A stretch of DNA of 64,000 bases from Arthrobacter sp. S41 (lineage in GTDB: Bacteria > Actinomycetota > Actinomycetes > Actinomycetales > Micrococcaceae), in NCBI RefSeq assembly GCF_004320535.1, contig NZ_SIHY01000001.1, positions 248,001 to 312,000 of the forward strand. Reading direction: 5' to 3'. Made by a program: the position numbers and the translations under genes. The notes beneath the pieces were generated by a model. That model saw only the letters and a program-made list of their open reading frames with translations, had not been told where the DNA came from and ran no database searches. This document shows positions 1 through 64,000 of this stretch, in pieces. The first letter of the stretch is position 1, and each line of letters begins with the position of its first letter.

Positions 1-606
1 GTCGCCAGCGACTAGAAGCGTGGGGACCGAAGGGATCTTCGCTGCGGGATCGTATGGCTCTGACTTGATGGCTTCGATCAGCTCAAAAAGGGCCGTGAGG
101 TCATTGCTAGGTTCGGCAGAAGCAATCTTCATGATGGTTGCCGTGTAGTCATCGTTGATCGGTTCACCGGAAGTGACGTTGGCCTGAGCTTGCACAAGAT
201 TAAAAGCGGCCAACGGATCGCCGGCTCCTGGGCCACCCATTATCAGGTGCTCCACCAAGTCCGGATTAAACGCCGCAAACTCCCATGCGAGGCGGGAGCC
301 GAGCGAGTAGCCGATGACATCGACTGGTCCTTCGTCTAACTCCATGACTATCGCGGCCAGCGACTGGCGAATCTGGCTAGGTGCCCAATTTCCCTCGTTG
401 CGACGTGGGTCCTTGCCGTGCCCGGGCAGATCGACAAGCAGCACATTGCGCCCAGCATCAGTGAAATATTTCAGCCAACGCGAACGCTCCCAATTCAATT
501 CACCAGATGAGGCGAAGCCGTGGATGAATAGCACGGATGGGTCACTCACCTCAGTGTTTGTGCGAATCACTCGAAGATTTAGATCCAGTGTCATGCCATT
601 GATCAT
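1..606 (-). CDS. alpha/beta hydrolase, 3' end outside window
   Basis: Reading the minus strand from an ATG at 606 gives 202 open codons that run off the left edge. The fold is recognisable: an oxyanion-hole HGF motif about residue 31, a GxSxG-type nucleophile elbow (GYSLGS, about residues 101-106), and a VAGD strand end that should carry the catalytic aspartate at the very edge. The catalytic histidine lies outside the window. Substrate cannot be told; the family includes esterases, MenH-like lyases and haloperoxidase-like enzymes. ATG 606 has an AGGA about 11 bases upstream; an in-frame ATG at 594 is the alternative. It diverges from the nrtR operon. Confidence 0.85.
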   Translation of the reverse strand, partial: MINGMTLDLNLRVIRTNTEVSDPSVLFIHGFASSGELNWERSRWLKYFTDAGRNVLLVDLPGHGKDPRRNEGNWAPSQIRQSLAAIVMELDEGPVDVIGYSLGSRLAWEFAAFNPDLVEHLIMGGPGAGDPLAAFNLVQAQANVTSGEPINDDYTATIMKIASAEPSNDLTALFELIEAIKSEPYDPAAKIPSVPTLLVAGD

Positions 607-615
607 AGGCTATTG

Positions 616-633
616 TGTCCTGAATTCAGGACA
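616..633. promoter_or_regulatory. perfect 18-bp palindrome between divergent genes
   Basis: The sequence TGTCCTGAATTCAGGACA is its own reverse complement. It lies 10 bp upstream of the hydrolase start and 75 bp upstream of nrtR. Symmetry and position suggest an operator for a homodimeric regulator, possibly acting on the hydrolase, since it overlaps the hydrolase ribosome-binding region. The regulator is not identified. Confidence 0.45.
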
Positions 634-637
634 GAGG

Positions 638-675
638 TTAGCGTCAATCGAGACTTAATGTCAGAATGACTCTAA
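638..675. promoter_or_regulatory. candidate NrtR operator (repeated TTAnnGTC arms)
   Basis: Three related arms occur just before nrtR: TTAGCGTC at 638-645, TTAATGTC at 655-662, and GACTCTAA at 668-675, which reads TTAGAGTC on the other strand. The last two form an imperfect inverted repeat. NrtR/NdnR proteins of actinobacteria are known to repress nad operons and commonly their own gene, so this position fits autoregulation. Assignment to NrtR is inferred. Confidence 0.5.
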
Positions 676-707
676 CGAAATCTACGTAGTGAAAATGAGG
701 CAACATC

Positions 708-1433
708 ATGTCATCGGTTCCGGGATGGGCCAACGTCAACGAACGGCGCAACCTGCCGCCGGCCTTGGCGGTCTCCACGGTGATCCTTGGCATCCGAGAA
801 GGACAAGACGGTGGCCCGGATAAACTCTGCCTGCCACTGGTGCGCAGAATCCGAGAACCACACCAGGGACTGTGGGCCCTGCCCGGTGGACCCGTTGACG
901 CACAAGAATCCTTGGGCCAAGCCGCGGGACGCAACCTGGCCGAGACCACCGGACTGCGCCCTAACTATCTTGAACAGCTCTATACCTTCGGTGATATCGA
1001 TAGATCTCCAACGCACCGCCTGGTCACCATCGCCTACTTCGCCTTACTCAATGCCAACCAAGTCGGCACAACAGTCCAAGACGACAACGTGGCTTGGTTT
1101 GATATCGATGATCCGGCAATCGCGCAGCTGGCCTTTGATCACCGCAAGATTGTTGACTACGCGTTATGGCGCCTGCGTAATAAGACCGAGTACGGGCAGA
1201 TTGCCCACCGACTGCTCGGCGAACGCTTCACCCTGGCAGCACTACGCGGAGTATATGAAGCCATCTTAGGACGAAGGCTTGATCCAGCGAACTTCCGCCG
1301 CACGCTGAAGAACACCGCGACCATTGAGGCCACCGACGAGTACCTCGCTGGCGGACAACACCGACCTCCACGGCTTTACCGCTATGTAGGCCACGGACCT
1401 GACCCGCTGGAAGTTGATCCCACGCAGGCCTAG
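708..1433 (+). CDS. nrtR: NrtR-family Nudix-related transcriptional regulator of NAD synthesis
   Basis: A 241-residue protein with an N-terminal Nudix-like domain and a C-terminal winged-helix region (about residues 160-235), the architecture of NrtR. The Nudix box is recognisable around GLWALPGG...RNLAETTGL, but the usual REUxEExGU catalytic core is degenerate (RNLAETTG). This agrees with NrtR sensing ADP-ribose or NAD-related ligands rather than acting as a strong hydrolase. It is the first gene before nadA, nadB, nadC and a cysteine desulfurase, the arrangement known from mycobacteria and corynebacteria, where it represses NAD de novo synthesis. The start ATG 708 follows a GAGG at a suitable distance. 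Candidate operators lie at 638-675. Confidence 0.88.
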   Translation: MSSVPGWANVNERRNLPPALAVSTVILGIREGQDGGPDKLCLPLVRRIREPHQGLWALPGGPVDAQESLGQAAGRNLAETTGLRPNYLEQLYTFGDIDRSPTHRLVTIAYFALLNANQVGTTVQDDNVAWFDIDDPAIAQLAFDHRKIVDYALWRLRNKTEYGQIAHRLLGERFTLAALRGVYEAILGRRLDPANFRRTLKNTATIEATDEYLAGGQHRPPRLYRYVGHGPDPLEVDPTQA

Positions 1434-1483
1434 AACTTTTCACCAGCTTTATCTTTTTTGATTCGCAAGAAATGGACAACCCC

Positions 1484-2764
1484 ATGAGCACCGAACTAAC
1501 TGACAACTTTGGATCTGTCGCCCAGAACATCACCCGGCTGAACCTCTTGGCTCCAGATTCCACCTGCTCCACCGACTTGGCCGCAAACCCGTGGGATACC
1601 CCGGCCGGTTATGGTCCTGGTGCTTCCCAAGAAGACAAGATTCCTTCCGGGTACCCGGTGCAGGGCTCCATCCCCGAAGAGTACTTGAAAGCCAGCGATG
1701 CTGAACTAGATGCTCGGATCGTGGCGGCCAAAGAAAAGCTGGGGGAGAAAGCAGTTATCCTCGGACACTTTTATCAGCGCGATGAAGTGGTGAAATACGC
1801 GGACTTTGTTGGTGACTCTTTCCAACTGGCCAACGCAGCCTTGAGCCGAGACAAGGCTGAGGCGATCATCTTCTGCGGTGTGCACTTCATGGCTGAAACC
1901 GCCGACATTCTTTCCCATGATGACCAAGCGGTGATCCTGCCAAATCTGGCTGCAGGCTGCTCCATGGCCGATATGGCCGACGGTCCCAGCGTGCAAAAGT
2001 GCTGGGAGGAACTCACGGCACTTTACGCAGATGAAGAAGATGACGGACGGATGCCAGTCATCCCGGTGACCTACATGAACTGCTCCGCTGAACTCAAGGC
2101 TTTTGTGGGTCGCAACGGGGGATTGGTCTGCACCTCATCCAACGCAGCGACCGTCTTGGAATGGGCCTTTGAACGCGGACGCCGGGTACTGTTCTTCCCT
2201 GATCAGCACCTAGGTCGTAATACCGCCAAGGCTATGGGCGTGCCACTAGAGCAGATGCCAATGTGGACACCGCGTAAGGAATTGGGCGGTAATGAGTCCC
2301 AGACTGTACTCGACGCCAAGGTCATCTTGTGGCACGGTTTTTGCTCCGTGCACAAGCGCTTCACCCCGGCCCAAATTGCCAAGGCACGTGAAGACTTCCC
2401 AGGTGTACAGGTCATCGTGCACCCCGAGTGCCCAATGGAAGTTGTCGACGCAGCAGACTCTGCCGGCTCCACCGACTTCATCCAAAAAGCTATCGCCGCC
2501 GCCACCGAACCAACCATCTTCGCCATTGGTACCGAGATCAACATGGTCAACCGTTTGGCTGCGCAGTACCCACAGCACACGATCTTCTGCCTTGACCCAG
2601 TGATCTGCCCCTGTTCCACCATGTACCGGATCCACCCCGGCTATCTCGCTTGGGTACTAGAGGAACTGGTAGAAGGACGCGTAGTCAACCAGATCACTGT
2701 GCCAAAAGAACAGCAGGGTGACGCAAAAATTGCCCTAGAGCGCATGCTGGCAGCAAAGCCATGA
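1484..2764 (+). CDS. nadA: quinolinate synthase NadA
   Basis: Condenses iminoaspartate with dihydroxyacetone phosphate to quinolinate, the second step of NAD de novo synthesis; an oxygen-sensitive 4Fe-4S enzyme of the cytoplasm. Diagnostic segments include GHFYQRDEVV, the cysteine region AAGCSMADM, TYMNCSAELKAF, HPECPMEVV and, near the C-terminus, CPCSTMYRIHPGYLAW. At about 426 residues it belongs to the longer actinobacterial form with an N-terminal extension. I prefer ATG 1484; an in-frame ATG at 1472 would add four residues, and neither has a strong ribosome-binding site. It ends in an ATGA overlap with nadB, implying translational coupling in the nrtR-led operon. Confidence 0.95.
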   Translation: MSTELTDNFGSVAQNITRLNLLAPDSTCSTDLAANPWDTPAGYGPGASQEDKIPSGYPVQGSIPEEYLKASDAELDARIVAAKEKLGEKAVILGHFYQRDEVVKYADFVGDSFQLANAALSRDKAEAIIFCGVHFMAETADILSHDDQAVILPNLAAGCSMADMADGPSVQKCWEELTALYADEEDDGRMPVIPVTYMNCSAELKAFVGRNGGLVCTSSNAATVLEWAFERGRRVLFFPDQHLGRNTAKAMGVPLEQMPMWTPRKELGGNESQTVLDAKVILWHGFCSVHKRFTPAQIAKAREDFPGVQVIVHPECPMEVVDAADSAGSTDFIQKAIAAATEPTIFAIGTEINMVNRLAAQYPQHTIFCLDPVICPCSTMYRIHPGYLAWVLEELVEGRVVNQITVPKEQQGDAKIALERMLAAKP

Positions 2765-4380
2765 ACAAGGCATTAAAGGAAGACCGGAAGCTGGTGATTA
2801 TCGGCTCCGGTGTGGCTGGACTCTGCGCAGCATTGGAGGCCGCTCGGTTAGAACTGCCAGTAGTCATGGTGACCAAAGAGCAACTAGGTGCCGGAAACAG
2901 TGCCTGCGCTCAAGGTGGACTTTCGGCGGTGACAGCTCAAGGTGAGGCAGTAGGAGATAGCGTGGCTAGCCACGTAGCTGACACCTTGCGCGCTGGTGCC
3001 TGGTACGGCGGTCAAAATGCGGTTCAGGAACTATGCGGTGCAGCTGCCGAGCTGGTCAGCACGCTGGAAAAGTATCAGGTCCACTTTGATACCGATACGG
3101 CAGGCAACTATGAACTTGGGCTGGAAGCCGCGCACAGTGCTAACCGGATTCTGCATGCAGGCGGAGACGCTACGGGCGCAGGATTAGTCGCTGCGCTGAC
3201 ACAGGCCGTTCGAACCGCTGTGCAGGAAGGCAAGATAGAGCTTTTAGAGCATGCTCTGGTCACCGAGATCGTTTCCGGTGATGATGGACAGCGCACGGTG
3301 AACTATCTAAAGGGAAATCAGCAACAGTCTTTCAATGCTGATTCGGTGCTCATCGCTACCGGTGGTATCGGCTCCCTGTACCAAGCGAGCACCAACCCGC
3401 AAGGTGCAACCGCTGACGGAATTGCGTTAGCTGCCCGTGCTGGAGCGGTGATTAGTGATCTGGAATTTATTCAATTCCACCCCACCTTGGTTGACCCAGC
3501 ACTTCACCCGAATGCCGGCATGATCAGCGAAGCGGTACGTGGCGAAGGTGCCGTCTTGGTCAATGAACTCGGACAGCGCTTCATGCTGGAGATTGATGAG
3601 CTGGCAGAGCTTGCACCACGAGACGTGGTGGCCCGAGCGATCCACGCCCAATACCAAGCAGGCCATCAAGTCTTTATCGACGCCCGCGAAATAGAGAGCC
3701 AGAGAGGTGAAGGGTTCCTCGCCAGCCGTTTCCCTTCCATTAGCGCGCGGCTGAAAGCGTGCGGACTGGATCTTGCAGTGGCCCCAGTACCTGTGGTGGC
3801 AGCCCAGCACTATGTCATGGGTGGAATCCACACCGACACCCATGGACGTACCAGTGTGCCAGGGCTCTATGCAGCCGGGGAATGTGCCAATACCACTGTG
3901 CACGGGGCCAATCGTTTGGCCAGCAACTCGTTACTGGAAGCGATGGTCTTTGCCCGCAAAGCCATCTACGTCATGAGTACCGATGCGCCGACACGAGTCT
4001 GCGAGCTCAGCGACCTACAAGTTACCCAGTTGCCACCGGTGTGGACCAAAGCGCCATTGGACCTAGCTCAGCTACAAGCATTGGCTAGTGAGCACCTCGG
4101 GGTACACCGCAGCGGGCATGGACTTGAACAGCTAATTTCCGTACTGGATGCCAGCGTCCCGGTAGCTCAAGAGCAACGTGCCCAAATTGAACTCAACAAC
4201 CTGTTCACCAGCGCACGAATCATTGCCTACTCCGCGCTGACCCGTAAACAAAGTCTCGGAGCGCATCACCGACTTGATGCGCCAGCTGGCAGTGATAACA
4301 ACAGACAGCGTTTCGGTTGGGTCCTAGATACCGCGAAGCCAATAATCAATCAGTCTGAAAGCAAGGAAGTCCACGCATGA
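2761..4380 (+). CDS. nadB: L-aspartate oxidase NadB
   Basis: FAD enzyme oxidising L-aspartate to iminoaspartate, the first committed step to quinolinate; the product is handed to NadA. The N-terminal dinucleotide-binding motif IIGSGVAGLCAALEAA (about residues 13-28), GNSACAQGGLSA, the FAD/active-site stretch HGANRLASNSLLEAM and a C-terminal helical domain with RKQSLGAHHR identify it. The 539-residue length is normal for the family. It overlaps nadA and nadC by 4 bp each, so the three enzymes are probably made in fixed proportion. Regulation is expected through NrtR upstream. Confidence 0.95.
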   Translation: MNKALKEDRKLVIIGSGVAGLCAALEAARLELPVVMVTKEQLGAGNSACAQGGLSAVTAQGEAVGDSVASHVADTLRAGAWYGGQNAVQELCGAAAELVSTLEKYQVHFDTDTAGNYELGLEAAHSANRILHAGGDATGAGLVAALTQAVRTAVQEGKIELLEHALVTEIVSGDDGQRTVNYLKGNQQQSFNADSVLIATGGIGSLYQASTNPQGATADGIALAARAGAVISDLEFIQFHPTLVDPALHPNAGMISEAVRGEGAVLVNELGQRFMLEIDELAELAPRDVVARAIHAQYQAGHQVFIDAREIESQRGEGFLASRFPSISARLKACGLDLAVAPVPVVAAQHYVMGGIHTDTHGRTSVPGLYAAGECANTTVHGANRLASNSLLEAMVFARKAIYVMSTDAPTRVCELSDLQVTQLPPVWTKAPLDLAQLQALASEHLGVHRSGHGLEQLISVLDASVPVAQEQRAQIELNNLFTSARIIAYSALTRKQSLGAHHRLDAPAGSDNNRQRFGWVLDTAKPIINQSESKEVHA

Positions 4381-5243
4381 ACCAGCCCATCCGTCCAGTA
4401 CCGGCCCAAGCTATTGATCGCATCTTGGACATCGCTTTTGCTGAAGACAATCCACGGGGAGATCTCACTGCAGATTCCATCGTCCCGGTGGGCGCGGTGG
4501 CTACCGCAGTAGTCAGCGCACGTGAACCTGGAGTACTTGCCGGAGCCGAAGTCTTTACCCGGGCCATGAAAATGATCAATGCTCAGATTGAGGTCACTGC
4601 GCTGATCCAGGACGGAGAAAAATTTGAGGTTGGAGCGCAACTGCTCAAAGTTCACGGACCAGCAGCCTCGGTATTGACCGCAGAGCGGGTAGCACTGAAC
4701 CTATTGCAGCGTATGAGCGCTATCGCCACAGCTGCAGCGCAGCTGGTAGACCTCGTTGCGCACACCAAAGCTCGCATTGCCGATACCCGAAAAACCACAC
4801 CGGGCCTACGGGTACTTGAACGGTATGCAGTGCGTTGTGGTGGGGGAGTGAATCACAGAGATAATCTCTCCGACGCATTCATGGCCAAAGATAACCATCT
4901 GGCATTGCTCGGTGAGGGTGAAGAGCTCACTAAAGCGCTGGTAGCGGTTCGCGCCCGGTTGGGACACACCACCGCCATGGAAGTTGAAGTGGATCGAATC
5001 GAGCAGATCCCCGCAGTTCTGGCAGCCGGCGTAGATGTGATCATGCTGGATAACTTTGATCTTGCAGACATCCCCGCAGCTATAAAGCTCATTGATGGGC
5101 AGGCCATCATCGAAGCCAGCGGCACGGTTAGCGCTCAAACTGTCGGACCTATCGCTGAAACGGGCGTGGACATCATCTCCAGCGGAGCCATCACCCACTC
5201 GGTGCGAGCCATTGACCTCGGTTTGGATATGGTTATTGCATGA
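4377..5243 (+). CDS. nadC: nicotinate-nucleotide pyrophosphorylase (carboxylating) NadC
   Basis: Quinolinate phosphoribosyltransferase: converts quinolinate and PRPP to nicotinate mononucleotide with loss of CO2, completing the pathway made by nadA and nadB. The 288-residue protein shows the family signature DTRKTTPGLR followed by YAVRCGGGVNHR, the acidic EVEVDRIEQ strand and the C-terminal barrel motif ASGTVSAQTV...GVDIISSGAITHS. Both ends overlap neighbours by 4 bp (ATGA), so it is read as part of one coupled operon. Nothing appears truncated or unusual. Confidence 0.96.
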   Translation: MNQPIRPVPAQAIDRILDIAFAEDNPRGDLTADSIVPVGAVATAVVSAREPGVLAGAEVFTRAMKMINAQIEVTALIQDGEKFEVGAQLLKVHGPAASVLTAERVALNLLQRMSAIATAAAQLVDLVAHTKARIADTRKTTPGLRVLERYAVRCGGGVNHRDNLSDAFMAKDNHLALLGEGEELTKALVAVRARLGHTTAMEVEVDRIEQIPAVLAAGVDVIMLDNFDLADIPAAIKLIDGQAIIEASGTVSAQTVGPIAETGVDIISSGAITHSVRAIDLGLDMVIA

Positions 5244-6382
5244 TCTACATGGACGCCGCCTCCACCGCACCGCCGAGACAAGAGGTTCTTGACCTCGTCA
5301 CCCCGCTACTTACTAGCAACTACGGCAACCCGGCGTCCCTACACGAATTGGGCCACCAAGCTAAGCGCGCCAGCGACTGGGCCCGCGCTCAAGTTGCCGA
5401 TCACCTCGGGGTAGACGAAAGCGAAATTTACTTCACCTCTGGTGGCACCGAAGCCGATAACACTGCAGTGATCGGTGCAGCCTTGGCCAATCCGCGTGGA
5501 AAAGTTGTCGTGACCAGTTCCATTGAGCACCCGGCTGTACTAGAGGCCTGCGCCTATCTGGTGCAGTTCCATGGCTTCACCCACCGCATGATCCCGGTAG
5601 GGCGTAACGGAATCGTGGACATGGACGCAGCCAATGACCTCATTGATGAGCACGTCGCAGTGCTATCGGTGATGGCGGTGAACAATGAAGTTGGAACCAT
5701 CCAACCCATCAAGGAACTAGCTTCACTTGCACACGCAGCCGGTGCCTTGATGCATACCGATGCGGTACAGGCCGCTGGATGGCTGGACGTTGCGCTGCTC
5801 GCCACCCACGTTGATGCACTGAGCATTTCTGGGCACAAGATTGGCGCATTAAAAGGAAGCGGAGTCCTGTACTTCAGCAACCGTCATCGCCTGGTCCCTT
5901 TACTGCACGGTGGGGGACAACAAGGCGGTGTACGCTCAGGCACTGAGAACCCAGCAGCTGCAGTAGGAATCGCACGAGCCCTGCAACTCGGCGCCGAGCA
6001 GCGTGAAGCATCAGTCGGTGATAGCTACTCGAAGTACCTCATTGAGCGCATCACCAAGGAGGTGAACGCAATCGCGCCAGGCCTAGTAGAACTCACCGGG
6101 GATCCTGAACAACGAATCGGCGGCATCGTTTCCTTCGTCTTCCCACGCACCGCGGGCGAAACAGTACTCATCGAGTTAGAACGTCGAGGAGTGCTGTGCT
6201 CTTCTGGTTCGGCCTGCTCGGCCGGAAGCACCGAACCCTCAGCTGTGCTCACGGCCATGGGGTACGAGGAGGAACTCGCACATACCGCCGTACGTTTATC
6301 CTTCACCCGCAGCACCAAGGAAAACGAGATCAGTCAGGTAGCCAGCGCGGTGGTCGCCACCATCAAATCTCTGGTGAGCTAA
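5240..6382 (+). CDS. nadS: cysteine desulfurase, NadS/NifS type
   Basis: PLP-dependent enzyme releasing sulfur from cysteine. The 380-residue protein has NNEVGTIQP, the PLP-lysine segment SISGHKIGALKG (about residues 193-204) and the loop SSGSACSAGS bearing the catalytic cysteine. The start overlaps nadC by 4 bp. Placement as the last gene of the NAD operon, as in corynebacteria (nadS), argues that its main client is the 4Fe-4S cluster of NadA rather than general Fe-S assembly; that specificity is inferred from context. No IscU/SufU-like scaffold is adjacent. Confidence 0.9.
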   Translation: MIYMDAASTAPPRQEVLDLVTPLLTSNYGNPASLHELGHQAKRASDWARAQVADHLGVDESEIYFTSGGTEADNTAVIGAALANPRGKVVVTSSIEHPAVLEACAYLVQFHGFTHRMIPVGRNGIVDMDAANDLIDEHVAVLSVMAVNNEVGTIQPIKELASLAHAAGALMHTDAVQAAGWLDVALLATHVDALSISGHKIGALKGSGVLYFSNRHRLVPLLHGGGQQGGVRSGTENPAAAVGIARALQLGAEQREASVGDSYSKYLIERITKEVNAIAPGLVELTGDPEQRIGGIVSFVFPRTAGETVLIELERRGVLCSSGSACSAGSTEPSAVLTAMGYEEELAHTAVRLSFTRSTKENEISQVASAVVATIKSLVS

Positions 6383-6409
6383 GCAGCCAGAGGCTTAGCG
6401 GTCAGCAGC

Positions 6410-7354
6410 TTACCGCTCAGCGACAAAACGCTTGGTGACGGAGATGTCTCGGTCGCCAAGGCCCGCATCAATGACTTCCTCAATGGCCGCACGTAGCTGG
6501 GGCAGTAACACCACATTGGTCTCGGTGGCTTCGGCGATCTCGTTGGCACCGTGAAGATCTTTACGCATGTACTTGATAGCACCAGAAGGTGAATCATCAC
6601 CTGAGACCAGCCGATCTTTACGGCTATCAAGTAGGCGCGACGACGCGTACCCGTGACCCAATAGGTCCCACATGGCTTCCAGATCTAGCCCGGAACGCTC
6701 AGCCAACACCGACGCTTCACCCAAGGCAAAGATGGTGGCGCTGACAACCAATTGATTACACGCCTTAGCAACCTGACCGGACCCGAGTTCGCCTAGACGC
6801 ACCGACGTGCCACAAGGTGCCAATGCCTCAGATGCTCGTTCACAAAGAGCTTGTGATCCGCCAAGCATGATGGAAAGCGTGCCTGCTTTGGCACCATCCT
6901 CACCGCCTGAGACCGGTGCGTCGACGACGTAAATGCGCTCGCCGAAACGTGCGGTGAGGTCTTCAGCTAGTTTGCGTACCCCGGGGGCCGAGCACGTGGA
7001 GCCAATAAGAAGCAGTAGTGGTGGGGCTGTTTCGGATCGCTGTTCCAGCCCGGCCAAGAGTCCTTGAGGGCCTTCCAGGGTTTCGCTGATCTGTGGAAGG
7101 TCCGGAAGCATAAGTAGAACTTCATCGCATTCGGCCGCTAGTTGTGCCGCATTGGATGCCCACCGAATGTTTTCTGGGTTTGTGCCGTCTTCCAACTCTG
7201 ATCGTAGGTCGGTGAGCACCTGGTCTTCCGGTCGGCTGGAAGTCACGGTAACCACTCCGTGGCCCTCGGCTAGCAGTCTGGCCATAGGACGTCCCATGGC
7301 TCCAAGACCGATCACGCCTACAAGAGGTGTGTTCTTTTGTACTGGTGAATTCAT
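6410..7354 (-). CDS. NAD(P)-dependent beta-hydroxyacid dehydrogenase (GarR/MmsB-like)
   Basis: A 314-residue member of the 3-hydroxyisobutyrate / tartronate-semialdehyde reductase family. The Rossmann motif GVIGLGAMGRPMARLL is at the N-terminus, the substrate motif DAPVSGGEDGAKAGTLSIMLGG about residue 120, and the catalytic-lysine region QVAKACNQL about residue 170. Which hydroxyacid it uses is not clear. I start at ATG 7354, preceded by AAAGGAG at good spacing; an upstream TTG in frame is unlikely. It diverges from a D-2-hydroxyacid dehydrogenase and IclR gene across a promoter region with repeated TCAATATA elements, suggesting one catabolic unit. Confidence 0.85.
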   Translation of the reverse strand: MNSPVQKNTPLVGVIGLGAMGRPMARLLAEGHGVVTVTSSRPEDQVLTDLRSELEDGTNPENIRWASNAAQLAAECDEVLLMLPDLPQISETLEGPQGLLAGLEQRSETAPPLLLLIGSTCSAPGVRKLAEDLTARFGERIYVVDAPVSGGEDGAKAGTLSIMLGGSQALCERASEALAPCGTSVRLGELGSGQVAKACNQLVVSATIFALGEASVLAERSGLDLEAMWDLLGHGYASSRLLDSRKDRLVSGDDSPSGAIKYMRKDLHGANEIAEATETNVVLLPQLRAAIEEVIDAGLGDRDISVTKRFVAER

Positions 7355-7399
7355 CAGCAACTCCTTTGTTGTGAAGTGGAACGACGTAAAAAAGGGTGG

Positions 7400-7446
7400 T
7401 CAATATAGAGAACTCTGTTCAATATACTGTCCAAGACGCTATGCTG
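7400..7446. promoter_or_regulatory. divergent promoter/operator region, probable IclR site
   Basis: Two direct copies of TCAATATA (7400-7407 and 7419-7426) are 19 bp apart and bracket the inverted repeat GAACTCTGTTC at 7410-7420. The block 7417-7446, ending in GCTATGCTG, closely resembles 9465-9496 upstream of the transporter. TATGCT within it could act as a -10 element. The nearby IclR-family gene is the obvious candidate binder; this is inferred. Confidence 0.5.
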
Positions 7447-7472
7447 TCACCAGACGGAAGGAAAACAGAGCA

Positions 7473-8534
7473 ATGACGCCTACAACACAACGCCTGCGCG
7501 TGGGAATCGCCGTAGATGTACCCGCAGCAGATATTGAACTCATGCAAGAACTCGAACCCCGCTTGGATTTCATTTATGAACCGGGGCTTTACCGGCCCCA
7601 GCGCTGGCAAGGTGACTGGGAGGGTGATCCGCAGTTCACGCGCACGGCCGAACAAGCTGAACGCTATCAAGAGATCATCACTTCATCACAGGCACTCTTT
7701 GGAATTCCGGACGTAAACCCAGGACTTCTGAAGAAGACCGTGGGCGAAAACTCGGAACTTCGCTGGGTGCACACCACTGCTGCCGGTGGTGGCGCGCAAG
7801 TTAAAGCCGCAGGGCTGACCACGGAAGAACTGGAGCGCGTCGCCTTCTCCACCAGTGCCGGAGTCCACGGTTCAACTCTGGCGGAATTTGCCCTCTTTGG
7901 TGTTCTGGCCGGTGCAAAGAATCTGCGCAAGCTTGAAGCTGACCAAGCCAATAAGTTTTGGCCCTCGGAACGCTGGGGTATGCGCCATCTAGATGAGATG
8001 ACCATTCTTGTTGTTGGCCTCGGCGGCATTGGTACCGCAGTAGCGGAACGCTTTAAGGCCTGCGGATCTACCGTTTGGGGAACCTCGCGTAGCGGCCAAC
8101 CAGTTACGGGTGTAGATCGACTGATTGATCCTTCCAAGCTGGCCGAAGTGGCTGGTCAGGTAGATGCCATTGTCGCCACGCTTCCAGGCACCAAGAGTAC
8201 CGAAGGACTGCTGGGTGCTGACGTCTTTGAAGCGGTCCGCGAAGGAACCATCTTTGTGAACGTGGGACGTGGAACTGTGGTTGATGAATCTGCGCTCATC
8301 CCTGCATTGCAGGCGGGTCGAATCGGATTTGCTGCCCTTGATGTGGTGGCTCAGGAACCGTTGGATCCGAACAGCGTTTTGTGGGATCACCCGAATGTTT
8401 TGATCAGTCCGCATACAGCTGCGCTGAGCAGCCAAGAGACTACGCGAATCGCTCGTCTCTTCGCTCATAATGCAACGTGCTTCCTGGATGGTCAGGACTT
8501 GCGCAACAAGGTCGACACCGTAGAATTCTACTAA
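7473..8534 (+). CDS. D-2-hydroxyacid dehydrogenase
   Basis: A 353-residue NAD-dependent oxidoreductase interconverting a 2-hydroxyacid and a 2-oxoacid. The coenzyme domain carries VVGLGGIGTAVAERF; the catalytic triad residues are seen as Arg in NVGRGTVVDE, Glu in the AQEPLDP segment and His in SPHTAALS. The N-terminal catalytic subdomain is longer than in minimal members and includes GLYRPQRWQGDW. I start at ATG 7473 with AAGGAAAA upstream; the open frame extends far upstream but would read through the divergent promoter. It overlaps the IclR gene by one base (TAATG), so the two are co-transcribed. The substrate is not determined. Confidence 0.86.
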   Translation: MTPTTQRLRVGIAVDVPAADIELMQELEPRLDFIYEPGLYRPQRWQGDWEGDPQFTRTAEQAERYQEIITSSQALFGIPDVNPGLLKKTVGENSELRWVHTTAAGGGAQVKAAGLTTEELERVAFSTSAGVHGSTLAEFALFGVLAGAKNLRKLEADQANKFWPSERWGMRHLDEMTILVVGLGGIGTAVAERFKACGSTVWGTSRSGQPVTGVDRLIDPSKLAEVAGQVDAIVATLPGTKSTEGLLGADVFEAVREGTIFVNVGRGTVVDESALIPALQAGRIGFAALDVVAQEPLDPNSVLWDHPNVLISPHTAALSSQETTRIARLFAHNATCFLDGQDLRNKVDTVEFY

Positions 8535-9352
8535 TGACAAGCGAAATTGAGGTTACTGAAGGCATCGGCGAACGGGGTAATAGAGACCCTGCGCCGGCGG
8601 TGACCCGAGCCTTGGGAATTCTAGGTCTGCTTGCTGAAGCCGATGGTCGTGCGCTCTCACTTAGTGAGCTCGCACGAACCTTGGGCATTGCCAAATCCTC
8701 CTGCGCCAACCTTTGCCAAGCATTGGAAGACGGCGAAATGATACGGCGCACCAGTGACGGATTTGGACTGGGTCGACGCAATGCCGAACTTGGCGGAGCG
8801 TACTCGCTGCAGTTCAATCAGGTGCGCGAATTCTTCGGGCTCATCTCATCCTCACCCACCCTGCGTGGTGAGCTGGTGCAGATTGCCATGCTTGATGGCG
8901 CGGACGCGCTGTACCTAGCTCGTCATGAGGGGCGTATGCCTTACCGCTTTGGTGCTCCTCTGGGTTCGCGGCTACCGGCCGTCTTTAGTGCGGCGGGTAA
9001 TGCGCTGCTAATGTCGCTCACCGAAGATCAGCTGACCGAACATATCGACCAGAATCTGCCATTGCGCAGTGGGATTGATGGTCTGGAAGTGACGCCGAAG
9101 GAACTTCGTCAACGTTTGACGCTGGCGCGTGAGCGTGGATTTGCGGTGGATGAAGGGCATTCAACCAGTGGCGTTACCGGCGTAGCCGTACCGTTGGCTG
9201 CCTGGTCGCCAGGTGATCCGCCATTGGCTCTTGGAACTGCTATTCCGATGGATCAGGCTGACCCGTTACGTGTGGCTGCTGTAGGTACTGCACTACGCGA
9301 AGTGGCTGCGCGTCTTGAAAATCCTTGGAGAGCCCGCGCCGCACGAGACTAA
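8534..9352 (+). CDS. IclR-family transcriptional regulator
   Basis: A 272-residue regulator with an N-terminal winged helix (about residues 20-85: ALGILGLLAEADGRALSLSELARTLGI) and a C-terminal GAF-like ligand domain ending in VDEGHSTSGVTGVAVPL. IclR proteins usually bind a small acid and control adjacent catabolic genes. Here the neighbours are two hydroxyacid dehydrogenases and an MHS transporter, and a shared promoter block at 7417-7446 and 9465-9496 is its likely target. The start ATG overlaps the stop of the preceding dehydrogenase by one base. Confidence 0.9.
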   Translation: MTSEIEVTEGIGERGNRDPAPAVTRALGILGLLAEADGRALSLSELARTLGIAKSSCANLCQALEDGEMIRRTSDGFGLGRRNAELGGAYSLQFNQVREFFGLISSSPTLRGELVQIAMLDGADALYLARHEGRMPYRFGAPLGSRLPAVFSAAGNALLMSLTEDQLTEHIDQNLPLRSGIDGLEVTPKELRQRLTLARERGFAVDEGHSTSGVTGVAVPLAAWSPGDPPLALGTAIPMDQADPLRVAAVGTALREVAARLENPWRARAARD

Positions 9353-9384
9353 TTGTCTCTAGCGAAAACTAAATAGTGTTTTAG

Positions 9385-9433
9385 AGCGTCACCTCGTTTC
9401 CCCTTGTGAAGGGCGTGCGAGGTGGCGCTTTTG
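9385..9433 (+). terminator. intrinsic terminator after IclR gene
   Basis: AGCGTCACCTCG (9385-9396) pairs with CGAGGTGGCGCT (9418-9429) apart from one T-G pair, and is followed by TTTTG. The loop itself contains a small CCCCTT/AAGGGC helix. It separates the dehydrogenase-iclR unit from the transporter. Confidence 0.7.
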
Positions 9434-9464
9434 TTTTCCAAGAAATATCAACCAAAAATAATGC

Positions 9465-9496
9465 GTCCAATATGTTGTACAGCGTTCGCTATGCTG
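9465..9496. promoter_or_regulatory. second copy of the IclR-locus promoter block
   Basis: The segment starting GTCCAATATGTTGTACA and ending CGCTATGCTG matches 7417-7446 over most positions with a two-base length difference. It lies 54 bp before the transporter start. Shared sequence in two promoters flanking an IclR gene points to common control. Confidence 0.5.
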
Positions 9497-9549
9497 GTAT
9501 CTTCAATTCAGGTAGAAGTGATGTGCTTCACTCGTCAAAGGAGACCACC

Positions 9550-11028
9550 ATGAATTCAACGCCAACGGGAGCCACCGGCTCCGGCGGTTCAGCACTTGAT
9601 GCGAACTACGCTAAAAACCTGCAACGGGCCACCTTGGCCTCGAGTATTGGTAGTGCACTGGAGTATTTCGACTTCGCTCTGTACGGCTTGGCCACGGCGC
9701 TGATTTTCAATGTGCTCTTCTTCCCACAAGGCGATCCGGCCATGGCCACGGTGGCAGCATTCGCCACCTTTGGTGTTGGATTTATTGCTCGGCCTTTTGG
9801 TGGCCTGTTCTTCGGAATGCTCGGTGACCGGTTGGGGCGAAAGATTGTCCTGATCATCACCATCATGCTGATGGGCGGCGCATCAACCTTGATTGGTGTA
9901 TTGCCTACCTATCAGATGGCTGGCATCTGGTCCCCAATTCTGCTGGTGCTCCTGCGCCTTTTGCAGGGCTTCGGCGCAGGTGCCGAACAAGCCGGCGCTA
10001 CCGTGCTGATGGCAGAGTACTCACCAACTGCACGACGCGGATTCTTCTCGGCCCTACCATTTATCGGTATTCAGGCCGGAACTTTGCTGGCCGCGGTGGT
10101 GTTCTCGCTGCTAACCATGCTGCCTGAAGAAGCCTTGATGACCTGGGGCTGGCGTGTACCGTTCCTGGCATCATTCTTACTGATCATCCTGGCTGTGCTT
10201 ATCCGTTCAAAGTTGGAAGAAACCCCAACCTTTGTTGAGATGGAAAAGCGCGAACAGGTCTCCGAGCACCCACTGCGCGAGCTATTCCGCAACGGTTTCC
10301 CCGGCGTGCTGGTAGGTATCGGTCTGCGCATGGCGGAAAACGGTGGCTCCTACATGTTCCAGGGCCTGGCACTGAGCTTCTTCGTCACCATTGTTGGACC
10401 GGAAGCCGACAAGGGCTTGCTTACCTGGGGTGTGACCATTGGTTCGTTGATCGGTGTCTTCTCGGTACCGTTTGCCGGAGCACTCTCTGATCGTTTCGGA
10501 CGTCGAATCATTTATCGTGCCGGCGCGGTCTTCATGCTGGTGTACTCACTGCCAGCATGGTGGGCCTTGACCCTGGGCAGCCACGCCTTGGCCATTGCCG
10601 TGATCGCAGTGGGCATCGGCTTTGGTGTTGCCACGATGCTTGGCCCACAGTGCGCCATGCTTCCTGAACTCTTTGGCAGTCGTCACCGTTACTTGGGTGT
10701 GGCTATGGCCCGCGAAATCTCTGCAGTGCTCGCCGGTGGTTTGGCCGGTGTGCTCGGTGCCTACCTGATTGCCATCACCGATGGCAGCTGGTTGGTCTTG
10801 GGACTGTATATGGCAGTGCTTTCGGCCATCACCGTAGCTTCGACCTTCTTGGTTCCTGAAACCCTGCGTCGAGATTTGACCCGCACCGACGATGCAGTCA
10901 AGATTTCCTCGGTAGAAGCAGGCGACGATGTCTGGCTCTCCGGCAGTCAAGGTATGGGTGCCTCGGCAGTTTCTGCTCGCACCTCCTTCACCGTAGACCG
11001 GGAGCCGGTCTCGATGGACGAACGGTAG
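9550..11028 (+). CDS. MFS metabolite:H+ symporter (MHS family)
   Basis: A 492-residue membrane transporter. The N-terminal LASSIGSALEYFDFALYG and the loop GDRLGRK after transmembrane segment 2 are typical of the MHS branch (ShiA, KgtP, ProP relatives) that imports small organic acids or osmolytes. A second GALSDRFGRR loop marks the second half. Position next to hydroxyacid dehydrogenases and a shared promoter block suggests it imports the 2-hydroxyacid or related substrate; this is inferred. ATG 9550 follows AAAGGAG; the longer open frame from 9406 would include the terminator and promoter. The C-terminal tail of about 50 residues is polar. Confidence 0.88.
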   Translation: MNSTPTGATGSGGSALDANYAKNLQRATLASSIGSALEYFDFALYGLATALIFNVLFFPQGDPAMATVAAFATFGVGFIARPFGGLFFGMLGDRLGRKIVLIITIMLMGGASTLIGVLPTYQMAGIWSPILLVLLRLLQGFGAGAEQAGATVLMAEYSPTARRGFFSALPFIGIQAGTLLAAVVFSLLTMLPEEALMTWGWRVPFLASFLLIILAVLIRSKLEETPTFVEMEKREQVSEHPLRELFRNGFPGVLVGIGLRMAENGGSYMFQGLALSFFVTIVGPEADKGLLTWGVTIGSLIGVFSVPFAGALSDRFGRRIIYRAGAVFMLVYSLPAWWALTLGSHALAIAVIAVGIGFGVATMLGPQCAMLPELFGSRHRYLGVAMAREISAVLAGGLAGVLGAYLIAITDGSWLVLGLYMAVLSAITVASTFLVPETLRRDLTRTDDAVKISSVEAGDDVWLSGSQGMGASAVSARTSFTVDREPVSMDER

Positions 11029-11076
11029 ATCCCAACGGCCACAAATGACCGTGGGTAGATAACCAAAACTCAAAAC

Positions 11077-11116
11077 GCGAACCTCCAAGCAACTGGGTTG
11101 CTTGGAGGTTCGCTTT
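11077..11116 (+). terminator. strong intrinsic terminator after transporter
   Basis: A 17-bp perfect stem (11077-11093 with 11097-11113), built around ACCTCCAAGC/GCTTGGAGGT, with a TGG loop and TTTG after it, ends the transporter transcript. Confidence 0.85.
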
Positions 11117-11435
11117 GTTCTGGGCAAAACACTAATTTTGTGAACCCTGCTACTGGGGGACTGGTTTAGTGGTCTGGACTACCCAGAAGTAGTAAAATGA
11201 CGAAAAACTTGTTACTCGGCGTAAGTTTTGGCGCTGAGATGGCTGAATTTAGGTGCGCAGAGCGCCGCGATGTGGCAAAGTTACACTGGGCGCAGTCCAT
11301 AATAGGGCGCGGCACCGGCGCAGTCTCGTGGCTGAGGCCAAAACTAAAGTCAACTCGCATCATTAGTTCGGGTAGCGCTAGACCACGCACATCAGGTGGC
11401 AAGCGACTGCACTGAGCCACAAACAGAAGGACCCT
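11117..11435 (+). other. gene-poor 319-bp upstream region of SH3b protein
   Basis: No convincing gene: the longest frame (11197-11415) has no ribosome-binding site and an unlikely composition. The GGGGAACCC core of the ydaO/c-di-AMP riboswitch, common before actinobacterial cell-wall hydrolases, is absent. An AAGGA element at 11427-11431 serves the next gene. The rest may be promoter and untranslated leader; no known RNA family was recognised. Confidence 0.5.
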
Positions 11436-12863
11436 ATGAGGATTCCTGGACGTAGTGCCGCCTTAGCGCTGGCCGTAACCATGACCATCGGAACAGGTGC
11501 ACAGGCAGCGGTTGCAACCGCAGCCACCCCTGAAGTTCCCAAATCATTGCCTTCGACTAAGCTCAACGTCGCAGCTGCAAAGTCCACAGTCACCAAGCGC
11601 ACCACGGCGAATCTGCGCTTGCGTGCCAAGGGCAGCACATCTTCGGCCACCTTGGCGGTCATTCCCAAGGGAACCAAACTCACCATTTTGGGCACCAGCG
11701 GATCATGGAGCAAGGTTCGATACGCTGGCAAGACCGGTTGGTCTTCCAACTCCTACCTAGCCACCGTCTCCGCGTCGCAAAACAACGGTGGCGCCGTGCG
11801 CTACACCATTGCCAATCTGAACCTTCGCAGTGGCGGTGGAACTAACTATCGCTCGCTAGGTGTGATCCCTAAGGGTGAGCGTGTCACCGTCCTGAAAACT
11901 TCTGGCGGCTGGGCCAAGGTTTCTTCTTCCAAGGGCACCGGCTGGTCCAAGGCCAGCTACCTCAAGTCCTCGGGCGTTTCCTCGACCCCAGAGAAGTCCA
12001 CCCCGGAAACAACGAGCACTTCTCGTTACACCACAGCTAACCTGAATCTGCGTACCGGTGCTGGACTCAGCTACCGTTCACGGGGTGTGATCCCCAAGGG
12101 CGAAAAGGTCAAGGTCTATCGCTCCTCGGGCAACTGGGCTCAGGTTTCAACTTCCAAGGGAACAGGCTGGGTCAGCAAGTCGTACCTCGGCAATGCCGCT
12201 ACGCCGCAGAAGCCACAACCAGCGCCTAAACCAGAGCAGACTCCTACCAAGACTGCCTACGCCACTTCCAGCGTGAACCTTCGTTCCGGTCCGGGAACTA
12301 ACTACCAGGTCAAGGGAGTTGTTCCGGCTAGTTCCAAGGTTCAGGTACTCAGTGCCGAGGCCGGCTGGTCAAAGGTTTCCGGCAGTGTTGGTGTCGGCTA
12401 TGTCGCCTCTAGCTACCTGAGCACTTCGGCAACTGGCTCGTCAACCAGCGGGGTGCGCAGCGATACCCGACTGGTCATGAACACGGTCAGCAGACTGTTC
12501 GCCGGCGATTTCACCTCACTGGGCACTCTGCGTTCAGGCTCTGTAGGCCATAGCTCAGGACGAGCAGTAGACGTGATGATCCGCAATTACCAGAGCGCCT
12601 CAGGCGTTCAGGCCGGTGACCGCATCGCTCAGTTCCTTCTGGATAACCGTCAGCAGCTGGGCATCAGCTACCTGATTTGGCAGGACAAGATCTGGTTGGG
12701 TGAGAGCAAGGGATGGGAGCCATACTCTACTTCAGGTAAGTACGGCACTCAGTTCACAAACAACTGGACTGACAACACCCGACACATGAACCATATCCAT
12801 GTGGAGACCTTTGGTGATTCTGCAACCGGTGGGGCACTAAACTACCGCATGCTGAACGGCTAA
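11436..12863 (+). CDS. secreted four-SH3b protein with M15-like C-terminal domain
   Basis: A 475-residue exported protein: signal peptide (about residues 1-30, cleavage near AQA/ATA), four bacterial SH3 domains (about 57-110, 122-177, 198-252, 275-329) each with an NLR(S/T)G...W.KV core, and a C-terminal domain (about 341-475) of the ARB-07466 type. That domain shows HSSGRAVDVMI and HMNHIHVE, resembling the zinc ligands of LAS/M15 peptidases, so it may bind or cut peptidoglycan peptides; catalysis is not proven. SH3b repeats normally attach to the cell wall. It is followed by its own terminator and stands alone as a transcription unit. Confidence 0.85.
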   Translation: MRIPGRSAALALAVTMTIGTGAQAAVATAATPEVPKSLPSTKLNVAAAKSTVTKRTTANLRLRAKGSTSSATLAVIPKGTKLTILGTSGSWSKVRYAGKTGWSSNSYLATVSASQNNGGAVRYTIANLNLRSGGGTNYRSLGVIPKGERVTVLKTSGGWAKVSSSKGTGWSKASYLKSSGVSSTPEKSTPETTSTSRYTTANLNLRTGAGLSYRSRGVIPKGEKVKVYRSSGNWAQVSTSKGTGWVSKSYLGNAATPQKPQPAPKPEQTPTKTAYATSSVNLRSGPGTNYQVKGVVPASSKVQVLSAEAGWSKVSGSVGVGYVASSYLSTSATGSSTSGVRSDTRLVMNTVSRLFAGDFTSLGTLRSGSVGHSSGRAVDVMIRNYQSASGVQAGDRIAQFLLDNRQQLGISYLIWQDKIWLGESKGWEPYSTSGKYGTQFTNNWTDNTRHMNHIHVETFGDSATGGALNYRMLNG

Positions 12864-12874
12864 AAGCAACGCAC

Positions 12875-12919
12875 AAAGCAGTAGACGCTTGAACATTGTG
12901 TTCAAGCGTCTACTGCTTT
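12875..12919 (+). terminator. intrinsic terminator after SH3b gene
   Basis: A 21-bp stem (12875-12895 with 12899-12919) around GTAGACGCTT/AAGCGTCTAC with a TTG loop. It begins with AAA and ends with TTT, so it could work in both directions. Confidence 0.85.
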
Positions 12920-12968
12920 AATAGGCCTCGGCAGCCGGAGTGCTGGCTCGTCGCACCGCAGCCGGGGC

Positions 12969-13171
12969 CTGAAGGGCAGCGGGCCAATGAAACCTGACAG
13001 AGCTTTCGCCCTTCAGCTCCAAGACTCTGGCGCCTGGCTACAGCGTGTTATAGGTTGGGCGTGTTGTGAACGCTGTCTGCGGGGAAGGACCTGACCCCGC
13101 ATTTGATATGTGCTTCACCGAACCTTGGGCTCCGCCCCGCAGACGTTTCAGATATCTCAGGAGAACCATTG
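12969..13171 (+). promoter_or_regulatory. structured leader upstream of PfkB kinase
   Basis: CTGAAGGGC (12969-12977) pairs with GCCCTTCAG (13008-13016). Further down GTCTGCGGGG (13075-13084) can pair with CCCCGCAGAC (13135-13144), while its GCGGGG part can instead pair with CCCCGC at 13095-13100. A TATAGG-like -10 lies near 13050. AGGAG at 13159-13163 is the ribosome-binding site. No known riboswitch class was recognised. Confidence 0.4.
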
Positions 13172-14038
13172 ATGGCCTCATCCCGCATTGTCATTGCCGG
13201 TCCGGCCACATGGAATCATCTGATCAAGATGGATCACCTACCAGAACCGGTACCTCACACGCAGTTCGCACAGTCAGCCTGGCACACGGTAGGCGGAACA
13301 AGCGCGGGTAAAGCACTGCATCTGGCCGGGCTGGCAGCGGATGTTGAGCTATGGACCAGTTTGGATGAGGACACAGATGGCACTCGGGTAAAAAGCCTGC
13401 TCGAAACCGCCGGAGTCCACGTTCAGGTCATCCCAAGCAAGGACACCGAACGGCACGTTAACCTCATGGCTGGTGGAAGCCGAGTTTCCATCTATGTCTC
13501 TACGGTCTCTGCACCAACAGCCGCGTCGGTAGCAGCCCTTTGTGAGGCAGTAATGGGCGCACGTGTTGCGGTCATCGACCTCAGCGTCGTGGGCCAGCAC
13601 CTCTTGGATTTGTTACCTGTTGAGCACCCGCCACTGTGGATGGATCTACATGACTATGACGGGTCCTCGACCTTCCACGAACCATTTCTGAGCCGGGCCA
13701 GCACAGTCTTCATGAATGACGACGGAACTGATGATCCCTGGACGCTCATGAAGTCCTGTCTTGAACGTGGCCCGCAGCTGGCGGTGTGCACCTTGGGTGC
13801 CAAAGGTGCGATCGCCTTGGAAGCTGACGGCACCCGGCACCAGGTTGCAGCCGCACCGGCAACAATAGTTGACACCAACGGTGCAGGCGATGCGTTCATG
13901 GCAGGGTTCCTCGCTGCAACTCTGAACGGTAACGACGTCCAGGAAGCGTTAAGCGCGGCCGCGCACCAAGCTACAGAAGCTCTAAAAACCAGGCACTTGC
14001 ATCCGGTGCTCGCCGAGCTCTGGCAGCCGATTGATTAG
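13172..14038 (+). CDS. PfkB-family carbohydrate/nucleoside kinase
   Basis: A 288-residue sugar kinase. The second PfkB signature with the anion hole and catalytic aspartate, DTNGAGDAFMAGF, is at about residues 234-246; the GG-containing N-terminal signature region is HTVGGTSAGKALHLAGL. The substrate cannot be set from sequence; ribokinase-like, fructokinase-like and nucleoside kinase-like functions are all possible. I start at ATG 13172 after AGGAG with 8-base spacing. The gene faces the VanY-type peptidase convergently and lies between two cell-wall proteins, without evident pathway partners. Its long leader may be regulatory. Confidence 0.85.
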   Translation: MASSRIVIAGPATWNHLIKMDHLPEPVPHTQFAQSAWHTVGGTSAGKALHLAGLAADVELWTSLDEDTDGTRVKSLLETAGVHVQVIPSKDTERHVNLMAGGSRVSIYVSTVSAPTAASVAALCEAVMGARVAVIDLSVVGQHLLDLLPVEHPPLWMDLHDYDGSSTFHEPFLSRASTVFMNDDGTDDPWTLMKSCLERGPQLAVCTLGAKGAIALEADGTRHQVAAAPATIVDTNGAGDAFMAGFLAATLNGNDVQEALSAAAHQATEALKTRHLHPVLAELWQPID

Positions 14039-14085
14039 CAGCTAGCTGACTATGTCCAAGGGCTGCGGCATTTTATTGTGATGAT

Positions 14086-15318
14086 TTAACGCAAGTACTT
14101 GCCAGAGGCCCAACCGTTTTTACCGGCGTACTTCACTGGGTACCACCCCGATTTTTTGGAACCGGTGACGCTCACCTTTTTACCCTTGGGGATTGTCAAG
14201 ATGATTCGGTGGTTGGTTCCGTTACCGGATCGCATGTTCAGGTTTTCAGTCGTCTTAGCCGACTTTGCCTTGATGGTCTTGGAGTCATCCTTTTTTGGAG
14301 TGTCCTTGGACGTATTCGATGGCATGGAGATGTTCTTTAGGTACTTGCCAGAAACCCAACTGGTCTTTGAACTGTACTGAACCTGGTACCAACCCGAATT
14401 CTTGGAACCGGTGAGCTTGACGGTTTTGCCGTTAGGAATGGTCAGCAAAATTCGGTTGCCGGTGCCAGCGCCGCTACGCATATTCAAATTTGCGCTTGTT
14501 TTTGCCGTTCCCTTGGCGCTCTTGGAAGGAGGAGTGGTGGACTTGCTTCCGGCAACACCGTAGTAGGCCTCAAGAGTTTTCGCGCCTGAGTTCTTGTAGC
14601 TCTTGGCCAGTGACGTTCCCAAGTAGCGGAAGTGCCATGGCTCGTACGAGTATCCCGTGACCGATTCTTGGCCCTTCGGATAACGAAGGATGAAGCCGTA
14701 CTTATGTGCATTCTTTGCAACCCAACGGCCAACAGGAGTATCGGCAAAGCAGGCTTGCAGGCCGCAAGCGCTGTTGTTGTTTCCAACATCGATGGCCAGG
14801 CCCGTTTGATGCTCGCTGGTTCCCGGGACGGCCGAAATCTTAGATGCGTAGCTCTGACCGTAGATTCGTGTGTAGTAGTTGTAGAGCTCCGCCTGACGGG
14901 CGTAGGAACGGTAGCCGCTGACCGCACGAATCTTGACTCCGTCTTTGGCTGCTGCCTTGACCATCGTGGTGTAAGCAGATGATGCCGAAGATTTCAGGCG
15001 AACGTTAGTGCCTGGTACTGCAACTGTCTTAGGCGCGTATTTTTTGGGGCTCAACGGGTAGCTCTTGTTCACAAATACGTCGGTCCGGCTCGGATCACGC
15101 TGGATCTTGCGTGCAGCTATGTGTACCGCCGAGTCTACCGAGAGTGCTTGGGTGCTGATTTCGCTCGGCGCAGCAATGCTCGAAGTGGCAGAGGCTGGAG
15201 CTAGCGGCATCAATGTTGCCATTAACGCAACACTTAGCGTCATGGCCAGAGAAAGTCTAAGCATGCGTGGCGATTTCACGCGTGCGTCCAATCGGATCTC
15301 GAGTGATGTGCTGCTCAT
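14086..15318 (-). CDS. secreted D-alanyl-D-alanine carboxypeptidase (M15B, VanY-like) with two SH3b domains
   Basis: Zinc peptidase trimming peptidoglycan stem peptides outside the membrane. After a signal peptide (hydrophobic LRLSLAMTLSVALMATLMPL, then ASA) the catalytic domain shows the first zinc motif SEHQTGLAIDVG and the second EPWHFRYLG, with the GYRSYARQAELY segment before them. Two SH3b domains follow (about residues 275-330 and 355-410), both with NLNMRSG(A/N)GT. The start is uncertain: ATG 15318 is used here, an upstream TTG 15345 is possible, and a start nearer the hydrophobic core cannot be excluded. It converges on the PfkB kinase gene. Confidence 0.87.
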   Translation of the reverse strand: MSSTSLEIRLDARVKSPRMLRLSLAMTLSVALMATLMPLAPASATSSIAAPSEISTQALSVDSAVHIAARKIQRDPSRTDVFVNKSYPLSPKKYAPKTVAVPGTNVRLKSSASSAYTTMVKAAAKDGVKIRAVSGYRSYARQAELYNYYTRIYGQSYASKISAVPGTSEHQTGLAIDVGNNNSACGLQACFADTPVGRWVAKNAHKYGFILRYPKGQESVTGYSYEPWHFRYLGTSLAKSYKNSGAKTLEAYYGVAGSKSTTPPSKSAKGTAKTSANLNMRSGAGTGNRILLTIPNGKTVKLTGSKNSGWYQVQYSSKTSWVSGKYLKNISMPSNTSKDTPKKDDSKTIKAKSAKTTENLNMRSGNGTNHRIILTIPKGKKVSVTGSKKSGWYPVKYAGKNGWASGKYLR

Positions 15319-15638
15319 TTCATCACTAATCGCCCTCTGATTCAAGGTTTCTGCAATTGCTTGAAGATGAATGTTCTACTTGCCTGCGGTTTATCGACGC
15401 CAGTCTTCATTGGTGTCAAAAGGTGAATGTCCCGGTCAGAGACAGGTGGATACGTCATCTTGTGCCTGCGGCTGCGAGTTCAATTATTACGATGTGTTCA
15501 GCCAGCGGTGGAAGCGATACCGGTAGTTATGAGCTGGCATGCACAAACGCTTTTGAATGAGGTGGTCGGCGAGCATATTGATCGGACCTGACGCCCCGAA
15601 CGGGTTGATCAATCCGAGAGGAGAATTTTTCTTGCTCG
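15319..15638. other. divergent intergenic region, no gene seen
   Basis: About 320 bp between the outward-reading carboxypeptidase and acetyltransferase genes. No frame with a good start and ribosome-binding site was found. An AGGAG at about 15619-15623 probably serves the acetyltransferase. No known RNA motif recognised. Confidence 0.4.
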
Positions 15639-15662
15639 GTGAGTTTTGATAAGTTTGCGATC

Positions 15663-16172
15663 ATGCATATCCGTCCAGAAGTCTTTGATGACCGTGCTGC
15701 GGTGTATGCAGTTACGCATGCAGCCTTCGCCGGAATAGACCCGATGGTGGAACCTGAAGAGGTCTCACTTTTGCAAGAACTGTTCGACTGCGACGAGTAT
15801 GACTCCAGGTTTTCCTTGGTCGCTTTGGATGGCACCGCTGTCATTGGCCACGTGATTGCCACGTGGGGGAACATCGCTGGCGTACCGACTCTCGGGTTAG
15901 GCCCACTAGCGGTAGCCCCGGAATACCAGCACCGCGGCGTCGGATCGATCTTGATGCAGAGCATCCATGATCAGGCCGAAGCAGAAGCTCTTGGTGGAAT
16001 CGTCCTCTTGGGTGCTCCGGGCTATTACCGCCGATTTGGATATGAGCCGGCACTCGCGCGAGGAATCAACCCGAGCGACAGCACCTGGGGCGATCATTTT
16101 ATGGTCCGGGTCTTTGATGAGCGGAAGCTGCCCACCGGTCATTACCAGTATGCCAAGCCCTTCGGTGTTTGA
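15663..16172 (+). CDS. GNAT-family N-acetyltransferase
   Basis: A small acetyl-CoA-dependent transferase (169 residues from ATG 15663). It opens with the family-typical IRPEVFDDRAAVYAVTHAAF, and the acetyl-CoA pyrophosphate loop is seen in PLAVAPEYQHRGVGSILMQ; YRRFGYEPA is the usual C-terminal motif. The YhbS-like layout suggests small-molecule or protein N-acetylation, but the substrate is unknown. A GTG at 15639 would add eight residues and has AGGAG about 15 bases upstream, so the start is open. It stands alone, followed by an SRPBCC gene in the same direction. Confidence 0.82.
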   Translation: MHIRPEVFDDRAAVYAVTHAAFAGIDPMVEPEEVSLLQELFDCDEYDSRFSLVALDGTAVIGHVIATWGNIAGVPTLGLGPLAVAPEYQHRGVGSILMQSIHDQAEAEALGGIVLLGAPGYYRRFGYEPALARGINPSDSTWGDHFMVRVFDERKLPTGHYQYAKPFGV

Positions 16173-16239
16173 CTCAGAATTCTCGGTAAAAAAGTAGCGA
16201 AGTGTTGCCTGAGCCTACCGCTACGCGTAGACATGAAAC

Positions 16240-16716
16240 ATGGCATTAGATCAAAATTTAGAGCAACTGTCCTTCACCGTCTCAGGATTTATCTCCAAAG
16301 AGATTTCCGAGGTTTACGAAGCCGTTGCTGATCCCGAAAAACTCTCTAGCTACTTCACCACTGGTGGGGCTAAGGGCCGTGCTGAAACCGGGGAAACGCT
16401 CACCTGGGATTTTCATGATTTCCCTGGCGCTTTCCCGGTCAAAGTCATTGAGGCGCAGTCCCCAAAGAAAATCGTGATTCAATGGGGCGCTGAGCACACC
16501 ACCTCAGATAACGCGATGAACACCGTGACCTTCGATTTCACTTCCGTTGATAATGACACACGAACTAAAGTCGATATCACCGAAACCTCGTGGCAAGCCA
16601 CCACTGATGGCGCCAAAGCGGCCTTTGGCAATTGCATGGGATGGACCGGGATGATGGCCGCGATGAAAGCTTGGCTGGAGTACGGCATCAACCTGCGTGA
16701 GGGCTTCTACAAGTAA
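16240..16716 (+). CDS. SRPBCC/AHSA1-domain protein
   Basis: A 158-residue protein of the START-like helix-grip fold. N-terminal SGFISKEISEVYEAVADPEKLSSYFTT and the later ETLTWDF, TFDFTSVD and WTGMMAAMKAWLEYG match the AHSA1/activator-of-Hsp90-like SRPBCC group, which binds hydrophobic ligands in a deep cavity. Bacterial members have mostly unknown ligands. No clear ribosome-binding site precedes ATG 16240. It lies 67 bp after the acetyltransferase and converges on the reductase gene at 16728. Confidence 0.82.
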   Translation: MALDQNLEQLSFTVSGFISKEISEVYEAVADPEKLSSYFTTGGAKGRAETGETLTWDFHDFPGAFPVKVIEAQSPKKIVIQWGAEHTTSDNAMNTVTFDFTSVDNDTRTKVDITETSWQATTDGAKAAFGNCMGWTGMMAAMKAWLEYGINLREGFYK

Positions 16717-16727
16717 TCTCGACGAAT

Positions 16728-17321
16728 CTAGCGGCGACGTCGGTAGTACACGTGGGTGGCTAGCGAAGTTTCTCGTCGTGAGTAACGGTCCATATGCGAC
16801 TCGATTGTTTCTACGGTGATCGCTTCGCCCTTGCCGAGCTGAATCGGCGCGATATGTAGGCGCAGTTCATCAATGAGTCCCTCGTTCAAGAACTGCACGA
16901 TCGTGTTGGCGCCGCCAGCGATGGCTACCTGCCCTTCGCCGGCAGCTTCCTTGGCTTCGGAGAGCGCCTCCTGAATTCCGCGGGTGACAAACTGAAAACT
17001 TGTGCCACCATCAAGGCGAAGTGTGGGTCGAGGGTGGTGGCTTAGTACAAAAACCGGTGCGTGGTACGGAGGATTATCGCCCCACCAACCGCTCCAGTCG
17101 GACTCAAGGGCTTGTTCTGGTGGGCCAAACATATTCAGGCCCATGATGAACGCTGAGGCTTCGGTAATGGCCGCTATCTCGGCGGTATTTTCCTCGGTGC
17201 GCTCAAGTTGCCACCGATGCAGTTTCTCTCCGCCTTCGCCTAGCGGAGTTTCTAAGCATTGATTCGGTCCGGCGCAGAAACCATCAGAGGAAACCGTAAC
17301 ATCGCAAGTAACTAGCCCCAT
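16728..17321 (-). CDS. dihydrofolate reductase-family protein (RibD C-terminal-like)
   Basis: A 197-residue NADPH-binding protein of the DHFR/RibD-C superfamily: N-terminal CDVTVSSDGFCAGPNQ, a mid-chain GLNMFG segment, and the C-terminal IAGGANTIVQFLNEGLIDELRLHIAP signature typical of these stand-alone reductases. They are not true folate or riboflavin enzymes as a rule and their substrates are unknown. ATG 17321 is chosen because GAGG lies 7 bases upstream. It converges with the SRPBCC gene, 11 bp apart, with no obvious terminator between. Confidence 0.83.
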   Translation of the reverse strand: MGLVTCDVTVSSDGFCAGPNQCLETPLGEGGEKLHRWQLERTEENTAEIAAITEASAFIMGLNMFGPPEQALESDWSGWWGDNPPYHAPVFVLSHHPRPTLRLDGGTSFQFVTRGIQEALSEAKEAAGEGQVAIAGGANTIVQFLNEGLIDELRLHIAPIQLGKGEAITVETIESHMDRYSRRETSLATHVYYRRRR

Positions 17322-17429
17322 CACTAGACCTCAATTCATCATCGGAGAAACGCTTTGAGTATTGGTACTCCTACAGTGAACCGGTCAGAGAGTAGATGCA
17401 AGCAAATCACGCACGGAACGCGTCGAAGC

Positions 17430-18116
17430 TTAGGAATCAGCGTCCTTAGGAACACCAACAACATTCCACACCGTGGCGGCGTGCTTCTTTAGTAGTGCAG
17501 ATTCCAAAACTATGGCGGCCTTGCGGTGCACACAAGTCACCCATCTGATCTCACCGTCCAGGCGGTCAATGGCGCGCCTTGCTACAGACTCAACTTTGTC
17601 TGCGGTTCCAGCTTCGGCCTGTTGGAGTAGTTCTTTCACCCAGGCGGGATCTGCCAGTGCCCGATCCATGGCATGTTTGCCTAGACCGGAGGTTGCGCCC
17701 TTGCCGGAAGAATAGATTCTTAACCGACCGCGCACACCCTTGCCGTTTCGTTCGCCGGCAGCTCCGATATACAGCGGTGGATTTGAGTCGCTGCCTTGCT
17801 GGCGAAACACGTAAACGCCAGGAAGCGCAGGTGCTTCGTTGGCTGCCTGAGCAAAGGGGATCCATTCGGACCAGTCCAGCGAATCTAGGGTTTCGTCGCT
17901 GATAGGTACCAACGGTGCGTTTAGTCCCGGGGCGCCAGCGAATCCGAGCTGGGTGAGCAACGCGGGTTGCAGGTGCCAGTTGCCGCCGGGCTTATTCGGG
18001 ATTTGGACACCGCCCTTGGGGCGCTGCTTTTGAAGGTAAGTTCTTAGATCCTTGGTAGGAACGCCAAGCTGGCTAGCTGCTACGTCTAACGAAAGTAGCT
18101 GCTCATCTTCTAACAA
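17430..18116 (-). CDS. GIY-YIG-like domain protein
   Basis: A 228-residue protein. An N-terminal helical segment (LSLDVAASQLGVPTKDLRTYLQ) looks like a DNA- or template-binding helix-turn-helix. The middle carries a GIY-YIG-like core: PGVYVFRQQG, then PLYIGAAGE and an arginine-rich GVRGRLRIY. A later glutamate in VLESALLKKHAATVWN matches the metal-binding glutamate and terminal asparagine of the fold. This suggests a small nuclease, but activity is inferred. The start is TTG 18116, with AAGGA six bases upstream. Nothing nearby marks it as part of a mobile element. Confidence 0.6.
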   Translation of the reverse strand: MLEDEQLLSLDVAASQLGVPTKDLRTYLQKQRPKGGVQIPNKPGGNWHLQPALLTQLGFAGAPGLNAPLVPISDETLDSLDWSEWIPFAQAANEAPALPGVYVFRQQGSDSNPPLYIGAAGERNGKGVRGRLRIYSSGKGATSGLGKHAMDRALADPAWVKELLQQAEAGTADKVESVARRAIDRLDGEIRWVTCVHRKAAIVLESALLKKHAATVWNVVGVPKDADS

Positions 18117-18180
18117 TGATCTTCCTTCGGTGCTGGTCTAGGTCCGACTATTTTGTTGCCTAGTTCAATGGTGCCAGAAA

Positions 18181-18216
18181 ACCCGGTAGGCGGGGCGCGA
18201 GCCTGACCTACCGGGT
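18181..18216 (-). terminator. intrinsic terminator after MarR gene
   Basis: ACCCGGTAGG (18181-18190) pairs with CCTACCGGGT (18207-18216); on the minus strand the stem is followed by TTTTCTGG. It ends the monooxygenase-marR transcript. Confidence 0.75.
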
Positions 18217-18229
18217 CTGTGATGATGAA

Positions 18230-18688
18230 CTAGTCAATGGCGCGGTGCAACTTCGTGCTCAACCGTTCTAATTCGTGAAATTCTTCTTCGCTCAGTGCTG
18301 AACCCAAAAGCTCATGAAGATGTTTAACATGCTCACGGCCGATTTCCTGCTGAACTTTGAGACCTTGATCGGTCAGCGAGAGCCGTGAGGCCCGTTGGTC
18401 ATCTGGATCTGCTTCACGGACTACCAAGCCTCGCTCTTCTAAGCGAGTGATCATTCGACTCAAACTTGGTTGGGTAATGAGCAGATGTTTGTTCAGATCA
18501 ACCATGCGGCTTTTGCCTTCGGGGCAGTTGCGCAAATTGAACAATACGTCGTATTCGCGCATGGAGAGCTTGCCGAACTCGGACATCGAATTGATGTGAC
18601 GCATGACCGCCACCTGTGCTCGGAAGAGTGACTCCCAAGCATCGGTGGTGCTCTTGAGCGAGGCTACCGGTTTACTGGTCTCGGTCAC
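18230..18688 (-). CDS. MarR-family transcriptional regulator
   Basis: A 152-residue dimeric winged-helix regulator. The DNA-reading helix is in LLITQPSLSRMITRLEERGLV and the wing in READPDDQRASRLSLT. It begins with GTG 18688 inside the end of the monooxygenase gene (17-bp overlap) with AAGGAG upstream, so the two are one operon. MarR proteins typically sense small aromatic or oxidising compounds and repress their own operon. The near-palindrome at 19858-19869 upstream of the operon is a candidate operator. Confidence 0.88.
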   Translation of the reverse strand: MTETSKPVASLKSTTDAWESLFRAQVAVMRHINSMSEFGKLSMREYDVLFNLRNCPEGKSRMVDLNKHLLITQPSLSRMITRLEERGLVVREADPDDQRASRLSLTDQGLKVQQEIGREHVKHLHELLGSALSEEEFHELERLSTKLHRAID

Positions 18689-19805
18689 TTGCTACTGGCT
18701 CCTTGGTATTTGCTAAGTCAGCTTCCATTTTAGCCCGGCGAGCTACAACCAAGCGTTCATGGGTTGGAGCTGGAGTCAGGTCGTTTGGAGCACGTGACTC
18801 CATTTCTTTGCGCAGTTCTGGCAAGACGTACTCACCAAACATGTCCAACTGATTCAGCACGGTCTTCAGTGGGAGACCTGCATGGTCCACCAAGTAGAGC
18901 TGGCGCTGGTAGGCGCCAAAGTATTCCTGGAAAGCCAGGGTCTTTTCGATGACCTGCTGTGGGGAACCAACGGTGAGCGGAGTTTGTGCGGTGAAATCTT
19001 CCAACGACGGACCATGGCCATAAACCGGCGCATTATCGAAGTATGGACGGAATTCTTTCACCGCCTGCTGCGAGTCCTTGGCCATGTAGAACTGGCCGCC
19101 AAGACCAACCACTGCCTGATGTGCTTTGCCGTGACCGTAGTGCTCGTAACGCTCACGGTACAGGTTGATCAGCTGCTGGTAGTGCTCCTTTGGCCAGAAG
19201 ATGTTGTTGGCGAAGAAACCGTCACCATAGTAGGCAGCGATTTCAGCTACCTGTGGGGTACGGATTGAGCCGTGCCAGACGAACGGTGCAACATCATCAA
19301 GCGGACGCGGGGTGGAGGTGAAGTTCTGTAGGGGAGTACGGAACTTCCCTTCCCAGCTCACCACATCCTCATCCCACAGTCGGCGCAGTAGGTTGTAGTT
19401 CTCAACGGTCAGGTTCACTGAGTCCTGCATGTTTTTGCCAAACCATGGGTACACCGGTCCGGTGTTACCGCGGCCCAAGACCAAGTCCACACGACCATTG
19501 GAAAGGTGCTGAAGCATGGCAAAGTCTTCTGCGATTTTCACCGGGTCATTGGTGGTGATCAGCGTGGTGGTGGTTGAAAGAATAATTCGCTCAGTTTGCG
19601 CAGCGATGTAAGCCAGGGTAGTTGTCGGCGAGGAAGAGAAGAATGGACGGTTGTGGTGCTCGCCGATGGCGTACACATCCATACCAATTTCTTCTACCTT
19701 TTTAGCGATAGCTACCGAAGCGTCGATGCGCTCCTTTTCGGTCGGGATACGGCCGGTGGTTGGGTCGCGGGTGATGTCGCTGACTGAGAATACTCCGAAC
19801 TGCAT
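18672..19805 (-). CDS. LLM-class flavin-dependent oxidoreductase (luciferase-like)
   Basis: A 377-residue bacterial luciferase-fold monooxygenase using reduced FMN. Characteristic parts are the N-terminal MQFGVFSVSDITRDPTTGR, GEHHNRPFFSSSP, VDLVLGRGNTG and LVDHAGLP near the end. The N-terminus resembles the CE1758-type subfamily as I remember it. Substrate unknown. I start at ATG 19805 with CAGGAG just upstream; the GTG two codons earlier sits on the ribosome-binding site. It shares an operon with the downstream MarR regulator. No flavin reductase gene is adjacent, so reduced flavin must come from elsewhere. Confidence 0.87.
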   Translation of the reverse strand: MQFGVFSVSDITRDPTTGRIPTEKERIDASVAIAKKVEEIGMDVYAIGEHHNRPFFSSSPTTTLAYIAAQTERIILSTTTTLITTNDPVKIAEDFAMLQHLSNGRVDLVLGRGNTGPVYPWFGKNMQDSVNLTVENYNLLRRLWDEDVVSWEGKFRTPLQNFTSTPRPLDDVAPFVWHGSIRTPQVAEIAAYYGDGFFANNIFWPKEHYQQLINLYRERYEHYGHGKAHQAVVGLGGQFYMAKDSQQAVKEFRPYFDNAPVYGHGPSLEDFTAQTPLTVGSPQQVIEKTLAFQEYFGAYQRQLYLVDHAGLPLKTVLNQLDMFGEYVLPELRKEMESRAPNDLTPAPTHERLVVARRAKMEADLANTKEPVASDRDQ

Positions 19806-19857
19806 TTCCACTCCTGAATCTATGGGCTGTTGCGATGTGCGCTTACCTCAAATTTAT

Positions 19858-19869
19858 ATGCGTATGCAT
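19858..19869. promoter_or_regulatory. candidate MarR operator
   Basis: ATGCGTATGCAT is a 12-bp palindrome except for one G-T pair, about 53 bp upstream of the monooxygenase start in an A+T-rich stretch. It is proposed as the site for the MarR protein of the same operon. Confidence 0.35.
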
Positions 19870-20072
19870 GTAATAACAAGTTGAAGCGTCAAATATTCCC
19901 TGAGGCTTAGAAAACTCGCCGTCAGTTCCGATGGCGCAAGAAGCGGTACCAGCTAAACAAGGCATCGTGCACAGCGATGCTGGATGGGGCTCGGTGACGG
20001 GTGCTGACCATGAGTAGTGATCAATCTCGCCGGGTTTCGCGACACCGGTGATGATTGGTTATCGTAGTGAAG

Positions 20073-20510
20073 ATGAATCAATCTAGTAGCGTTGTGCGCC
20101 TCGGTCAGCGGAGGATTCCTCCGATGACCTTAGTACGCATGGCGTTGCTCGTTGGTTCAGTTTTTATCGGCCTGCTTTCCATGCATGTGCTGCTGGCACC
20201 GGCCACACAACCTCAGCCAGTTCCAGCAACGAGCCATGAACAGATAGTTGCCCATCATGGGGCTCGCGCCTCTGCCGATGCCAAGAGCGTTCCAGAAAGA
20301 TCGCACGGTTGTGCTGACTGTCCGATGGACCATGACTTGGCAGCAGTAGGCTGCGTTCTCGCCTTGCTGGCGCTATTGCTACTTGTGCGCCCTCCGAGGG
20401 TTCTAGGTATTTCCGCTGTGGTGGAAAGTGTCTATCGACCAGTGAATGCCACCTCACGAGTATGGGCGACGAGGCCAGATTTGACCGCGTTGGGGATTTG
20501 TCGAACGTGA
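20073..20510 (+). CDS. small membrane protein, DUF6153-like
   Basis: A roughly 145-residue protein with two hydrophobic segments (about residues 20-42: LVRMALLVGSVFIGLLSMHV; and 93-110: VGCVLALLALLLLVRP) around a His/Cys-rich external loop with HHGARAS and HGCADCPMDHD. Such loops are typical of the DUF6153 family, often found beside DUF305 proteins, and could bind a metal such as copper; that is inferred. ATG 20073 is used; ATG 20124 has a stronger GGAGG at 9-base spacing and is a real alternative. The DUF305 lipoprotein follows in the same direction. Confidence 0.65.
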   Translation: MNQSSSVVRLGQRRIPPMTLVRMALLVGSVFIGLLSMHVLLAPATQPQPVPATSHEQIVAHHGARASADAKSVPERSHGCADCPMDHDLAAVGCVLALLALLLLVRPPRVLGISAVVESVYRPVNATSRVWATRPDLTALGICRT

Positions 20511-20605
20511 AATATTGGCAGGCGCTATCTTGACCTGCCGTTTCGCTCTTTTGTGCCAAGGCTAAGCCGGCACACGACATCTTTCACCCACCGTAGGAGT
20601 TTTTC

Positions 20606-21220
20606 TTGAAGGACAAAAATCTATATTTCAGCGCCCTGGCGCTAAGCACCCTGTTTGCATTCACCGCTTGCGCAGCCGAATCCGGGCAGGTGGCCGAACC
20701 AAGTTCCTCGGTTCACGACAGCGGACATCACGCTTCCTCGGCGCCAGCCACGGAATCGGGTGCCGCCAATTCGGCGGATATGAGTTTCGCCAGCGGAATG
20801 AAGGCCCACCATCAACAAGCTCTGGACATGTCCGAGGACCTGCTGAGCAAGGAAGATATTCCACAAGAGGTTCGGGAGCTGGCCGAAAAGATCAAGTCGG
20901 CTCAGGGCCCGGAAATTGAACTCATGAACAGTTGGCTAGCCGATTGGAAAATGCCTCAAGGCATGGATCACGGTCAAATGAACCACGGTGACGGCATGAT
21001 TTCAGATGAAGACATTGCGGCCCTGAAAAAGGCCGAAGGAACTAGCGCTGCAAGGCTCTTTCTGCAGCAGATGATTACGCATCACGAAGGCGCGGTCGAC
21101 ATGGCCAAGACTGAAGTGGATCAAGGGTCAGATGCTGAAGCGATCAAGCTTTCAAAAAACATCATTGAAGATCAAAATCGTGAAATTCAAGAGATGAAAG
21201 AGCTGCTTAGCGGACTCTAA
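20606..21220 (+). CDS. DUF305-domain lipoprotein
   Basis: A 204-residue exported protein. The start is TTG 20606, set by AGGAG six bases upstream. The signal peptide ends in a lipobox-like FTAC at about residues 19-22. Two DUF305 half-repeats follow: FASGMKAHHQQALDMSEDLL and FLQQMITHHEGAVDMAKTEV, each with the HH pair that marks this ferritin-like helical fold. A His/Met-rich segment (GMDHGQMNHGDGM) separates them. Such proteins occur with copper and metal-handling genes, so surface metal binding is plausible. Probably co-transcribed with the preceding DUF6153-like gene. Confidence 0.87.
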   Translation: MKDKNLYFSALALSTLFAFTACAAESGQVAEPSSSVHDSGHHASSAPATESGAANSADMSFASGMKAHHQQALDMSEDLLSKEDIPQEVRELAEKIKSAQGPEIELMNSWLADWKMPQGMDHGQMNHGDGMISDEDIAALKKAEGTSAARLFLQQMITHHEGAVDMAKTEVDQGSDAEAIKLSKNIIEDQNREIQEMKELLSGL

Positions 21221-21266
21221 CCTCGACGCTGTGCTGCTTGCCTTTGGGGCAGTGAGCATTAGATAA

Positions 21267-21306
21267 AACTAAACGGTGAGTGCCGCATGGCACTCACCGT
21301 TTAGTT
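21267..21306. terminator. bidirectional terminator between convergent genes
   Basis: An 18-bp perfect stem (21267-21284 with 21289-21306) containing CGGTGAGTGCC/GGCACTCACCG with a GCAT loop lies between the DUF305 gene and the doxX-like gene that face each other. Confidence 0.85.
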
Positions 21307-21321
21307 GAACTTATGAGGTAT

Positions 21322-21744
21322 TCAGCTCTTTGAACGCAACTGATCGCGGTCACGCCAAGCTCCGGTTCCCCAGAGTGCCAGTGCAACCAGCGCCGGCTGG
21401 AAGAACAGCCGAGCCAATCGCTTGCCATCGGTATCTAAACCGAAGGCATCGCGGTGATCCAGTAGCTGTGCGATATTGCCGGGGAATACTGCGACAAAAA
21501 ACAGTGCCACTATCCAACCGACGTGAACACGCTTCTTGAGCAGGGTCAGTAGCGATAGACCTAGACCCACTTCTGCCACGCCGGACAATATAACCACTAA
21601 GTCAGGATCCAACGGAAGGCTCTGTGGAACTTGCGCCTGGAATTCTTGGCGTCCAAAGCTCAGGTGGCTAACGCCCGCGTAGGTCAGGAATGCGCCGAGC
21701 ACCAGACGTGCTGTATGCCTTGGCTTGCTGAGTTGATTAGTCAT
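21322..21744 (-). CDS. DoxX-like integral membrane protein
   Basis: A 140-residue protein with four predicted membrane helices: LVLGAFLTYAGVSHL, LVVILSGVAEVGLGLSLLTL, VGWIVALFFVAVFPGNIAQ and LFFQPALVALALWGTG. Size, topology and the GVSHLSFGR/FVAVFPGNIAQLL segments fit the DoxX/DUF4870-like group of small quinone- or thiol-linked membrane proteins; function is unknown. It starts 8 bp inside the end of ohr, so it is the third gene of an ohrR-ohr-doxX operon, suggesting a role in peroxide or thiol stress. Confidence 0.8.
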   Translation of the reverse strand: MTNQLSKPRHTARLVLGAFLTYAGVSHLSFGRQEFQAQVPQSLPLDPDLVVILSGVAEVGLGLSLLTLLKKRVHVGWIVALFFVAVFPGNIAQLLDHRDAFGLDTDGKRLARLFFQPALVALALWGTGAWRDRDQLRSKS

Positions 21745-22156
21745 CAGAAACGGTGACGGTCACGTCGATGTTGCCACGGGTGGCGTTCGAGTATGGGCAC
21801 ACGGCGTGAGCTGCATCAGCAAGTTCCTGAGCAGCGTCGTGATCCATTCCGGGGATGATAACTTCCAGCTCTACCGACAGCTTGTAGGCATCGCCATCGC
21901 GGTGCAGGTTCACTCGGCCACCAACGCTGGAGTCCTCAACCTTGATCTTGCGTGCACGAGCCACGGTGTTTAGTGCGGAGTGGAAGCAAGCCGAGTAGCC
22001 GGCAGCAAAGAGCTGCTCTGGGTTGGTGCCAATTCCGGTTCCACCCAATTCCTTAGGGGCAGTCAAAACCAGATCAAGACGGCCATCCGGGGTCTGTGCG
22101 CGACCTTCGCGGCCCTGGCCGGTGGACAATGCTTCTGCGGTGTACAAGGTTTCCAT
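21737..22156 (-). CDS. ohr: organic hydroperoxide resistance protein Ohr
   Basis: A 139-residue thiol peroxidase of the Ohr/OsmC family reducing organic hydroperoxides. The two reactive cysteines are visible in GYSACFHSAL (about residue 58) and HAVCPYSNATRGN (about residue 122); LYTAEALSTGQGREGRA at the N-terminus is characteristic. The correct start is ATG 22156 with AAAGG upstream; the open frame continues further but runs into the ohrR gene. The upstream OhrR-type regulator and downstream doxX-like gene complete a stress operon. Confidence 0.93.
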   Translation of the reverse strand: METLYTAEALSTGQGREGRAQTPDGRLDLVLTAPKELGGTGIGTNPEQLFAAGYSACFHSALNTVARARKIKVEDSSVGGRVNLHRDGDAYKLSVELEVIIPGMDHDAAQELADAAHAVCPYSNATRGNIDVTVTVSDD

Positions 22157-22200
22157 GGTTCTGCCTTTCTTAGGGGGAATACGTGCTGGTGGGCAGTAAA

Positions 22201-22644
22201 TTATTTGCTGTCCATAGTTGGGATCTCTTGCATTGATTCGGTAAGCCGATGCAATGAGTTCACCAAAGCTTTGGCGCTGGCGATGTCGGGTAGGCCCGTG
22301 CCGCAAGCGATTTGTTCTGGGATATGCGCTAGTTCATTGCGTAGATTGTTGCCCTGCTCGGTGAGTAGAACGTTGACTACGCGAGTGTCTGTCTCGCTGC
22401 GTTGACGCTTGATGAATTCTTTGCTTTCCAGTCGGCGTAACAGCGGGGAGAGCGTTCCGGAATCCAGCTGGAGCATCTCACCGATTTCTCGTACCGGCTG
22501 CGATCCTTCATTCCAGAGGATCACTAGGACCAGGTACTGGGTGTAGGTCAGTTTCCACGGAGCTAGCAGCTCGGTGTAGGCCCTGGTGGTAGCTCGGGTT
22601 GCCGAGTACAGGGAGAAACAAACCATTTCATCAACTATCGCCAT
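22201..22644 (-). CDS. ohrR: OhrR-type MarR regulator
   Basis: A 147-residue MarR-family repressor. The N-terminal DEMVCFSLYSATRATTRAY carries the single reactive cysteine expected for OhrR sensing of organic peroxides; LTYTQYLVLVILW and GTLSPLLRRLESKEFIKR form the recognition and wing region, with RSETDTRVVNV the wing tip. It is 44 bp upstream of ohr on the same strand. The A+T-rich region just upstream (22645-22690), with a loose CAC...GTG dyad, is where an operator would be expected. The start is ATG 22644. Confidence 0.9.
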   Translation of the reverse strand: MAIVDEMVCFSLYSATRATTRAYTELLAPWKLTYTQYLVLVILWNEGSQPVREIGEMLQLDSGTLSPLLRRLESKEFIKRQRSETDTRVVNVLLTEQGNNLRNELAHIPEQIACGTGLPDIASAKALVNSLHRLTESMQEIPTMDSK

Positions 22645-22752
22645 GCATTAATCATTGCACGTAATTAGATTGTGCGCAACTTAAATTTGTGGTGAAGTGC
22701 TTCACGCGGTCATGATGTCCACGCTGAGCAATTGGCGGAGACTCTGAAGATG

Positions 22753-22797
22753 AAAAACGGCGGACCAGACACCGTTAGTTTGGTGTCTGGTCCGCCG
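22753..22797 (-). terminator. intrinsic terminator after RND gene
   Basis: A 16-bp stem (22758-22773 with 22782-22797) around GGACCAGACACC/GGTGTCTGGTCC, followed on the minus strand by TTTTTCATC. Confidence 0.88.
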
Positions 22798-22814
22798 CCT
22801 AGTCGAGGCCGAGA

Positions 22815-25800
22815 TTAATCTTCAGAAGCCTTAGGGGACTTATTGATCATCTCTTCAATCGTCCGTCGTTCGCGACGTGTGCTCGGGATCTGGCCGGTCA
22901 TGGGATGAACCACTGGATCATTCGAGACAGGAGCCTTAGAAGTCTTACTTTCGACTTTGTCAGTTAGGTCGGTTTCTGACTTTTCAGGCTTCTCGCCTTG
23001 AACCGTCGACTCACTGGCCGGGGCAGTGATCTTTGCGGTGGCCGAATTCATCGCCAGAGCAAGATCAGCGGAATCGGTCTGTTGTTGTGAGGAGTGCTTG
23101 CGATTGGCACGACGTGCCGCACGCTTTTCCTTACGGGACTCAACCAATCGGTAGAGTACGGGGACCAGGATCAAGGTCAGCAAGGTAGAGGTCACCAGGC
23201 CACCGATCACCACGACAGCCAGAGGCTGTGAGATGAAGCCTGACTGTCCGGTCAGTCCAAGACCCATTGGAATCAGCGCAAAAATGGTGGCCAATGCGGT
23301 CATCAGAATCGGACGCAAACGTTGACGCGCACCATGGGTGATGGCGTCTTCTAGGCTCATGGCCGCACGCTCAGCGGAAGGCTGACGATATTGGTTGATC
23401 AAGTCGATCAGCACAATCGCGTTAGTGACCACAATGCCCACCAGCATCAACATACCAATCAGCGACGGCAGACCCAGCGGGATGCCCGAGATCAGCAGTA
23501 GACCGACGGCGCCGGTGGCAGCAAATGGAATGGATACCAGAAGCACCAGTGGCTGAATCAATGACTTAAAGGTGGCCACCATGATGACGTAAACGATGGC
23601 TACAGCAGCCAGCAATGCGAGGTAGAGCTGGTTGAACGAGTCTGCCTGCTCGGTGGCAGCGCCACCAATTTCTGCGCTGGCACCTTCTGGAAGATCGACC
23701 GAATCAAGCTTGGTCGTGACTTCCTTGGAAACCTTACCCAGCATGTTTTCATCCGGGGTCAGCGTCACCGTAGCGATGCGCTCACCGTTAGAGGTGGTGA
23801 CCTGCTGGACTACCTTGGTGCGATCAACCTTGGCCAGATCCTGCAGCTTCTTCGGACCAGTTGCAGTAGGGATCTGCAGGTCGCGGAGCTTCTGTACGCT
23901 ATCGAGCTTGAGCCCCTCACCAATCTGTACCGTCAGGTCGGTGTAATCAAGGCGAAGCTTGCCGGCTGGAACAGGGGAGACCTGGCCAGCGACCATTCCG
24001 GCCAGCTGGGATTCGGTCAGACCCGCTGCTGCGGCCTTATCTGCATCGATGTCGATGGATACCTGCTCACGTTCAGCCGAGAGGTTGTCGGTAATACCGG
24101 AGACATACGCGGTGTCCTCAAGCGCCTCACGCATAGTCGCTGTGGCTTCCCGCAAGCTGTCTTCATTAGGAGCTTTGATCTCCACGGTGACGTCACTTGA
24201 GGTCATAGCCGAAGAATTGGAACCGTAGGTGACGGTCATGTCCTTGGACAGATCAAGGGAATCAACTTGCTCGTGGATCGTATCGGTCAGCTTTTCCTGA
24301 TCTGCGTCCTTATCGGTAATGACGGTAAAGCTTGCGGTGTCTGAACCGGAAGCAAACATGGCCGCCATGCCGCTGGCGGTACCGACGGTCATCTGAACGT
24401 CTTCTACACCATCAATGTCGCCAAGCTTAGACTCAATCTTCTTGGCTTCATTAGTGGTTGTATTCAACGCGGTACCCGAAGGCATAGTGGCCTTGACCGT
24501 GATGGAGTTTTCGCCGGTAGAACCCAGCAGGTTGGTGTTCAGCAACGGGGTCATGGCTACGGTGCCAGCCAAGATCAGCACTGAGGCCAACAAGGTGATG
24601 ACCGGGTGCTTCTGGGTAGATTTCAGCACTGGCTGATAAGCCCGCTGCATCCACGACTTATCTTCAGCAACGTGAACCGTGTGCGCCTTGGTGGTCCCTG
24701 GACGGTGCGGTAAGAACCAGTAGGCCAAAACCGGAACGATAGTCAAAGAGACCAGAAGTGAAGCGAGCAGTGCGATGGTCATGGTTAGCGCGAACGGGCT
24801 GAACAGTTCACCAGCCATACCGCCAACCATTGCGATAGGTAGGAAGACTGCCACCGTGGTCAGCGTTGCAGCCGTGATAGCACCGGCAACTTCCTTGACC
24901 GCTAGCAAGATGGACTGAGCCTTGGATTCACCAAAGGCAAGGTGTCGTTTGATGTTTTCAATGACCACAATCGAGTCATCAACCACACGGCCAATGGAGA
25001 TGGTCAGTGCGCCCAAGGTGAGCATGTTCAGGGTGTAGCCAAAGACGTTCATTCCAATGAAGGTCATCATCAGCGACAGTGGAATCGAGATTGCGGTGAC
25101 CAAGGTGGAACGCACTGAGAACAGGAAGATCAAGATAATGATGACCGCAAAACCAAGGCCCAGCGCACCTTCGATAGCCAAGTGGCTGATCGAGTCTTCA
25201 ATAAATGGTGCCTGATCAAAGATCGTGGTCATAGTGGCCTTGTGGCCCAGCTCGGACTGAAGGTCCTCAACCATGTCAGCAACCGCGTGGGAGATGGCAA
25301 CGGTATCGCCATCTGGGGTTTTGGTCACCGAGATGGAAAGAGTTTCTGCACCGTTGGTGCGGGTGATGCTGGTTGCTTCATCGGCCTTGACCGAAACATC
25401 TGCAACGTCCTTGAGCAGGGCTGGTCCATTATCCGTAACGATCGGGATGTTCTTGATAGCATCCAAATTATCCGGGGTTGAGCCGGCAATAACGGGCAAC
25501 TGGAGACCGTCCACGTTCATATTGCCCACCGGAATTGGTGAGCCGGCGTTCTCGATGCCGTCCTTCAAATCGGAGACGGTCAGCCCGGCACGGGACATCT
25601 CAGCGTTTTTCGGTTTCACCGCAATGTGCTGGGTCGCACCACCAGAAACTGAGGCTTCACGGACTCCGTCAATCTTCTGTAGCTTGGGAAGTGCAATTCG
25701 CTTAACGTCGTCATTGAGCGACTCCAAGGACTCATCCGAGGAGACAGCAAGCATCAGTACCGGAAGATCTGCGATGGAGCCGGCCAGCGCTGTTGGCTCA

Positions 25801-26171
25801 ACGTCATCAGGTAATTGGGACTTGGCGTTAGAGATCGCGCGGTCTACTTGAGAACGGGCACGATCCATATCGGTGCCGTACGCAAAGGTTAACGCAATGC
25901 GGGTGAATCCGGCCTGCGAGGTAGCGCTGGAAGATTCAAGACCCTCAACAGCCTGCAACGCCGTTTCAAGCGGAGCGGCAACCTGCTCATCGATGACATC
26001 AGGACTTGAACCTGTTTGGGTAGCCATGACGGAGATCTGCGGGAACTCCATGGAGGGGATTAGTTCCTGTTTTAGTGATCCCATGGAGATCACACCAAAG
26101 ATGGCGGCGAAGACCGTAATTAGCGCAATGAGCGCTCGGTTCTTCAATGACAAGGTGGCCAAGCGTTGCAT
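22815..26171 (-). CDS. RND-superfamily efflux transporter (SwrC/AcrB-like)
   Basis: An 1118-residue inner-membrane pump of the hydrophobe/amphiphile efflux class. The first helix (about residues 12-32), a large first extracytoplasmic loop with PQISVMATQTGSSPDVIDEQVAAPLE, then helices 2-6 (from about 330), including the GRVVDDSIVVIENIKRH motif (about residues 395-410) with the acidic pair needed for proton coupling, a second loop and the last helices to about 1025 are all present. A charged cytoplasmic tail of about 90 residues follows (KEKRAARRANRKH...). No membrane-fusion partner or regulator is adjacent, as for Gram-positive SwrC. Substrate is unknown. Confidence 0.93.
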   Translation of the reverse strand: MQRLATLSLKNRALIALITVFAAIFGVISMGSLKQELIPSMEFPQISVMATQTGSSPDVIDEQVAAPLETALQAVEGLESSSATSQAGFTRIALTFAYGTDMDRARSQVDRAISNAKSQLPDDVEPTALAGSIADLPVLMLAVSSDESLESLNDDVKRIALPKLQKIDGVREASVSGGATQHIAVKPKNAEMSRAGLTVSDLKDGIENAGSPIPVGNMNVDGLQLPVIAGSTPDNLDAIKNIPIVTDNGPALLKDVADVSVKADEATSITRTNGAETLSISVTKTPDGDTVAISHAVADMVEDLQSELGHKATMTTIFDQAPFIEDSISHLAIEGALGLGFAVIIILIFLFSVRSTLVTAISIPLSLMMTFIGMNVFGYTLNMLTLGALTISIGRVVDDSIVVIENIKRHLAFGESKAQSILLAVKEVAGAITAATLTTVAVFLPIAMVGGMAGELFSPFALTMTIALLASLLVSLTIVPVLAYWFLPHRPGTTKAHTVHVAEDKSWMQRAYQPVLKSTQKHPVITLLASVLILAGTVAMTPLLNTNLLGSTGENSITVKATMPSGTALNTTTNEAKKIESKLGDIDGVEDVQMTVGTASGMAAMFASGSDTASFTVITDKDADQEKLTDTIHEQVDSLDLSKDMTVTYGSNSSAMTSSDVTVEIKAPNEDSLREATATMREALEDTAYVSGITDNLSAEREQVSIDIDADKAAAAGLTESQLAGMVAGQVSPVPAGKLRLDYTDLTVQIGEGLKLDSVQKLRDLQIPTATGPKKLQDLAKVDRTKVVQQVTTSNGERIATVTLTPDENMLGKVSKEVTTKLDSVDLPEGASAEIGGAATEQADSFNQLYLALLAAVAIVYVIMVATFKSLIQPLVLLVSIPFAATGAVGLLLISGIPLGLPSLIGMLMLVGIVVTNAIVLIDLINQYRQPSAERAAMSLEDAITHGARQRLRPILMTALATIFALIPMGLGLTGQSGFISQPLAVVVIGGLVTSTLLTLILVPVLYRLVESRKEKRAARRANRKHSSQQQTDSADLALAMNSATAKITAPASESTVQGEKPEKSETDLTDKVESKTSKAPVSNDPVVHPMTGQIPSTRRERRTIEEMINKSPKASED

Positions 26172-26301
26172 GCGGGTGTAGTCCTAGCTAGGTCGCAGTA
26201 CGGATGAAGTGCTTGGAACCAATTCTAGTTTGTTGTGCATGCGCAACTGTCCACTAAAGAGTTAAAACGGTAAAGATCATCCGTGAGGAGTAGTGGCACA
26301 A

Positions 26302-26339
26302 ACAAACCCCTCGCGGACTGTTGTCCGCAAGGGGTTTGT
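26302..26339 (-). terminator. intrinsic terminator after aldo/keto reductase gene
   Basis: ACAAACCCCT and GCGGAC (26302-26318) pair with GTCCGC and AGGGGTTTGT (26323-26339), with one internal C-A mismatch and a TGTT loop. Confidence 0.8.
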
Positions 26340-26359
26340 AAGTTCTTCAAGTGCGCGGG

Positions 26360-27391
26360 TTAGGCACGGACGTTGCCACCAGAAACGGCCGCAAATTTGT
26401 CGATTATTTCCAATTCTTCGGTGGAGAACTCAAGATTATTGACCGCAGCCAACGAGTCTTCCAACTGCTTCACGCTCGATGCACCAACCAAGGCGGAGGT
26501 CACTGGCGTGCCAAGTGGCTGGTCGCGCAGCAACCACGCGATAGCCATCTGGGCCAACGACTGCCCGCGCTTGGCAGCAATATCGTTGAGCCCGCGGATA
26601 CGGTCCAGGATCTCGTCGGTGATTGCCGACTCGGAGAGGAATCGTCCCTTGGTGGCGCGCGAGTTTTCCGGGATTCCATTCAGGTACCGGTTGGTCAGCA
26701 AACCCTGGGCCAATGGCGAGAAGGCAATAGACCCAGCACCTACCTGCTCCAAGGCTTGGAAGACGTTAGGGTTCTCTGCTTCGGTCCAGCGGTTAAACAT
26801 TGAGTAGCTTGGCTGATGAATGAGTAGTGGAGTGCCAAGTTCCTTGAGGATTCGTGCTGCCTCCAGTGTCTGGGCAGGGGAGTACGAGGAGATACCTGCG
26901 TACAGTGCCTTGCCTGAACGGACTGCTTGATCCAGTGCGCCCATGGTTTCTTCCATAGGTGTCTCAGGATCTGGGCGGTGGCTGTAGAAAATATCTACGT
27001 AGTCTAGGCCCATGCGTTCGAGGGACTGGTCAAGGCTGGACAGCAAATACTTGCGGGAGCCGCCATCACCGTAGGGGCCAGGCCACATGCGGTGACCGGC
27101 CTTGGAAGAGATGACCAATTCGTCGCGGTAAGGCTTGAAGTCTTGGGCCAGGTGGCGACCGAAGTTCTTTTCAGCGGTACCATCCGGTGGACCGTAGTTA
27201 TTGGCCAGATCAAAGTGTGTGACACCTAGATCAAAGGCACGGCGCAGGATTGCGCCCTGCTCGTCAAAGCGTTTGTCATCGCCAAAGTTATGCCACAGTC
27301 CCAACGAAATAACGGGAAGCTTCAGACCGCTACGTCCAACGCGGCGGTAGGGCATGGAGTCGTAACGGTTTCCCGCTGCGGTATAGGTCAT
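26360..27391 (-). CDS. aldo/keto reductase, YghZ/L-glyceraldehyde-3-phosphate reductase type
   Basis: A 343-residue NADPH-dependent (beta/alpha)8 oxidoreductase. The catalytic tetrad is seen in order: Asp and Tyr in HFDLANNYGPPDG (about residues 59-71), Lys in VISSKAGH (about 97) and His in IFYSHRPDPETPMEE (about 138). The opening MPYRRVGRSGLKLPVISLGLW and the NNYG loop match YghZ-like enzymes that reduce methylglyoxal or L-glyceraldehyde 3-phosphate. It is monocistronic, with a terminator immediately after it. ATG 27391 is the only sensible start. Confidence 0.9.
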   Translation of the reverse strand: MTYTAAGNRYDSMPYRRVGRSGLKLPVISLGLWHNFGDDKRFDEQGAILRRAFDLGVTHFDLANNYGPPDGTAEKNFGRHLAQDFKPYRDELVISSKAGHRMWPGPYGDGGSRKYLLSSLDQSLERMGLDYVDIFYSHRPDPETPMEETMGALDQAVRSGKALYAGISSYSPAQTLEAARILKELGTPLLIHQPSYSMFNRWTEAENPNVFQALEQVGAGSIAFSPLAQGLLTNRYLNGIPENSRATKGRFLSESAITDEILDRIRGLNDIAAKRGQSLAQMAIAWLLRDQPLGTPVTSALVGASSVKQLEDSLAAVNNLEFSTEELEIIDKFAAVSGGNVRA

Positions 27392-27574
27392 TGGTACCTT
27401 TCAGCATTCCGCGCGGGGTTGGCCGGCGCAGGAAATTTTGAGACTAAAAACAGTTAGTGTGAAGTAGACAACCTTTTTGAGGATACAGGAATTGTGATCT
27501 GTGGTTCTTGGTGTGGCCCGTGTGGAATTAAATTGTTCGGAGCAAGAAGTTCTATGGAATGAGGGAGGCTTCCA

Positions 27575-27667
27575 ATGTCGGTCATAGACGAGCGTTTCGG
27601 GTTGGCAGACCGCCAGGTCGAGTCTTTTCGGTACCGAATGAGTTACCTGACGATTCTTGGTATCTAG
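27575..27667 (+). CDS. possible 30-residue small protein
   Basis: ATG 27575 is preceded by GAGGGAGG six bases upstream, one of the best ribosome-binding sites in the window, and opens a 30-codon frame (starts MSVIDERFGLADRQ, ends YLTILGI) closed by TAG. It could be a genuine small protein, a leader peptide, or the surviving start of a lost gene. No homologue is known to me. Confidence 0.3.
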   Translation: MSVIDERFGLADRQVESFRYRMSYLTILGI

Positions 27668-27723
27668 ATCTATACCGTGCCGTGGTTAGGGAATGAATAG
27701 CTTCAGCCCAAAGAGTCGCTTTT

Positions 27724-27825
27724 ATGAAAATTTGGTACTTTCTGGTGGTTGCAAGATTTCTAGGAAAAGTATTATGCCTGCTTTACGTCAACGTTCTAAT
27801 GAAGTTTCTGTTCAGTAACAATTAG
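27724..27825 (+). CDS. possible 33-residue hydrophobic peptide
   Basis: ATG 27724 opens a frame for 33 residues, largely one hydrophobic helix (WYFLVVARFLG, LCLLYVNVLMKFLF) with scattered positive charges, long enough to span a membrane. AAAGAG lies about 8 bases upstream. Such peptides can be type I toxin-like or membrane-protein modulators, but chance in A+T-rich DNA is equally possible. Confidence 0.22.
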   Translation: MKIWYFLVVARFLGKVLCLLYVNVLMKFLFSNN

Positions 27826-27950
27826 AGCCGTAAACTTATTTGTCTGAATTTCTCTAAAATGTCGGAAGCTGGACGTACGCTTGGGGCTACTTGGTGGGGA
27901 TTGATTGGGGCCATCAAGTTCACTCTCAAATCAGTTCCTAGGAGGACAAG

Positions 27951-28916
27951 TTGTCCACTCGTTTTAATCCACCGCCAGCCTGGCGGCCTTACCTTCCGCA
28001 CGATTTTGTCCCTGGTGTCCAATGGACCCCAGAGCCTTCTTGGGGCGCTCCGCCAGCCGGATGGCCTCTGTGGGTTGACATGAATACCGGAGCTGCTGCT
28101 GAACCGCCGATCGAGTATTCGCAGAACCCGTTCCTGTTCATGTCTGTAGTGCCGGATTGGGGAGCAACAAATAGCGCTTCACTTGATTCCTCGCCGCTTG
28201 GGTTGCCTGTGTCTTCCGCCAAGAAGCGCCTTGGGCGAGGAAAGAAAATTGGCCTCGGCGTTCTAGGGGGAATCGTTGCCATTGTTGTCATCGCTGCGCT
28301 TAGTGATGGGGGCGAAGACGGGGGTGGTGACCCGGTAGTTGCAAGTCCAAGCGCCAATGTTGCTGCAAGCGCCTCGAATATCGCGCTGGCCGAGGAACCG
28401 TTGGCAAGTGCCTCTGCTTTTTCTGAAGCTGACGAAAGCTCTAAAGAAGCGGCGGAGGAACAGGCCAAGGAAGAAAAAGCTGCGGCAAGTTCAGCGGCCG
28501 CTGCCGAAGAGAAAGAAAAGGCCGCGGCGGAAGAAAAAGCAAAGGCTGAGGAAGAAAAGAAAGCTGAAGCTAGCGCCAAGGCTAAGGAGGAAGCGGAAGC
28601 TTCGGCGGAAGCGGAAGAAGAAGCTGGGACACTTAGCCAGCAAAATGCGCTGAATAAAGCTGCTGATTATTTGGAATATACCGCTTTTTCAAAGACTGGT
28701 CTCGCTGGACAGCTTGAATTTGAGGGTTTTTCAAAATCCGAAGCTGCTTGGGCGGTTGAACGCGTCACTGTTGATTGGAACGAACAGGCCGCGTTGAAAG
28801 CTGCCAGTTACTTGGAATATACGTCATTCTCAAAGTCAGGGCTGGTCAAACAGCTGGAATTTGAAGGCTTCACCCAGAAGCAGGCGGCATATGGGGTAAG
28901 CACAACGGGTCTGTAG
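27951..28916 (+). CDS. Ltp-domain (host cell surface-exposed) protein
   Basis: A 321-residue protein from TTG 27951 (AGGAGG upstream). Layout: a proline/tryptophan-rich cytoplasmic N-terminus (WGAPPAGWPLW, DUF2510-like); a single membrane helix about residues 98-115 (GLGVLGGIVAIVVIAAL); a long Ala/Glu/Lys coiled-coil-like linker (about 160-225); and two tandem repeats of about 45 residues at the end, each with ALxxAxxYLEYTxFSKxGLxxQLEFEGF. These repeats match the Ltp domain named after a phage TP-J34 lipoprotein that blocks superinfection. Chromosomal copies are common and unexplained. Here it is membrane-anchored rather than a lipoprotein. Confidence 0.75.
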   Translation: MSTRFNPPPAWRPYLPHDFVPGVQWTPEPSWGAPPAGWPLWVDMNTGAAAEPPIEYSQNPFLFMSVVPDWGATNSASLDSSPLGLPVSSAKKRLGRGKKIGLGVLGGIVAIVVIAALSDGGEDGGGDPVVASPSANVAASASNIALAEEPLASASAFSEADESSKEAAEEQAKEEKAAASSAAAAEEKEKAAAEEKAKAEEEKKAEASAKAKEEAEASAEAEEEAGTLSQQNALNKAADYLEYTAFSKTGLAGQLEFEGFSKSEAAWAVERVTVDWNEQAALKAASYLEYTSFSKSGLVKQLEFEGFTQKQAAYGVSTTGL

Positions 28917-29012
28917 CTACGATGCTGAGTGACTATCATTTTTGTGATGGCTGAGAGGCAAGTCTCGAGCTTTGTTGCTGGTGTCTAGTTGCTCATGGTG
29001 TGGTTAACGTAA

Positions 29013-29046
29013 AAAGGTCCGTCCACCAATTGGTGGACGGACCTTT
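29013..29046. terminator. bidirectional terminator
   Basis: A 34-bp perfect palindrome (15-bp arms with AAAGGTCCGTCCACC, loop AATT) between the convergent Ltp and mqo genes, flanked by A and T runs on both sides. Confidence 0.88.
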
Positions 29047-29056
29047 GAACGTAGAA

Positions 29057-30535
29057 CTAGATTAGTCCCAGAGCCTTATCGGTAGCAGCCTTAACCTCAG
29101 CGTAGAGCGCTGGGTTTTCATTCAGCTTCTGACCGTAAGAAGGAATCATGTCATTGAGCTTCGACTCCCAGCCGGCGAACTGCTTAGGGAAGCAGCGCGA
29201 GAGCAGGCCAACCATGATTGGGGTTGCGGTCGAAGCACCAGGCGAAGCGCCGAGCAGACCGGAAATGGAGCCGTCCGAAGAAGTGATGACCTCGGTTCCG
29301 AACTGAAGTACACCGCCCTTCTTGGCATCCTTCTTGATGACCTGTACACGCTGACCGGCGGTGATCAATTCCCACTTGGAACCATCGGCACCAGGGAAGT
29401 ACTCGGTCAGCGCCTCGTCCTTCTTAGCGCGGGACTTGAGAACTTCCTTGATCAGGTAAGTAGTCAGATCTAGGTTGTCCTTGCCAACAGCCAACATCGG
29501 AATGAGGTTGTGTGGGCGCAGCGACAGTGGAAGATCAAGCTGGCTGGTGGACTTCAAGAAGTTCATCGAGAATCCAGCGTAAGGGCCGAACATCAGCGAG
29601 CGCTTGCCATCAACAAAGCGGGTGTCCAAGTGTGGAACCGACATTGGAGGAGCGCCAACCGAAGCCTGGCCGTAAACCTTAGCATTGTGCTGGTTCACGA
29701 TGGTCTCATCGGTGCAACGCAAGAACTGACCGGAGACTGGGAAGCCACCGAAGCCCTTGATTTCATCAATGCCTGACTTCTGCAGCAGTGGCAGTGCGCC
29801 GCCACCTGCGCCAACAAAGACGAACTTTGCCTTGACGTTCTTTACTGTGCCGGAGGCCTTGTCCTTGACGGTCAGTTCCCAACCAGCACCGGAGCGCTTG
29901 AGGTTCTGAACCTTGTGACCGTAGTTCACCGAAGCACCAGCGGCGCTCAGCGAGTTGGTCAAATCTGCGGTGAGGCGACCGAAGTCAACGTCGGTACCCG
30001 AGGTTACGCGTGAAGCTGCAACCTTCTGCGAAGCGTCGCGACCCTGAGCAACGAGTGGAGTCCACTGATTGATGGTGTCTAGGTCGTTGGTGATTTCCAG
30101 TTCCTCAAACAGAGCGTTGGGCTTCAGTGCCTCGTAACGGGTCTGCAGGTACTTGGAGTGGTCCTCGCCGATAACAAACGACATATGAGGAAGCGGGTTG
30201 ATGAAGCTGTTGTCAGCAACGCGCTTGTTGTCCACGGCCCAGGAGAAGAACTGGCGGGACATCTGGAACTGTTCGTTGATGCCAATAGCCTTGGCTGGAT
30301 CAACCGAACCGTCAGCAGAAGCTGCGGTGTAGTTCAACTCGCACAGGGCCGAGTGGCCGGTACCAGCGTTGTTCCAAGGGGAGGATGACTCCAACCCCGC
30401 CTTGTCTAGGTTCTCAAAGAGACCAATAGACCAGGTTGGTTCCAGCTGGTTGATCATGGTGCCAAGAGTGGCACTCATGATGCCGGCACCGATTAGTACT
30501 ACGTCAAAAGATTCGGTTGACGTTTCAGAAGGCAC
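29057..30535 (-). CDS. mqo: malate:quinone oxidoreductase
   Basis: Peripheral membrane FAD enzyme oxidising L-malate to oxaloacetate with electrons to the quinone pool, in the citric acid cycle. Shown by [19 protein letters not shown] at the N-terminus, [40 protein letters not shown] and the C-terminal [15 protein letters not shown]. Length of about 492 residues is normal. GTG 30535 has GGAG six bases upstream and is preferred; ATG 30547 (four residues longer) lacks a ribosome-binding site. It ends at the palindromic terminator 29013-29046. The gene is monocistronic. Confidence 0.94.
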
Positions 30536-30625
30536 GAGGATCTCCATCGACAGTGATACTTTGCTCTATCCCAGAGTAGACCTAACCACCCTTGGGTTAG
30601 AAATCGTTAACTGGGTTAATGCTGA

Positions 30626-32470
30626 TTAACTCTTTAGGGCTGGTGAATTAGTCATCTGCACATCGGCGTAGCATTCGTTGAGCATCGGCGATGGGGGATA
30701 GAAGGTGACGTTTCCGTTGAATGCCAAGGCTGAGATTGGGAAGACCAGTGGCAACAACGGTAGATCCTCATCCAATGTCTTCAGAATGCTTGCGTAGGCA
30801 TTAGTGCGTTCTTCTCCCGAAGGAATGGAACGAGCAAGCAAGATTTGTGAGTCAAGTAACGCTGACTTGTATCCGAACTCATTAGCTTTATTTGCCAATA
30901 TTCCGGAGAAGAAGTCATCTGCTGAGCGGTAGCCTCCGGAGAACCCGAGTAGGTGTAGCCCGTTAAATTCACTTGATTGCACGGTTTTCACATAGCCATC
31001 GGTCCACGCGATAGGACGAGGCTTGATACGAATGCCTACCTTGGCTAGGTCCTCTGAGATCTGAGCAAAGGTACGTTCAGGAAGTGGGAGATAGTTGCGC
31101 GATACCCGTAGTGGGTAGGCAAACTCAATTTCTTCTCCCTTGTAGTTGATCTCATCCAGAAGTGCCTTGGCCTTGGACTCATCATGACTCGGCGTATTTT
31201 CTGGACTGGGAATGTTCAGCGCTGGCGGCAAAATGGTGGCCGCGTACTTTGATCCCTGAATGAATAGTTTGTCAGCCAGTGAAGTCCTGTTAGTTGCATG
31301 GGCAATGGCCTTGCGGAACTCAGGCTTTGCTAGCCACTTGTTGCGCTGATCCATGCCGAGGTACAGCACGGAGAATGGGTCACGCTGAACAACTACCTTT
31401 GCATTGCGTACCAAGGTGCGCATGGTGTCAACGGAGACCATATCGAATCCATCAACTTCTTCGGCCAGCAAGGCGCCCTCCCGGTTATACGGGGAAGGTA
31501 TGGAAGAAATGAGAACTACTTCTGGGTGTTGCTTATTGTCTGTGAGCCGCTTCTGATTCCAGTAGTCAGCAAAGATCTCGAGACGAACAACAACCTTGTC
31601 CAAAGAAACAAACTTATAGGGACCGGTGCCGACCGGTGCGGTAGCCAAAGATTCGGCAGGGTTATCTTCTGGTCCACCGGTCAGGCCGCTAGGTGCAGCA
31701 ATGGCCATTCCTGGAAGAGTGAATGCCTCAATAAGATCTGGCAGGCGGCGGCGCAAACGTAGAGTGACTTCGTATTTGTCGGTGGCTTCCACCGACCTGA
31801 AGTAGCTTGCGCTCCCACCCTTTGACTTACCAGTAAAGAGGTTGGTGGTGAATTGCTTTTGCAGCTCCGTTAGCTGTTGAACACGTTCTTGCTGTGTGGC
31901 CAGTTGTTCTGCCGAAGCGGATTCGCCGTCCTTGACCTCCGGCTCAAGATCGTCGGCCTTAGGGAGCTTGGGAATGTCACAGTCGTAGTGGAAAACGTCA
32001 AAGAAACCCTGCGTCGACGAGGCGGTTTGGGAGCTGGACAGGGATTCCCAACGTTTGAAGTTGGCAATAACGCCGGCTGCAATCAGCTCGGTGCCGTCGT
32101 GAAAGAGCACACCTTCACGCAATTTGAAGACGTAGGTTAGTCCGTCTGTACTTTCACTCCAAGACTCTGCCAGTCCTGGAATTGCGCCACCGGTATCCAG
32201 ATCAATATTAACGAGCGTCTCGTACACCTGACGAGTGACGCGGAACGACTCATTGTCGGCAACCACGGCTGGATCTAACTTGATCGGCGGAGCCGAGGCG
32301 GACAGGCGTAGGGTCCGGGGAATCGGGGTGCTTGAGGCAGAAGCATTGGAAGACGGATCGGCTTGAGTGCCAGATTTTCCAGTGCAGGCGGCCAATGCCA
32401 GAGCGGTTGTCGCCAAAGTACCGGTCAGCATTGCGCGTCGAGATACGAGACTTAGTGGCAAATCGGGCAC
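30626..32470 (-). CDS. ABC transporter peptide-binding lipoprotein (SBP family 5)
   Basis: A 614-residue extracytoplasmic binding protein of the DppA/OppA family. It begins with a twin-arginine-like signal (SRRAMLTGTLATTALALAAC) whose C is the lipidation site at about residue 29, followed by a Ser/Ala linker. Family regions are LAESWSESTDGLTYVFKLREGVLFHDG and the later KPEFRKAIAHATNR. An unusually long insertion rich in Gln/Glu (about residues 165-205) interrupts the N-terminal lobe. The start is GTG 32470. No permease or ATPase genes are adjacent, so it is an orphan binding protein using subunits encoded elsewhere, or a sensor. Confidence 0.88.
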   Translation of the reverse strand: MPDLPLSLVSRRAMLTGTLATTALALAACTGKSGTQADPSSNASASSTPIPRTLRLSASAPPIKLDPAVVADNESFRVTRQVYETLVNIDLDTGGAIPGLAESWSESTDGLTYVFKLREGVLFHDGTELIAAGVIANFKRWESLSSSQTASSTQGFFDVFHYDCDIPKLPKADDLEPEVKDGESASAEQLATQQERVQQLTELQKQFTTNLFTGKSKGGSASYFRSVEATDKYEVTLRLRRRLPDLIEAFTLPGMAIAAPSGLTGGPEDNPAESLATAPVGTGPYKFVSLDKVVVRLEIFADYWNQKRLTDNKQHPEVVLISSIPSPYNREGALLAEEVDGFDMVSVDTMRTLVRNAKVVVQRDPFSVLYLGMDQRNKWLAKPEFRKAIAHATNRTSLADKLFIQGSKYAATILPPALNIPSPENTPSHDESKAKALLDEINYKGEEIEFAYPLRVSRNYLPLPERTFAQISEDLAKVGIRIKPRPIAWTDGYVKTVQSSEFNGLHLLGFSGGYRSADDFFSGILANKANEFGYKSALLDSQILLARSIPSGEERTNAYASILKTLDEDLPLLPLVFPISALAFNGNVTFYPPSPMLNECYADVQMTNSPALKS

Positions 32471-32618
32471 TGGGATGGCTCATCTTCCTTTAGCAAGCAA
32501 CGTTCTATGCCGCACGCACCAATAACAATGGTGGACTAACGGTATTTATCAAAGATAGCGCACCATCGCTATAGCCCCGGGGCTAAAACTCCCGGGGCGG
32601 ATAAGTGTCACCTAATTG

Positions 32619-33551
32619 TTAGCTGCGGTGCACAACATTCTCGCCAAGATCTCCCTCGGACCATTGAACTAGCTGTCGCTTGAGGAGCTTGACCATACGC
32701 GGGAAGAAGGCTGCAGTATTTCCGCCGTTGTGGGGAATGATCAGCGCGTTGGGATGCTGCCACAAGGGGTGATCTTTAGGCAGTGGCTCCGGGTCGAACA
32801 CATCCGAGGCAACGTTGAGGCGTCCAGAGGCGACTTCTTTAACCAAAGCATCGGTATCAACCACCGGTCCGCGAGCAACATTCACGATCGTTGCGCCGTC
32901 GGGCAGCTGCGCCAAGAGCTCAGCGTCAACAAGATGATGGGTGGAATCGGTGAGCGGCACAATCAAGATTAGTACTTCTATATCTGCAGCGTGCTGGGAA
33001 AGTTCGTTGGTGGAAAGGATTTCGCCGTGCTCATCTGCACGAGCTGTTGAACCAAAGCGCAGCAGGTTTACCTCAAAAGGTTCCAGACGCTTGCGAATTT
33101 CTTCACCGATTCCGCCAACACCTACCAGTCCTACGGTTCGATCAGCCAGACCAGGCCACTGCTGCGGGTTCCAGCGGCCGTCCTGCTGGTCTCGAACTGC
33201 CTGCGGGAATCCACGCAGGGACGCAATAGCCAGACCGATGGCCATCTCTGCAGTTGATGCTGCGTGGACTCCGGCTGCTGTGTTGATGTTTGCCCGGTCT
33301 CCAATCAGATCCACTAAGCCGTCAAAGCCGGTGGTCTGGGTCTGAACAATCTTCAAGTTAGGTGCCTTGCGGATGTTGTTCAGGGCCGCTGGGTTAGCCA
33401 TATAAGGCATGACCGCAATTTCAATCTCGTCTAGGGGAGTCTGCGGGTCGTTGACCAGATCCCACAGCACTGGTTTGAGATTCTCGGGGAATGAGCCCAC
33501 CGCATCAATCAAATCTTGGGAAGGGAAAGAAATTGTTTGTTGTCCACTCAT
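32619..33551 (-). CDS. D-isomer-specific 2-hydroxyacid dehydrogenase (glyoxylate reductase-like)
   Basis: A 310-residue NAD(P)H-dependent oxidoreductase. The nucleotide-binding GLVGVGGIGEEIRKRL is central; the catalytic Arg in NVARGPVVDTDALV, Glu in DVFDPEPLPKDHPLW and His in IPHNGGNTAAFF complete the active site. The usual HxxA ending is HNGG here. I start at ATG 33551; an in-frame TTG 33566 is less likely. It is distinct from the hydroxyacid dehydrogenase at 7473-8534. Substrate unknown, with glyoxylate or phosphoglycerate-like acids possible. It is monocistronic, and tRNA genes begin about 170 bp away on the other strand. Confidence 0.87.
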   Translation of the reverse strand: MSGQQTISFPSQDLIDAVGSFPENLKPVLWDLVNDPQTPLDEIEIAVMPYMANPAALNNIRKAPNLKIVQTQTTGFDGLVDLIGDRANINTAAGVHAASTAEMAIGLAIASLRGFPQAVRDQQDGRWNPQQWPGLADRTVGLVGVGGIGEEIRKRLEPFEVNLLRFGSTARADEHGEILSTNELSQHAADIEVLILIVPLTDSTHHLVDAELLAQLPDGATIVNVARGPVVDTDALVKEVASGRLNVASDVFDPEPLPKDHPLWQHPNALIIPHNGGNTAAFFPRMVKLLKRQLVQWSEGDLGENVVHRS

Positions 33552-33642
33552 GGATTCACTGTACAAACCGAAGCGATCCTATGGAAGTAACGCCTAGTCA
33601 TATCCTGTAATGAAGGTCACCGGTCCGCGGTGGGTATCGAAT

Positions 33643-33670
33643 TTGCGCTGGGGGATAAAGCTGGTAAAGT
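33643..33670 (+). promoter_or_regulatory. promoter of the tRNA-Lys pair
   Basis: TTGCGC at 33643-33648 and TAAAGT at 33665-33670 are separated by 16 bp, about 50 bp before the first tRNA-Lys, fitting a housekeeping sigma promoter. Confidence 0.5.
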
Positions 33671-33722
33671 TTTATCTCGTTGCGAAAGCGCGGAGCCCAA
33701 AAGCTTCTAGAACATCGCAGCG

Positions 33723-33798
33723 GGCGCCTCTAGCTCAATTGGCAGAGCAAATGACTCTTAATCATTAGGTTTCGGGTTCAAGTCCCGAGGGGCGCACC
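33723..33798 (+). tRNA. tRNA-Lys(CTT), copy 1
   Basis: Complete cloverleaf: acceptor GCGCCTC with GGGGCGC (one T-G pair), anticodon arm AATGA-CTCTTAA-TCATT giving anticodon CTT, T-arm TCGGG-TTCAAGT-CCCGA, and encoded CCA at the end. Confidence 0.97.
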
Positions 33799-33846
33799 AA
33801 CATATTGATCGTTTCGATGAGCAATATGTTCACAAAAGAATAAAAC

Positions 33847-33922
33847 GCGCCTCTAGCTCAATTGGCAGAGCAAATGACTCTTAATCATTAGGTTTCGGGT
33901 TCAAGTCCCGAGGGGCGCACCA
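33847..33922 (+). tRNA. tRNA-Lys(CTT), copy 2
   Basis: Identical over all 76 bases to copy 1, including encoded CCA, and followed four bases later by a terminator. The two are probably one transcript. Confidence 0.97.
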
Positions 33923-33925
33923 AAG

Positions 33926-33960
33926 AAAATAGGTCAGACTTCGGTCTGGCCTATTTTTGT
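33926..33960 (+). terminator. terminator of tRNA-Lys pair
   Basis: AAAATAGGTCAGAC (33926-33939) pairs with GTCTGGCCTATTTT (33944-33957) with one T-G pair and a TTCG tetraloop, then a T run. Confidence 0.9.
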
Positions 33961-34169
33961 TTTCCCGGATTCTCGGGACCTAAATTCAAATTGCGTTCCT
34001 TCTGCCTGTAGGCCCGTGTTCTACGTGGCAACCACAAGGCACGGAAGGTAATGTGAGGCGCTGCATAGACAATATGGTGTGGCGTGAGTTACTTGGTGCT
34101 CAGTTGGCCTATCGTAAATCAGGGGTTGACTAGTAGCTACGCGCTCATTAGCGGCAGATTGACCGGGTT

Positions 34170-34198
34170 TTGTTTTTTGGTCGGTTACTGCTTATGAT
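34170..34198 (+). promoter_or_regulatory. promoter of third tRNA-Lys
   Basis: TTGTTT (34170-34175) and TATGAT (34193-34198) are 17 bp apart, about 50 bp before the third tRNA-Lys. Confidence 0.6.
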
Positions 34199-34248
34199 TA
34201 TCTACGTTGCAAAGACAACTTCTTCAAAAGAACTAGTCAGAGCGATAT

Positions 34249-34321
34249 GCGCCTCTAGCTCAATTGGTAGAGCAAATGACTCTTAATCATTAGGTTTCGG
34301 GTTCAAGTCCCGAGGGGCGCA
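34249..34321 (+). tRNA. tRNA-Lys(CTT), copy 3, CCA not encoded
   Basis: The same cloverleaf and CTT anticodon as copies 1 and 2, with one base change in the D-loop (GGTAG instead of GGCAG). After the discriminator A at 34321 comes CAG, so the CCA tail must be added enzymatically. It has its own promoter and terminator. Confidence 0.96.
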
Positions 34322-34325
34322 CAGT

Positions 34326-34358
34326 AAATCCGATCTGATTCATCAGGTCGGATTTTTT
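34326..34358 (+). terminator. terminator after third tRNA-Lys
   Basis: AAATCCGATCTGA (34326-34338) pairs with TCAGGTCGGATTT (34343-34355) apart from one T-G pair, with a TTCA loop and a six-T run. Confidence 0.88.
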
Positions 34359-34386
34359 GTATACCGCGAAGAAAAGAGGTCCAGTA

Positions 34387-34878
34387 ATGAGCACTTCCGA
34401 AACAACCGCACGCCTTGCCGTTGGCGATAAGGCTCCAGAATTTACCCTGACTGACGCAGCGGGTAACTCGTTGTCCTTATCTGATTACCGCGGTAAGAAA
34501 ACCATCGTATATTTCTACCCGGCAGCTTCCACTCCAGGCTGCACTAAGCAGGCCTGCGACTTCCGTGACTCGATTGAGTCTTTGAAGTCTCTGGGCTACC
34601 AAGTTCTGGGTATCTCTCCGGACAAGGTTTCAAAGCTGGAAAAGTTCGTCGCAAACGAATCCCTAAACTTCCCAACACTCTCTGATGAGGATCACGCGGT
34701 GGCCGAGGCCTACGGCGCGTGGGGTGAAAAGAAGAACTACGGACGTGTCTACGAGGGGCTGATTCGCTCAACCATCGTTGTGGATGAAGAGGGCAATGTG
34801 GCACTCGCGCAGTACAACGTGCGTGCTGCAGGTCACGTTGCTAAGCTCCGTCGTGACTTGGGGATTGACCCAAAGTAG
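34387..34878 (+). CDS. bcp: thioredoxin-dependent thiol peroxidase (Bcp/PrxQ)
   Basis: A 163-residue peroxiredoxin reducing hydrogen and organic peroxides. The active-site segment YPAASTPGCTKQACDFRDS contains the peroxidatic and resolving cysteines five residues apart, the hallmark of atypical 2-Cys Bcp proteins; GDKAPEFTLTDAAGN is the usual N-terminal motif. ATG 34387 follows AAGAGG; the frame is open further upstream, but that would begin in the tRNA terminator. It lies between tRNA genes without obvious functional partners. Confidence 0.93.
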   Translation: MSTSETTARLAVGDKAPEFTLTDAAGNSLSLSDYRGKKTIVYFYPAASTPGCTKQACDFRDSIESLKSLGYQVLGISPDKVSKLEKFVANESLNFPTLSDEDHAVAEAYGAWGEKKNYGRVYEGLIRSTIVVDEEGNVALAQYNVRAAGHVAKLRRDLGIDPK

Positions 34879-34969
34879 GCCGCGTGACCCGCCGATTTCG
34901 TATCGGTGAAAACTTCCGCTACACTGATTGAGGTCGCCTTCGAGGATTTCGATTCTCGGTGTAGCGCTA

Positions 34970-35051
<82 letters not shown>

Positions 35052-35057
35052 CCTGAT

Positions 35058-35095
35058 AACCCTGCGGTCTGAGCAATCGGACCGCAGGGTTTTTT
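35058..35095 (+). terminator. terminator after tRNA-Leu
   Basis: AACCCTGCGGTC (35058-35069) pairs with GACCGCAGGGTT (35080-35091), followed by TTTT. Confidence 0.9.
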
Positions 35096-35193
35096 GTCTG
35101 CTTCATGGCAAGCCAGTGAAGCGTAGTATCAAAGGATCATAGGCAGCGAATAATCGTGCTGCTGGGCCGGGCAAGGGCGTAGGGGAGGGTGTT

Positions 35194-35751
35194 ATGGCAG
35201 TAGAGCGGTTGCCCACAACCTATGGGCTTGTAGAATCGGATCCAGAACAGTTATTGATTGACCGGCGGGGCATTTCCCCTTCTGATCTGGCGCAGATCGA
35301 GCGGATCATGGCCGAGATGGGCCGAATGCGGCAGGTTGAGCGCAAGATCATGCGCAGCTCGCAGCGCTATATGCAATTGAATGAGACCGACATGCGTGCG
35401 CTTCGGCAATTGATCGCCGCAAAGAATGTGGGCAGGGTTACTACACCCACTGATTTGCGCGCTTATCTCGGGATCTCCAGCGCGTCCGTGACGAAAATGA
35501 TCGACCGGCTTGAAGCCCATGGGCATGTTCGGCGCAGCCAGCATCCGACGGACCGCCGGTCGCAGTGCATCGAAGTCACCGAGCAGGCACATCTGGCTGC
35601 GCGCGAGCAGATGGGGCGGCATCATGCCAAGCGCTTTGAGGTGGCCTATTCTCTGACCCCTGAAGAACGCGAGGTCGTGATCCGTTTCCTGGCCGAGACC
35701 TCCGATGCCCTGGACAGCAGCCTGGAGCAGTCAAACCCCACGCGTTCCTAG
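35194..35751 (+). CDS. MarR-family regulator
   Basis: A 185-residue winged-helix regulator with a 50-residue N-terminal extension before the dimerisation helix. The DNA-binding part is TPTDLRAYLGISSASVTKMIDRLEAHGHV and the wing RRSQHPTDRRSQCIEVT. The wing closely resembles the one in the second MarR protein of this region (38194-38685), suggesting related ligands or a duplication. It is the first gene of the G+C-rich block after tRNA-Leu and converges on the SDR/DUF2867 gene. GGGGAGG lies five bases before ATG 35194. Confidence 0.87.
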   Translation: MAVERLPTTYGLVESDPEQLLIDRRGISPSDLAQIERIMAEMGRMRQVERKIMRSSQRYMQLNETDMRALRQLIAAKNVGRVTTPTDLRAYLGISSASVTKMIDRLEAHGHVRRSQHPTDRRSQCIEVTEQAHLAAREQMGRHHAKRFEVAYSLTPEEREVVIRFLAETSDALDSSLEQSNPTRS

Positions 35752-35757
35752 TCGCGC

Positions 35758-37230
35758 CTAGTCCCGGAAACCGCGCGGTGCCTGTTCTGCGTCCTTCGCG
35801 ATGTTGGCGATTGTCGCCGGGAAAATGACCCCGTGAAACGGGTAGACCGCCCACCAGTAGCAGCGTCCCCAGAGGCCGCGGGGAAAGAAGACCGCACGCT
35901 GGATGAGCTCAGAGTTTCCGTTGGCTTGCTGGCCGATGGAGTATTCAAGCCAGGCCTGTCCCGGAACGCGCATTTCCGCTCGTAAGCGCAACAGGCGGTC
36001 CTTCTCCAGCGCCTCGACCCGCCACCAGTCAACTACATCGCCTAGGGCCAGGGTGCTGTGCGAGCGCCGGCCTCGACGTGACCCCACGCCGCCGGCTAGT
36101 TTATCCATCAGGCCGCGCAGCCTCCAGAGACTTGGGAATGCGAAGTATGGCGAATCACCGCCGAGTCGCTGCACCACCTGGAAGAGTGCCTGCGGGGTGG
36201 CTGCCGTGCTGATCCTGCGCGTATCGGTATAGCTTTTGCGCCCAGCCCATTGTGGATCCGAGGGCAGCGGCTCGGCCGGAGCTGAAATCGGATGGGCTGT
36301 CGCCCAGGTGGTTTCCACCGCGTCCGCATGAATCTTTTCCAAGGCCAAGTGCACCGATTTGGGGTAGTCGCACAAGCCCTGCGCAGGCGGCGCAATGAGA
36401 TCGTCAATTTTTCGCGATTGCATAACGCAGTCGTGCTGCAAGGACTGGACGAGCGCGGTAGCCAAAGTGCGGGGCAGGGGCGTGACCAGATTGACCCAAT
36501 GCGAGGCCAACCGCGGGGTCAGCAGCGGAAGCGCCCAGATCCTCGGTTCGCGTAGCCCGGCCACGCGGGCATAGATTTGCATCAGCTGGGCGTAGCTGTA
36601 GGCTCGCGGTCCACCGATGTCGTAGGCGCCTTGGACGGGCGCTCCCAGTTCGGCTGCGGCCACGAGATAATGCAGGGCATCGCGAATGGCTATGGGCTGG
36701 ACCTTGTTGCGCACCCACCGTGGTGCCGGCATCACCGGCAGTACATCGCTCAGGTGCCGGATCATCTCGAAACTGGCGGATCCCGAGCCGATCACCAGTC
36801 CGGCCTGCAGGATCAGCGTGTTCACCGAAGCGGACAGGATCTCTCCTACGGCAACACGGGATTCCAAGTGCTCGCTGAGTTCTCCCGAAGGGTGCAGCCC
36901 GGAAAGGTAGACGACTTGGCCAACACCTTGCTGCAGTGCCGCCTGGGCCATGACAAAAGCGCAATTTTTCTCCTGTTCGGCGAAATTGCGGCTTCCGGAC
37001 ATGGAATGCACCAGGTAATAGACGACGTCGGCACCGGAGCAGAGCTGGGAAACGGCCTCAAGGTCCGCGAGGTCTCCTTCGATGATGTCCACCTCGGCAT
37101 GCCAGGGAACGTCGCGCAAACGCTGGGCATCGCGGGTGAAGACCTTGACCTGGTGCCCTTGGCGCAGCAGCCGCGGGACCAGCCGGCCTCCGATGTATCC
37201 GGTGGCACCGGTGACGGCGATCATGCTCAT
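35758..37230 (-). CDS. NAD(P)-binding SDR-like protein with DUF2867 domain
   Basis: A 490-residue two-domain protein. The N-terminal half is an atypical SDR/NmrA-like Rossmann domain starting MSMIAVTGATGYIGGRLVPR, with VYYLVHSMS and VVYLSGLHP strands. The C-terminal half (about residues 330-490) matches the DUF2867 type: WWRVEALEKDRLLRLRAEM and LIQRAVFFPRGLWGRCYWW. Whether it is an enzyme is unknown; reductase or epimerase action on a lipid or quinone is a guess. ATG 37230 has AAAGGAGGG upstream and overlaps the TspO-like gene by 4 bp, so the open frame continuing to 37719 is not used. Confidence 0.8.
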   Translation of the reverse strand: MSMIAVTGATGYIGGRLVPRLLRQGHQVKVFTRDAQRLRDVPWHAEVDIIEGDLADLEAVSQLCSGADVVYYLVHSMSGSRNFAEQEKNCAFVMAQAALQQGVGQVVYLSGLHPSGELSEHLESRVAVGEILSASVNTLILQAGLVIGSGSASFEMIRHLSDVLPVMPAPRWVRNKVQPIAIRDALHYLVAAAELGAPVQGAYDIGGPRAYSYAQLMQIYARVAGLREPRIWALPLLTPRLASHWVNLVTPLPRTLATALVQSLQHDCVMQSRKIDDLIAPPAQGLCDYPKSVHLALEKIHADAVETTWATAHPISAPAEPLPSDPQWAGRKSYTDTRRISTAATPQALFQVVQRLGGDSPYFAFPSLWRLRGLMDKLAGGVGSRRGRRSHSTLALGDVVDWWRVEALEKDRLLRLRAEMRVPGQAWLEYSIGQQANGNSELIQRAVFFPRGLWGRCYWWAVYPFHGVIFPATIANIAKDAEQAPRGFRD

Positions 37231-38066
37231 CGGGAGCCCTCCTTTGAACTCGATGTGCGGTGCCAGGCGATTGCGCTGGCTCCAATCAGGACTGCTGCCG
37301 CGCAGCCGAGTGCGGTGATGCCAACCAGATTCGATGCGTTGGCCCCGCCCAGGCGCCCAACGCCGATCCATAGCAGACCCCAGCAGATAGCTGCTGGAGC
37401 AAAGATGTTGCGCGCATAGAAGCTGATGGTCAGAGCAATCAGGACGGCAACAATCAAAAGCGCGACGGCCAGCTTGGGAGCCCACGCAGCATCGACGCCG
37501 AAGCCCAGCGACAACAGCCATGCCGCGGTATTGGCTATGCTGGCAACGCTTACCCATCCCAGGTAGAGGCCGAAGGTCAGCCACATGATCCAGTATTCCA
37601 GCCCCGATGATGGCGTGCCGGCACGCATGATTGCCATCATCCACGCCAGGACGGCGACGAGGCCGAAAATAATGGCAACACTGAGTCCCAACCAGCCAAG
37701 TTGCACCACGCTGATCCAAGCCGCATTGAGCAATGCCGAGAGCACGGCCGGAGTTCGCAGGGTCGCTGCCCAGGAAGAGCGCCGGCCCGATGCAGTGAGC
37801 TGGAAAATGCCGTAGACCGCCAATCCGGCGTAGATCACGCTCCAGATCGAAAATGCCGGTCCTGCCGGCGCCAGCAGTGTCGCATCAGCGCTGAGGTAGC
37901 CTCCGGCCACCTGCTGGACCGGAGTGCCGCCCAGTGCTCCGCTGCCGATGAAGGATACGACGATGGCCGTGGCCAGCGAGATTGCCGTGACCACCGACCA
38001 GGTCCATCGCGGTTCGGCAACAGGGCTGACGCCCGGCTGCAGTGCGGGTTGGTGTGAGGGTCTCAT
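37227..38066 (-). CDS. TspO/MBR-like tryptophan-rich integral membrane protein
   Basis: A 279-residue membrane protein with about eight hydrophobic segments. Hallmarks are GPAFSIWSVIYAGLAVYG and ALLNAAWISVVQLGW, which resemble the tryptophan-rich TspO/MBR fold but in a longer chain. TspO proteins bind porphyrins and other tetrapyrroles and influence carotenoid expression in some bacteria. ATG 38066 follows AGGAG. It is translationally coupled to the SDR/DUF2867 gene and diverges from the carotenoid operon over a 127-bp A+T-rich region, so the two units may be co-regulated. Confidence 0.75.
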   Translation of the reverse strand: MRPSHQPALQPGVSPVAEPRWTWSVVTAISLATAIVVSFIGSGALGGTPVQQVAGGYLSADATLLAPAGPAFSIWSVIYAGLAVYGIFQLTASGRRSSWAATLRTPAVLSALLNAAWISVVQLGWLGLSVAIIFGLVAVLAWMMAIMRAGTPSSGLEYWIMWLTFGLYLGWVSVASIANTAAWLLSLGFGVDAAWAPKLAVALLIVAVLIALTISFYARNIFAPAAICWGLLWIGVGRLGGANASNLVGITALGCAAAVLIGASAIAWHRTSSSKEGSR

Positions 38067-38193
38067 GCGTTGCTCCTAGGATCGTGGAATCTTTTTGCGG
38101 ATGCGGCTGGACAAACCTATCTCTACAAAACTATATTATTAAAACATCATGTATCTAGATAAGCTAAATATCAACATAGCGAGATAAAAAATC
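38067..38193. promoter_or_regulatory. divergent promoter region of tspO-like and crt operons
   Basis: A strikingly A+T-rich 127 bp in a G+C-rich block. It contains the perfect palindrome TATCTAGATA (38152-38161) and further TATC/GATA half-sites up to GAGATA at 38181-38186. A MarR-type CrtR protein encoded immediately downstream is the likely binder. Confidence 0.5.
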
Positions 38194-38685
38194 ATGGCAA
38201 GTGCACCTCCCTTCCGTACTTCGGAACTTTTCCGCTCTCTGATCTCACTTCAGCGAGCGCATGCACTGCGCGAAGTTCGATTACGCGCTGGCCTGAATCT
38301 GAACGACACGGATCTCAAAGCGCTGAACCTCATCCGCAGCTTGAGCGCACCCGGACCCGGCGAGCTGGCTAAGGAGCTGGGCGTTTCTACGGCCGGCATC
38401 ACCGCGGTGTTAGATCGGCTCGAGGTACGCCAAGTGATCGCGCGCCGGGAACACCCCACGGACCGGAGGCGCACTGTGATCCATGCAGGCCCTGCCTTTC
38501 CCGAGGCAACCGGCGAGGCGCTGGCGATCCTGCGCAGCCTGCACAGGTTCTGTGCGCAGCTCGATGCTCCCTCCCGACAAGCGCTGCGCACGCTGCTCGC
38601 GGAAATCCTCCTATCGCTGCAGGCCGCCAGCACTGGGCAAGACGATAATTCCACCCCACCAGATCACCGGAGCAGTGAACTATGA
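38194..38685 (+). CDS. MarR-family regulator of carotenoid operon (CrtR-like)
   Basis: A 163-residue winged-helix regulator: DLKALNLIRSL, GELAKELGVSTAGITAVLDRLEV (recognition helix), wing RREHPTDRRRTVIHA. In Corynebacterium glutamicum a MarR protein, CrtR, represses the crt operon and is released by prenyl diphosphates, but is transcribed divergently. Here the gene is the first of the operon and overlaps crtE by 4 bp, so repression would control both itself and the pathway. The gene name is left open because orthology is inferred from position and family. Confidence 0.8.
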   Translation: MASAPPFRTSELFRSLISLQRAHALREVRLRAGLNLNDTDLKALNLIRSLSAPGPGELAKELGVSTAGITAVLDRLEVRQVIARREHPTDRRRTVIHAGPAFPEATGEALAILRSLHRFCAQLDAPSRQALRTLLAEILLSLQAASTGQDDNSTPPDHRSSEL

Positions 38686-39791
38686 CAACGCATGCCAGTA
38701 CCGATCAATCTTCGCCGGCCGGCCCGCGCACGATGACCGGCGAGAAGGGGTTCATCGACGAAGTCACCCGGGCGGCCATCAGCGATCGCCTCGAGCAGAT
38801 CGGGTTGCAGGCTCAGCAGCGCAGCGCGGCGTATTCCGCGCAGGCCGCCGTGCTGTGGTCGCAGATCACCGCCCGCCTGTCCACAGGCAAGCTGATGCGC
38901 CCGGCCTTGGTCATGCTCGGCTACCGCGCCTTCTCGGGCTGCAATGAGGTCCGTGCCATCGATTTGGGCTGCGCTTTCGAGCTGCTACACAGTGCGCTGC
39001 TGATCCACGACGATGTGGTGGACAAGGACTTCGTGCGCCGCGCAGAGCCAACCATCTCGGCGCTGTACCGCGATCAAGCTCTAACCGTCGGGCGCAGCCA
39101 GGCCGAAGCGGAGCATGCCGGGAATTCGGTGGGGATCATCGCCGGTGACCTGCTGATCAGCGAGGCGATCAAGCTCGCCGCACGGGCCGCCGCTGGCACC
39201 GACAGCGAGTCCGTCGTGGAGCAGGCCTTCTTCCAGGCAATCGAGCAGGCCGGAGCAGGGGAACTGGAGGATCTGCTCTACTCCCTGGGATCGGCCCCGG
39301 CGACCACCAGCGAAGTGCTGCGCATGGAGCAGCTAAAAACCGCATCGTACTCCTTCCAGTTGCCGCTGCAAGCGGGGGCGCTCTTGGCAGGTGCAACCAT
39401 GGGCCAAGCTGAAAACATCGGCACCGTCGGCTGCCAGCTGGGGGTGGCGTACCAGGTCATCGACGATGTGCTTGGAACCTTCGGGGATCCTTCGTGCACC
39501 GGCAAATCCGTGGAGTCCGACCTGCGCGAATTCAAGAGCACGATCCTGCTGGCCCTGGCCGCCGAACAGCCTGAATTTGCCCAGATGCTCAATGGCCTCC
39601 GCTCCGGTCACGTGTCAGTCGGGCAGATCCGCCAAGAGCTGGTCGACCAGGGGACGGAGCAATTCGCCCGGCATCTGGCCCAAGCACTGTGCAGCCGCGC
39701 CACTGGATCGACGGCATTCCGCGACTTGCCCGAGGAGGCCCAGCAGCTGCTGCGCACCTGCAGCCACCTCATCCTGGAGCGACGCCGATGA
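38682..39791 (+). CDS. crtE: geranylgeranyl diphosphate synthase CrtE
   Basis: Trans-prenyltransferase building the C20 precursor GGPP from IPP and allylic diphosphates. The first aspartate-rich motif is LIHDDVVDKDF (about residues 106-116) and the second YQVIDDVLGTFGD (about residues 256-268); GKLMRPALVMLGY is the conserved N-terminal region. Length 369 residues, normal for actinobacterial CrtE. It overlaps the regulator upstream and crtB downstream by 4 bp each, a fully coupled pathway operon. The product feeds CrtB for phytoene and also CrtEb chemistry indirectly. Confidence 0.94.
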   Translation: MTTHASTDQSSPAGPRTMTGEKGFIDEVTRAAISDRLEQIGLQAQQRSAAYSAQAAVLWSQITARLSTGKLMRPALVMLGYRAFSGCNEVRAIDLGCAFELLHSALLIHDDVVDKDFVRRAEPTISALYRDQALTVGRSQAEAEHAGNSVGIIAGDLLISEAIKLAARAAAGTDSESVVEQAFFQAIEQAGAGELEDLLYSLGSAPATTSEVLRMEQLKTASYSFQLPLQAGALLAGATMGQAENIGTVGCQLGVAYQVIDDVLGTFGDPSCTGKSVESDLREFKSTILLALAAEQPEFAQMLNGLRSGHVSVGQIRQELVDQGTEQFARHLAQALCSRATGSTAFRDLPEEAQQLLRTCSHLILERRR

Positions 39792-40729
39792 ACGCCATAA
39801 AACCGCGGGAGCTCAACCCGCGCACCCCTGCCCTGCACTTGTATTCCCGCACGGCACAACGCAGCGCGCAGGTGCTGCTTCGCCAGTACTCCACCTCCTT
39901 CTCGCTGGCCTGCCGGATGCTCGACACAGCTAGCGCCACCCATATCGCCAATATCTACGCCCTGGTGCGCCTCGCCGATGAAATCGTCGACGGCGTGGCC
40001 TTCCAAGCCGGGCTCGAGCCGCGCGCGATCGCCGCGTGCCTCGATGACCTGGAAGCGGAAACGGAACGTGCCATGGAACGCGGCTACAGCACCAATCTGG
40101 TGGTGCATGCCTTTGCGCTCACCGCTCGTTCCACCAGCATCACGCAGGCGCTGACTGCCCCGTTCTTCGCCTCGATGCGGGCGGACCTGACCACCGGGCA
40201 GCACGATGCGCGCAGCCTCGAAGATTATATCTACGGCTCCGCCGAGGTGATCGGGCTGATGTGTCTTCAGGTGTTCCTGGCGATGCCCGGGGCCGTGCCG
40301 CTGGACGCGGAGCAAGCGGACCAGGCCAAACGGGCGGCCCGAAGCCTGGGCGCGGCCTTCCAGAAGGTCAATTTCCTGCGCGATTTGATGCAGGACAGCC
40401 AGGAGCTGGGACGTGCCTATTTCCCCGGCATCAACCCCGCAGCATTTAGCGAGCAGGAAAAGCAGCGCCTGGTGGCGCAGATCGAGCAGGATCTGGAAAC
40501 GGCGCGTGCTGGGCTGCCACTGCTGGCGCCCGCCGCGGCGCGTGCGGTGCGCCTGGCCCACGACCTGTTCAGGGAGTTGAACAGGCAGCTGGACAAGGCT
40601 CCGGCAAAAATGCTGCTGCGCACCAGAATCTCGGTTTCCCCCGGGCGCAAGGCGATGATCGCGGTGCGGGTGCTGCTGGGCAGGCCGGGAAAGACGCAAA
40701 CCAGTCACATCATGGAAAGGCGGCACTAG
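39788..40729 (+). CDS. crtB: phytoene synthase CrtB
   Basis: Condenses two GGPP to 15-cis-phytoene, the first C40 carotenoid. The squalene/phytoene synthase motifs are ALVRLADEIVDG (first Asp-rich, about residues 57-68) and AFQKVNFLRDLMQDSQELGRAYF (second, about residues 194-216). The true start is ATG 39788 in a 4-bp overlap with crtE, giving 313 residues. It abuts crtI with no gap. A long reverse-strand frame over it is a shadow due to codon bias. Confidence 0.94.
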   Translation: MNAIKPRELNPRTPALHLYSRTAQRSAQVLLRQYSTSFSLACRMLDTASATHIANIYALVRLADEIVDGVAFQAGLEPRAIAACLDDLEAETERAMERGYSTNLVVHAFALTARSTSITQALTAPFFASMRADLTTGQHDARSLEDYIYGSAEVIGLMCLQVFLAMPGAVPLDAEQADQAKRAARSLGAAFQKVNFLRDLMQDSQELGRAYFPGINPAAFSEQEKQRLVAQIEQDLETARAGLPLLAPAAARAVRLAHDLFRELNRQLDKAPAKMLLRTRISVSPGRKAMIAVRVLLGRPGKTQTSHIMERRH

Positions 40730-42322
40730 ATGGCCAGAGAAATTCGGGACGTGGTAGTCATCGGAGGGGGATTCTCGGGCTTGGCCAGCGCCGGTCTGCT
40801 GGCCGCGCGCGGGTGCAATGTCACCTTGCTGGAACAGCACGCCACGGTGGGCGGCCGGTCCGGCCGTATTGAGCGCGCGGGATTCCGCTTCGATACCGGG
40901 CCCTCCTGGTATCTCATGCCAGAGGTATTCGAGCATTGGTTCGAGCTCATGGGAACCAGTGTCAGCGCGCAGCTGGAGGTGCGCGAACTGGAAATCGGAT
41001 ACCGCACGTTCTTCCAGGGCCGCCAATCTCCGGTGGACGTGGGCACCGCACCGGGCATCCGCGCGCTCTTCGAATCCCTAGAACCGGGAAGCACTCCAGC
41101 GCTTGAGGATTACCTGCGCACCGCTCGCACAGGTTACGAACTGGCCCTGCAGCACTTCCTCTACGATGATTTCAGCTCGCCCCGGTCACTGCTGGACCCT
41201 CAGCTGCTGCGTCTGCTCCCACAGCTGGCCGCCTTGTTGGGCTCTAGCCTGGAAAGCTACCTAGCCAAGCGTTTCCAGAGCAATGAAATTCGCCAGTTGC
41301 TTGGCTATCCTGCCGTATTCTTGGGCTCCAGCCCGGAGCGCACCCCTGCGCTCTATCAGCTGATGAGCCACCTGGACCTGACAGATGGCGTCAAGTACCC
41401 GATGGGCGGCTTCGCTGCGGTGGCCGAGGCTATGGCAAAGGTGGCAATCCAGCATGGAGCCAGCATCACAGTAGGAGCCACCGCCACCGCGATCGAAACC
41501 ACGCCGGGCAAGCACCCGCGGGTGGCGGCGGTTCACTGGACCGATGCCACGGGGAAGCGGCAACACACCGCGGCCCAGGCAGTGATCGGGGCAGCCGATG
41601 TGCGCCATATCGACGGAAGCCTGCTGCCAGGGCACCTCCAAACTCATACGACCAAGAGTTTTGCGCGCCGGGATCCAGGCCCGAGCGCCATTCTGGTGTG
41701 CCTGGGCATCACCGGGAAACTGCCAGAACTGGAACATCACAACCTGCTTTTCAGCACGGACTGGAAAGATAATTTCGCGCGCATCCGCGACGGCCGCGAA
41801 TTGCAGCCGGAAACCAGCATTTACGTCTGCAAGCCCAGCGCCACCGACCCTTCCGTCGCGCCCGCTGATTGCGAGAATCTGTTCATTCTTGTGCCTGCTC
41901 CGGCCCTGCCAGAATGGGGGAAAGGAGGCCCGGATGGTCTCGGGGATGCCATGGTCGAGCAGATCGCGGACGCCGCCATCGACCAGCTGTCGAGCTGGGC
42001 GGGAATCTCGGATCTGCGCCAGCGGATCGTGGTGCGCCAGAGCATCGGGCCGGCGGATTTCGAACAGCAGTATGGCGCCTACCGGGGAGGGGCGTTGGGC
42101 CTGGCACATACCCTGGGCCAAAGCGCCATGCTCCGGCCCGGCAACCACAGCAAGAAGGTGCAGGGACTGCATTATGCCGGAAGTACGGTGCGCCCCGGGA
42201 TTGGCGTTCCGATGTGCTTGATCAGCGGCGAGCTGGCCGCCAAGGCAGTTCTGGGCATCACTGCCCCTGGCCCCTTGCCCGATGAGCGACGAAGCGCCAA
42301 CAGATGGGAAGCGGGACAATGA
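40730..42322 (+). CDS. crtI: phytoene desaturase CrtI
   Basis: FAD-dependent desaturase converting phytoene to lycopene by successive dehydrogenations. The FAD-binding start DVVVIGGGFSGLASAGLLAA with GGRSGR, the GPSWYLMPEVF segment and the C-terminal YAGSTVRPGIGVPMCLISG are the CrtI signatures. Length 530 residues is typical. The ATG follows the crtB stop directly, and the stop overlaps crtYe by 4 bp. The product lycopene is the substrate of the elongase CrtEb. Confidence 0.94.
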   Translation: MAREIRDVVVIGGGFSGLASAGLLAARGCNVTLLEQHATVGGRSGRIERAGFRFDTGPSWYLMPEVFEHWFELMGTSVSAQLEVRELEIGYRTFFQGRQSPVDVGTAPGIRALFESLEPGSTPALEDYLRTARTGYELALQHFLYDDFSSPRSLLDPQLLRLLPQLAALLGSSLESYLAKRFQSNEIRQLLGYPAVFLGSSPERTPALYQLMSHLDLTDGVKYPMGGFAAVAEAMAKVAIQHGASITVGATATAIETTPGKHPRVAAVHWTDATGKRQHTAAQAVIGAADVRHIDGSLLPGHLQTHTTKSFARRDPGPSAILVCLGITGKLPELEHHNLLFSTDWKDNFARIRDGRELQPETSIYVCKPSATDPSVAPADCENLFILVPAPALPEWGKGGPDGLGDAMVEQIADAAIDQLSSWAGISDLRQRIVVRQSIGPADFEQQYGAYRGGALGLAHTLGQSAMLRPGNHSKKVQGLHYAGSTVRPGIGVPMCLISGELAAKAVLGITAPGPLPDERRSANRWEAGQ

Positions 42323-42669
42323 TCTATCTGGGTATTCTTCTCGGACTGCTCGGGTGCATGGCGCTATTGGATGCCAAATGGAAGCTCTTTGTCTTCCGCC
42401 ACCCGCTGCGCGGGCTCGCGGTCCTAGCCTTGGGGACGGGATTTTTTGTGTTCTGGGATGTCCTTGCCATCGGGCAAGGGATCTTCCTGCATGAGCCATC
42501 GAAGCTGATGACCGGGATCATGGTCGGCGAGCAGTTTCCGTTGGAAGAAGTCTTTTTCCTGGTCTTCCTGTGCTATTGCGCGATGATTTTAGTCACCGGA
42601 GCGCAAGCGCTGAACCAGGTCCGGGCGCGGCGATGCCGTGCAAGCTCAGAGCTAAGGGGAAGGCGATGA
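42319..42669 (+). CDS. crtYe: C50 carotenoid epsilon-cyclase subunit CrtYe
   Basis: A 116-residue membrane protein with three hydrophobic helices, one half of the heterodimeric lycopene-type cyclase family. The conserved MTGIMVGEQFPLEEVFFLVFLCY motif contains the acidic PLEE pair needed for cyclisation; FWDVLAIGQGIF precedes it. With CrtYf it closes the epsilon rings of flavuxanthin-type C50 chains. The start ATG 42319 overlaps crtI by 4 bp; the frame's earlier ATG 42304 would begin inside crtI and is less likely. It overlaps crtYf by 4 bp. Confidence 0.88.
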   Translation: MIYLGILLGLLGCMALLDAKWKLFVFRHPLRGLAVLALGTGFFVFWDVLAIGQGIFLHEPSKLMTGIMVGEQFPLEEVFFLVFLCYCAMILVTGAQALNQVRARRCRASSELRGRR

Positions 42670-43022
42670 CCTTGTTTCTTGAGATGAGCTTATGGTTTCT
42701 CGCTGCAGCAGGCAGCGTGTTCCTCCTGGGCGTCCTGGCCAGCCGGAAAAGGCCTGCCGCTATAGCGCTGCCGTTGCTGGCCGCAATGGCGCTGATGCTG
42801 CTGCTCACGGCGATCTTCGACAACCTGATGATCTTTGCGGGACTCTTCGACTATGGAACGCACACGCTTTCCGGTCTGCGCATCGGGTTGGCGCCCATTG
42901 AGGACTTCTTCTACTCCGCCTGCGCCGTGCTCTTGGCACCCGGCCTCTGGTGGCTCTTCGAAGGCCAGGAGTCAAGGCGCAAGGGCAGCGGCCATTCCAC
43001 TCTTGACCACGACAAGGCTTGA
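42666..43022 (+). CDS. crtYf: C50 carotenoid epsilon-cyclase subunit CrtYf
   Basis: The partner subunit of CrtYe, 118 residues with three hydrophobic segments. The signature RIGLAPIEDFFYSACAVLL has the PIED acidic motif, and FDNLMIFAGLFDYG lies before it. ATG 42666 overlaps crtYe by 4 bp, as expected for equimolar subunits. In corynebacteria the pair makes decaprenoxanthin; related pairs elsewhere make gamma rings, so ring type is inferred from gene order rather than proven. Confidence 0.88.
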   Translation: MTLFLEMSLWFLAAAGSVFLLGVLASRKRPAAIALPLLAAMALMLLLTAIFDNLMIFAGLFDYGTHTLSGLRIGLAPIEDFFYSACAVLLAPGLWWLFEGQESRRKGSGHSTLDHDKA

Positions 43023-43024
43023 AT

Positions 43025-43888
43025 ATGCTTCATGGAATTATCACAACTTCGCGGCCGGTGTCTTGGGTGAACACCGCCTACCCCTTTGCCGCCGCCTACC
43101 TCTTGGCTGGTGGCTCAGTGGATTGGAAATTCGTCGTGGGTACCATCTTCTTCTTGTTTCCCTACAACCTGGTGATGTACGGGGTCAACGACGTCTTCGA
43201 CTATGAATCGGATCTACGCAACCCGAGAAAGGGCGGCATAGAAGGCGCGCTACTGGCCCGCCACAGCCATCGGATGATTTTGCTGGCGAGCGCGATCACC
43301 GCCGTGCCCTTCCTGATCGTCTTGGCCCTCGCCGGTAGCGGCATCTCCACGGCTGTACTGGCGGGGTCGGTTGCTGCGTTGCTTGCCTATAGCGTTCCGG
43401 TCCTGCGGTTCAAGGAACGCGCTGGGCTGGATTCCCTGACCAGTGCGGTCCATTTTGTCTCACCGGCGATCTTCGGCTGGGTGCTGGCGGGAGCGCCGGT
43501 GCACCCCACCCAAGGGCTGGTGTTCACTGCATTCCTCCTCTGGGGCATGGCCAGCCATGCGCTGGGTGCCATTCAGGACATCCTTCCCGACCGTGAAGCA
43601 AAGCTTGGTTCGATCGCGGTAGCATTCGGTGCGCGGACGACGATTTTCTTGGTGGCGGGCGCGTATGTATTCGCTGGGCTGTTGCTTCTGCTCGGGGTTC
43701 GCGGAGTCGGCTCGTTAGCTGGCTTGCTCGCCATCGCCTACATTCTTAATGTGCTTCCGCATCTTGGGGTGCAGGATTCCACGTCCGGTACGGTTAACCG
43801 TGCCTGGAAGAGATTTCTGTGGATCAACTACCTATGTGGTTTCATGCTGACGATGTTGTTGATTTACACAGCTGTATTCACCCGCTAA
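43025..43888 (+). CDS. crtEb: lycopene elongase CrtEb (UbiA-type prenyltransferase)
   Basis: Membrane prenyltransferase adding two C5 units to lycopene to give the C50 skeleton (flavuxanthin). The 287-residue protein has the UbiA first motif NDVFDYESDLRNPRKGG (about residues 56-72) and second DILPDREAKLGSIAVAFG (about residues 184-201), with about eight hydrophobic helices. I use ATG 43025, two bases after the crtYf stop; a TTG at 43019 would overlap it. Presence of this gene is what marks the pathway as C50 rather than C40. Confidence 0.9.
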   Translation: MLHGIITTSRPVSWVNTAYPFAAAYLLAGGSVDWKFVVGTIFFLFPYNLVMYGVNDVFDYESDLRNPRKGGIEGALLARHSHRMILLASAITAVPFLIVLALAGSGISTAVLAGSVAALLAYSVPVLRFKERAGLDSLTSAVHFVSPAIFGWVLAGAPVHPTQGLVFTAFLLWGMASHALGAIQDILPDREAKLGSIAVAFGARTTIFLVAGAYVFAGLLLLLGVRGVGSLAGLLAIAYILNVLPHLGVQDSTSGTVNRAWKRFLWINYLCGFMLTMLLIYTAVFTR

Positions 43889-43913
43889 TCACCAAAGAGA
43901 AGTCGAGGATTTG

Positions 43914-44432
43914 ATGGATGTCATCCTGCTTTCCGAGGACGGCCAGCCAGTTGGCGTCATGCCCAAGGAAACAGTGCATACCAGGGATACACCTTTGCAC
44001 CAAGCGTTCTCCTGTCACGTCAAGAATTCCCTGGGCCAGGTTCTGATGACACGCAGGGCGCTGTCAAAGTCGACATGGCCCGGGGTATGGACTAATTCCT
44101 TCTGTGGCCACCCCCAGCCGGGGGAGCAGATGGAAACCGCGATCCGCCGGCATGCTGGCGGTGAATTGGGCATGGCGATCCGCGATATCCAGGTGGCCCT
44201 ACCGGAGTTCCGCTATCGCGCGGTCGATGCCTCCGGGGTTGTTGAGAACGAGATCTGTCCGGTATTTACCGCCGTGATCGATGGAGAAATCACCATGAAT
44301 CCGGAGGAAGTCATGGATTACCGCTGGGTTGATCCCGTGGAATTTGCGGTAGCGGTCCGAGCCGCTCCATGGGCCTTCAGCCCATGGCTGGTCATGCAGG
44401 CCAGCGAAATGCCCCAGTATCGCACTCAGTAG
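43914..44432 (+). CDS. idi: isopentenyl-diphosphate delta-isomerase, type I (copy in crt operon)
   Basis: Interconverts IPP and DMAPP, supplying the allylic starter for CrtE and the C5 units for CrtEb. The 172-residue Nudix-fold protein shows HTRDTPLHQAFSCHV, TWPGVWTNSFCGHPQPGE (active-site Cys) and the FRYRAVDASGVVENEICPVF segment with catalytic glutamates. GAGG precedes ATG 43914. It closes the operon, 25 bp after crtEb, and is followed within 20 bp by the end of an insertion sequence. A second idi of equal length lies at 47234-47752. Confidence 0.93.
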   Translation: MDVILLSEDGQPVGVMPKETVHTRDTPLHQAFSCHVKNSLGQVLMTRRALSKSTWPGVWTNSFCGHPQPGEQMETAIRRHAGGELGMAIRDIQVALPEFRYRAVDASGVVENEICPVFTAVIDGEITMNPEEVMDYRWVDPVEFAVAVRAAPWAFSPWLVMQASEMPQYRTQ

Positions 44433-44451
44433 CGAGCCCGGCCAGATTAGC

Positions 44452-44475
44452 GGCTCTTAAAAGCCAAGCGTGGTG
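44452..44475. repeat. terminal inverted repeat of the IS (transposase 3' side)
   Basis: Begins GGCTCTTAAAA and ends AGCGTGGTG. It matches the reverse complement of 45845-45868 at positions 1-7, 9-10 and 16-24. Confidence 0.8.
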
Positions 44476-44482
44476 AGGATGC

Positions 44483-45815
44483 TCAGCACGGTAGTAAGCC
44501 CACCGTATACAACAATATCCGACCCCGGTAATGACCCTGATTCCGATACCCCCGACCAATCCGTTTCAAGTTCTTCGCCGTCAAATTCACTGACTCACCC
44601 TTAGCGTTAGTGAACCGGGTACTCACAAACACCAACAACTCGCACCGCCAGGCAACCAACGTCCGGAACAAAGACTGCGCCTCCACCATTTTCGATGCTT
44701 GAACAGACTTCTCCAACACCGACCACCGGGAATGACACTCATGAACGTCCGTAGCCTGCAACAGCGTTCTCATATGCTCTTTAATCCCATAAACCACCGC
44801 GAGTTCAGTATCTGATTACAGGATCTCTTGCAGTCGTTCAATCTGAAGATGGGAAAGGTTCTCCAAGTTACAGGTCAACAGTTTCCGATACTTATGCGCC
44901 GGGTCAGTCACCCTACCTCGACGTTCAAAGACCTCATCGGACCGGCGTCGACGAACCTGGATGATCATATGATTCGCCCGCTGAATCACATGAAAATGAT
45001 CAACACTGATCTTCGCTTTCAGTAAGTTCTCCCGCACCGCTTTACGGAACTCTGAAGACACATCAATCGCCACATGCTCAACACTTTGACGCCGATACCG
45101 CGGCCGGGCCTTCAACCATTTCTTCACCGCCGCACCGCGGCGTGCGTCCACGATATCCAAGATTTTCCCCGTATCAAGCTCAGTGAACACAATGGACCAC
45201 AGCTCAATCCGCACGACTCTTCCCGTCCTACCCCGGGCATAACGAACCTTACGGAAACGGTGCTCATCGATACCGAGGCGGCGAATAAACATCCGGTCCA
45301 CATCCCCGACAACCGGACCTTCAACATTCAGCCGCGCCATGACCGTAGGCCACGACTCTCCGTGCGCTGCGGCGACCCGAGACACTGCCCGCAATTCGCA
45401 GCTCATCTCATCGACCAGACGCTGGAGAGCGGGCTGGTGATCCGTGCAAGGGGAGGGCAGCTGGGGCGGTGGTTTGCACGAAGGCACGGCGTGCACAGGC
45501 TGTTTCTTGGCAGGCCATACGGCGTTTGCGTACCAGGATCTGGAGGTCGTTTCCGCCGGTTGGGATGTCTTTGACTCGGTGGATTGGCCTGGCGTGGATG
45601 CGAGTGGTGACCACCCCACACGAGGGCCGGCAGCTTCGAGGGCTTTGGGCTCGATGAGGACTTGTTGTCCATCAGTATCGTGGGTTGCGTTGATGACATG
45701 GTAGTCAGTGAGGTTCTTAAGAATCGACGCAGGGTCGCTTCCACCGGTATCCGTGGAACACGGCTCGTAGTTCCTTGCGTAATGGTTTGTCTAGACGACA
45801 TCCATTTTCTCAAAA
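44483..45815 (-). pseudogene. ISL3-family transposase, frameshifted and nonsense-mutated
   Basis: On the minus strand the pieces of one transposase appear in different frames. First comes an N-terminal segment with DPASILKNLTDYHVINATHDT, next a shifted zinc-finger stretch (CGVVTTRIHARPIHRVKDIP, RKRRMACQETACARRAF), then a shift back into a frame with the catalytic core GIDEHRFRKVRYARG, IDVSSEFRKAVRENL and SVDHFHVIQ. A TAA at 44816-44818 interrupts this frame, after which NAKGESVNLTAKNLKRIGRGYRNQ, with the last acidic residue, continues in the same frame. At least two frameshifts and one stop make it non-functional. Confidence 0.85.
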
Positions 45816-45844
45816 GGGACTGCGAGCCCTACTTATTTTGGGGC

Positions 45845-45868
45845 CACCACGCTAAAACTTGAAGAGCC
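45845..45868. repeat. terminal inverted repeat of the IS (transposase 5' side)
   Basis: Reads CACCACGCT at its inner end and AAGAGCC at its outer end; it is the partner of the repeat at 44452-44475. Confidence 0.8.
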
Positions 45869-45968
45869 ATTTAAAGATTTCTCAAAATTCCGTTTGGTGG
45901 AGCCCTGTACCGTGAGGAGTATGGGCCGGTCATTTTGACCTGTTCCACACAGGAAGAGAGCAACACGT

Positions 45969-47123
45969 ATGGGCTCGACAAAAAACCTTTCGCTAGGTGT
46001 CATTGCAACTTCGCAAAAGACTGACGAAAAGCGACTACCAATTCACCCGATGCATTTTGAACGCATCGAAGAAAACTCCCGCCAGAGCATCATGATCGAA
46101 TCCGGATACGGCATTCCCTGTGGCATGAGCGATGAAGAACTGGCACCATTTGTCGGAAAAATCGCCTCACGAAGTGAAATCATCGCCAGCGCAGACATTG
46201 TGCTGCTTCCCAAACCGCAATTCGCCGACCTGGAAGAAATGCGTGAAGGGCAGACACTTTGGGGTTGGCCTCACTGCGTCCAGGACGCAAAGCTGACGCA
46301 GCTTGCCATCGACAAAAAGCTCACGCTGATTGCCTTTGAAGCCATGAATCACTGGGGTGCGGACGGTAGCTTTGGGCTGCACGTGTTCCACAAAAACAAT
46401 GAACTCGCCGGCTACGCCTCGGTACTTCATGCCCTGCAACTTTGCGGGGTCACCGGAGACTATGGTCGCCGGCTGACCGCGACTGTCATTGGCTTTGGTG
46501 CTACAGCTCGCGGCGCTGTCACCGCGCTGCGCGCCCACGGCATTAACGATGTTCGGGTGCTAACTAGCCGATCGGTAGCTGCCGTAGCTTCCCCAATTCA
46601 CGCCGTACAGATGGTCCAGTTTGAACATGAGGGTGGTCCGAACCTAAGCGAAGTCATCACCGACGAGGGCAAATTGCCATTGGCGCCGTTCCTGGCCGAA
46701 AGCGACATTGTCGTGAACTGCACTCTCCAAGACCCCAATGCTCCGTTGATGTACTTACGAACCGCAGAATTAAGTGCTTTCAGCCCGGGGAGCATCATCG
46801 TGGACGTGTCTTGTGATGAAGGGATGGGATTCGAATGGGCCAAGCCGAGCACCTTTGCCGAACCAATGTCGAGCATTGGTCCGAACATCAACTACTACGC
46901 GGTGGACCATTCCCCTTCGTATCTGTGGAACTCGGCCAGCTGGGAGATTAGCGAAGGCTTGTTACCATTCCTCAATACCGTGCTGGCCGGAGCCGAGGCC
47001 TGGAAAGAAAACAAAACTATTTCACGGGCCATTGAAATCCAGGACGGTGTTGTTCTCAATCCTGCGATTCTTGAGTTCCAAGGCAGGGGAGCGCACTACC
47101 CTCATCAACTCTCCGCCAAGTAG
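45969..47123 (+). CDS. alanine dehydrogenase/PNT-family enzyme, possibly N5-(carboxyethyl)ornithine synthase
   Basis: A 384-residue protein of the alanine dehydrogenase / transhydrogenase fold. The N-terminal TDEKRLPIHPMHFERI contains the substrate Arg-Pro region. Nucleotide binding is TATVIGFGATARGAVTALRA (about residues 172-191), and MNHWGADGSFGLHVFHKNNELAGY lies before it. The YAVDHSPSYLWNSASWEISE segment resembles N5-(carboxyethyl)ornithine synthase, which reductively condenses pyruvate with ornithine; a saccharopine- or alanine-type reaction is also possible. Stand-alone gene directly after the insertion sequence, with GGAAGAG upstream. Confidence 0.7.
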   Translation: MGSTKNLSLGVIATSQKTDEKRLPIHPMHFERIEENSRQSIMIESGYGIPCGMSDEELAPFVGKIASRSEIIASADIVLLPKPQFADLEEMREGQTLWGWPHCVQDAKLTQLAIDKKLTLIAFEAMNHWGADGSFGLHVFHKNNELAGYASVLHALQLCGVTGDYGRRLTATVIGFGATARGAVTALRAHGINDVRVLTSRSVAAVASPIHAVQMVQFEHEGGPNLSEVITDEGKLPLAPFLAESDIVVNCTLQDPNAPLMYLRTAELSAFSPGSIIVDVSCDEGMGFEWAKPSTFAEPMSSIGPNINYYAVDHSPSYLWNSASWEISEGLLPFLNTVLAGAEAWKENKTISRAIEIQDGVVLNPAILEFQGRGAHYPHQLSAK

Positions 47124-47233
47124 CAATACTTTCTTGAGATTCTCCGTTGGTAGCTAGGCGGCAGGTTCCGATACGCTTAGTTCCCAAAGGTTTTACCGGT
47201 GAGCGCCAATCAGAACAGGAAACAAGAATCTTC

Positions 47234-47752
47234 ATGGATGTAGTTTTGCTGTCGGAGGATGGCCAACCAATTGGCACTTGTGCCAAAGAACTGGTGCACA
47301 CCACCGACACCGCACTGCACCAAGCATTCTCCTGCCACGTGCTTAATGCAGACGGACAGGTTCTGGTTACTCGCCGTTCACTGAATAAGCTCACCTGGCC
47401 TGGAGTCTGGACGAATTCATTTTGCGGACATCCGCAACCGGATGAAGTGATGGAAGATGCTATCAAGCGCCATGCCCAACACGAACTAGGTCTGTCCATC
47501 AAGTCAGTTGAACTGGCGCTGCCTGACTTCCGTTATCGAGCGGTAGATGCCAGCGGCATTGTTGAGAATGAAATCTGCCCGGTGTTCACTGCGGTGATTG
47601 ATAGCGAGATTTCGGCTAACCCGAGCGAAGTGATGGATCACCGCTGGGTTGACCTGAATCAGCTGGGGGACTCCCTTCGTCTGACCCCTTGGGCATTTAG
47701 CCCATGGGTAGTTTGGCAAGCGGAACAGATGGATTTATATCAGCGTGCCTGA
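47234..47752 (+). CDS. idi: isopentenyl-diphosphate delta-isomerase, type I (second copy)
   Basis: A 172-residue paralogue of the crt-operon idi; both align end to end without gaps and look about two-thirds identical by eye. All motifs are kept: HTTDTALHQAFSCHV, TWPGVWTNSFCGHPQP and FRYRAVDASGIVENEICPVFTA. Its codon use is lower in G+C, like its neighbours, so it is probably the resident housekeeping copy serving quinone and polyprenol synthesis. ATG 47234 is chosen by alignment to the paralogue. A bidirectional terminator follows. Confidence 0.92.
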   Translation: MDVVLLSEDGQPIGTCAKELVHTTDTALHQAFSCHVLNADGQVLVTRRSLNKLTWPGVWTNSFCGHPQPDEVMEDAIKRHAQHELGLSIKSVELALPDFRYRAVDASGIVENEICPVFTAVIDSEISANPSEVMDHRWVDLNQLGDSLRLTPWAFSPWVVWQAEQMDLYQRA

Positions 47753-47777
47753 GTTGAATCGAAACTGAAACTAATAA

Positions 47778-47821
47778 CAAGGAAGCCTCCCAAACTCAAA
47801 AGAGTTTGGGAGGCTTCCTTG
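47778..47821. terminator. bidirectional terminator after idi copy 2
   Basis: A 20-bp perfect stem (47778-47797 with 47802-47821) around GGAAGCCTCCC/GGGAGGCTTCC with an AAAA loop, between convergent genes. Confidence 0.88.
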
Positions 47822-47845
47822 TCTTGTTCGGAGGTCGACGTTGAC

Positions 47846-48307
47846 CTATACGAAGTTTTCAGTTCCTTCAACGGTGTTCATGAAGTGATCCATGAACTCA
47901 GCAAAGTCCTGAGCATCTGACTCTTGATCAATAACGGCACCAACGCTCACCGCGTCATCGATATAAAAATCAATGCTCGGCTTAACCGGGATGGTGAAGC
48001 GGAAGACTCGTCCAGTGGAGGTGGCGACTTCATAGCCGCCGTCTACAAGCTGGGCAAGCTGGTTCACATTGGTGTTATTGATATTGATGGCGTCTTCGGA
48101 GGCCCGCAAGTCACTGGAATTCACCGGAGCGATGATCAGTTCTGCTGGCTGACGCCGATAGCCGATGACCTTAAGTCCTCCGGAACCGGCAATACCAGTT
48201 CCAGCTACAAGGTTGTAGCTGGCGAAATTAGGGATCTGCGAATCGAACGCGTCGTGAAGACGCGCTTTGACCTGCTCGGCTGGATTTTCGTCTGGGCGGT
48301 TGTCCAT
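47846..48307 (-). CDS. conserved-looking hypothetical protein
   Basis: A 153-residue soluble, acidic protein of unknown function. It contains a mixed alpha/beta pattern (SYNLVAGTGIAGSGGLKVIGYRR, ELIIAPVN, RVFRFTIPVKPSIDFYIDD) and ends in an acidic helix (DAQDFAEFMDHFMNTVEGTENFV). No catalytic motif or membrane segment is visible. ATG 48307 is used, with GGTAGAG/AGGAG just upstream; a TTG at 48337 in frame would add ten residues. It diverges from ilvD. Confidence 0.6.
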   Translation of the reverse strand: MDNRPDENPAEQVKARLHDAFDSQIPNFASYNLVAGTGIAGSGGLKVIGYRRQPAELIIAPVNSSDLRASEDAININNTNVNQLAQLVDGGYEVATSTGRVFRFTIPVKPSIDFYIDDAVSVGAVIDQESDAQDFAEFMDHFMNTVEGTENFV

Positions 48308-48424
48308 GTCTCCTACTCTACCGATATCTTTGGACAATTTGATCAGTCATAACATTTATTGAAACATGTCATGGTTACGTCATGGGTTGCTCAATTGGTC
48401 ATATTGACGACTAGAATGAAATTT

Positions 48425-50128
48425 ATGAGCCAGGATGCTACGCCAGATATCAAACCACGTTCCCGTGTGGTCACCGATGGTATCCACGCCGCTCCGGCGC
48501 GCGGTATGTTGCGTGCCGTCGGCATGGGCGATGATGACTTCGCAAAACCTCAAATTGGTATTGCCAGTTCATGGAACGAAATCACTCCATGTAACCTTTC
48601 GCTTAATCGTCTAGCCCAAGGCGCCAAAGAAGGCGTTCACGCAGGCGGCGGTTTCCCCATGCAGTTCGGAACCATCTCCGTATCTGACGGCATTTCTATG
48701 GGCCATGAAGGAATGCACTTCTCACTGGTTTCACGAGAGGTCATTGCCGACTCGGTAGAAACAGTGATGATGGCCGAACGGCTTGACGGCTCAGTGCTGC
48801 TGGCCGGCTGTGACAAGTCGCTGCCGGGAATGCTCATGGCAGCTGCCCGACTGAACCTCTCATCAGTGTTCCTCTATGCCGGTTCCATCATGCCGGGCTG
48901 GGTCAAGCTAGAAGACGGTACCGAAAAAGACGTCACCTTGATTGACGCCTTTGAAGCTGTAGGTGCTTGCGCGGCCGGGCGAATGAGCGAAAAAGATTTA
49001 GATTCTATTGAACGTGCCATCTGTCCAGGCGAAGGTGCCTGTGGTGGCATGTACACGGCCAACACCATGGCATCAATCGGTGAGGCCCTGGGCATGAGCC
49101 TTCCGGGTTCCGCCGCTCCACCGTCAGCCGATCGACGCCGCGACATGTTTGCGCACCGCTCCGGTGAAGCCGTGATTGAAATGTTGCGCAAGGGAATTCG
49201 CGCCCGCGACATTATGACCAAAGAAGCCTTTGAAAACGCTATTGCCGTCATGATGGCCTTCGGCGGTTCAACCAATGCAGTGTTGCACCTATTGGCCATT
49301 GCTAAGGAAGCCGAAGTTGAACTGTCGCTGAGCGACTTCAACCGCATTGGAGATAAGGTTCCGCACCTAGCGGACCTGAAACCATTTGGCCGTTACGTGA
49401 TGAACGACTTAGACCGCATTGGCGGTGTCCCCGTAGTGATGAAGGCGTTGCTAGACGCAGGATTGATCCACGGCGACTGCCTGACGGTCACCGGCAAGAC
49501 GGTTGCTGAAAACCTCGCGCACATCGCTCCACCAGATCCGGACGGCAAGATCCTTCGTGCCATGGACAACCCGATCCACAAGACCGGTGGGGTGACCGTG
49601 TTGCATGGTTCGCTGGCTCCCGAAGGTGCAGTGGTGAAGTCCGCCGGCTTTGATGCTGATGTCTTTGAAGGTACCGCTCGCGTCTTTGAACGTGAACAAG
49701 GCGCACTTGAAGCACTGGATGCAGGAAAGATTCACGCCGGAGATGTGGTGGTCATTCGTTATGAAGGACCCAAGGGTGGACCGGGTATGCGAGAGATGTT
49801 GGCCATTACCGGAGCCATCAAGGGCGCCGGTCTAGGTAAGGATGTCTTGCTACTTACCGATGGACGCTTCTCCGGTGGAACCACCGGATTGTGTATTGGA
49901 CACGTGGCACCTGAAGCCGTTGATGGGGGGCCCATTGCCTTTGTGAGCGACGGAGATAAGATCCGTGTGGATATTTCGGCACGGAGTTTTGACCTCTTGG
50001 TTGATCCCGAAAAATTGGAAGCTCGCAAGATTGGGTGGAAGCCCTTGCCAGCGAAGTTCACCACGGGTGTGCTGGCCAAGTACGCAAAGCTAGTCAATTC
50101 TGCTTCGACAGGCGCGTATTGCGGCTAA
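48425..50128 (+). CDS. ilvD: dihydroxyacid dehydratase IlvD
   Basis: Fe-S enzyme forming 2-oxo acids from dihydroxy acids, the third step of valine and isoleucine synthesis after IlvBN and IlvC. The cluster cysteines are in [11 protein letters not shown] and [16 protein letters not shown], with a third expected near the N-terminal third (ITPCNLSL); the C-terminal [20 protein letters not shown] is diagnostic. ATG 48425 gives 567 residues, the usual length; earlier in-frame ATGs at 48359 and 48416 seem to belong to the leader. It has its own transcription unit just before ilvBNC. Confidence 0.94.
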
Positions 50129-50179
50129 GCAGCAGAAAATTCATGGTGTGGGTGAGACGAAGCGTCCACACCATGGACA

Positions 50180-50202
50180 TTCATCTCATATACTGAGATG
50201 AA
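50180..50202. promoter_or_regulatory. 9-bp inverted repeat between ilvD and ilv leader
   Basis: TTCATCTCA and TGAGATGAA flank a TATAC spacer. No T run follows, so it looks more like an operator than a terminator. It lies about 48 bp before the leader-peptide start. Confidence 0.4.
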
Positions 50203-50249
50203 CGGGGCGTCTATTTGCTCTTTACCCTCGGGTAGAGAAAACTAGAGGC

Positions 50250-50297
50250 ATGCAAACAAACTTCGATGTTCTACTAGTTATCAGGCGCGGAGCCTGA
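50250..50297 (+). CDS. ilvBNC leader peptide (15 residues)
   Basis: ATG 50250 opens MQTNFDVLLVIRRGA followed by TGA. Five consecutive regulatory residues, Val-Leu-Leu-Val-Ile, are exactly the branched-chain amino acids made by the operon, as in known ilv attenuators. Ribosome stalling on these codons would change folding of the downstream RNA and prevent the terminator at 50340-50379. GAGG lies just before the ATG at short spacing. Confidence 0.8.
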   Translation: MQTNFDVLLVIRRGA

Positions 50298-50339
50298 GAC
50301 GCTGTCGCACTAAGCGGACAGAACATCGGTAACGCGCAA

Positions 50340-50379
50340 GCCCCCTTTCGTCAGTAGCGACGGCCGCGGGGCGTTTTTT
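50340..50379 (+). terminator. attenuator terminator of ilvBNC
   Basis: GCCCC (50340-50344) pairs with GGGGC (50368-50372), reinforced by inner CGTC/GACG pairing, followed by TTTTTT. It lies between the leader peptide and ilvB. An alternative CTGTC/GACAG hairpin just upstream may help switching. Confidence 0.75.
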
Positions 50380-50416
50380 ATGCGCAAACGAAGAGATAGA
50401 AATGGAAAGGATCCCG

Positions 50417-52300
50417 ATGAGCAACTCAACACCCGCCAACCCGGCGTCGGTTGCGAATTCAATCAATCGAACCAAGGATGCCACCGCCGCTGTCTCTTCC
50501 GTTGTGGAAGCTTCGAACCCGGTACAGGGTCCGAATACTATCGTTGCTCCCACACAGATGACGGGCTCACAAGCCATCGTCCGCTCGCTGGAAGAACTAG
50601 GCGTCAAAGACGTCTTCGGATTGCCAGGTGGGGCCATCCTTCCCACCTATGATCCACTGATGGATTCGACCAAGATCAACCACGTCTTGGTCCGCCACGA
50701 ACAGGGTGCCGGCCATGCCGCACAGGGTTTCGCCATGGCTAGCGGTGAGGTAGGCGTTTGTATCGCTACCTCCGGCCCCGGCGCAACCAACCTCGTCACC
50801 GCACTGGCCGATGCCAATATGGACTCGGTCCCAATGGTGGCAATTACCGGTCAGGTGCACAGCGCATTTATTGGCTCTGACGCATTCCAGGAAGCAGACA
50901 TTGTCGGCATCACGATGCCGATCACTAAGCACGCTTTTTTGGTCACCAAAGCAGAAGACATTCCCAAGACCTTGGCCAGTGCCTTCTACCTAGCTCAGAC
51001 CGGTCGTCCCGGTCCGGTGCTGGTAGATATCACCAAGGATGCCCAACAGGCGGATATGACCTTCTCGTGGCCACCAAAGGTGGAATTGCCTGGATACCGT
51101 GTGGTGACTCGTGGTCACAACAAGCAGCTACGCGAAGCAGCCAAGCTGATCGCCGGCGCAACTCGTCCGGTGCTCTACGTAGGCGGCGGCGTCATCAAGG
51201 CCAACGCTCACGAAGAGCTGAAGGAATTTGCGGAATTCATCAACGCGCCAGTGGTCACCACCCTGACCGCACGCGGTGCGTTCCCTGACTCCCATGTACA
51301 GCACGTGGGCATGCCTGGCATGCACGGTGCAGTATCCGCGGTGACTGCACTGCAGCAGTCAGACTTGCTGATCACCCTGGGTGCTCGCTTTGATGACCGT
51401 GTCACCGGTGTGCTCTCATCCTTCGCTCCTAACGCGAAGGTGATCCACGCCGATATCGACCCAGCGGAAATCTCCAAGAATCGTGTAGCAGATGTGCCAA
51501 TTGTGGGCTCGCTGGATGAGATCATCCCGCAGCTGCAAGAAGCCTGCGCTACCCGCTTTGAAAACGAGCCTCAGGCCGATCTGACCGGTTGGTGGGGACT
51601 GCTGAACCGTCTGCGTGAAACCTATCCAATCGGTTACACACAAACCCAGGATGGACTCTCCGCGCCACAGAACGTGATCCAGCGTATCGGTGAACTCACC
51701 GGTCCTGACGGCGTTTACGTAGCCGGTGTAGGCCAGCACCAGATGTGGGCAGCCCAGTTTGTTAAGTATGAGCGTCCACGCTCCTGGCTGAACTCGGCCG
51801 GTCTTGGCACCATGGGCTTCTCGGTACCTGCAGCAATGGGTGCCAAGGTGGCCCAGCCTGAGCGTGTGGTCTGGGCTATTGATGGAGACGGTTGTTTCCA
51901 GATGACCAACCAAGAGTTGGCCACCTGCGTGATCAACAAGATCCCCATCAAGGTTGCCATCATCAACAACTCTTCACTGGGTATGGTTCGTCAGTGGCAG
52001 ACCCTGTTCTACGACGGCCGTTACTCCAACACCGATCTGAACACCGGTCACGGCACTGCACGCATTCCCGACTTTGTGAAGTTGGCAGATGCCTACGGTT
52101 GTGTGGGACTGCGTTGTGAACGTGATGAAGACATTGACGCCACCATCAAGCAGGCTTTGGAAATCAATGACCGCCCAGTGGTGATCGATTTTGTTGTCTC
52201 GGCTGATTCGATGGTGTGGCCAATGGTTCCTTCGGGAGTCAGCAACGACCAAATTCAGATTGCTAAGGGCATGACCCCTGAATGGGAAGAGGAGGACTAA
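50417..52300 (+). CDS. ilvB: acetolactate synthase large (catalytic) subunit IlvB
   Basis: TPP- and FAD-dependent enzyme condensing pyruvate with pyruvate or 2-oxobutyrate. The catalytic glutamate lies in [15 protein letters not shown], and the TPP/Mg motif is [19 protein letters not shown] with [12 protein letters not shown]. The 627-residue chain has a longer N-terminal extension (about 45 residues) than enterobacterial forms, common in actinobacteria. ATG 50417 has AAAGGA upstream; ATG 50402 is five codons earlier. First structural gene of the attenuated operon; works with the IlvN subunit immediately downstream. Confidence 0.95.
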
Positions 52301-52303
52301 AAC

Positions 52304-52822
52304 ATGGCAAAGCACACGCTTTCGGTACTGGTAGAAGACGTACCTGGTGTACTCACCCGAGTAGCTAGCCTCTTCGCCCGCCGTGCCTTCAACATTCACT
52401 CATTGGCTGTAGGCCCCACGGAAATTGACGGCATTAGCCGCATGACCGTAGTGGTTGACGCCGAGGGCGATTCCCTAGAACAGGTGACCAAGCAGCTGAA
52501 CAAGCTGATCAACGTCATCAAAATTGTCGAACTGCTGCCGGAAACCTCGGTGCAGCGCGACCACATCATGGTCAAGGTGCGTGCCGACGCGGCAACCCGC
52601 CTGCAGGTGACCCAGGCTGCGGAACTCTTCCGTGCCTCGGTGATCGATGTGTCTACCGACTCGCTGGTAGTGGAAGCTACCGGCAACGCGGCAAAGATTG
52701 AAGCGCTCTTGGCGATCCTTGAGCCTTTTGGCATTCGAGAGATTGTTCAGTCCGGCACCCTCGCGGTGGGACGTGGCGCCAAATCAATGAGCGACCGCGC
52801 ACTAAAGTCCCTCTCTGCCTAA
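52304..52822 (+). CDS. ilvN: acetolactate synthase small (regulatory) subunit IlvN
   Basis: A 172-residue regulatory subunit giving valine feedback control and full activity to IlvB. The N-terminal ACT domain starts LSVLVEDVPGVLTRVASLFARRAFNIHSL; the C-terminal domain includes ELLPETSVQRDHIMVKV and the FGIREIVQSGTLAVGRG ending. It begins three bases after the ilvB stop with GAGGAGG upstream, so the subunits are co-translated in order. Nothing is truncated. Confidence 0.95.
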   Translation: MAKHTLSVLVEDVPGVLTRVASLFARRAFNIHSLAVGPTEIDGISRMTVVVDAEGDSLEQVTKQLNKLINVIKIVELLPETSVQRDHIMVKVRADAATRLQVTQAAELFRASVIDVSTDSLVVEATGNAAKIEALLAILEPFGIREIVQSGTLAVGRGAKSMSDRALKSLSA

Positions 52823-53956
<1,134 letters not shown>

Positions 53957-53992
53957 TCGCGAGCTGAGAACTAGCTTTATTATCTGAAAGCA

Positions 53993-54034
53993 GCTGGCTC
54001 TGAACGATAGGAATATCGTTTAGAGCCAGCGGTT
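53993..54034 (+). terminator. terminator of ilvBNC operon
   Basis: GCTGGCTCT plus AACGATA (53993-54009) pairs with TATCGTT plus AGAGCCAGC (54014-54030) with one G-T pair and a GGAA loop, then GGTTTTCG. Confidence 0.85.
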
Positions 54035-54229
54035 TTCGTTTAAATGCATGTTGCGTCCATTCTGCGATGAGCGCATCGAAAAGGGAGCTGCACTCCTGCT
54101 GTGTGCTGAAGTGCCGCGGCCTGAAGGAACTTTAGTATTCAATCTTTTAGTGTAAGAATTGTTCCGGGCGAGAGCAGAACGAACAATGCCGCCGCCGCTG
54201 TTCAATAGCTGATAGTTCAAGGAGCAAAA

Positions 54230-54637
54230 GTGGCTAGCGAAGATATTGAGATCGTTTCTGATGGAAATGGCGTGGCAGTCCTTGGCGAACGCAGCGCCGT
54301 TGACAAATTCGTGGAATCCGTCGGCTTGATTTCCAAGGAACTGCCCTTGGAACGCGTAAGCAAAGCAGCTGGCCACAGTGCAACCGCGATGCAAGCCGGT
54401 AGCGGGATTGCGCAGACGTCCGGACGCTGGATCAAGCTCTCGGAAGACTCAGCACGGATCTTCAATGCCAAGAACCTGATGGCTGGATCGGAGAACGGCC
54501 TGGCGCGTGCAGTCGTCATGAAAGATGGCAAGATCAGCAATTTGCTTGAAATCGTCACCAGCCCAACGGCGATGCTTTCAAACCCGGCTGTTCTGGCAGG
54601 CGTGGGTGGAATTATAGCCCAATACGCGATGCAGTAG
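54230..54637 (+). CDS. unrecognised protein, N-terminal part (ends at amber codon)
   Basis: A 135-residue frame from GTG 54230 with AAGGAG six bases upstream. It includes GNGVAVLGERSAVDKFVESV, QAGSGIAQTSGRWIKLSEDSARIF and a glycine/alanine-rich hydrophobic end (NPAVLAGVGGIIAQYAMQ) that may insert in or lie on a membrane. The frame is closed by a single TAG at 54635-54637, but continues open in the same frame into 54641-55495. From memory, intact relatives run through this junction with a glutamine there; CAG to TAG is one base change. Function unknown. Confidence 0.6.
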   Translation: MASEDIEIVSDGNGVAVLGERSAVDKFVESVGLISKELPLERVSKAAGHSATAMQAGSGIAQTSGRWIKLSEDSARIFNAKNLMAGSENGLARAVVMKDGKISNLLEIVTSPTAMLSNPAVLAGVGGIIAQYAMQ

Positions 54638-54640
54638 AGC

Positions 54641-55495
54641 ATGGATGAGATCACCGATTACTTGAAGGTGATCGACGAGAAAATTGACGATATCCTCCGT
54701 GCGCAGAATGACGCGGTCCTAGCGGATCTTGATGGTGTTGGAATGCTCATCGATGATGCCATGGTCGTGCGCGACCAAGTGGGGCATATCGGCGAGACGA
54801 CATGGTCAAAGGTTAATTCGAATGCCAAGACCATCGCAACGACCCAGTCCTATGCGCTGCGGGCCTTGGCAGGATTAGCTGAAAAGCTGGAAAACAAAAC
54901 GAAGATGGGTGAACTGGCCAAGATCACCCGCGAGATCGAATCAAAGGCCACCCAGTGGTTGGCAGTATTGGCACGTTGCTTCCAACTCGAAGACGGCATG
55001 TCTGTTCTGGAACTGGACCGTGTGCTCAACGGGTCTCCTGACGAACTGGAGAATCATCGAATCGCGCTGCAGATCGCGCGCGAACGCAGAATCGCACACA
55101 TTACGAAGGTGACCGAGCAGCTTCTTGAGCGAATCGCTGTCGTCGCCGGACTGGCGAATTCAAAGGTGCTGCTGCATCCGAAGTCATCGAGCGAAGTCGT
55201 GAAGGCGACGAATGCCGTCTCGAATGATCTAGTGGAATTCCAAAGCCGATTGGGAATCGAGAGCGCCTACGGGGCACTGGAGTCAAAGAAGTGGCTCAAG
55301 GCTGTCTCCGAGGTTCGGGACAAGGTGACTGATGCAGGCGCTGATGGCTTGAGCGCAATCAAGCAGTTTGGGGACGAGACGAAGAACCGTGCCCTGGACA
55401 AAGCCGAGGACGTAGCAACTTCATTTGCCGAGAATATCAAGAAAAGCCGCAGTGGGGAGTCCGCGAAGGATTCTCCAGAAGCCATTGAGAAGTAG
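54641..55495 (+). CDS. unrecognised helical protein, C-terminal part of the split gene
   Basis: A 284-residue frame in phase with the preceding one, starting only one codon (AGC) after the amber stop. It begins MDEITDYLKVIDEKIDDILRAQ and is almost wholly helical with heptad-like leucines (about residues 1-60, 80-105, 135-170), ending in a charged tail. ATG 54641 has no credible ribosome-binding site, which supports its being the rest of a 421-residue protein rather than an independent gene. It might still be expressed by re-initiation or readthrough. No function can be named. Confidence 0.55.
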   Translation: MDEITDYLKVIDEKIDDILRAQNDAVLADLDGVGMLIDDAMVVRDQVGHIGETTWSKVNSNAKTIATTQSYALRALAGLAEKLENKTKMGELAKITREIESKATQWLAVLARCFQLEDGMSVLELDRVLNGSPDELENHRIALQIARERRIAHITKVTEQLLERIAVVAGLANSKVLLHPKSSSEVVKATNAVSNDLVEFQSRLGIESAYGALESKKWLKAVSEVRDKVTDAGADGLSAIKQFGDETKNRALDKAEDVATSFAENIKKSRSGESAKDSPEAIEK

Positions 55496-55548
55496 GAGCT
55501 GGCGGAGCTAGATTCTTCCCTCGCACTTGGCTCCATTGCATTTCAAAT

Positions 55549-55599
55549 AAATCGACCTCGGTTACTTCCGATATGGGAAGTAACCGAGGTCGATTTTTT
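55549..55599. terminator. bidirectional terminator
   Basis: A 21-bp perfect stem (55549-55569 with 55576-55596) around CGACCTCGGTTACTTCC and its complement, with A and T runs on its flanks, between convergent genes. Confidence 0.9.
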
Positions 55600-55631
55600 A
55601 GTCTGCTGGGTCGGATACCAGCCAGGCAGGC

Positions 55632-56240
55632 TTAGAGCTTCGAAGCCCGGTAGCCGGCCTTGCGCGCATCAGCTGCAGTCTTGAAGCATTCTTCTGGCTT
55701 CGTGATGTTGTAGAAGCGCTGTCCCTTGACGTGGTACTTCCACTCCTTCTGGCTGCCGGTGCGGTTGCCCTTCACCGGGTAGCCTGCAGGGCAGTTCTTT
55801 GCCTTGCCGCTCATCTTCACGGAACGCTTGGCGGCCGCCTTCTTCACCAGCAAGGTCTGCGTCTTCTGAATGGTCGAGGTCTTGCCCTTGAGCTGGTACT
55901 TGACCGTGGTGGTGACCTTGTAGGTGCCCGCTGCGAGCTTGACGGACTTCTTCTTGCTGGCGACGGTCTTCTTGCCCTTGACCACCTTCAGCAACGCCGA
56001 CTTGATCTTCACGTTCTTTGCCTTGGAATAGCTAGGCTTGATGGTTGCCTTGGCTGAACCCTTGACAGTCTTCGTGCCAATTTTCTTGATCGTTACCGCA
56101 GGAGCCTTTTTCTTCGCAGCAACGATGCTGGCAGATGAAATGCTGGTGGGCAACGGAGCGGCCGAGGCCGCGGAGACACCGGAGAATACAAGTGCTCCCG
56201 AAGCGATGACAGCGAGTGAACGCTGAACTAATTTATTCAA
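55632..56240 (-). CDS. secreted lysine-rich protein with C-terminal sunset-type domain
   Basis: About 202 residues from TTG 56240, which places a classical signal peptide at the start (MNKLVQRSLAVIASGALVF, cleavage near ASA); GGGGAG lies three to four bases before it. A very lysine-rich, beta-strand-like middle (TIKKIGTKTVKGSAKATIKP, VKGKKTVASKKKSVKL) resembles a wall- or polyanion-binding Ig-like domain. The end carries the short actinobacterial motif called sunset: NCPAGYPVKGN, WKYHVKGQRFYN and ECFKTAADARKAGYRASK. Function unknown; export and envelope association are inferred. Confidence 0.75.
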   Translation of the reverse strand: MNKLVQRSLAVIASGALVFSGVSAASAAPLPTSISSASIVAAKKKAPAVTIKKIGTKTVKGSAKATIKPSYSKAKNVKIKSALLKVVKGKKTVASKKKSVKLAAGTYKVTTTVKYQLKGKTSTIQKTQTLLVKKAAAKRSVKMSGKAKNCPAGYPVKGNRTGSQKEWKYHVKGQRFYNITKPEECFKTAADARKAGYRASKL

Positions 56241-56452
56241 TTTCTCCCCATAGAAAGTCGAGCGAGCATGGGCACTGATCGGTCCCATGTGCTGATTCTA
56301 ATCTGGACTGGGAATAGAAACTATGGCTGGACGCGATTGTGATCGATTGCGGCTATTGCCGTCAAAGCGTTACCCGAGCAGTCGAGTGTTTTCCCAATGA
56401 TTAGTTGAAGCCTTTGCTAGGCTCGGGCAAAACCATGCAAAGGAGGGCGCCC

Positions 56453-57157
56453 ATGCCACAGGAAAGCAACTACGACGATTTCGCCCAGGACTACGCTGAC
56501 GAGAACGAATTCAGCATGCTGAACGCCTACTATGAGCGGCCGGCCACCTTGGAACTGGCAGGAGAGGTTGCCGGCCGGAACATCCTGGATATCGGCTGCG
56601 GCGCCGGTCCGCTGTCGGAACAGCTCATGAGCCGTGGAGCGAGCGTCTCGGGCTTCGACACCAGCCGGGCAATGGTGGACCTGGCACGCCAGCGGCTGGG
56701 CGAAGATGCCGACCTGAAAGTGGCGACATTGGGGGAGAAGCTCCCGTATGCCGACAACAGTTTTGACGATGCCATTGCTTCCTTGGTGTTCCACTATTTG
56801 CCGGACTGGGACTACGCACTGGAGGAAGTCCGCCGGGTCCTCAAGCCCGGCGGCCGGCTCATCATGTCGGTGAACCATCCGATTCTCTACCCGTTCAACC
56901 ACCGAGGCAAGGACTACTTCCAGCTCACCCAGTACACCGACGAAGTGACTTTCAAGGGGAAGCCTGCCGAACTGACCTATTGGCATCGGCCTTTGCATGA
57001 AACCATGAAGGCACTGATCTCCGCAGGGTTCGCGGTGGAGCGTGTTTGGGAGCCGCCGTATGCCAAGGATGCGCCCGAAGGCGTGATTCCAGAAGCCTTG
57101 CGTGAACGCGACGCGTTCTTGAGCTTCCTGTTCTTCTCGCTGCGCTCGACGCGCTAG
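56453..57157 (+). CDS. class I SAM-dependent methyltransferase
   Basis: A 234-residue methyltransferase with the Rossmann-like fold. SAM-binding motif I is NILDIGCGAGPLSEQLMSRG (about residues 44-63), motif II GFDTSRAMVDLARQRL, then DDAIASLVFHYLPDW and the motif RRVLKPGGRLIMSVNHP. It resembles UbiE/type-11 enzymes that methylate small molecules; substrate unknown. ATG 56453 follows AAAGGAGGG. The frame is open from 56405 but lacks a second ribosome-binding site. It lies beside rhamnose genes, converging on rmlA, without a clear link. Confidence 0.87.
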   Translation: MPQESNYDDFAQDYADENEFSMLNAYYERPATLELAGEVAGRNILDIGCGAGPLSEQLMSRGASVSGFDTSRAMVDLARQRLGEDADLKVATLGEKLPYADNSFDDAIASLVFHYLPDWDYALEEVRRVLKPGGRLIMSVNHPILYPFNHRGKDYFQLTQYTDEVTFKGKPAELTYWHRPLHETMKALISAGFAVERVWEPPYAKDAPEGVIPEALRERDAFLSFLFFSLRSTR

Positions 57158-57213
57158 CCAGCGCACTGCTTCCAGGTGCCAACGGCGTCCGGAAGCCGCG
57201 AAGCCCTCGAATG

Positions 57214-58131
57214 TCAGCTGATAGCCGGCATAGCGGCAGGACGCGTTGAATGATGGGGATCGACGAAACTGTTTTCTGCCAGCTGAAGCAAGTAAGCGCC
57301 ATACCCGCTCTTGCCCAACTCCCGGCCCAAAGTGCGCAACTGGTCATCGCAGATGAACCCCTGGCGCCATGCAACTTCCTCGGGAGAACCGATCTTCAAA
57401 CCCTGCCGCGCTTCGACAGTGCGCACGAAGTTGGAGGCGTCGTTGAGCGAATCGAAGGTTCCGGTATCAAGCCACGCAGTTCCGCGGGCCAGCACCGTGA
57501 CGTTGAGGTTGCCCTCTTCGAGGTACAAGCGGTTGATGTCGGTGATCTCAAGCTCTCCACGGGCCGAAGGCTGCAATGTCCGGGCTTTGCCAACCACGGA
57601 ATTGTCGTAGAAGTACAATCCCGGAACAGCGTAGTGGCTTTTCGGGTCCAGCGGCTTCTCTTCCAGCGATACGGCCCTTCCGGAGCTATCGAACTCGACG
57701 ACGCCGTAGGACCTGGGATCCTTGACCCAGTAGCCGAAGATCGTCGCGCCGGTCTGGTCGGCGTAGCTTCCCAACTGGGTGCCGAACCCCGGTCCATGGA
57801 AGATGTTGTCACCCAGCACCAGCGCCACGGATTCCCCTCCGATGTGCTCGGCGCCAAGTATGAACGCTTGGGCCAGGCCTTCAGGCCGGGCTTGCACGGC
57901 ATAGGACAGATTGATGCCGAACTGCGAGCCATCGCCGAGCAAGGACTTGAACTGCCCCTCATCCTGCGGCGTCGTGATGACCAGGATGTCCCTGATTCCA
58001 GCGAGCATGAGCGTGGTCAGCGGATAGTAGATCATCGGCTTGTCGAAGACAGGCACCAATTGCTTTGAGATGCCTCGCGTGATCGGGTGCAAACGAGACC
58101 CGGTTCCCCCAGCTAGAATTATTCCCCTCAT
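57214..58131 (-). CDS. rmlA: glucose-1-phosphate thymidylyltransferase RmlA
   Basis: First enzyme of dTDP-L-rhamnose synthesis, joining dTTP and glucose 1-phosphate. [38 protein letters not shown] starts the chain in pieces typical of the nucleotidyltransferase fold (GGxGxRLxPxT, then [16 protein letters not shown]). [32 protein letters not shown] and the [11 protein letters not shown] loop are diagnostic. ATG 58131 gives 305 residues with a short tail beyond the usual length; the frame's earlier start would overlap the divergent promoter. It diverges from rmlB across about 105 bp. Confidence 0.94.
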
Positions 58132-58149
58132 GGCTATCGAGCCTAATGA

Positions 58150-59252
<1,103 letters not shown>

Positions 59253-59253
<1 letters not shown>

Positions 59254-60674
59254 TGGGCGGCGCGGCGCAGCTACGGGTGGAGGGCAGCCCGATTCAAGGA
59301 CTCGAGGTGGTCAGCCTACCGGTGCACCGCGATGAGCGCGGCTGGTTCAAGGAGAACTGGCAGCGGGAGAAAATGGTGGCTGCGGGTTTGCCGGACTTCC
59401 GCCCGGTGCAGAACAATGTCTCCTTCAATGGCCCGCGCGGGACCACTCGCGGATTGCACGCCGAGCCATGGGACAAATACATTTCGGTGCTGTCTGGAGA
59501 GATCTTCGGCGTCTGGGTGGATCTGCGTCCCGGGCACGGTTTCGGCAGCCTGTTCACCGCGAAGATGGGCGAAGGCCAAGCGGTCTTCGTGCCACGCGGG
59601 GTGGCCAATGCCTTCCAGACCTTGGCCTCGAACACCGTGTACTCCTACCTGGTCACCGAGCACTGGACAGAGGCAGCCCGGTTGGAATACAGCTACGTCA
59701 ATCTGGCCGACCCGGATTTGGACATCCCCTGGCCCATCAGCTTGGATGAGGCCATAGTTTCACAGGCGGACAAGGAGCACCCACCGCTGGCGCAGGCGAA
59801 ACCAGTGCAGCCCAAGAAAATTGCGGTGCTCGGCGGGAACGGTCAGCTCGGACGTGCCTTCGCTCAACTGGCGAAGTCAGATGAACGGATCGCTTTGTAT
59901 ACCCGCGCCCAGACCGACTTGCAGTCCCCGGGCTTCGCGGCATCGCTGGACCTTGCCAATTGCAGCCACGTGGTCAACGCGGCGGCGATGACCTCAGTGG
60001 ACCGGGCCCAAACCCCTGCGGGCAGTGCCGAAGCGTGGCAAGTCAATGCCGTGGCCGTGCGCCAGCTGGCGGCACGATGCGGTGAGCTGGGGGTGCCGCT
60101 GGTGCATGTTTCCACCGACTATGTGTTCGATGGCGCGCAACGCGAGGTCGATGAGCTGCATCCGATCGCGCCGCTCGGAGTCTACGGCCAAAGCAAGGCC
60201 GCTGGCGAGCAGGCTGTGCTGGCTCACACCGGCAACTATGTGGTGCGCACCAGCTGGGTTATCGGGCAGGGCAACAATTTCGTGTCCACCATGCGCCGAC
60301 TGGCCGAGCAGGGAATCGCGCCCAGGGTGGTCGATGACCAAGTTGGACGACTGACCTTCGCCAGCGAGTTGGCCCGCGGCATCATGCACTTGCTGGATAC
60401 CGGCAGCGCCCCGGGGATCTATCACCTGCAGGGCGGCGGCGAACCCGCCAGCTGGTACCAGGTTGCCCGCGAGGTCTTCGCCTTGTGCGGCCATGACCCG
60501 GATGCCGTGCAGCCGGTTTCCACCCGGGAGTATGCCTTGGACCGGCCCCATCTGGCACCCCGGCCGGTAAACAGCACGCTGGACACCGCAAAATTGCAAG
60601 CGACCGGCTTTGCGCCGAAGCCGTTATCCGACTTGCTGGACCAGTTCCTTGGCCAGAATCGTGTGACGTCATAA
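59253..60674 (+). CDS. fused dTDP-4-dehydrorhamnose 3,5-epimerase-like / dTDP-4-dehydrorhamnose reductase (RmlC-RmlD)
   Basis: A 473-residue bifunctional protein. Residues about 8-185 form an RmlC-like cupin: VHRDERGWFKENW, NVSFNGPRGTTRGLHAEPWDKYISVLSGEIF, VFVPRGVANAFQTLASNTVYSYL. The place where classical RmlC has AHGF reads ANAF, so one normally conserved histidine is asparagine. Residues about 193-473 form RmlD: KKIAVLGGNGQLGRAF, VHVSTDYVFDG, YGQSKAAGEQAV and the RPVNSTLDT ending. Together with RmlA and RmlB it completes dTDP-L-rhamnose for cell-wall polysaccharide or glycolipid. Confidence 0.9.
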
Positions 60675-60718
60675 AAACCGGGTAGGTAAAAATCGGGTGT
60701 GGTCCAAGTGGAGGGCAG

Positions 60719-60868
60719 GTGAACGGAAAGAAACCCTCAGTCAGGTTCGACCATCCTGCGCACGGTGAGAGTTGTTCCAAGTCAATTTCAGAATTTGCGG
60801 GGACGAATTCGTTGTTGCCGAGTGATGGCGAAGTGCTGTGCATTCACTGGGAAAAGAAGAAAAAGTGA
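60719..60868 (+). CDS. possible 49-residue small protein
   Basis: GTG 60719 has GGAGG four to five bases upstream and opens 49 codons, with MNGKKPSVRFDHPAHGESC at the start and VLCIHWEKKKK before TGA. It lies in the 335-bp gap between the rmlCD fusion and the large regulator. Composition is plausible but no homologue is known to me. Otherwise the gap shows no recognised motif. Confidence 0.28.
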   Translation: MNGKKPSVRFDHPAHGESCSKSISEFAGTNSLLPSDGEVLCIHWEKKKK

Positions 60869-61009
60869 CTGAGCTTCATTTATCCTGCCGAACCCAGTGA
60901 TCTCGCTGCCTTTAAGTCATAGGATGGGGAAATACGAGGAAGAGTCCAGGCGGATTCTTTCGCGGATAAGCGGTTAATTTGGGGGAACGAACCGATTGGG
61001 GCGGTTTGA

Positions 61010-63646
61010 ATGATGGAATATTCACGAATTCTCTCGCTGGCGGGCACTCGCAATGCTCAAGCGCAGCGGGGAGATAGTAAGACAACTTCGAAACTCTCGC
61101 GGATTTCGCAAGGCATTTTGGGCAGAGTCCTGAACGACCCGCATTGCGCCGGAGCTGTGGTCTCCGGACCAGTGGGCAGCGGTCGAAGGGCGCAGCTGGA
61201 AACCGACTTGGGCCAGATGGCCGAGCCGCCGAAGCTGATCCGGCTGAACGGAAGCAACTTCGGCACGAAAGTGCCTTTCGGTGTGCTTTCATTCCTGCTT
61301 GCCCAAGTCGACGTGGCCGGAGCTTCGAGCCGTCATGAGCTGATCCACCAGCTGGGCCGGGTGCTGTGCACCGACCAGCGCCCGTCAATGGTGGTGCTCG
61401 GGCGGCCTGAATTGATCGACGAGCAATCCAGCTCCTTGCTCGCCCAGCTGGCCACGATGGGCAAGATCAAGCTTTTCGTGATCTGCGAACACGTGCAGGA
61501 TCTTCCTGGGGACCTGTTCGCCTTGTACCGTTCGGGCCGGCTGGCGCACCAGCGCGTCGAGCGCATGGGCAGCATGGAAACGCACGCTTTCGTCCAGCAG
61601 GAATTGGAAGGGCGGGTCTCCGCCTACGCCTCGGCAACCCTGTGCTACTTGGCCGGGGGCAACCGCTCGCTGATGCTCAAGTTGATGCACAGCTGGCGCG
61701 AAGACGGCCATCTGCTGCAGCACAACGGTACCTGGGCCTTGCGGATAAACGCGCTCGATTCCGGGCCTGCGATGCAGGCCCTGCACGTTTCGCTGACCCA
61801 TGGGCTCGATGACGGTGAACGCGAACTGCTCGGGGCCCTGGCACTGGGCGGGCCGGTGGAACTCAACCGCATCCGGCGTTCGGGCCTGACCTGCGAGCTT
61901 GACGGCTTGCTGAACCGTGGCCAGGCCAAGTACCTGACCGGCGCCGCCTACAAGGTAGGCATATCCAATCCGCTGCTGTCCCTGCTCGTGCGCGCCGAAT
62001 CCAGCAATCAGGCTCACCCTCACGGTGCGGAACTGCTGGCCAAGTTGCACAAGAACCCATTGGCTGCCCGGATCCTTGCGCAACTGAAATCCCTGAACGA
62101 CCTTGGCGACTACGAATCGCAGCTCAGGGTGGCTGAAGACTTCCAGCAGCAGGGCTATCACGCCGAACGCTGGCCAACTGACCCGCGCACCCTGGTGGGC
62201 ATCGTGGAAATGCACGTGCGCGCGCTGGCCATGCTCGGCCAGTTGTCCCACGGACTCGAAGCAATCGACCTGGCCAGGGCGGGACTGGCCCAGGCCATCA
62301 GGGAATCCGGCCCGCGCGAATCCCTGGATATCGCATTCCAGGAACTGGAACTGCTCAGCACGTTCGCGACCTTATTCAGCACCGAGATGACCAAAGAAAC
62401 GAGCATCGCCGGCAGCAGCGAGTCACTGCTGTCTTCGTCAGGCTGGATGAGCGAGTCATTGCACCTGCGGTCCCTGTCGTTGCAAGCTGCCAGCTGGGCG
62501 GCGCAGTCGCGACAGGCCGATGCCATGAAGCTGGTCCGTTACGTGGACGGGGAACTGCGCAATATCCGCTTCAACGGCCCGACGATCTCGAATTTCCATT
62601 CCGAGGACGCAGCAGACATAGAGTTCCAGCTGCTCCAGGCCGAATTGCTCTCCGGAGTCTGGAACGCGGCATCAGCCCGCGCCCAGCGCCTGGCCGAAGG
62701 GCAGTACATCAGTCCCTTGCTCATTTCCTACGGGGACATCATGCGGGGGATCCTGCTGGGACTGGGCAATGAGTACGACGCTGCCTTGCGCCTGCTGGAA
62801 CCGAACCTGCACCAGATGCAAGTGGCCGGAGACCGGGGAACCGAAGCACTAATTGGGTCGGTCATTGCCTATGCGCTGGCTTGCTCCGGGAGGCGGGTGG
62901 AGGCAGCCGCACTGGTATGCCCTGAATACGGGACCCCCGGAGCAATGCAGATGCCGCTGAACTTCTACTCCTGGGCGGCAGAAGTCTTCTCCTGCCTTGC
63001 GTTGGCCGAACTCGGCTCGCCGCAGGCTGCAAGGCTGCGGCTGGCAACCTTCGCCCAGCGTGCCCGCGGCGGCCAGCACACCCTGCTCGAAGCGCTGACC
63101 TTGGGGTTCGCCGCACGGCTGGGAGACCAGCTGGTGCTGCCGCAGCTGCGCAGCGCCGCCAGACGCTGCGAGGGCCTTGTCGGACAGAACCTGGAGGCGC
63201 TCGCAGACGCGGCGTCGGCCAAGGACTCGCCGCGCTTGGCAGCGGCTCTGGACAGCATGGTCGAGGCCGGGCACTTGCTCATGTCCGTGCCATCGAACAA
63301 CGAGTTCGTCGCATCAATGGAAACCAGGGACCAGCGCAAGCTTTCCCGGACAGTCAACGGCCGCAAGCGGGCCTCGGCTCCGCAGATCCAGCAGCACGAC
63401 GAGCTGCAGTTTGAAGCCATCGAACAGCAGCCGGGCTGGATGCGCGAGCTGACCAAGCGTGAGGCCCAGATCGCCAAGATGGCCATAACTGGCAAAACGA
63501 ATTCGGAAATTGCCAAATTCAATGGCGTCTCGATTCGCACCGTGGAGGGGCATCTTTACCAGGTATATTCCAAGCTCCAGGTCCGAAATCGCCAGGAGCT
63601 CACTGCGCTTGACCGCACCAGCCGCCGTACCGCAGGGCTGCGATGA
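61010..63646 (+). CDS. large LuxR-family regulator (LAL-type) with degenerate ATPase domain
   Basis: An 878-residue regulator. The N-terminal AAA/STAND-like region has a weak Walker A (VSGPVGSGRRAQL, about residues 49-61; the lysine is missing) and MVVLGRPELIDEQS in the Walker B place. A long helical, repeat-like middle (about 300-790) follows, then a C-terminal LuxR helix-turn-helix, LTKREAQIAKMAITGKTNSEIAKFNGVSIRTVEGHLYQVYSKL (read in two parts, residues about 817-860). ATP hydrolysis is doubtful; DNA binding is likely. ATG 61010 or 61013 starts it. It overlaps the next regulator by 4 bp. Confidence 0.86.
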   Translation: MMEYSRILSLAGTRNAQAQRGDSKTTSKLSRISQGILGRVLNDPHCAGAVVSGPVGSGRRAQLETDLGQMAEPPKLIRLNGSNFGTKVPFGVLSFLLAQVDVAGASSRHELIHQLGRVLCTDQRPSMVVLGRPELIDEQSSSLLAQLATMGKIKLFVICEHVQDLPGDLFALYRSGRLAHQRVERMGSMETHAFVQQELEGRVSAYASATLCYLAGGNRSLMLKLMHSWREDGHLLQHNGTWALRINALDSGPAMQALHVSLTHGLDDGERELLGALALGGPVELNRIRRSGLTCELDGLLNRGQAKYLTGAAYKVGISNPLLSLLVRAESSNQAHPHGAELLAKLHKNPLAARILAQLKSLNDLGDYESQLRVAEDFQQQGYHAERWPTDPRTLVGIVEMHVRALAMLGQLSHGLEAIDLARAGLAQAIRESGPRESLDIAFQELELLSTFATLFSTEMTKETSIAGSSESLLSSSGWMSESLHLRSLSLQAASWAAQSRQADAMKLVRYVDGELRNIRFNGPTISNFHSEDAADIEFQLLQAELLSGVWNAASARAQRLAEGQYISPLLISYGDIMRGILLGLGNEYDAALRLLEPNLHQMQVAGDRGTEALIGSVIAYALACSGRRVEAAALVCPEYGTPGAMQMPLNFYSWAAEVFSCLALAELGSPQAARLRLATFAQRARGGQHTLLEALTLGFAARLGDQLVLPQLRSAARRCEGLVGQNLEALADAASAKDSPRLAAALDSMVEAGHLLMSVPSNNEFVASMETRDQRKLSRTVNGRKRASAPQIQQHDELQFEAIEQQPGWMRELTKREAQIAKMAITGKTNSEIAKFNGVSIRTVEGHLYQVYSKLQVRNRQELTALDRTSRRTAGLR

Positions 63647-64000
63647 AACAGCATCAACTGATTGCCAAGACCAGGACAACTGAATACAACCAGCTGCTGC
63701 AGATCCTGCAAGGGCCAGGTCCTGCCGGCGTCTTGCTGCTGGGCGAGCAGGGCGTGGGCAAGACCAGCCTCGTGGAGGCAGTGCTGGCTTCCCCGGGCAT
63801 GGGCGAGCCGGTCATGACGCTGTATTGCACGCCGTCCTTGAGCACTATTGCCCATGGTGCCTTGTCGCCATATCTGGGGGCCCTGGAGAGCATCGACGAG
63901 CCGGTGAGCGTGCTGCGCGAGCTGAATCGGAGCCTGCTTTCCAGCCGCGGGCAGGTTGAACCGCATATCGTTGTGGTCGAAGACGCGCAGTTCCTGGACC
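63643..64000 (+). CDS. ATP-binding regulator, probably LAL-type, truncated by window end
   Basis: ATG 63643 overlaps the preceding stop by 4 bp and the frame is open to the window edge (119 codons). It has an intact Walker A, LLLGEQGVGKTSLVEAVL (about residues 31-48), and a Walker B-like HIVVVEDAQFLD near the edge. This is the start expected for a LuxR/LAL ATPase like its neighbour, but with a functional-looking nucleotide site. The rest, including any DNA-binding domain, lies outside. Confidence 0.75.
   Translation, partial: MKQHQLIAKTRTTEYNQLLQILQGPGPAGVLLLGEQGVGKTSLVEAVLASPGMGEPVMTLYCTPSLSTIAHGALSPYLGALESIDEPVSVLRELNRSLLSSRGQVEPHIVVVEDAQFLD

Follow-up and report, generated by a model that had tools for sequence, protein, structure and literature searches.

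Introduction

Nonsense pseudogenes of accessory genes are an established general class in bacterial genomes. The gene described here resembles them in its one premature stop, its intact orthologue at the same locus, its patchy presence and the existence of other decaying copies, and it differs from them in that our copy carries no further damage, with decay at most just begun. A second point of comparison is provided by gene pairs coupled by termination-reinitiation, in which (Huber et al. 2023, PMC10666635) the downstream start lies within a few nucleotides of the upstream stop, as it does here; however, in our case the spacing is +3 nt instead of an overlap, the start has no Shine-Dalgarno (SD) sequence and no other near-full-length copy (0/64) shares the arrangement. 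We analysed a window of 64,000 nucleotides from Arthrobacter sp. S41, in which an earlier note, made from the sequence, had described an unrecognised gene split by a single in-frame amber codon. We consider it likely that an uncharacterised accessory gene, some 421 codons long, is represented here by a nonsense-interrupted copy, an incipient pseudogene.

Results

The coordinates of the locus are collected in Table 1. As the earlier note had described, the two open frames lie in one phase and are parted by TAG and AGC (54638-54640) only, and the ATG at 54641 reopens the frame of part 1 for 284 codons, up to a closing TAG at 55493-55495. Its reading of the start signals, strong for part 1 and none for the second ATG, was borne out by duplex energies calculated for the 20 nt upstream of each start against an anti-Shine-Dalgarno tail, which were -7.5 kcal/mol at GTG 54230 versus -2.1 kcal/mol at ATG 54641; 84.5% of 400 random ATGs of the window equalled or surpassed the second start in pairing.

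Table 1. Features of the interrupted gene and its slot (positions in the window)
Feature	Position	Strand	Remarks
Left slot edge: terminator-like hairpin downstream of ilvC	53993..54030	+	
Ribosome-binding site AAGGAG of part 1	54219..54224	+	5 nt upstream of GTG; duplex energy -7.5 kcal/mol
Part 1, codons 1-135	54230..54634	+	GTG start; N-terminal alpha/beta region and helix ~119-133 (low-confidence models)
In-frame TAG, codon 136	54635..54637	+	sense codon at this alignment column in 64/64 other near-full-length copies
Part 2, codons 138-421 and final TAG	54641..55495	+	predicted helical region; ATG without ribosome-binding site
Right slot edge: terminator-like hairpin between the broken gene and the secreted-protein gene convergent with it	55549..55596	.	

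When part 2 alone was searched in 58 genomes (its own and relatives), matches were found in 14, and in 12 of the 13 matching genomes other than its own it lay within open frames of 432-616 codons, the remaining one (G047) holding a 3' remnant of the gene. The joined frame aligned through the junction with all 12 open-frame relatives, end to end, and since it thereby matches one single-chain family over its whole length, the split frame is no chance product. The closest relative, from Glutamicibacter ardleyensis (NZ_BMKX01000010, L016:5590-6852), is intact, has 421 codons and is 79% identical over the full length (71% between part 1 and its residues 1-135); it is also syntenic, being flanked, like the window copy, by ilvB, ilvN and ilvC to its left and by the gene of a lysine-rich secreted protein to its right. 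A set of 65 distinct near-full-length copies, that of the window among them, was drawn from 396 genomes of the order, plasmid records and earlier loci; duplicate loci and matches of fewer than 330 profile positions (L015, L056, L057, L058, L059 and second pieces) were left out. Among these 65, an internal stop in the protein body was found in the window copy only, the stops of the other rows lying at the C-terminal end of the match. All 64 others are single chains that span the junction, and the column of the stop holds Gln in 48 of them, Ala in 8, Glu in 4 and Leu, Arg, Asp and His in one each. The Gln-rich junction that the earlier note had mentioned, and the single-chain homologues of the joined 421-residue translation that it had proposed to look for, were therefore both found; a two-ORF arrangement was kept in 0/64, and what it had named as contrary evidence, homologues consisting of two separate proteins in which the stop and a second ribosome-binding site are conserved, did not occur among these copies.

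Compared with the G. ardleyensis orthologue, part 1 gave a dN of 0.178 and a dS of 1.50, and part 2 a dN of 0.106 and a dS of 3.44 (NG86; dS is saturated in both), which indicates that both halves were under purifying selection during most of the divergence from the orthologue. With the copy of genome G002 as outgroup, 13 unique changes were counted in part 1 of the window copy versus 6 in the orthologue, and 13 versus 14 in part 2, and the end branches in the tree were 0.16 versus 0.094; these values would give at most a hint of relaxed selection on the window copy. A gene still working in two pieces would likewise be compatible with selection that is not clearly relaxed. No frameshift or further internal stop was found in the window copy and, taken together with the past purifying selection, the lack of a second lesion suggests that the stop either arose recently compared with the divergence from G. 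ardleyensis or is an error.

The gene was found in 60 of 396 genomes of the order and in 7 of 296 genomes of a phylum sample (own genome included in both; two of the 7 matches are weak). Within the genus it occurs in 3 of 18 genomes, whose copies form one clade (100/100). Four plasmid records, from Streptomyces, Arthrobacter, Gordonia and Corynebacterium, carry it too. Two of the plasmid copies, L022 (pGKT1) and L023 (pJCM19266a), have DUF262 proteins and DNA methyltransferases within ~6 kb, both of which are common neighbours in restriction or defence clusters. Decaying copies were seen in G347 (frame change and stop), G307 (pieces in two frames), G047 (see above) and G401 (internal deletion and late stop), and they show that the gene is lost repeatedly. 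The profile is that of a dispensable accessory gene, for which a role in defence or competition is a reasonable guess.

In all three carriers of the genus the copy is flanked by ilvC and the secreted-protein gene; in G002 a 204-residue ORF precedes it. In 9 of the 15 non-carriers of the genus ilvC directly adjoins the secreted gene, while a methyltransferase gene stands beside ilvC in 3/15 and other content in 3/15. The hairpin at the right edge of the slot is kept in G011 and G013, both of which are without the gene, and in G013 a few bases between the two terminators replace the 1.49-kb gene unit. Between the window and G002, ilvC differs by 2% and the interrupted gene by ~46%, so evolution or exchange is much faster in the gene than around it. 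An operon partner was sought in the gene flanks, often 1-1.5 kb. The only neighbour family judged a possible partner is that of a putative membrane protein adjoining 5 of the 65 copies, in three lineages; one of the five is the 204-aa protein of G002 (L085:6409-7023), directly upstream of the intact copy and without a Pfam match. As a conserved partner we rejected it, since it is not in the window's slot and is present in 0/4 other genomes of the genus. The remaining recurrent neighbours are the shared chromosomal surroundings of close relatives.

Two further observations concern the surroundings of the slot. In G005 (L162) the slot after ilvC holds other cargo, namely ORFs of 208 and 143 aa followed by a duplicated piece of the ilvC 3' end, as if the end of ilvC served as a landing site. 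In the window itself, positions 55546-64000 (8.5 kb), whose genes we take by resemblance to encode a secreted protein, a methyltransferase, rfbA, rfbB and further products, are 97% identical to G011, and left of 53958 the matched DNA is mostly 62-92% identical (500-base bins). Identity changes sharply at the terminator that directly follows the broken gene, and this suggests a recent exchange of a surface-polysaccharide region.

Searches of the two halves against Pfam, NCBIfam and PADLOC gave a few weak matches (best E 0.021), every one of them below its curated cut-off where there is one. For 12 other members, Pfam, PADLOC and PHROGs returned matches to one member each only, the best being Orbi_VP6 (E 0.00038) and PHROG 23215 (E 0.0041). 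We regard all these matches, those of the two halves included, as chance. Judged by these profile matches, there is no credible family assignment from Pfam, NCBIfam, PADLOC or PHROGs. By sequence, the PDB yielded one weak match (E 0.046) with the intact orthologue as query and no match to the 12-row family profile up to E 10, and no relatives were found in viral contigs and phage records. An AlphaFold model of the intact orthologue (three-sequence input; mean pLDDT 60) has strands and helices in residues 1-117 (low confidence), a helix at 119-133 and long helices between 138 and ~340; block means of pLDDT are 45-58 as far as residue 160 and 72-89 over 161 to 340. The stop maps to the gap between the helices ending at 133 and starting at 138, where confidence is below 50. 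The N-terminal region modelled alone reached a mean pLDDT of 53, too low for a fold search. Foldseek with the model of the orthologue gave no match at E 0.001 or better. VIA matches were to mixed helical bundles including syntaxins, MukF and JukB at Z 10 to 11.3 (model mean pLDDT 60), which is below the level that the tool itself rates informative for helical bundles. JukB (PDB 9jht_B), described in a review (PMC13282480) as the pore-forming effector of the Juk anti-phage system, aligned with the helical region of the family at Z 10.9 over 156 residues; however, syntaxins and MukF score equally high and the family profile has no PDB sequence match up to E 10, and we do not regard this alignment of a predicted structure as evidence of kinship. 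A hydropathy of 1.6 in any 19-residue stretch was reached by 14 of the 65 copies, the window copy not among them, and a firm membrane span is not predicted from these values.

Discussion

We propose that the gene was inherited intact in a Glutamicibacter lineage, in the slot between the ilvC terminator and the second terminator, and that the stop at codon 136 would be a recent acquisition. Ribosomes starting at GTG 54230 would then produce the N-terminal 135 residues and none of the helical region, which accounts for two thirds of the protein, and because these two thirds are missing, function was most likely lost; minor output of part 2 may arise from ribosomes reinitiating at the ATG 3 nt downstream. 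The stop was seen once, in the one genome of its species that was analysed. The broken copy is most likely ordinary in kind and represents no new kind of gene.

The earlier note had left three readings side by side: a recent nonsense mutation, a sequencing error, and regulated readthrough or re-initiation. The mutation is the one we favour. An error of sequencing or assembly, with the gene intact in the organism, comes second and seems unlikely to us; it would account for one substitution seen in one assembly of 7 contigs, in a gene that is otherwise undamaged and was under strong past constraint, but 11 neighbouring genes from 47846 to 64000 showed no lesion in comparison with G011 (one of them, at the window's end, was covered over 119 of 895 residues only). 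The only stop met in that comparison, of a G011 ORF with the window, falls before the probable start of gene 47846-48337, which is a real gene and intact in the window. Moreover, completeness of the genome is rated at 99.99% and contamination at 0.15%, and other decaying copies exist in the family. Regulated readthrough fared worst. Since the tRNAs include no CTA anticodon and the gene itself ends in TAG, readthrough has no support beyond leakiness, and programmed readthrough or amber recoding of the UAG is, in our view, extremely improbable even though open frame extends to either side of the stop and most relatives have Gln at the column. The tRNA search covered the whole genome, where 65 Rfam tRNA places (58 stretches, each with at least one tRNA by ARAGORN) held 42 anticodons and no UAG-reading tRNA, and the stop itself is present in 0/64 other near-full-length copies.

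Reinitiation is more plausible than readthrough, because the ATG lies only 3 nt past the stop, and some part 2 could be made in this way. In E. coli reporter pairs a 2-nt spacing lowered reinitiation by 5, 20 and 70%, and another study, as cited in the same article, found a tenfold loss at +3 nt (Huber et al. 2023, PMC10666635). That both parts are produced, part 2 by termination-reinitiation, and reassemble at a natural joint into a two-piece protein, we hold to be quite improbable. The position of the stop between predicted helices 119-133 and 138-184 (pLDDT below 50 there) and the low dN/dS kept in both halves would agree with it, yet the ATG at 54641 has no SD sequence upstream, the two-frame arrangement occurs in 0/64 other near-full-length copies, and the selection measured mostly predates the stop. 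That both pieces are made and cooperate, the gene thus becoming two, is in our estimate very improbable; if true, it would be an undescribed actinobacterial protein caught while turning into two genes. A working two-piece protein is the sole surprising reading left, and an improbable one.

Our best guess, weakly held, is that the intact protein serves in self-protection or competition, acts close to a membrane and can be dispensed with. For annotation, the two open frames here would be treated as one broken gene. The intact members of the family, patchy in distribution, plasmid-borne and, in this genus, found in a recurrent slot behind ilvC, are candidates for functional study.
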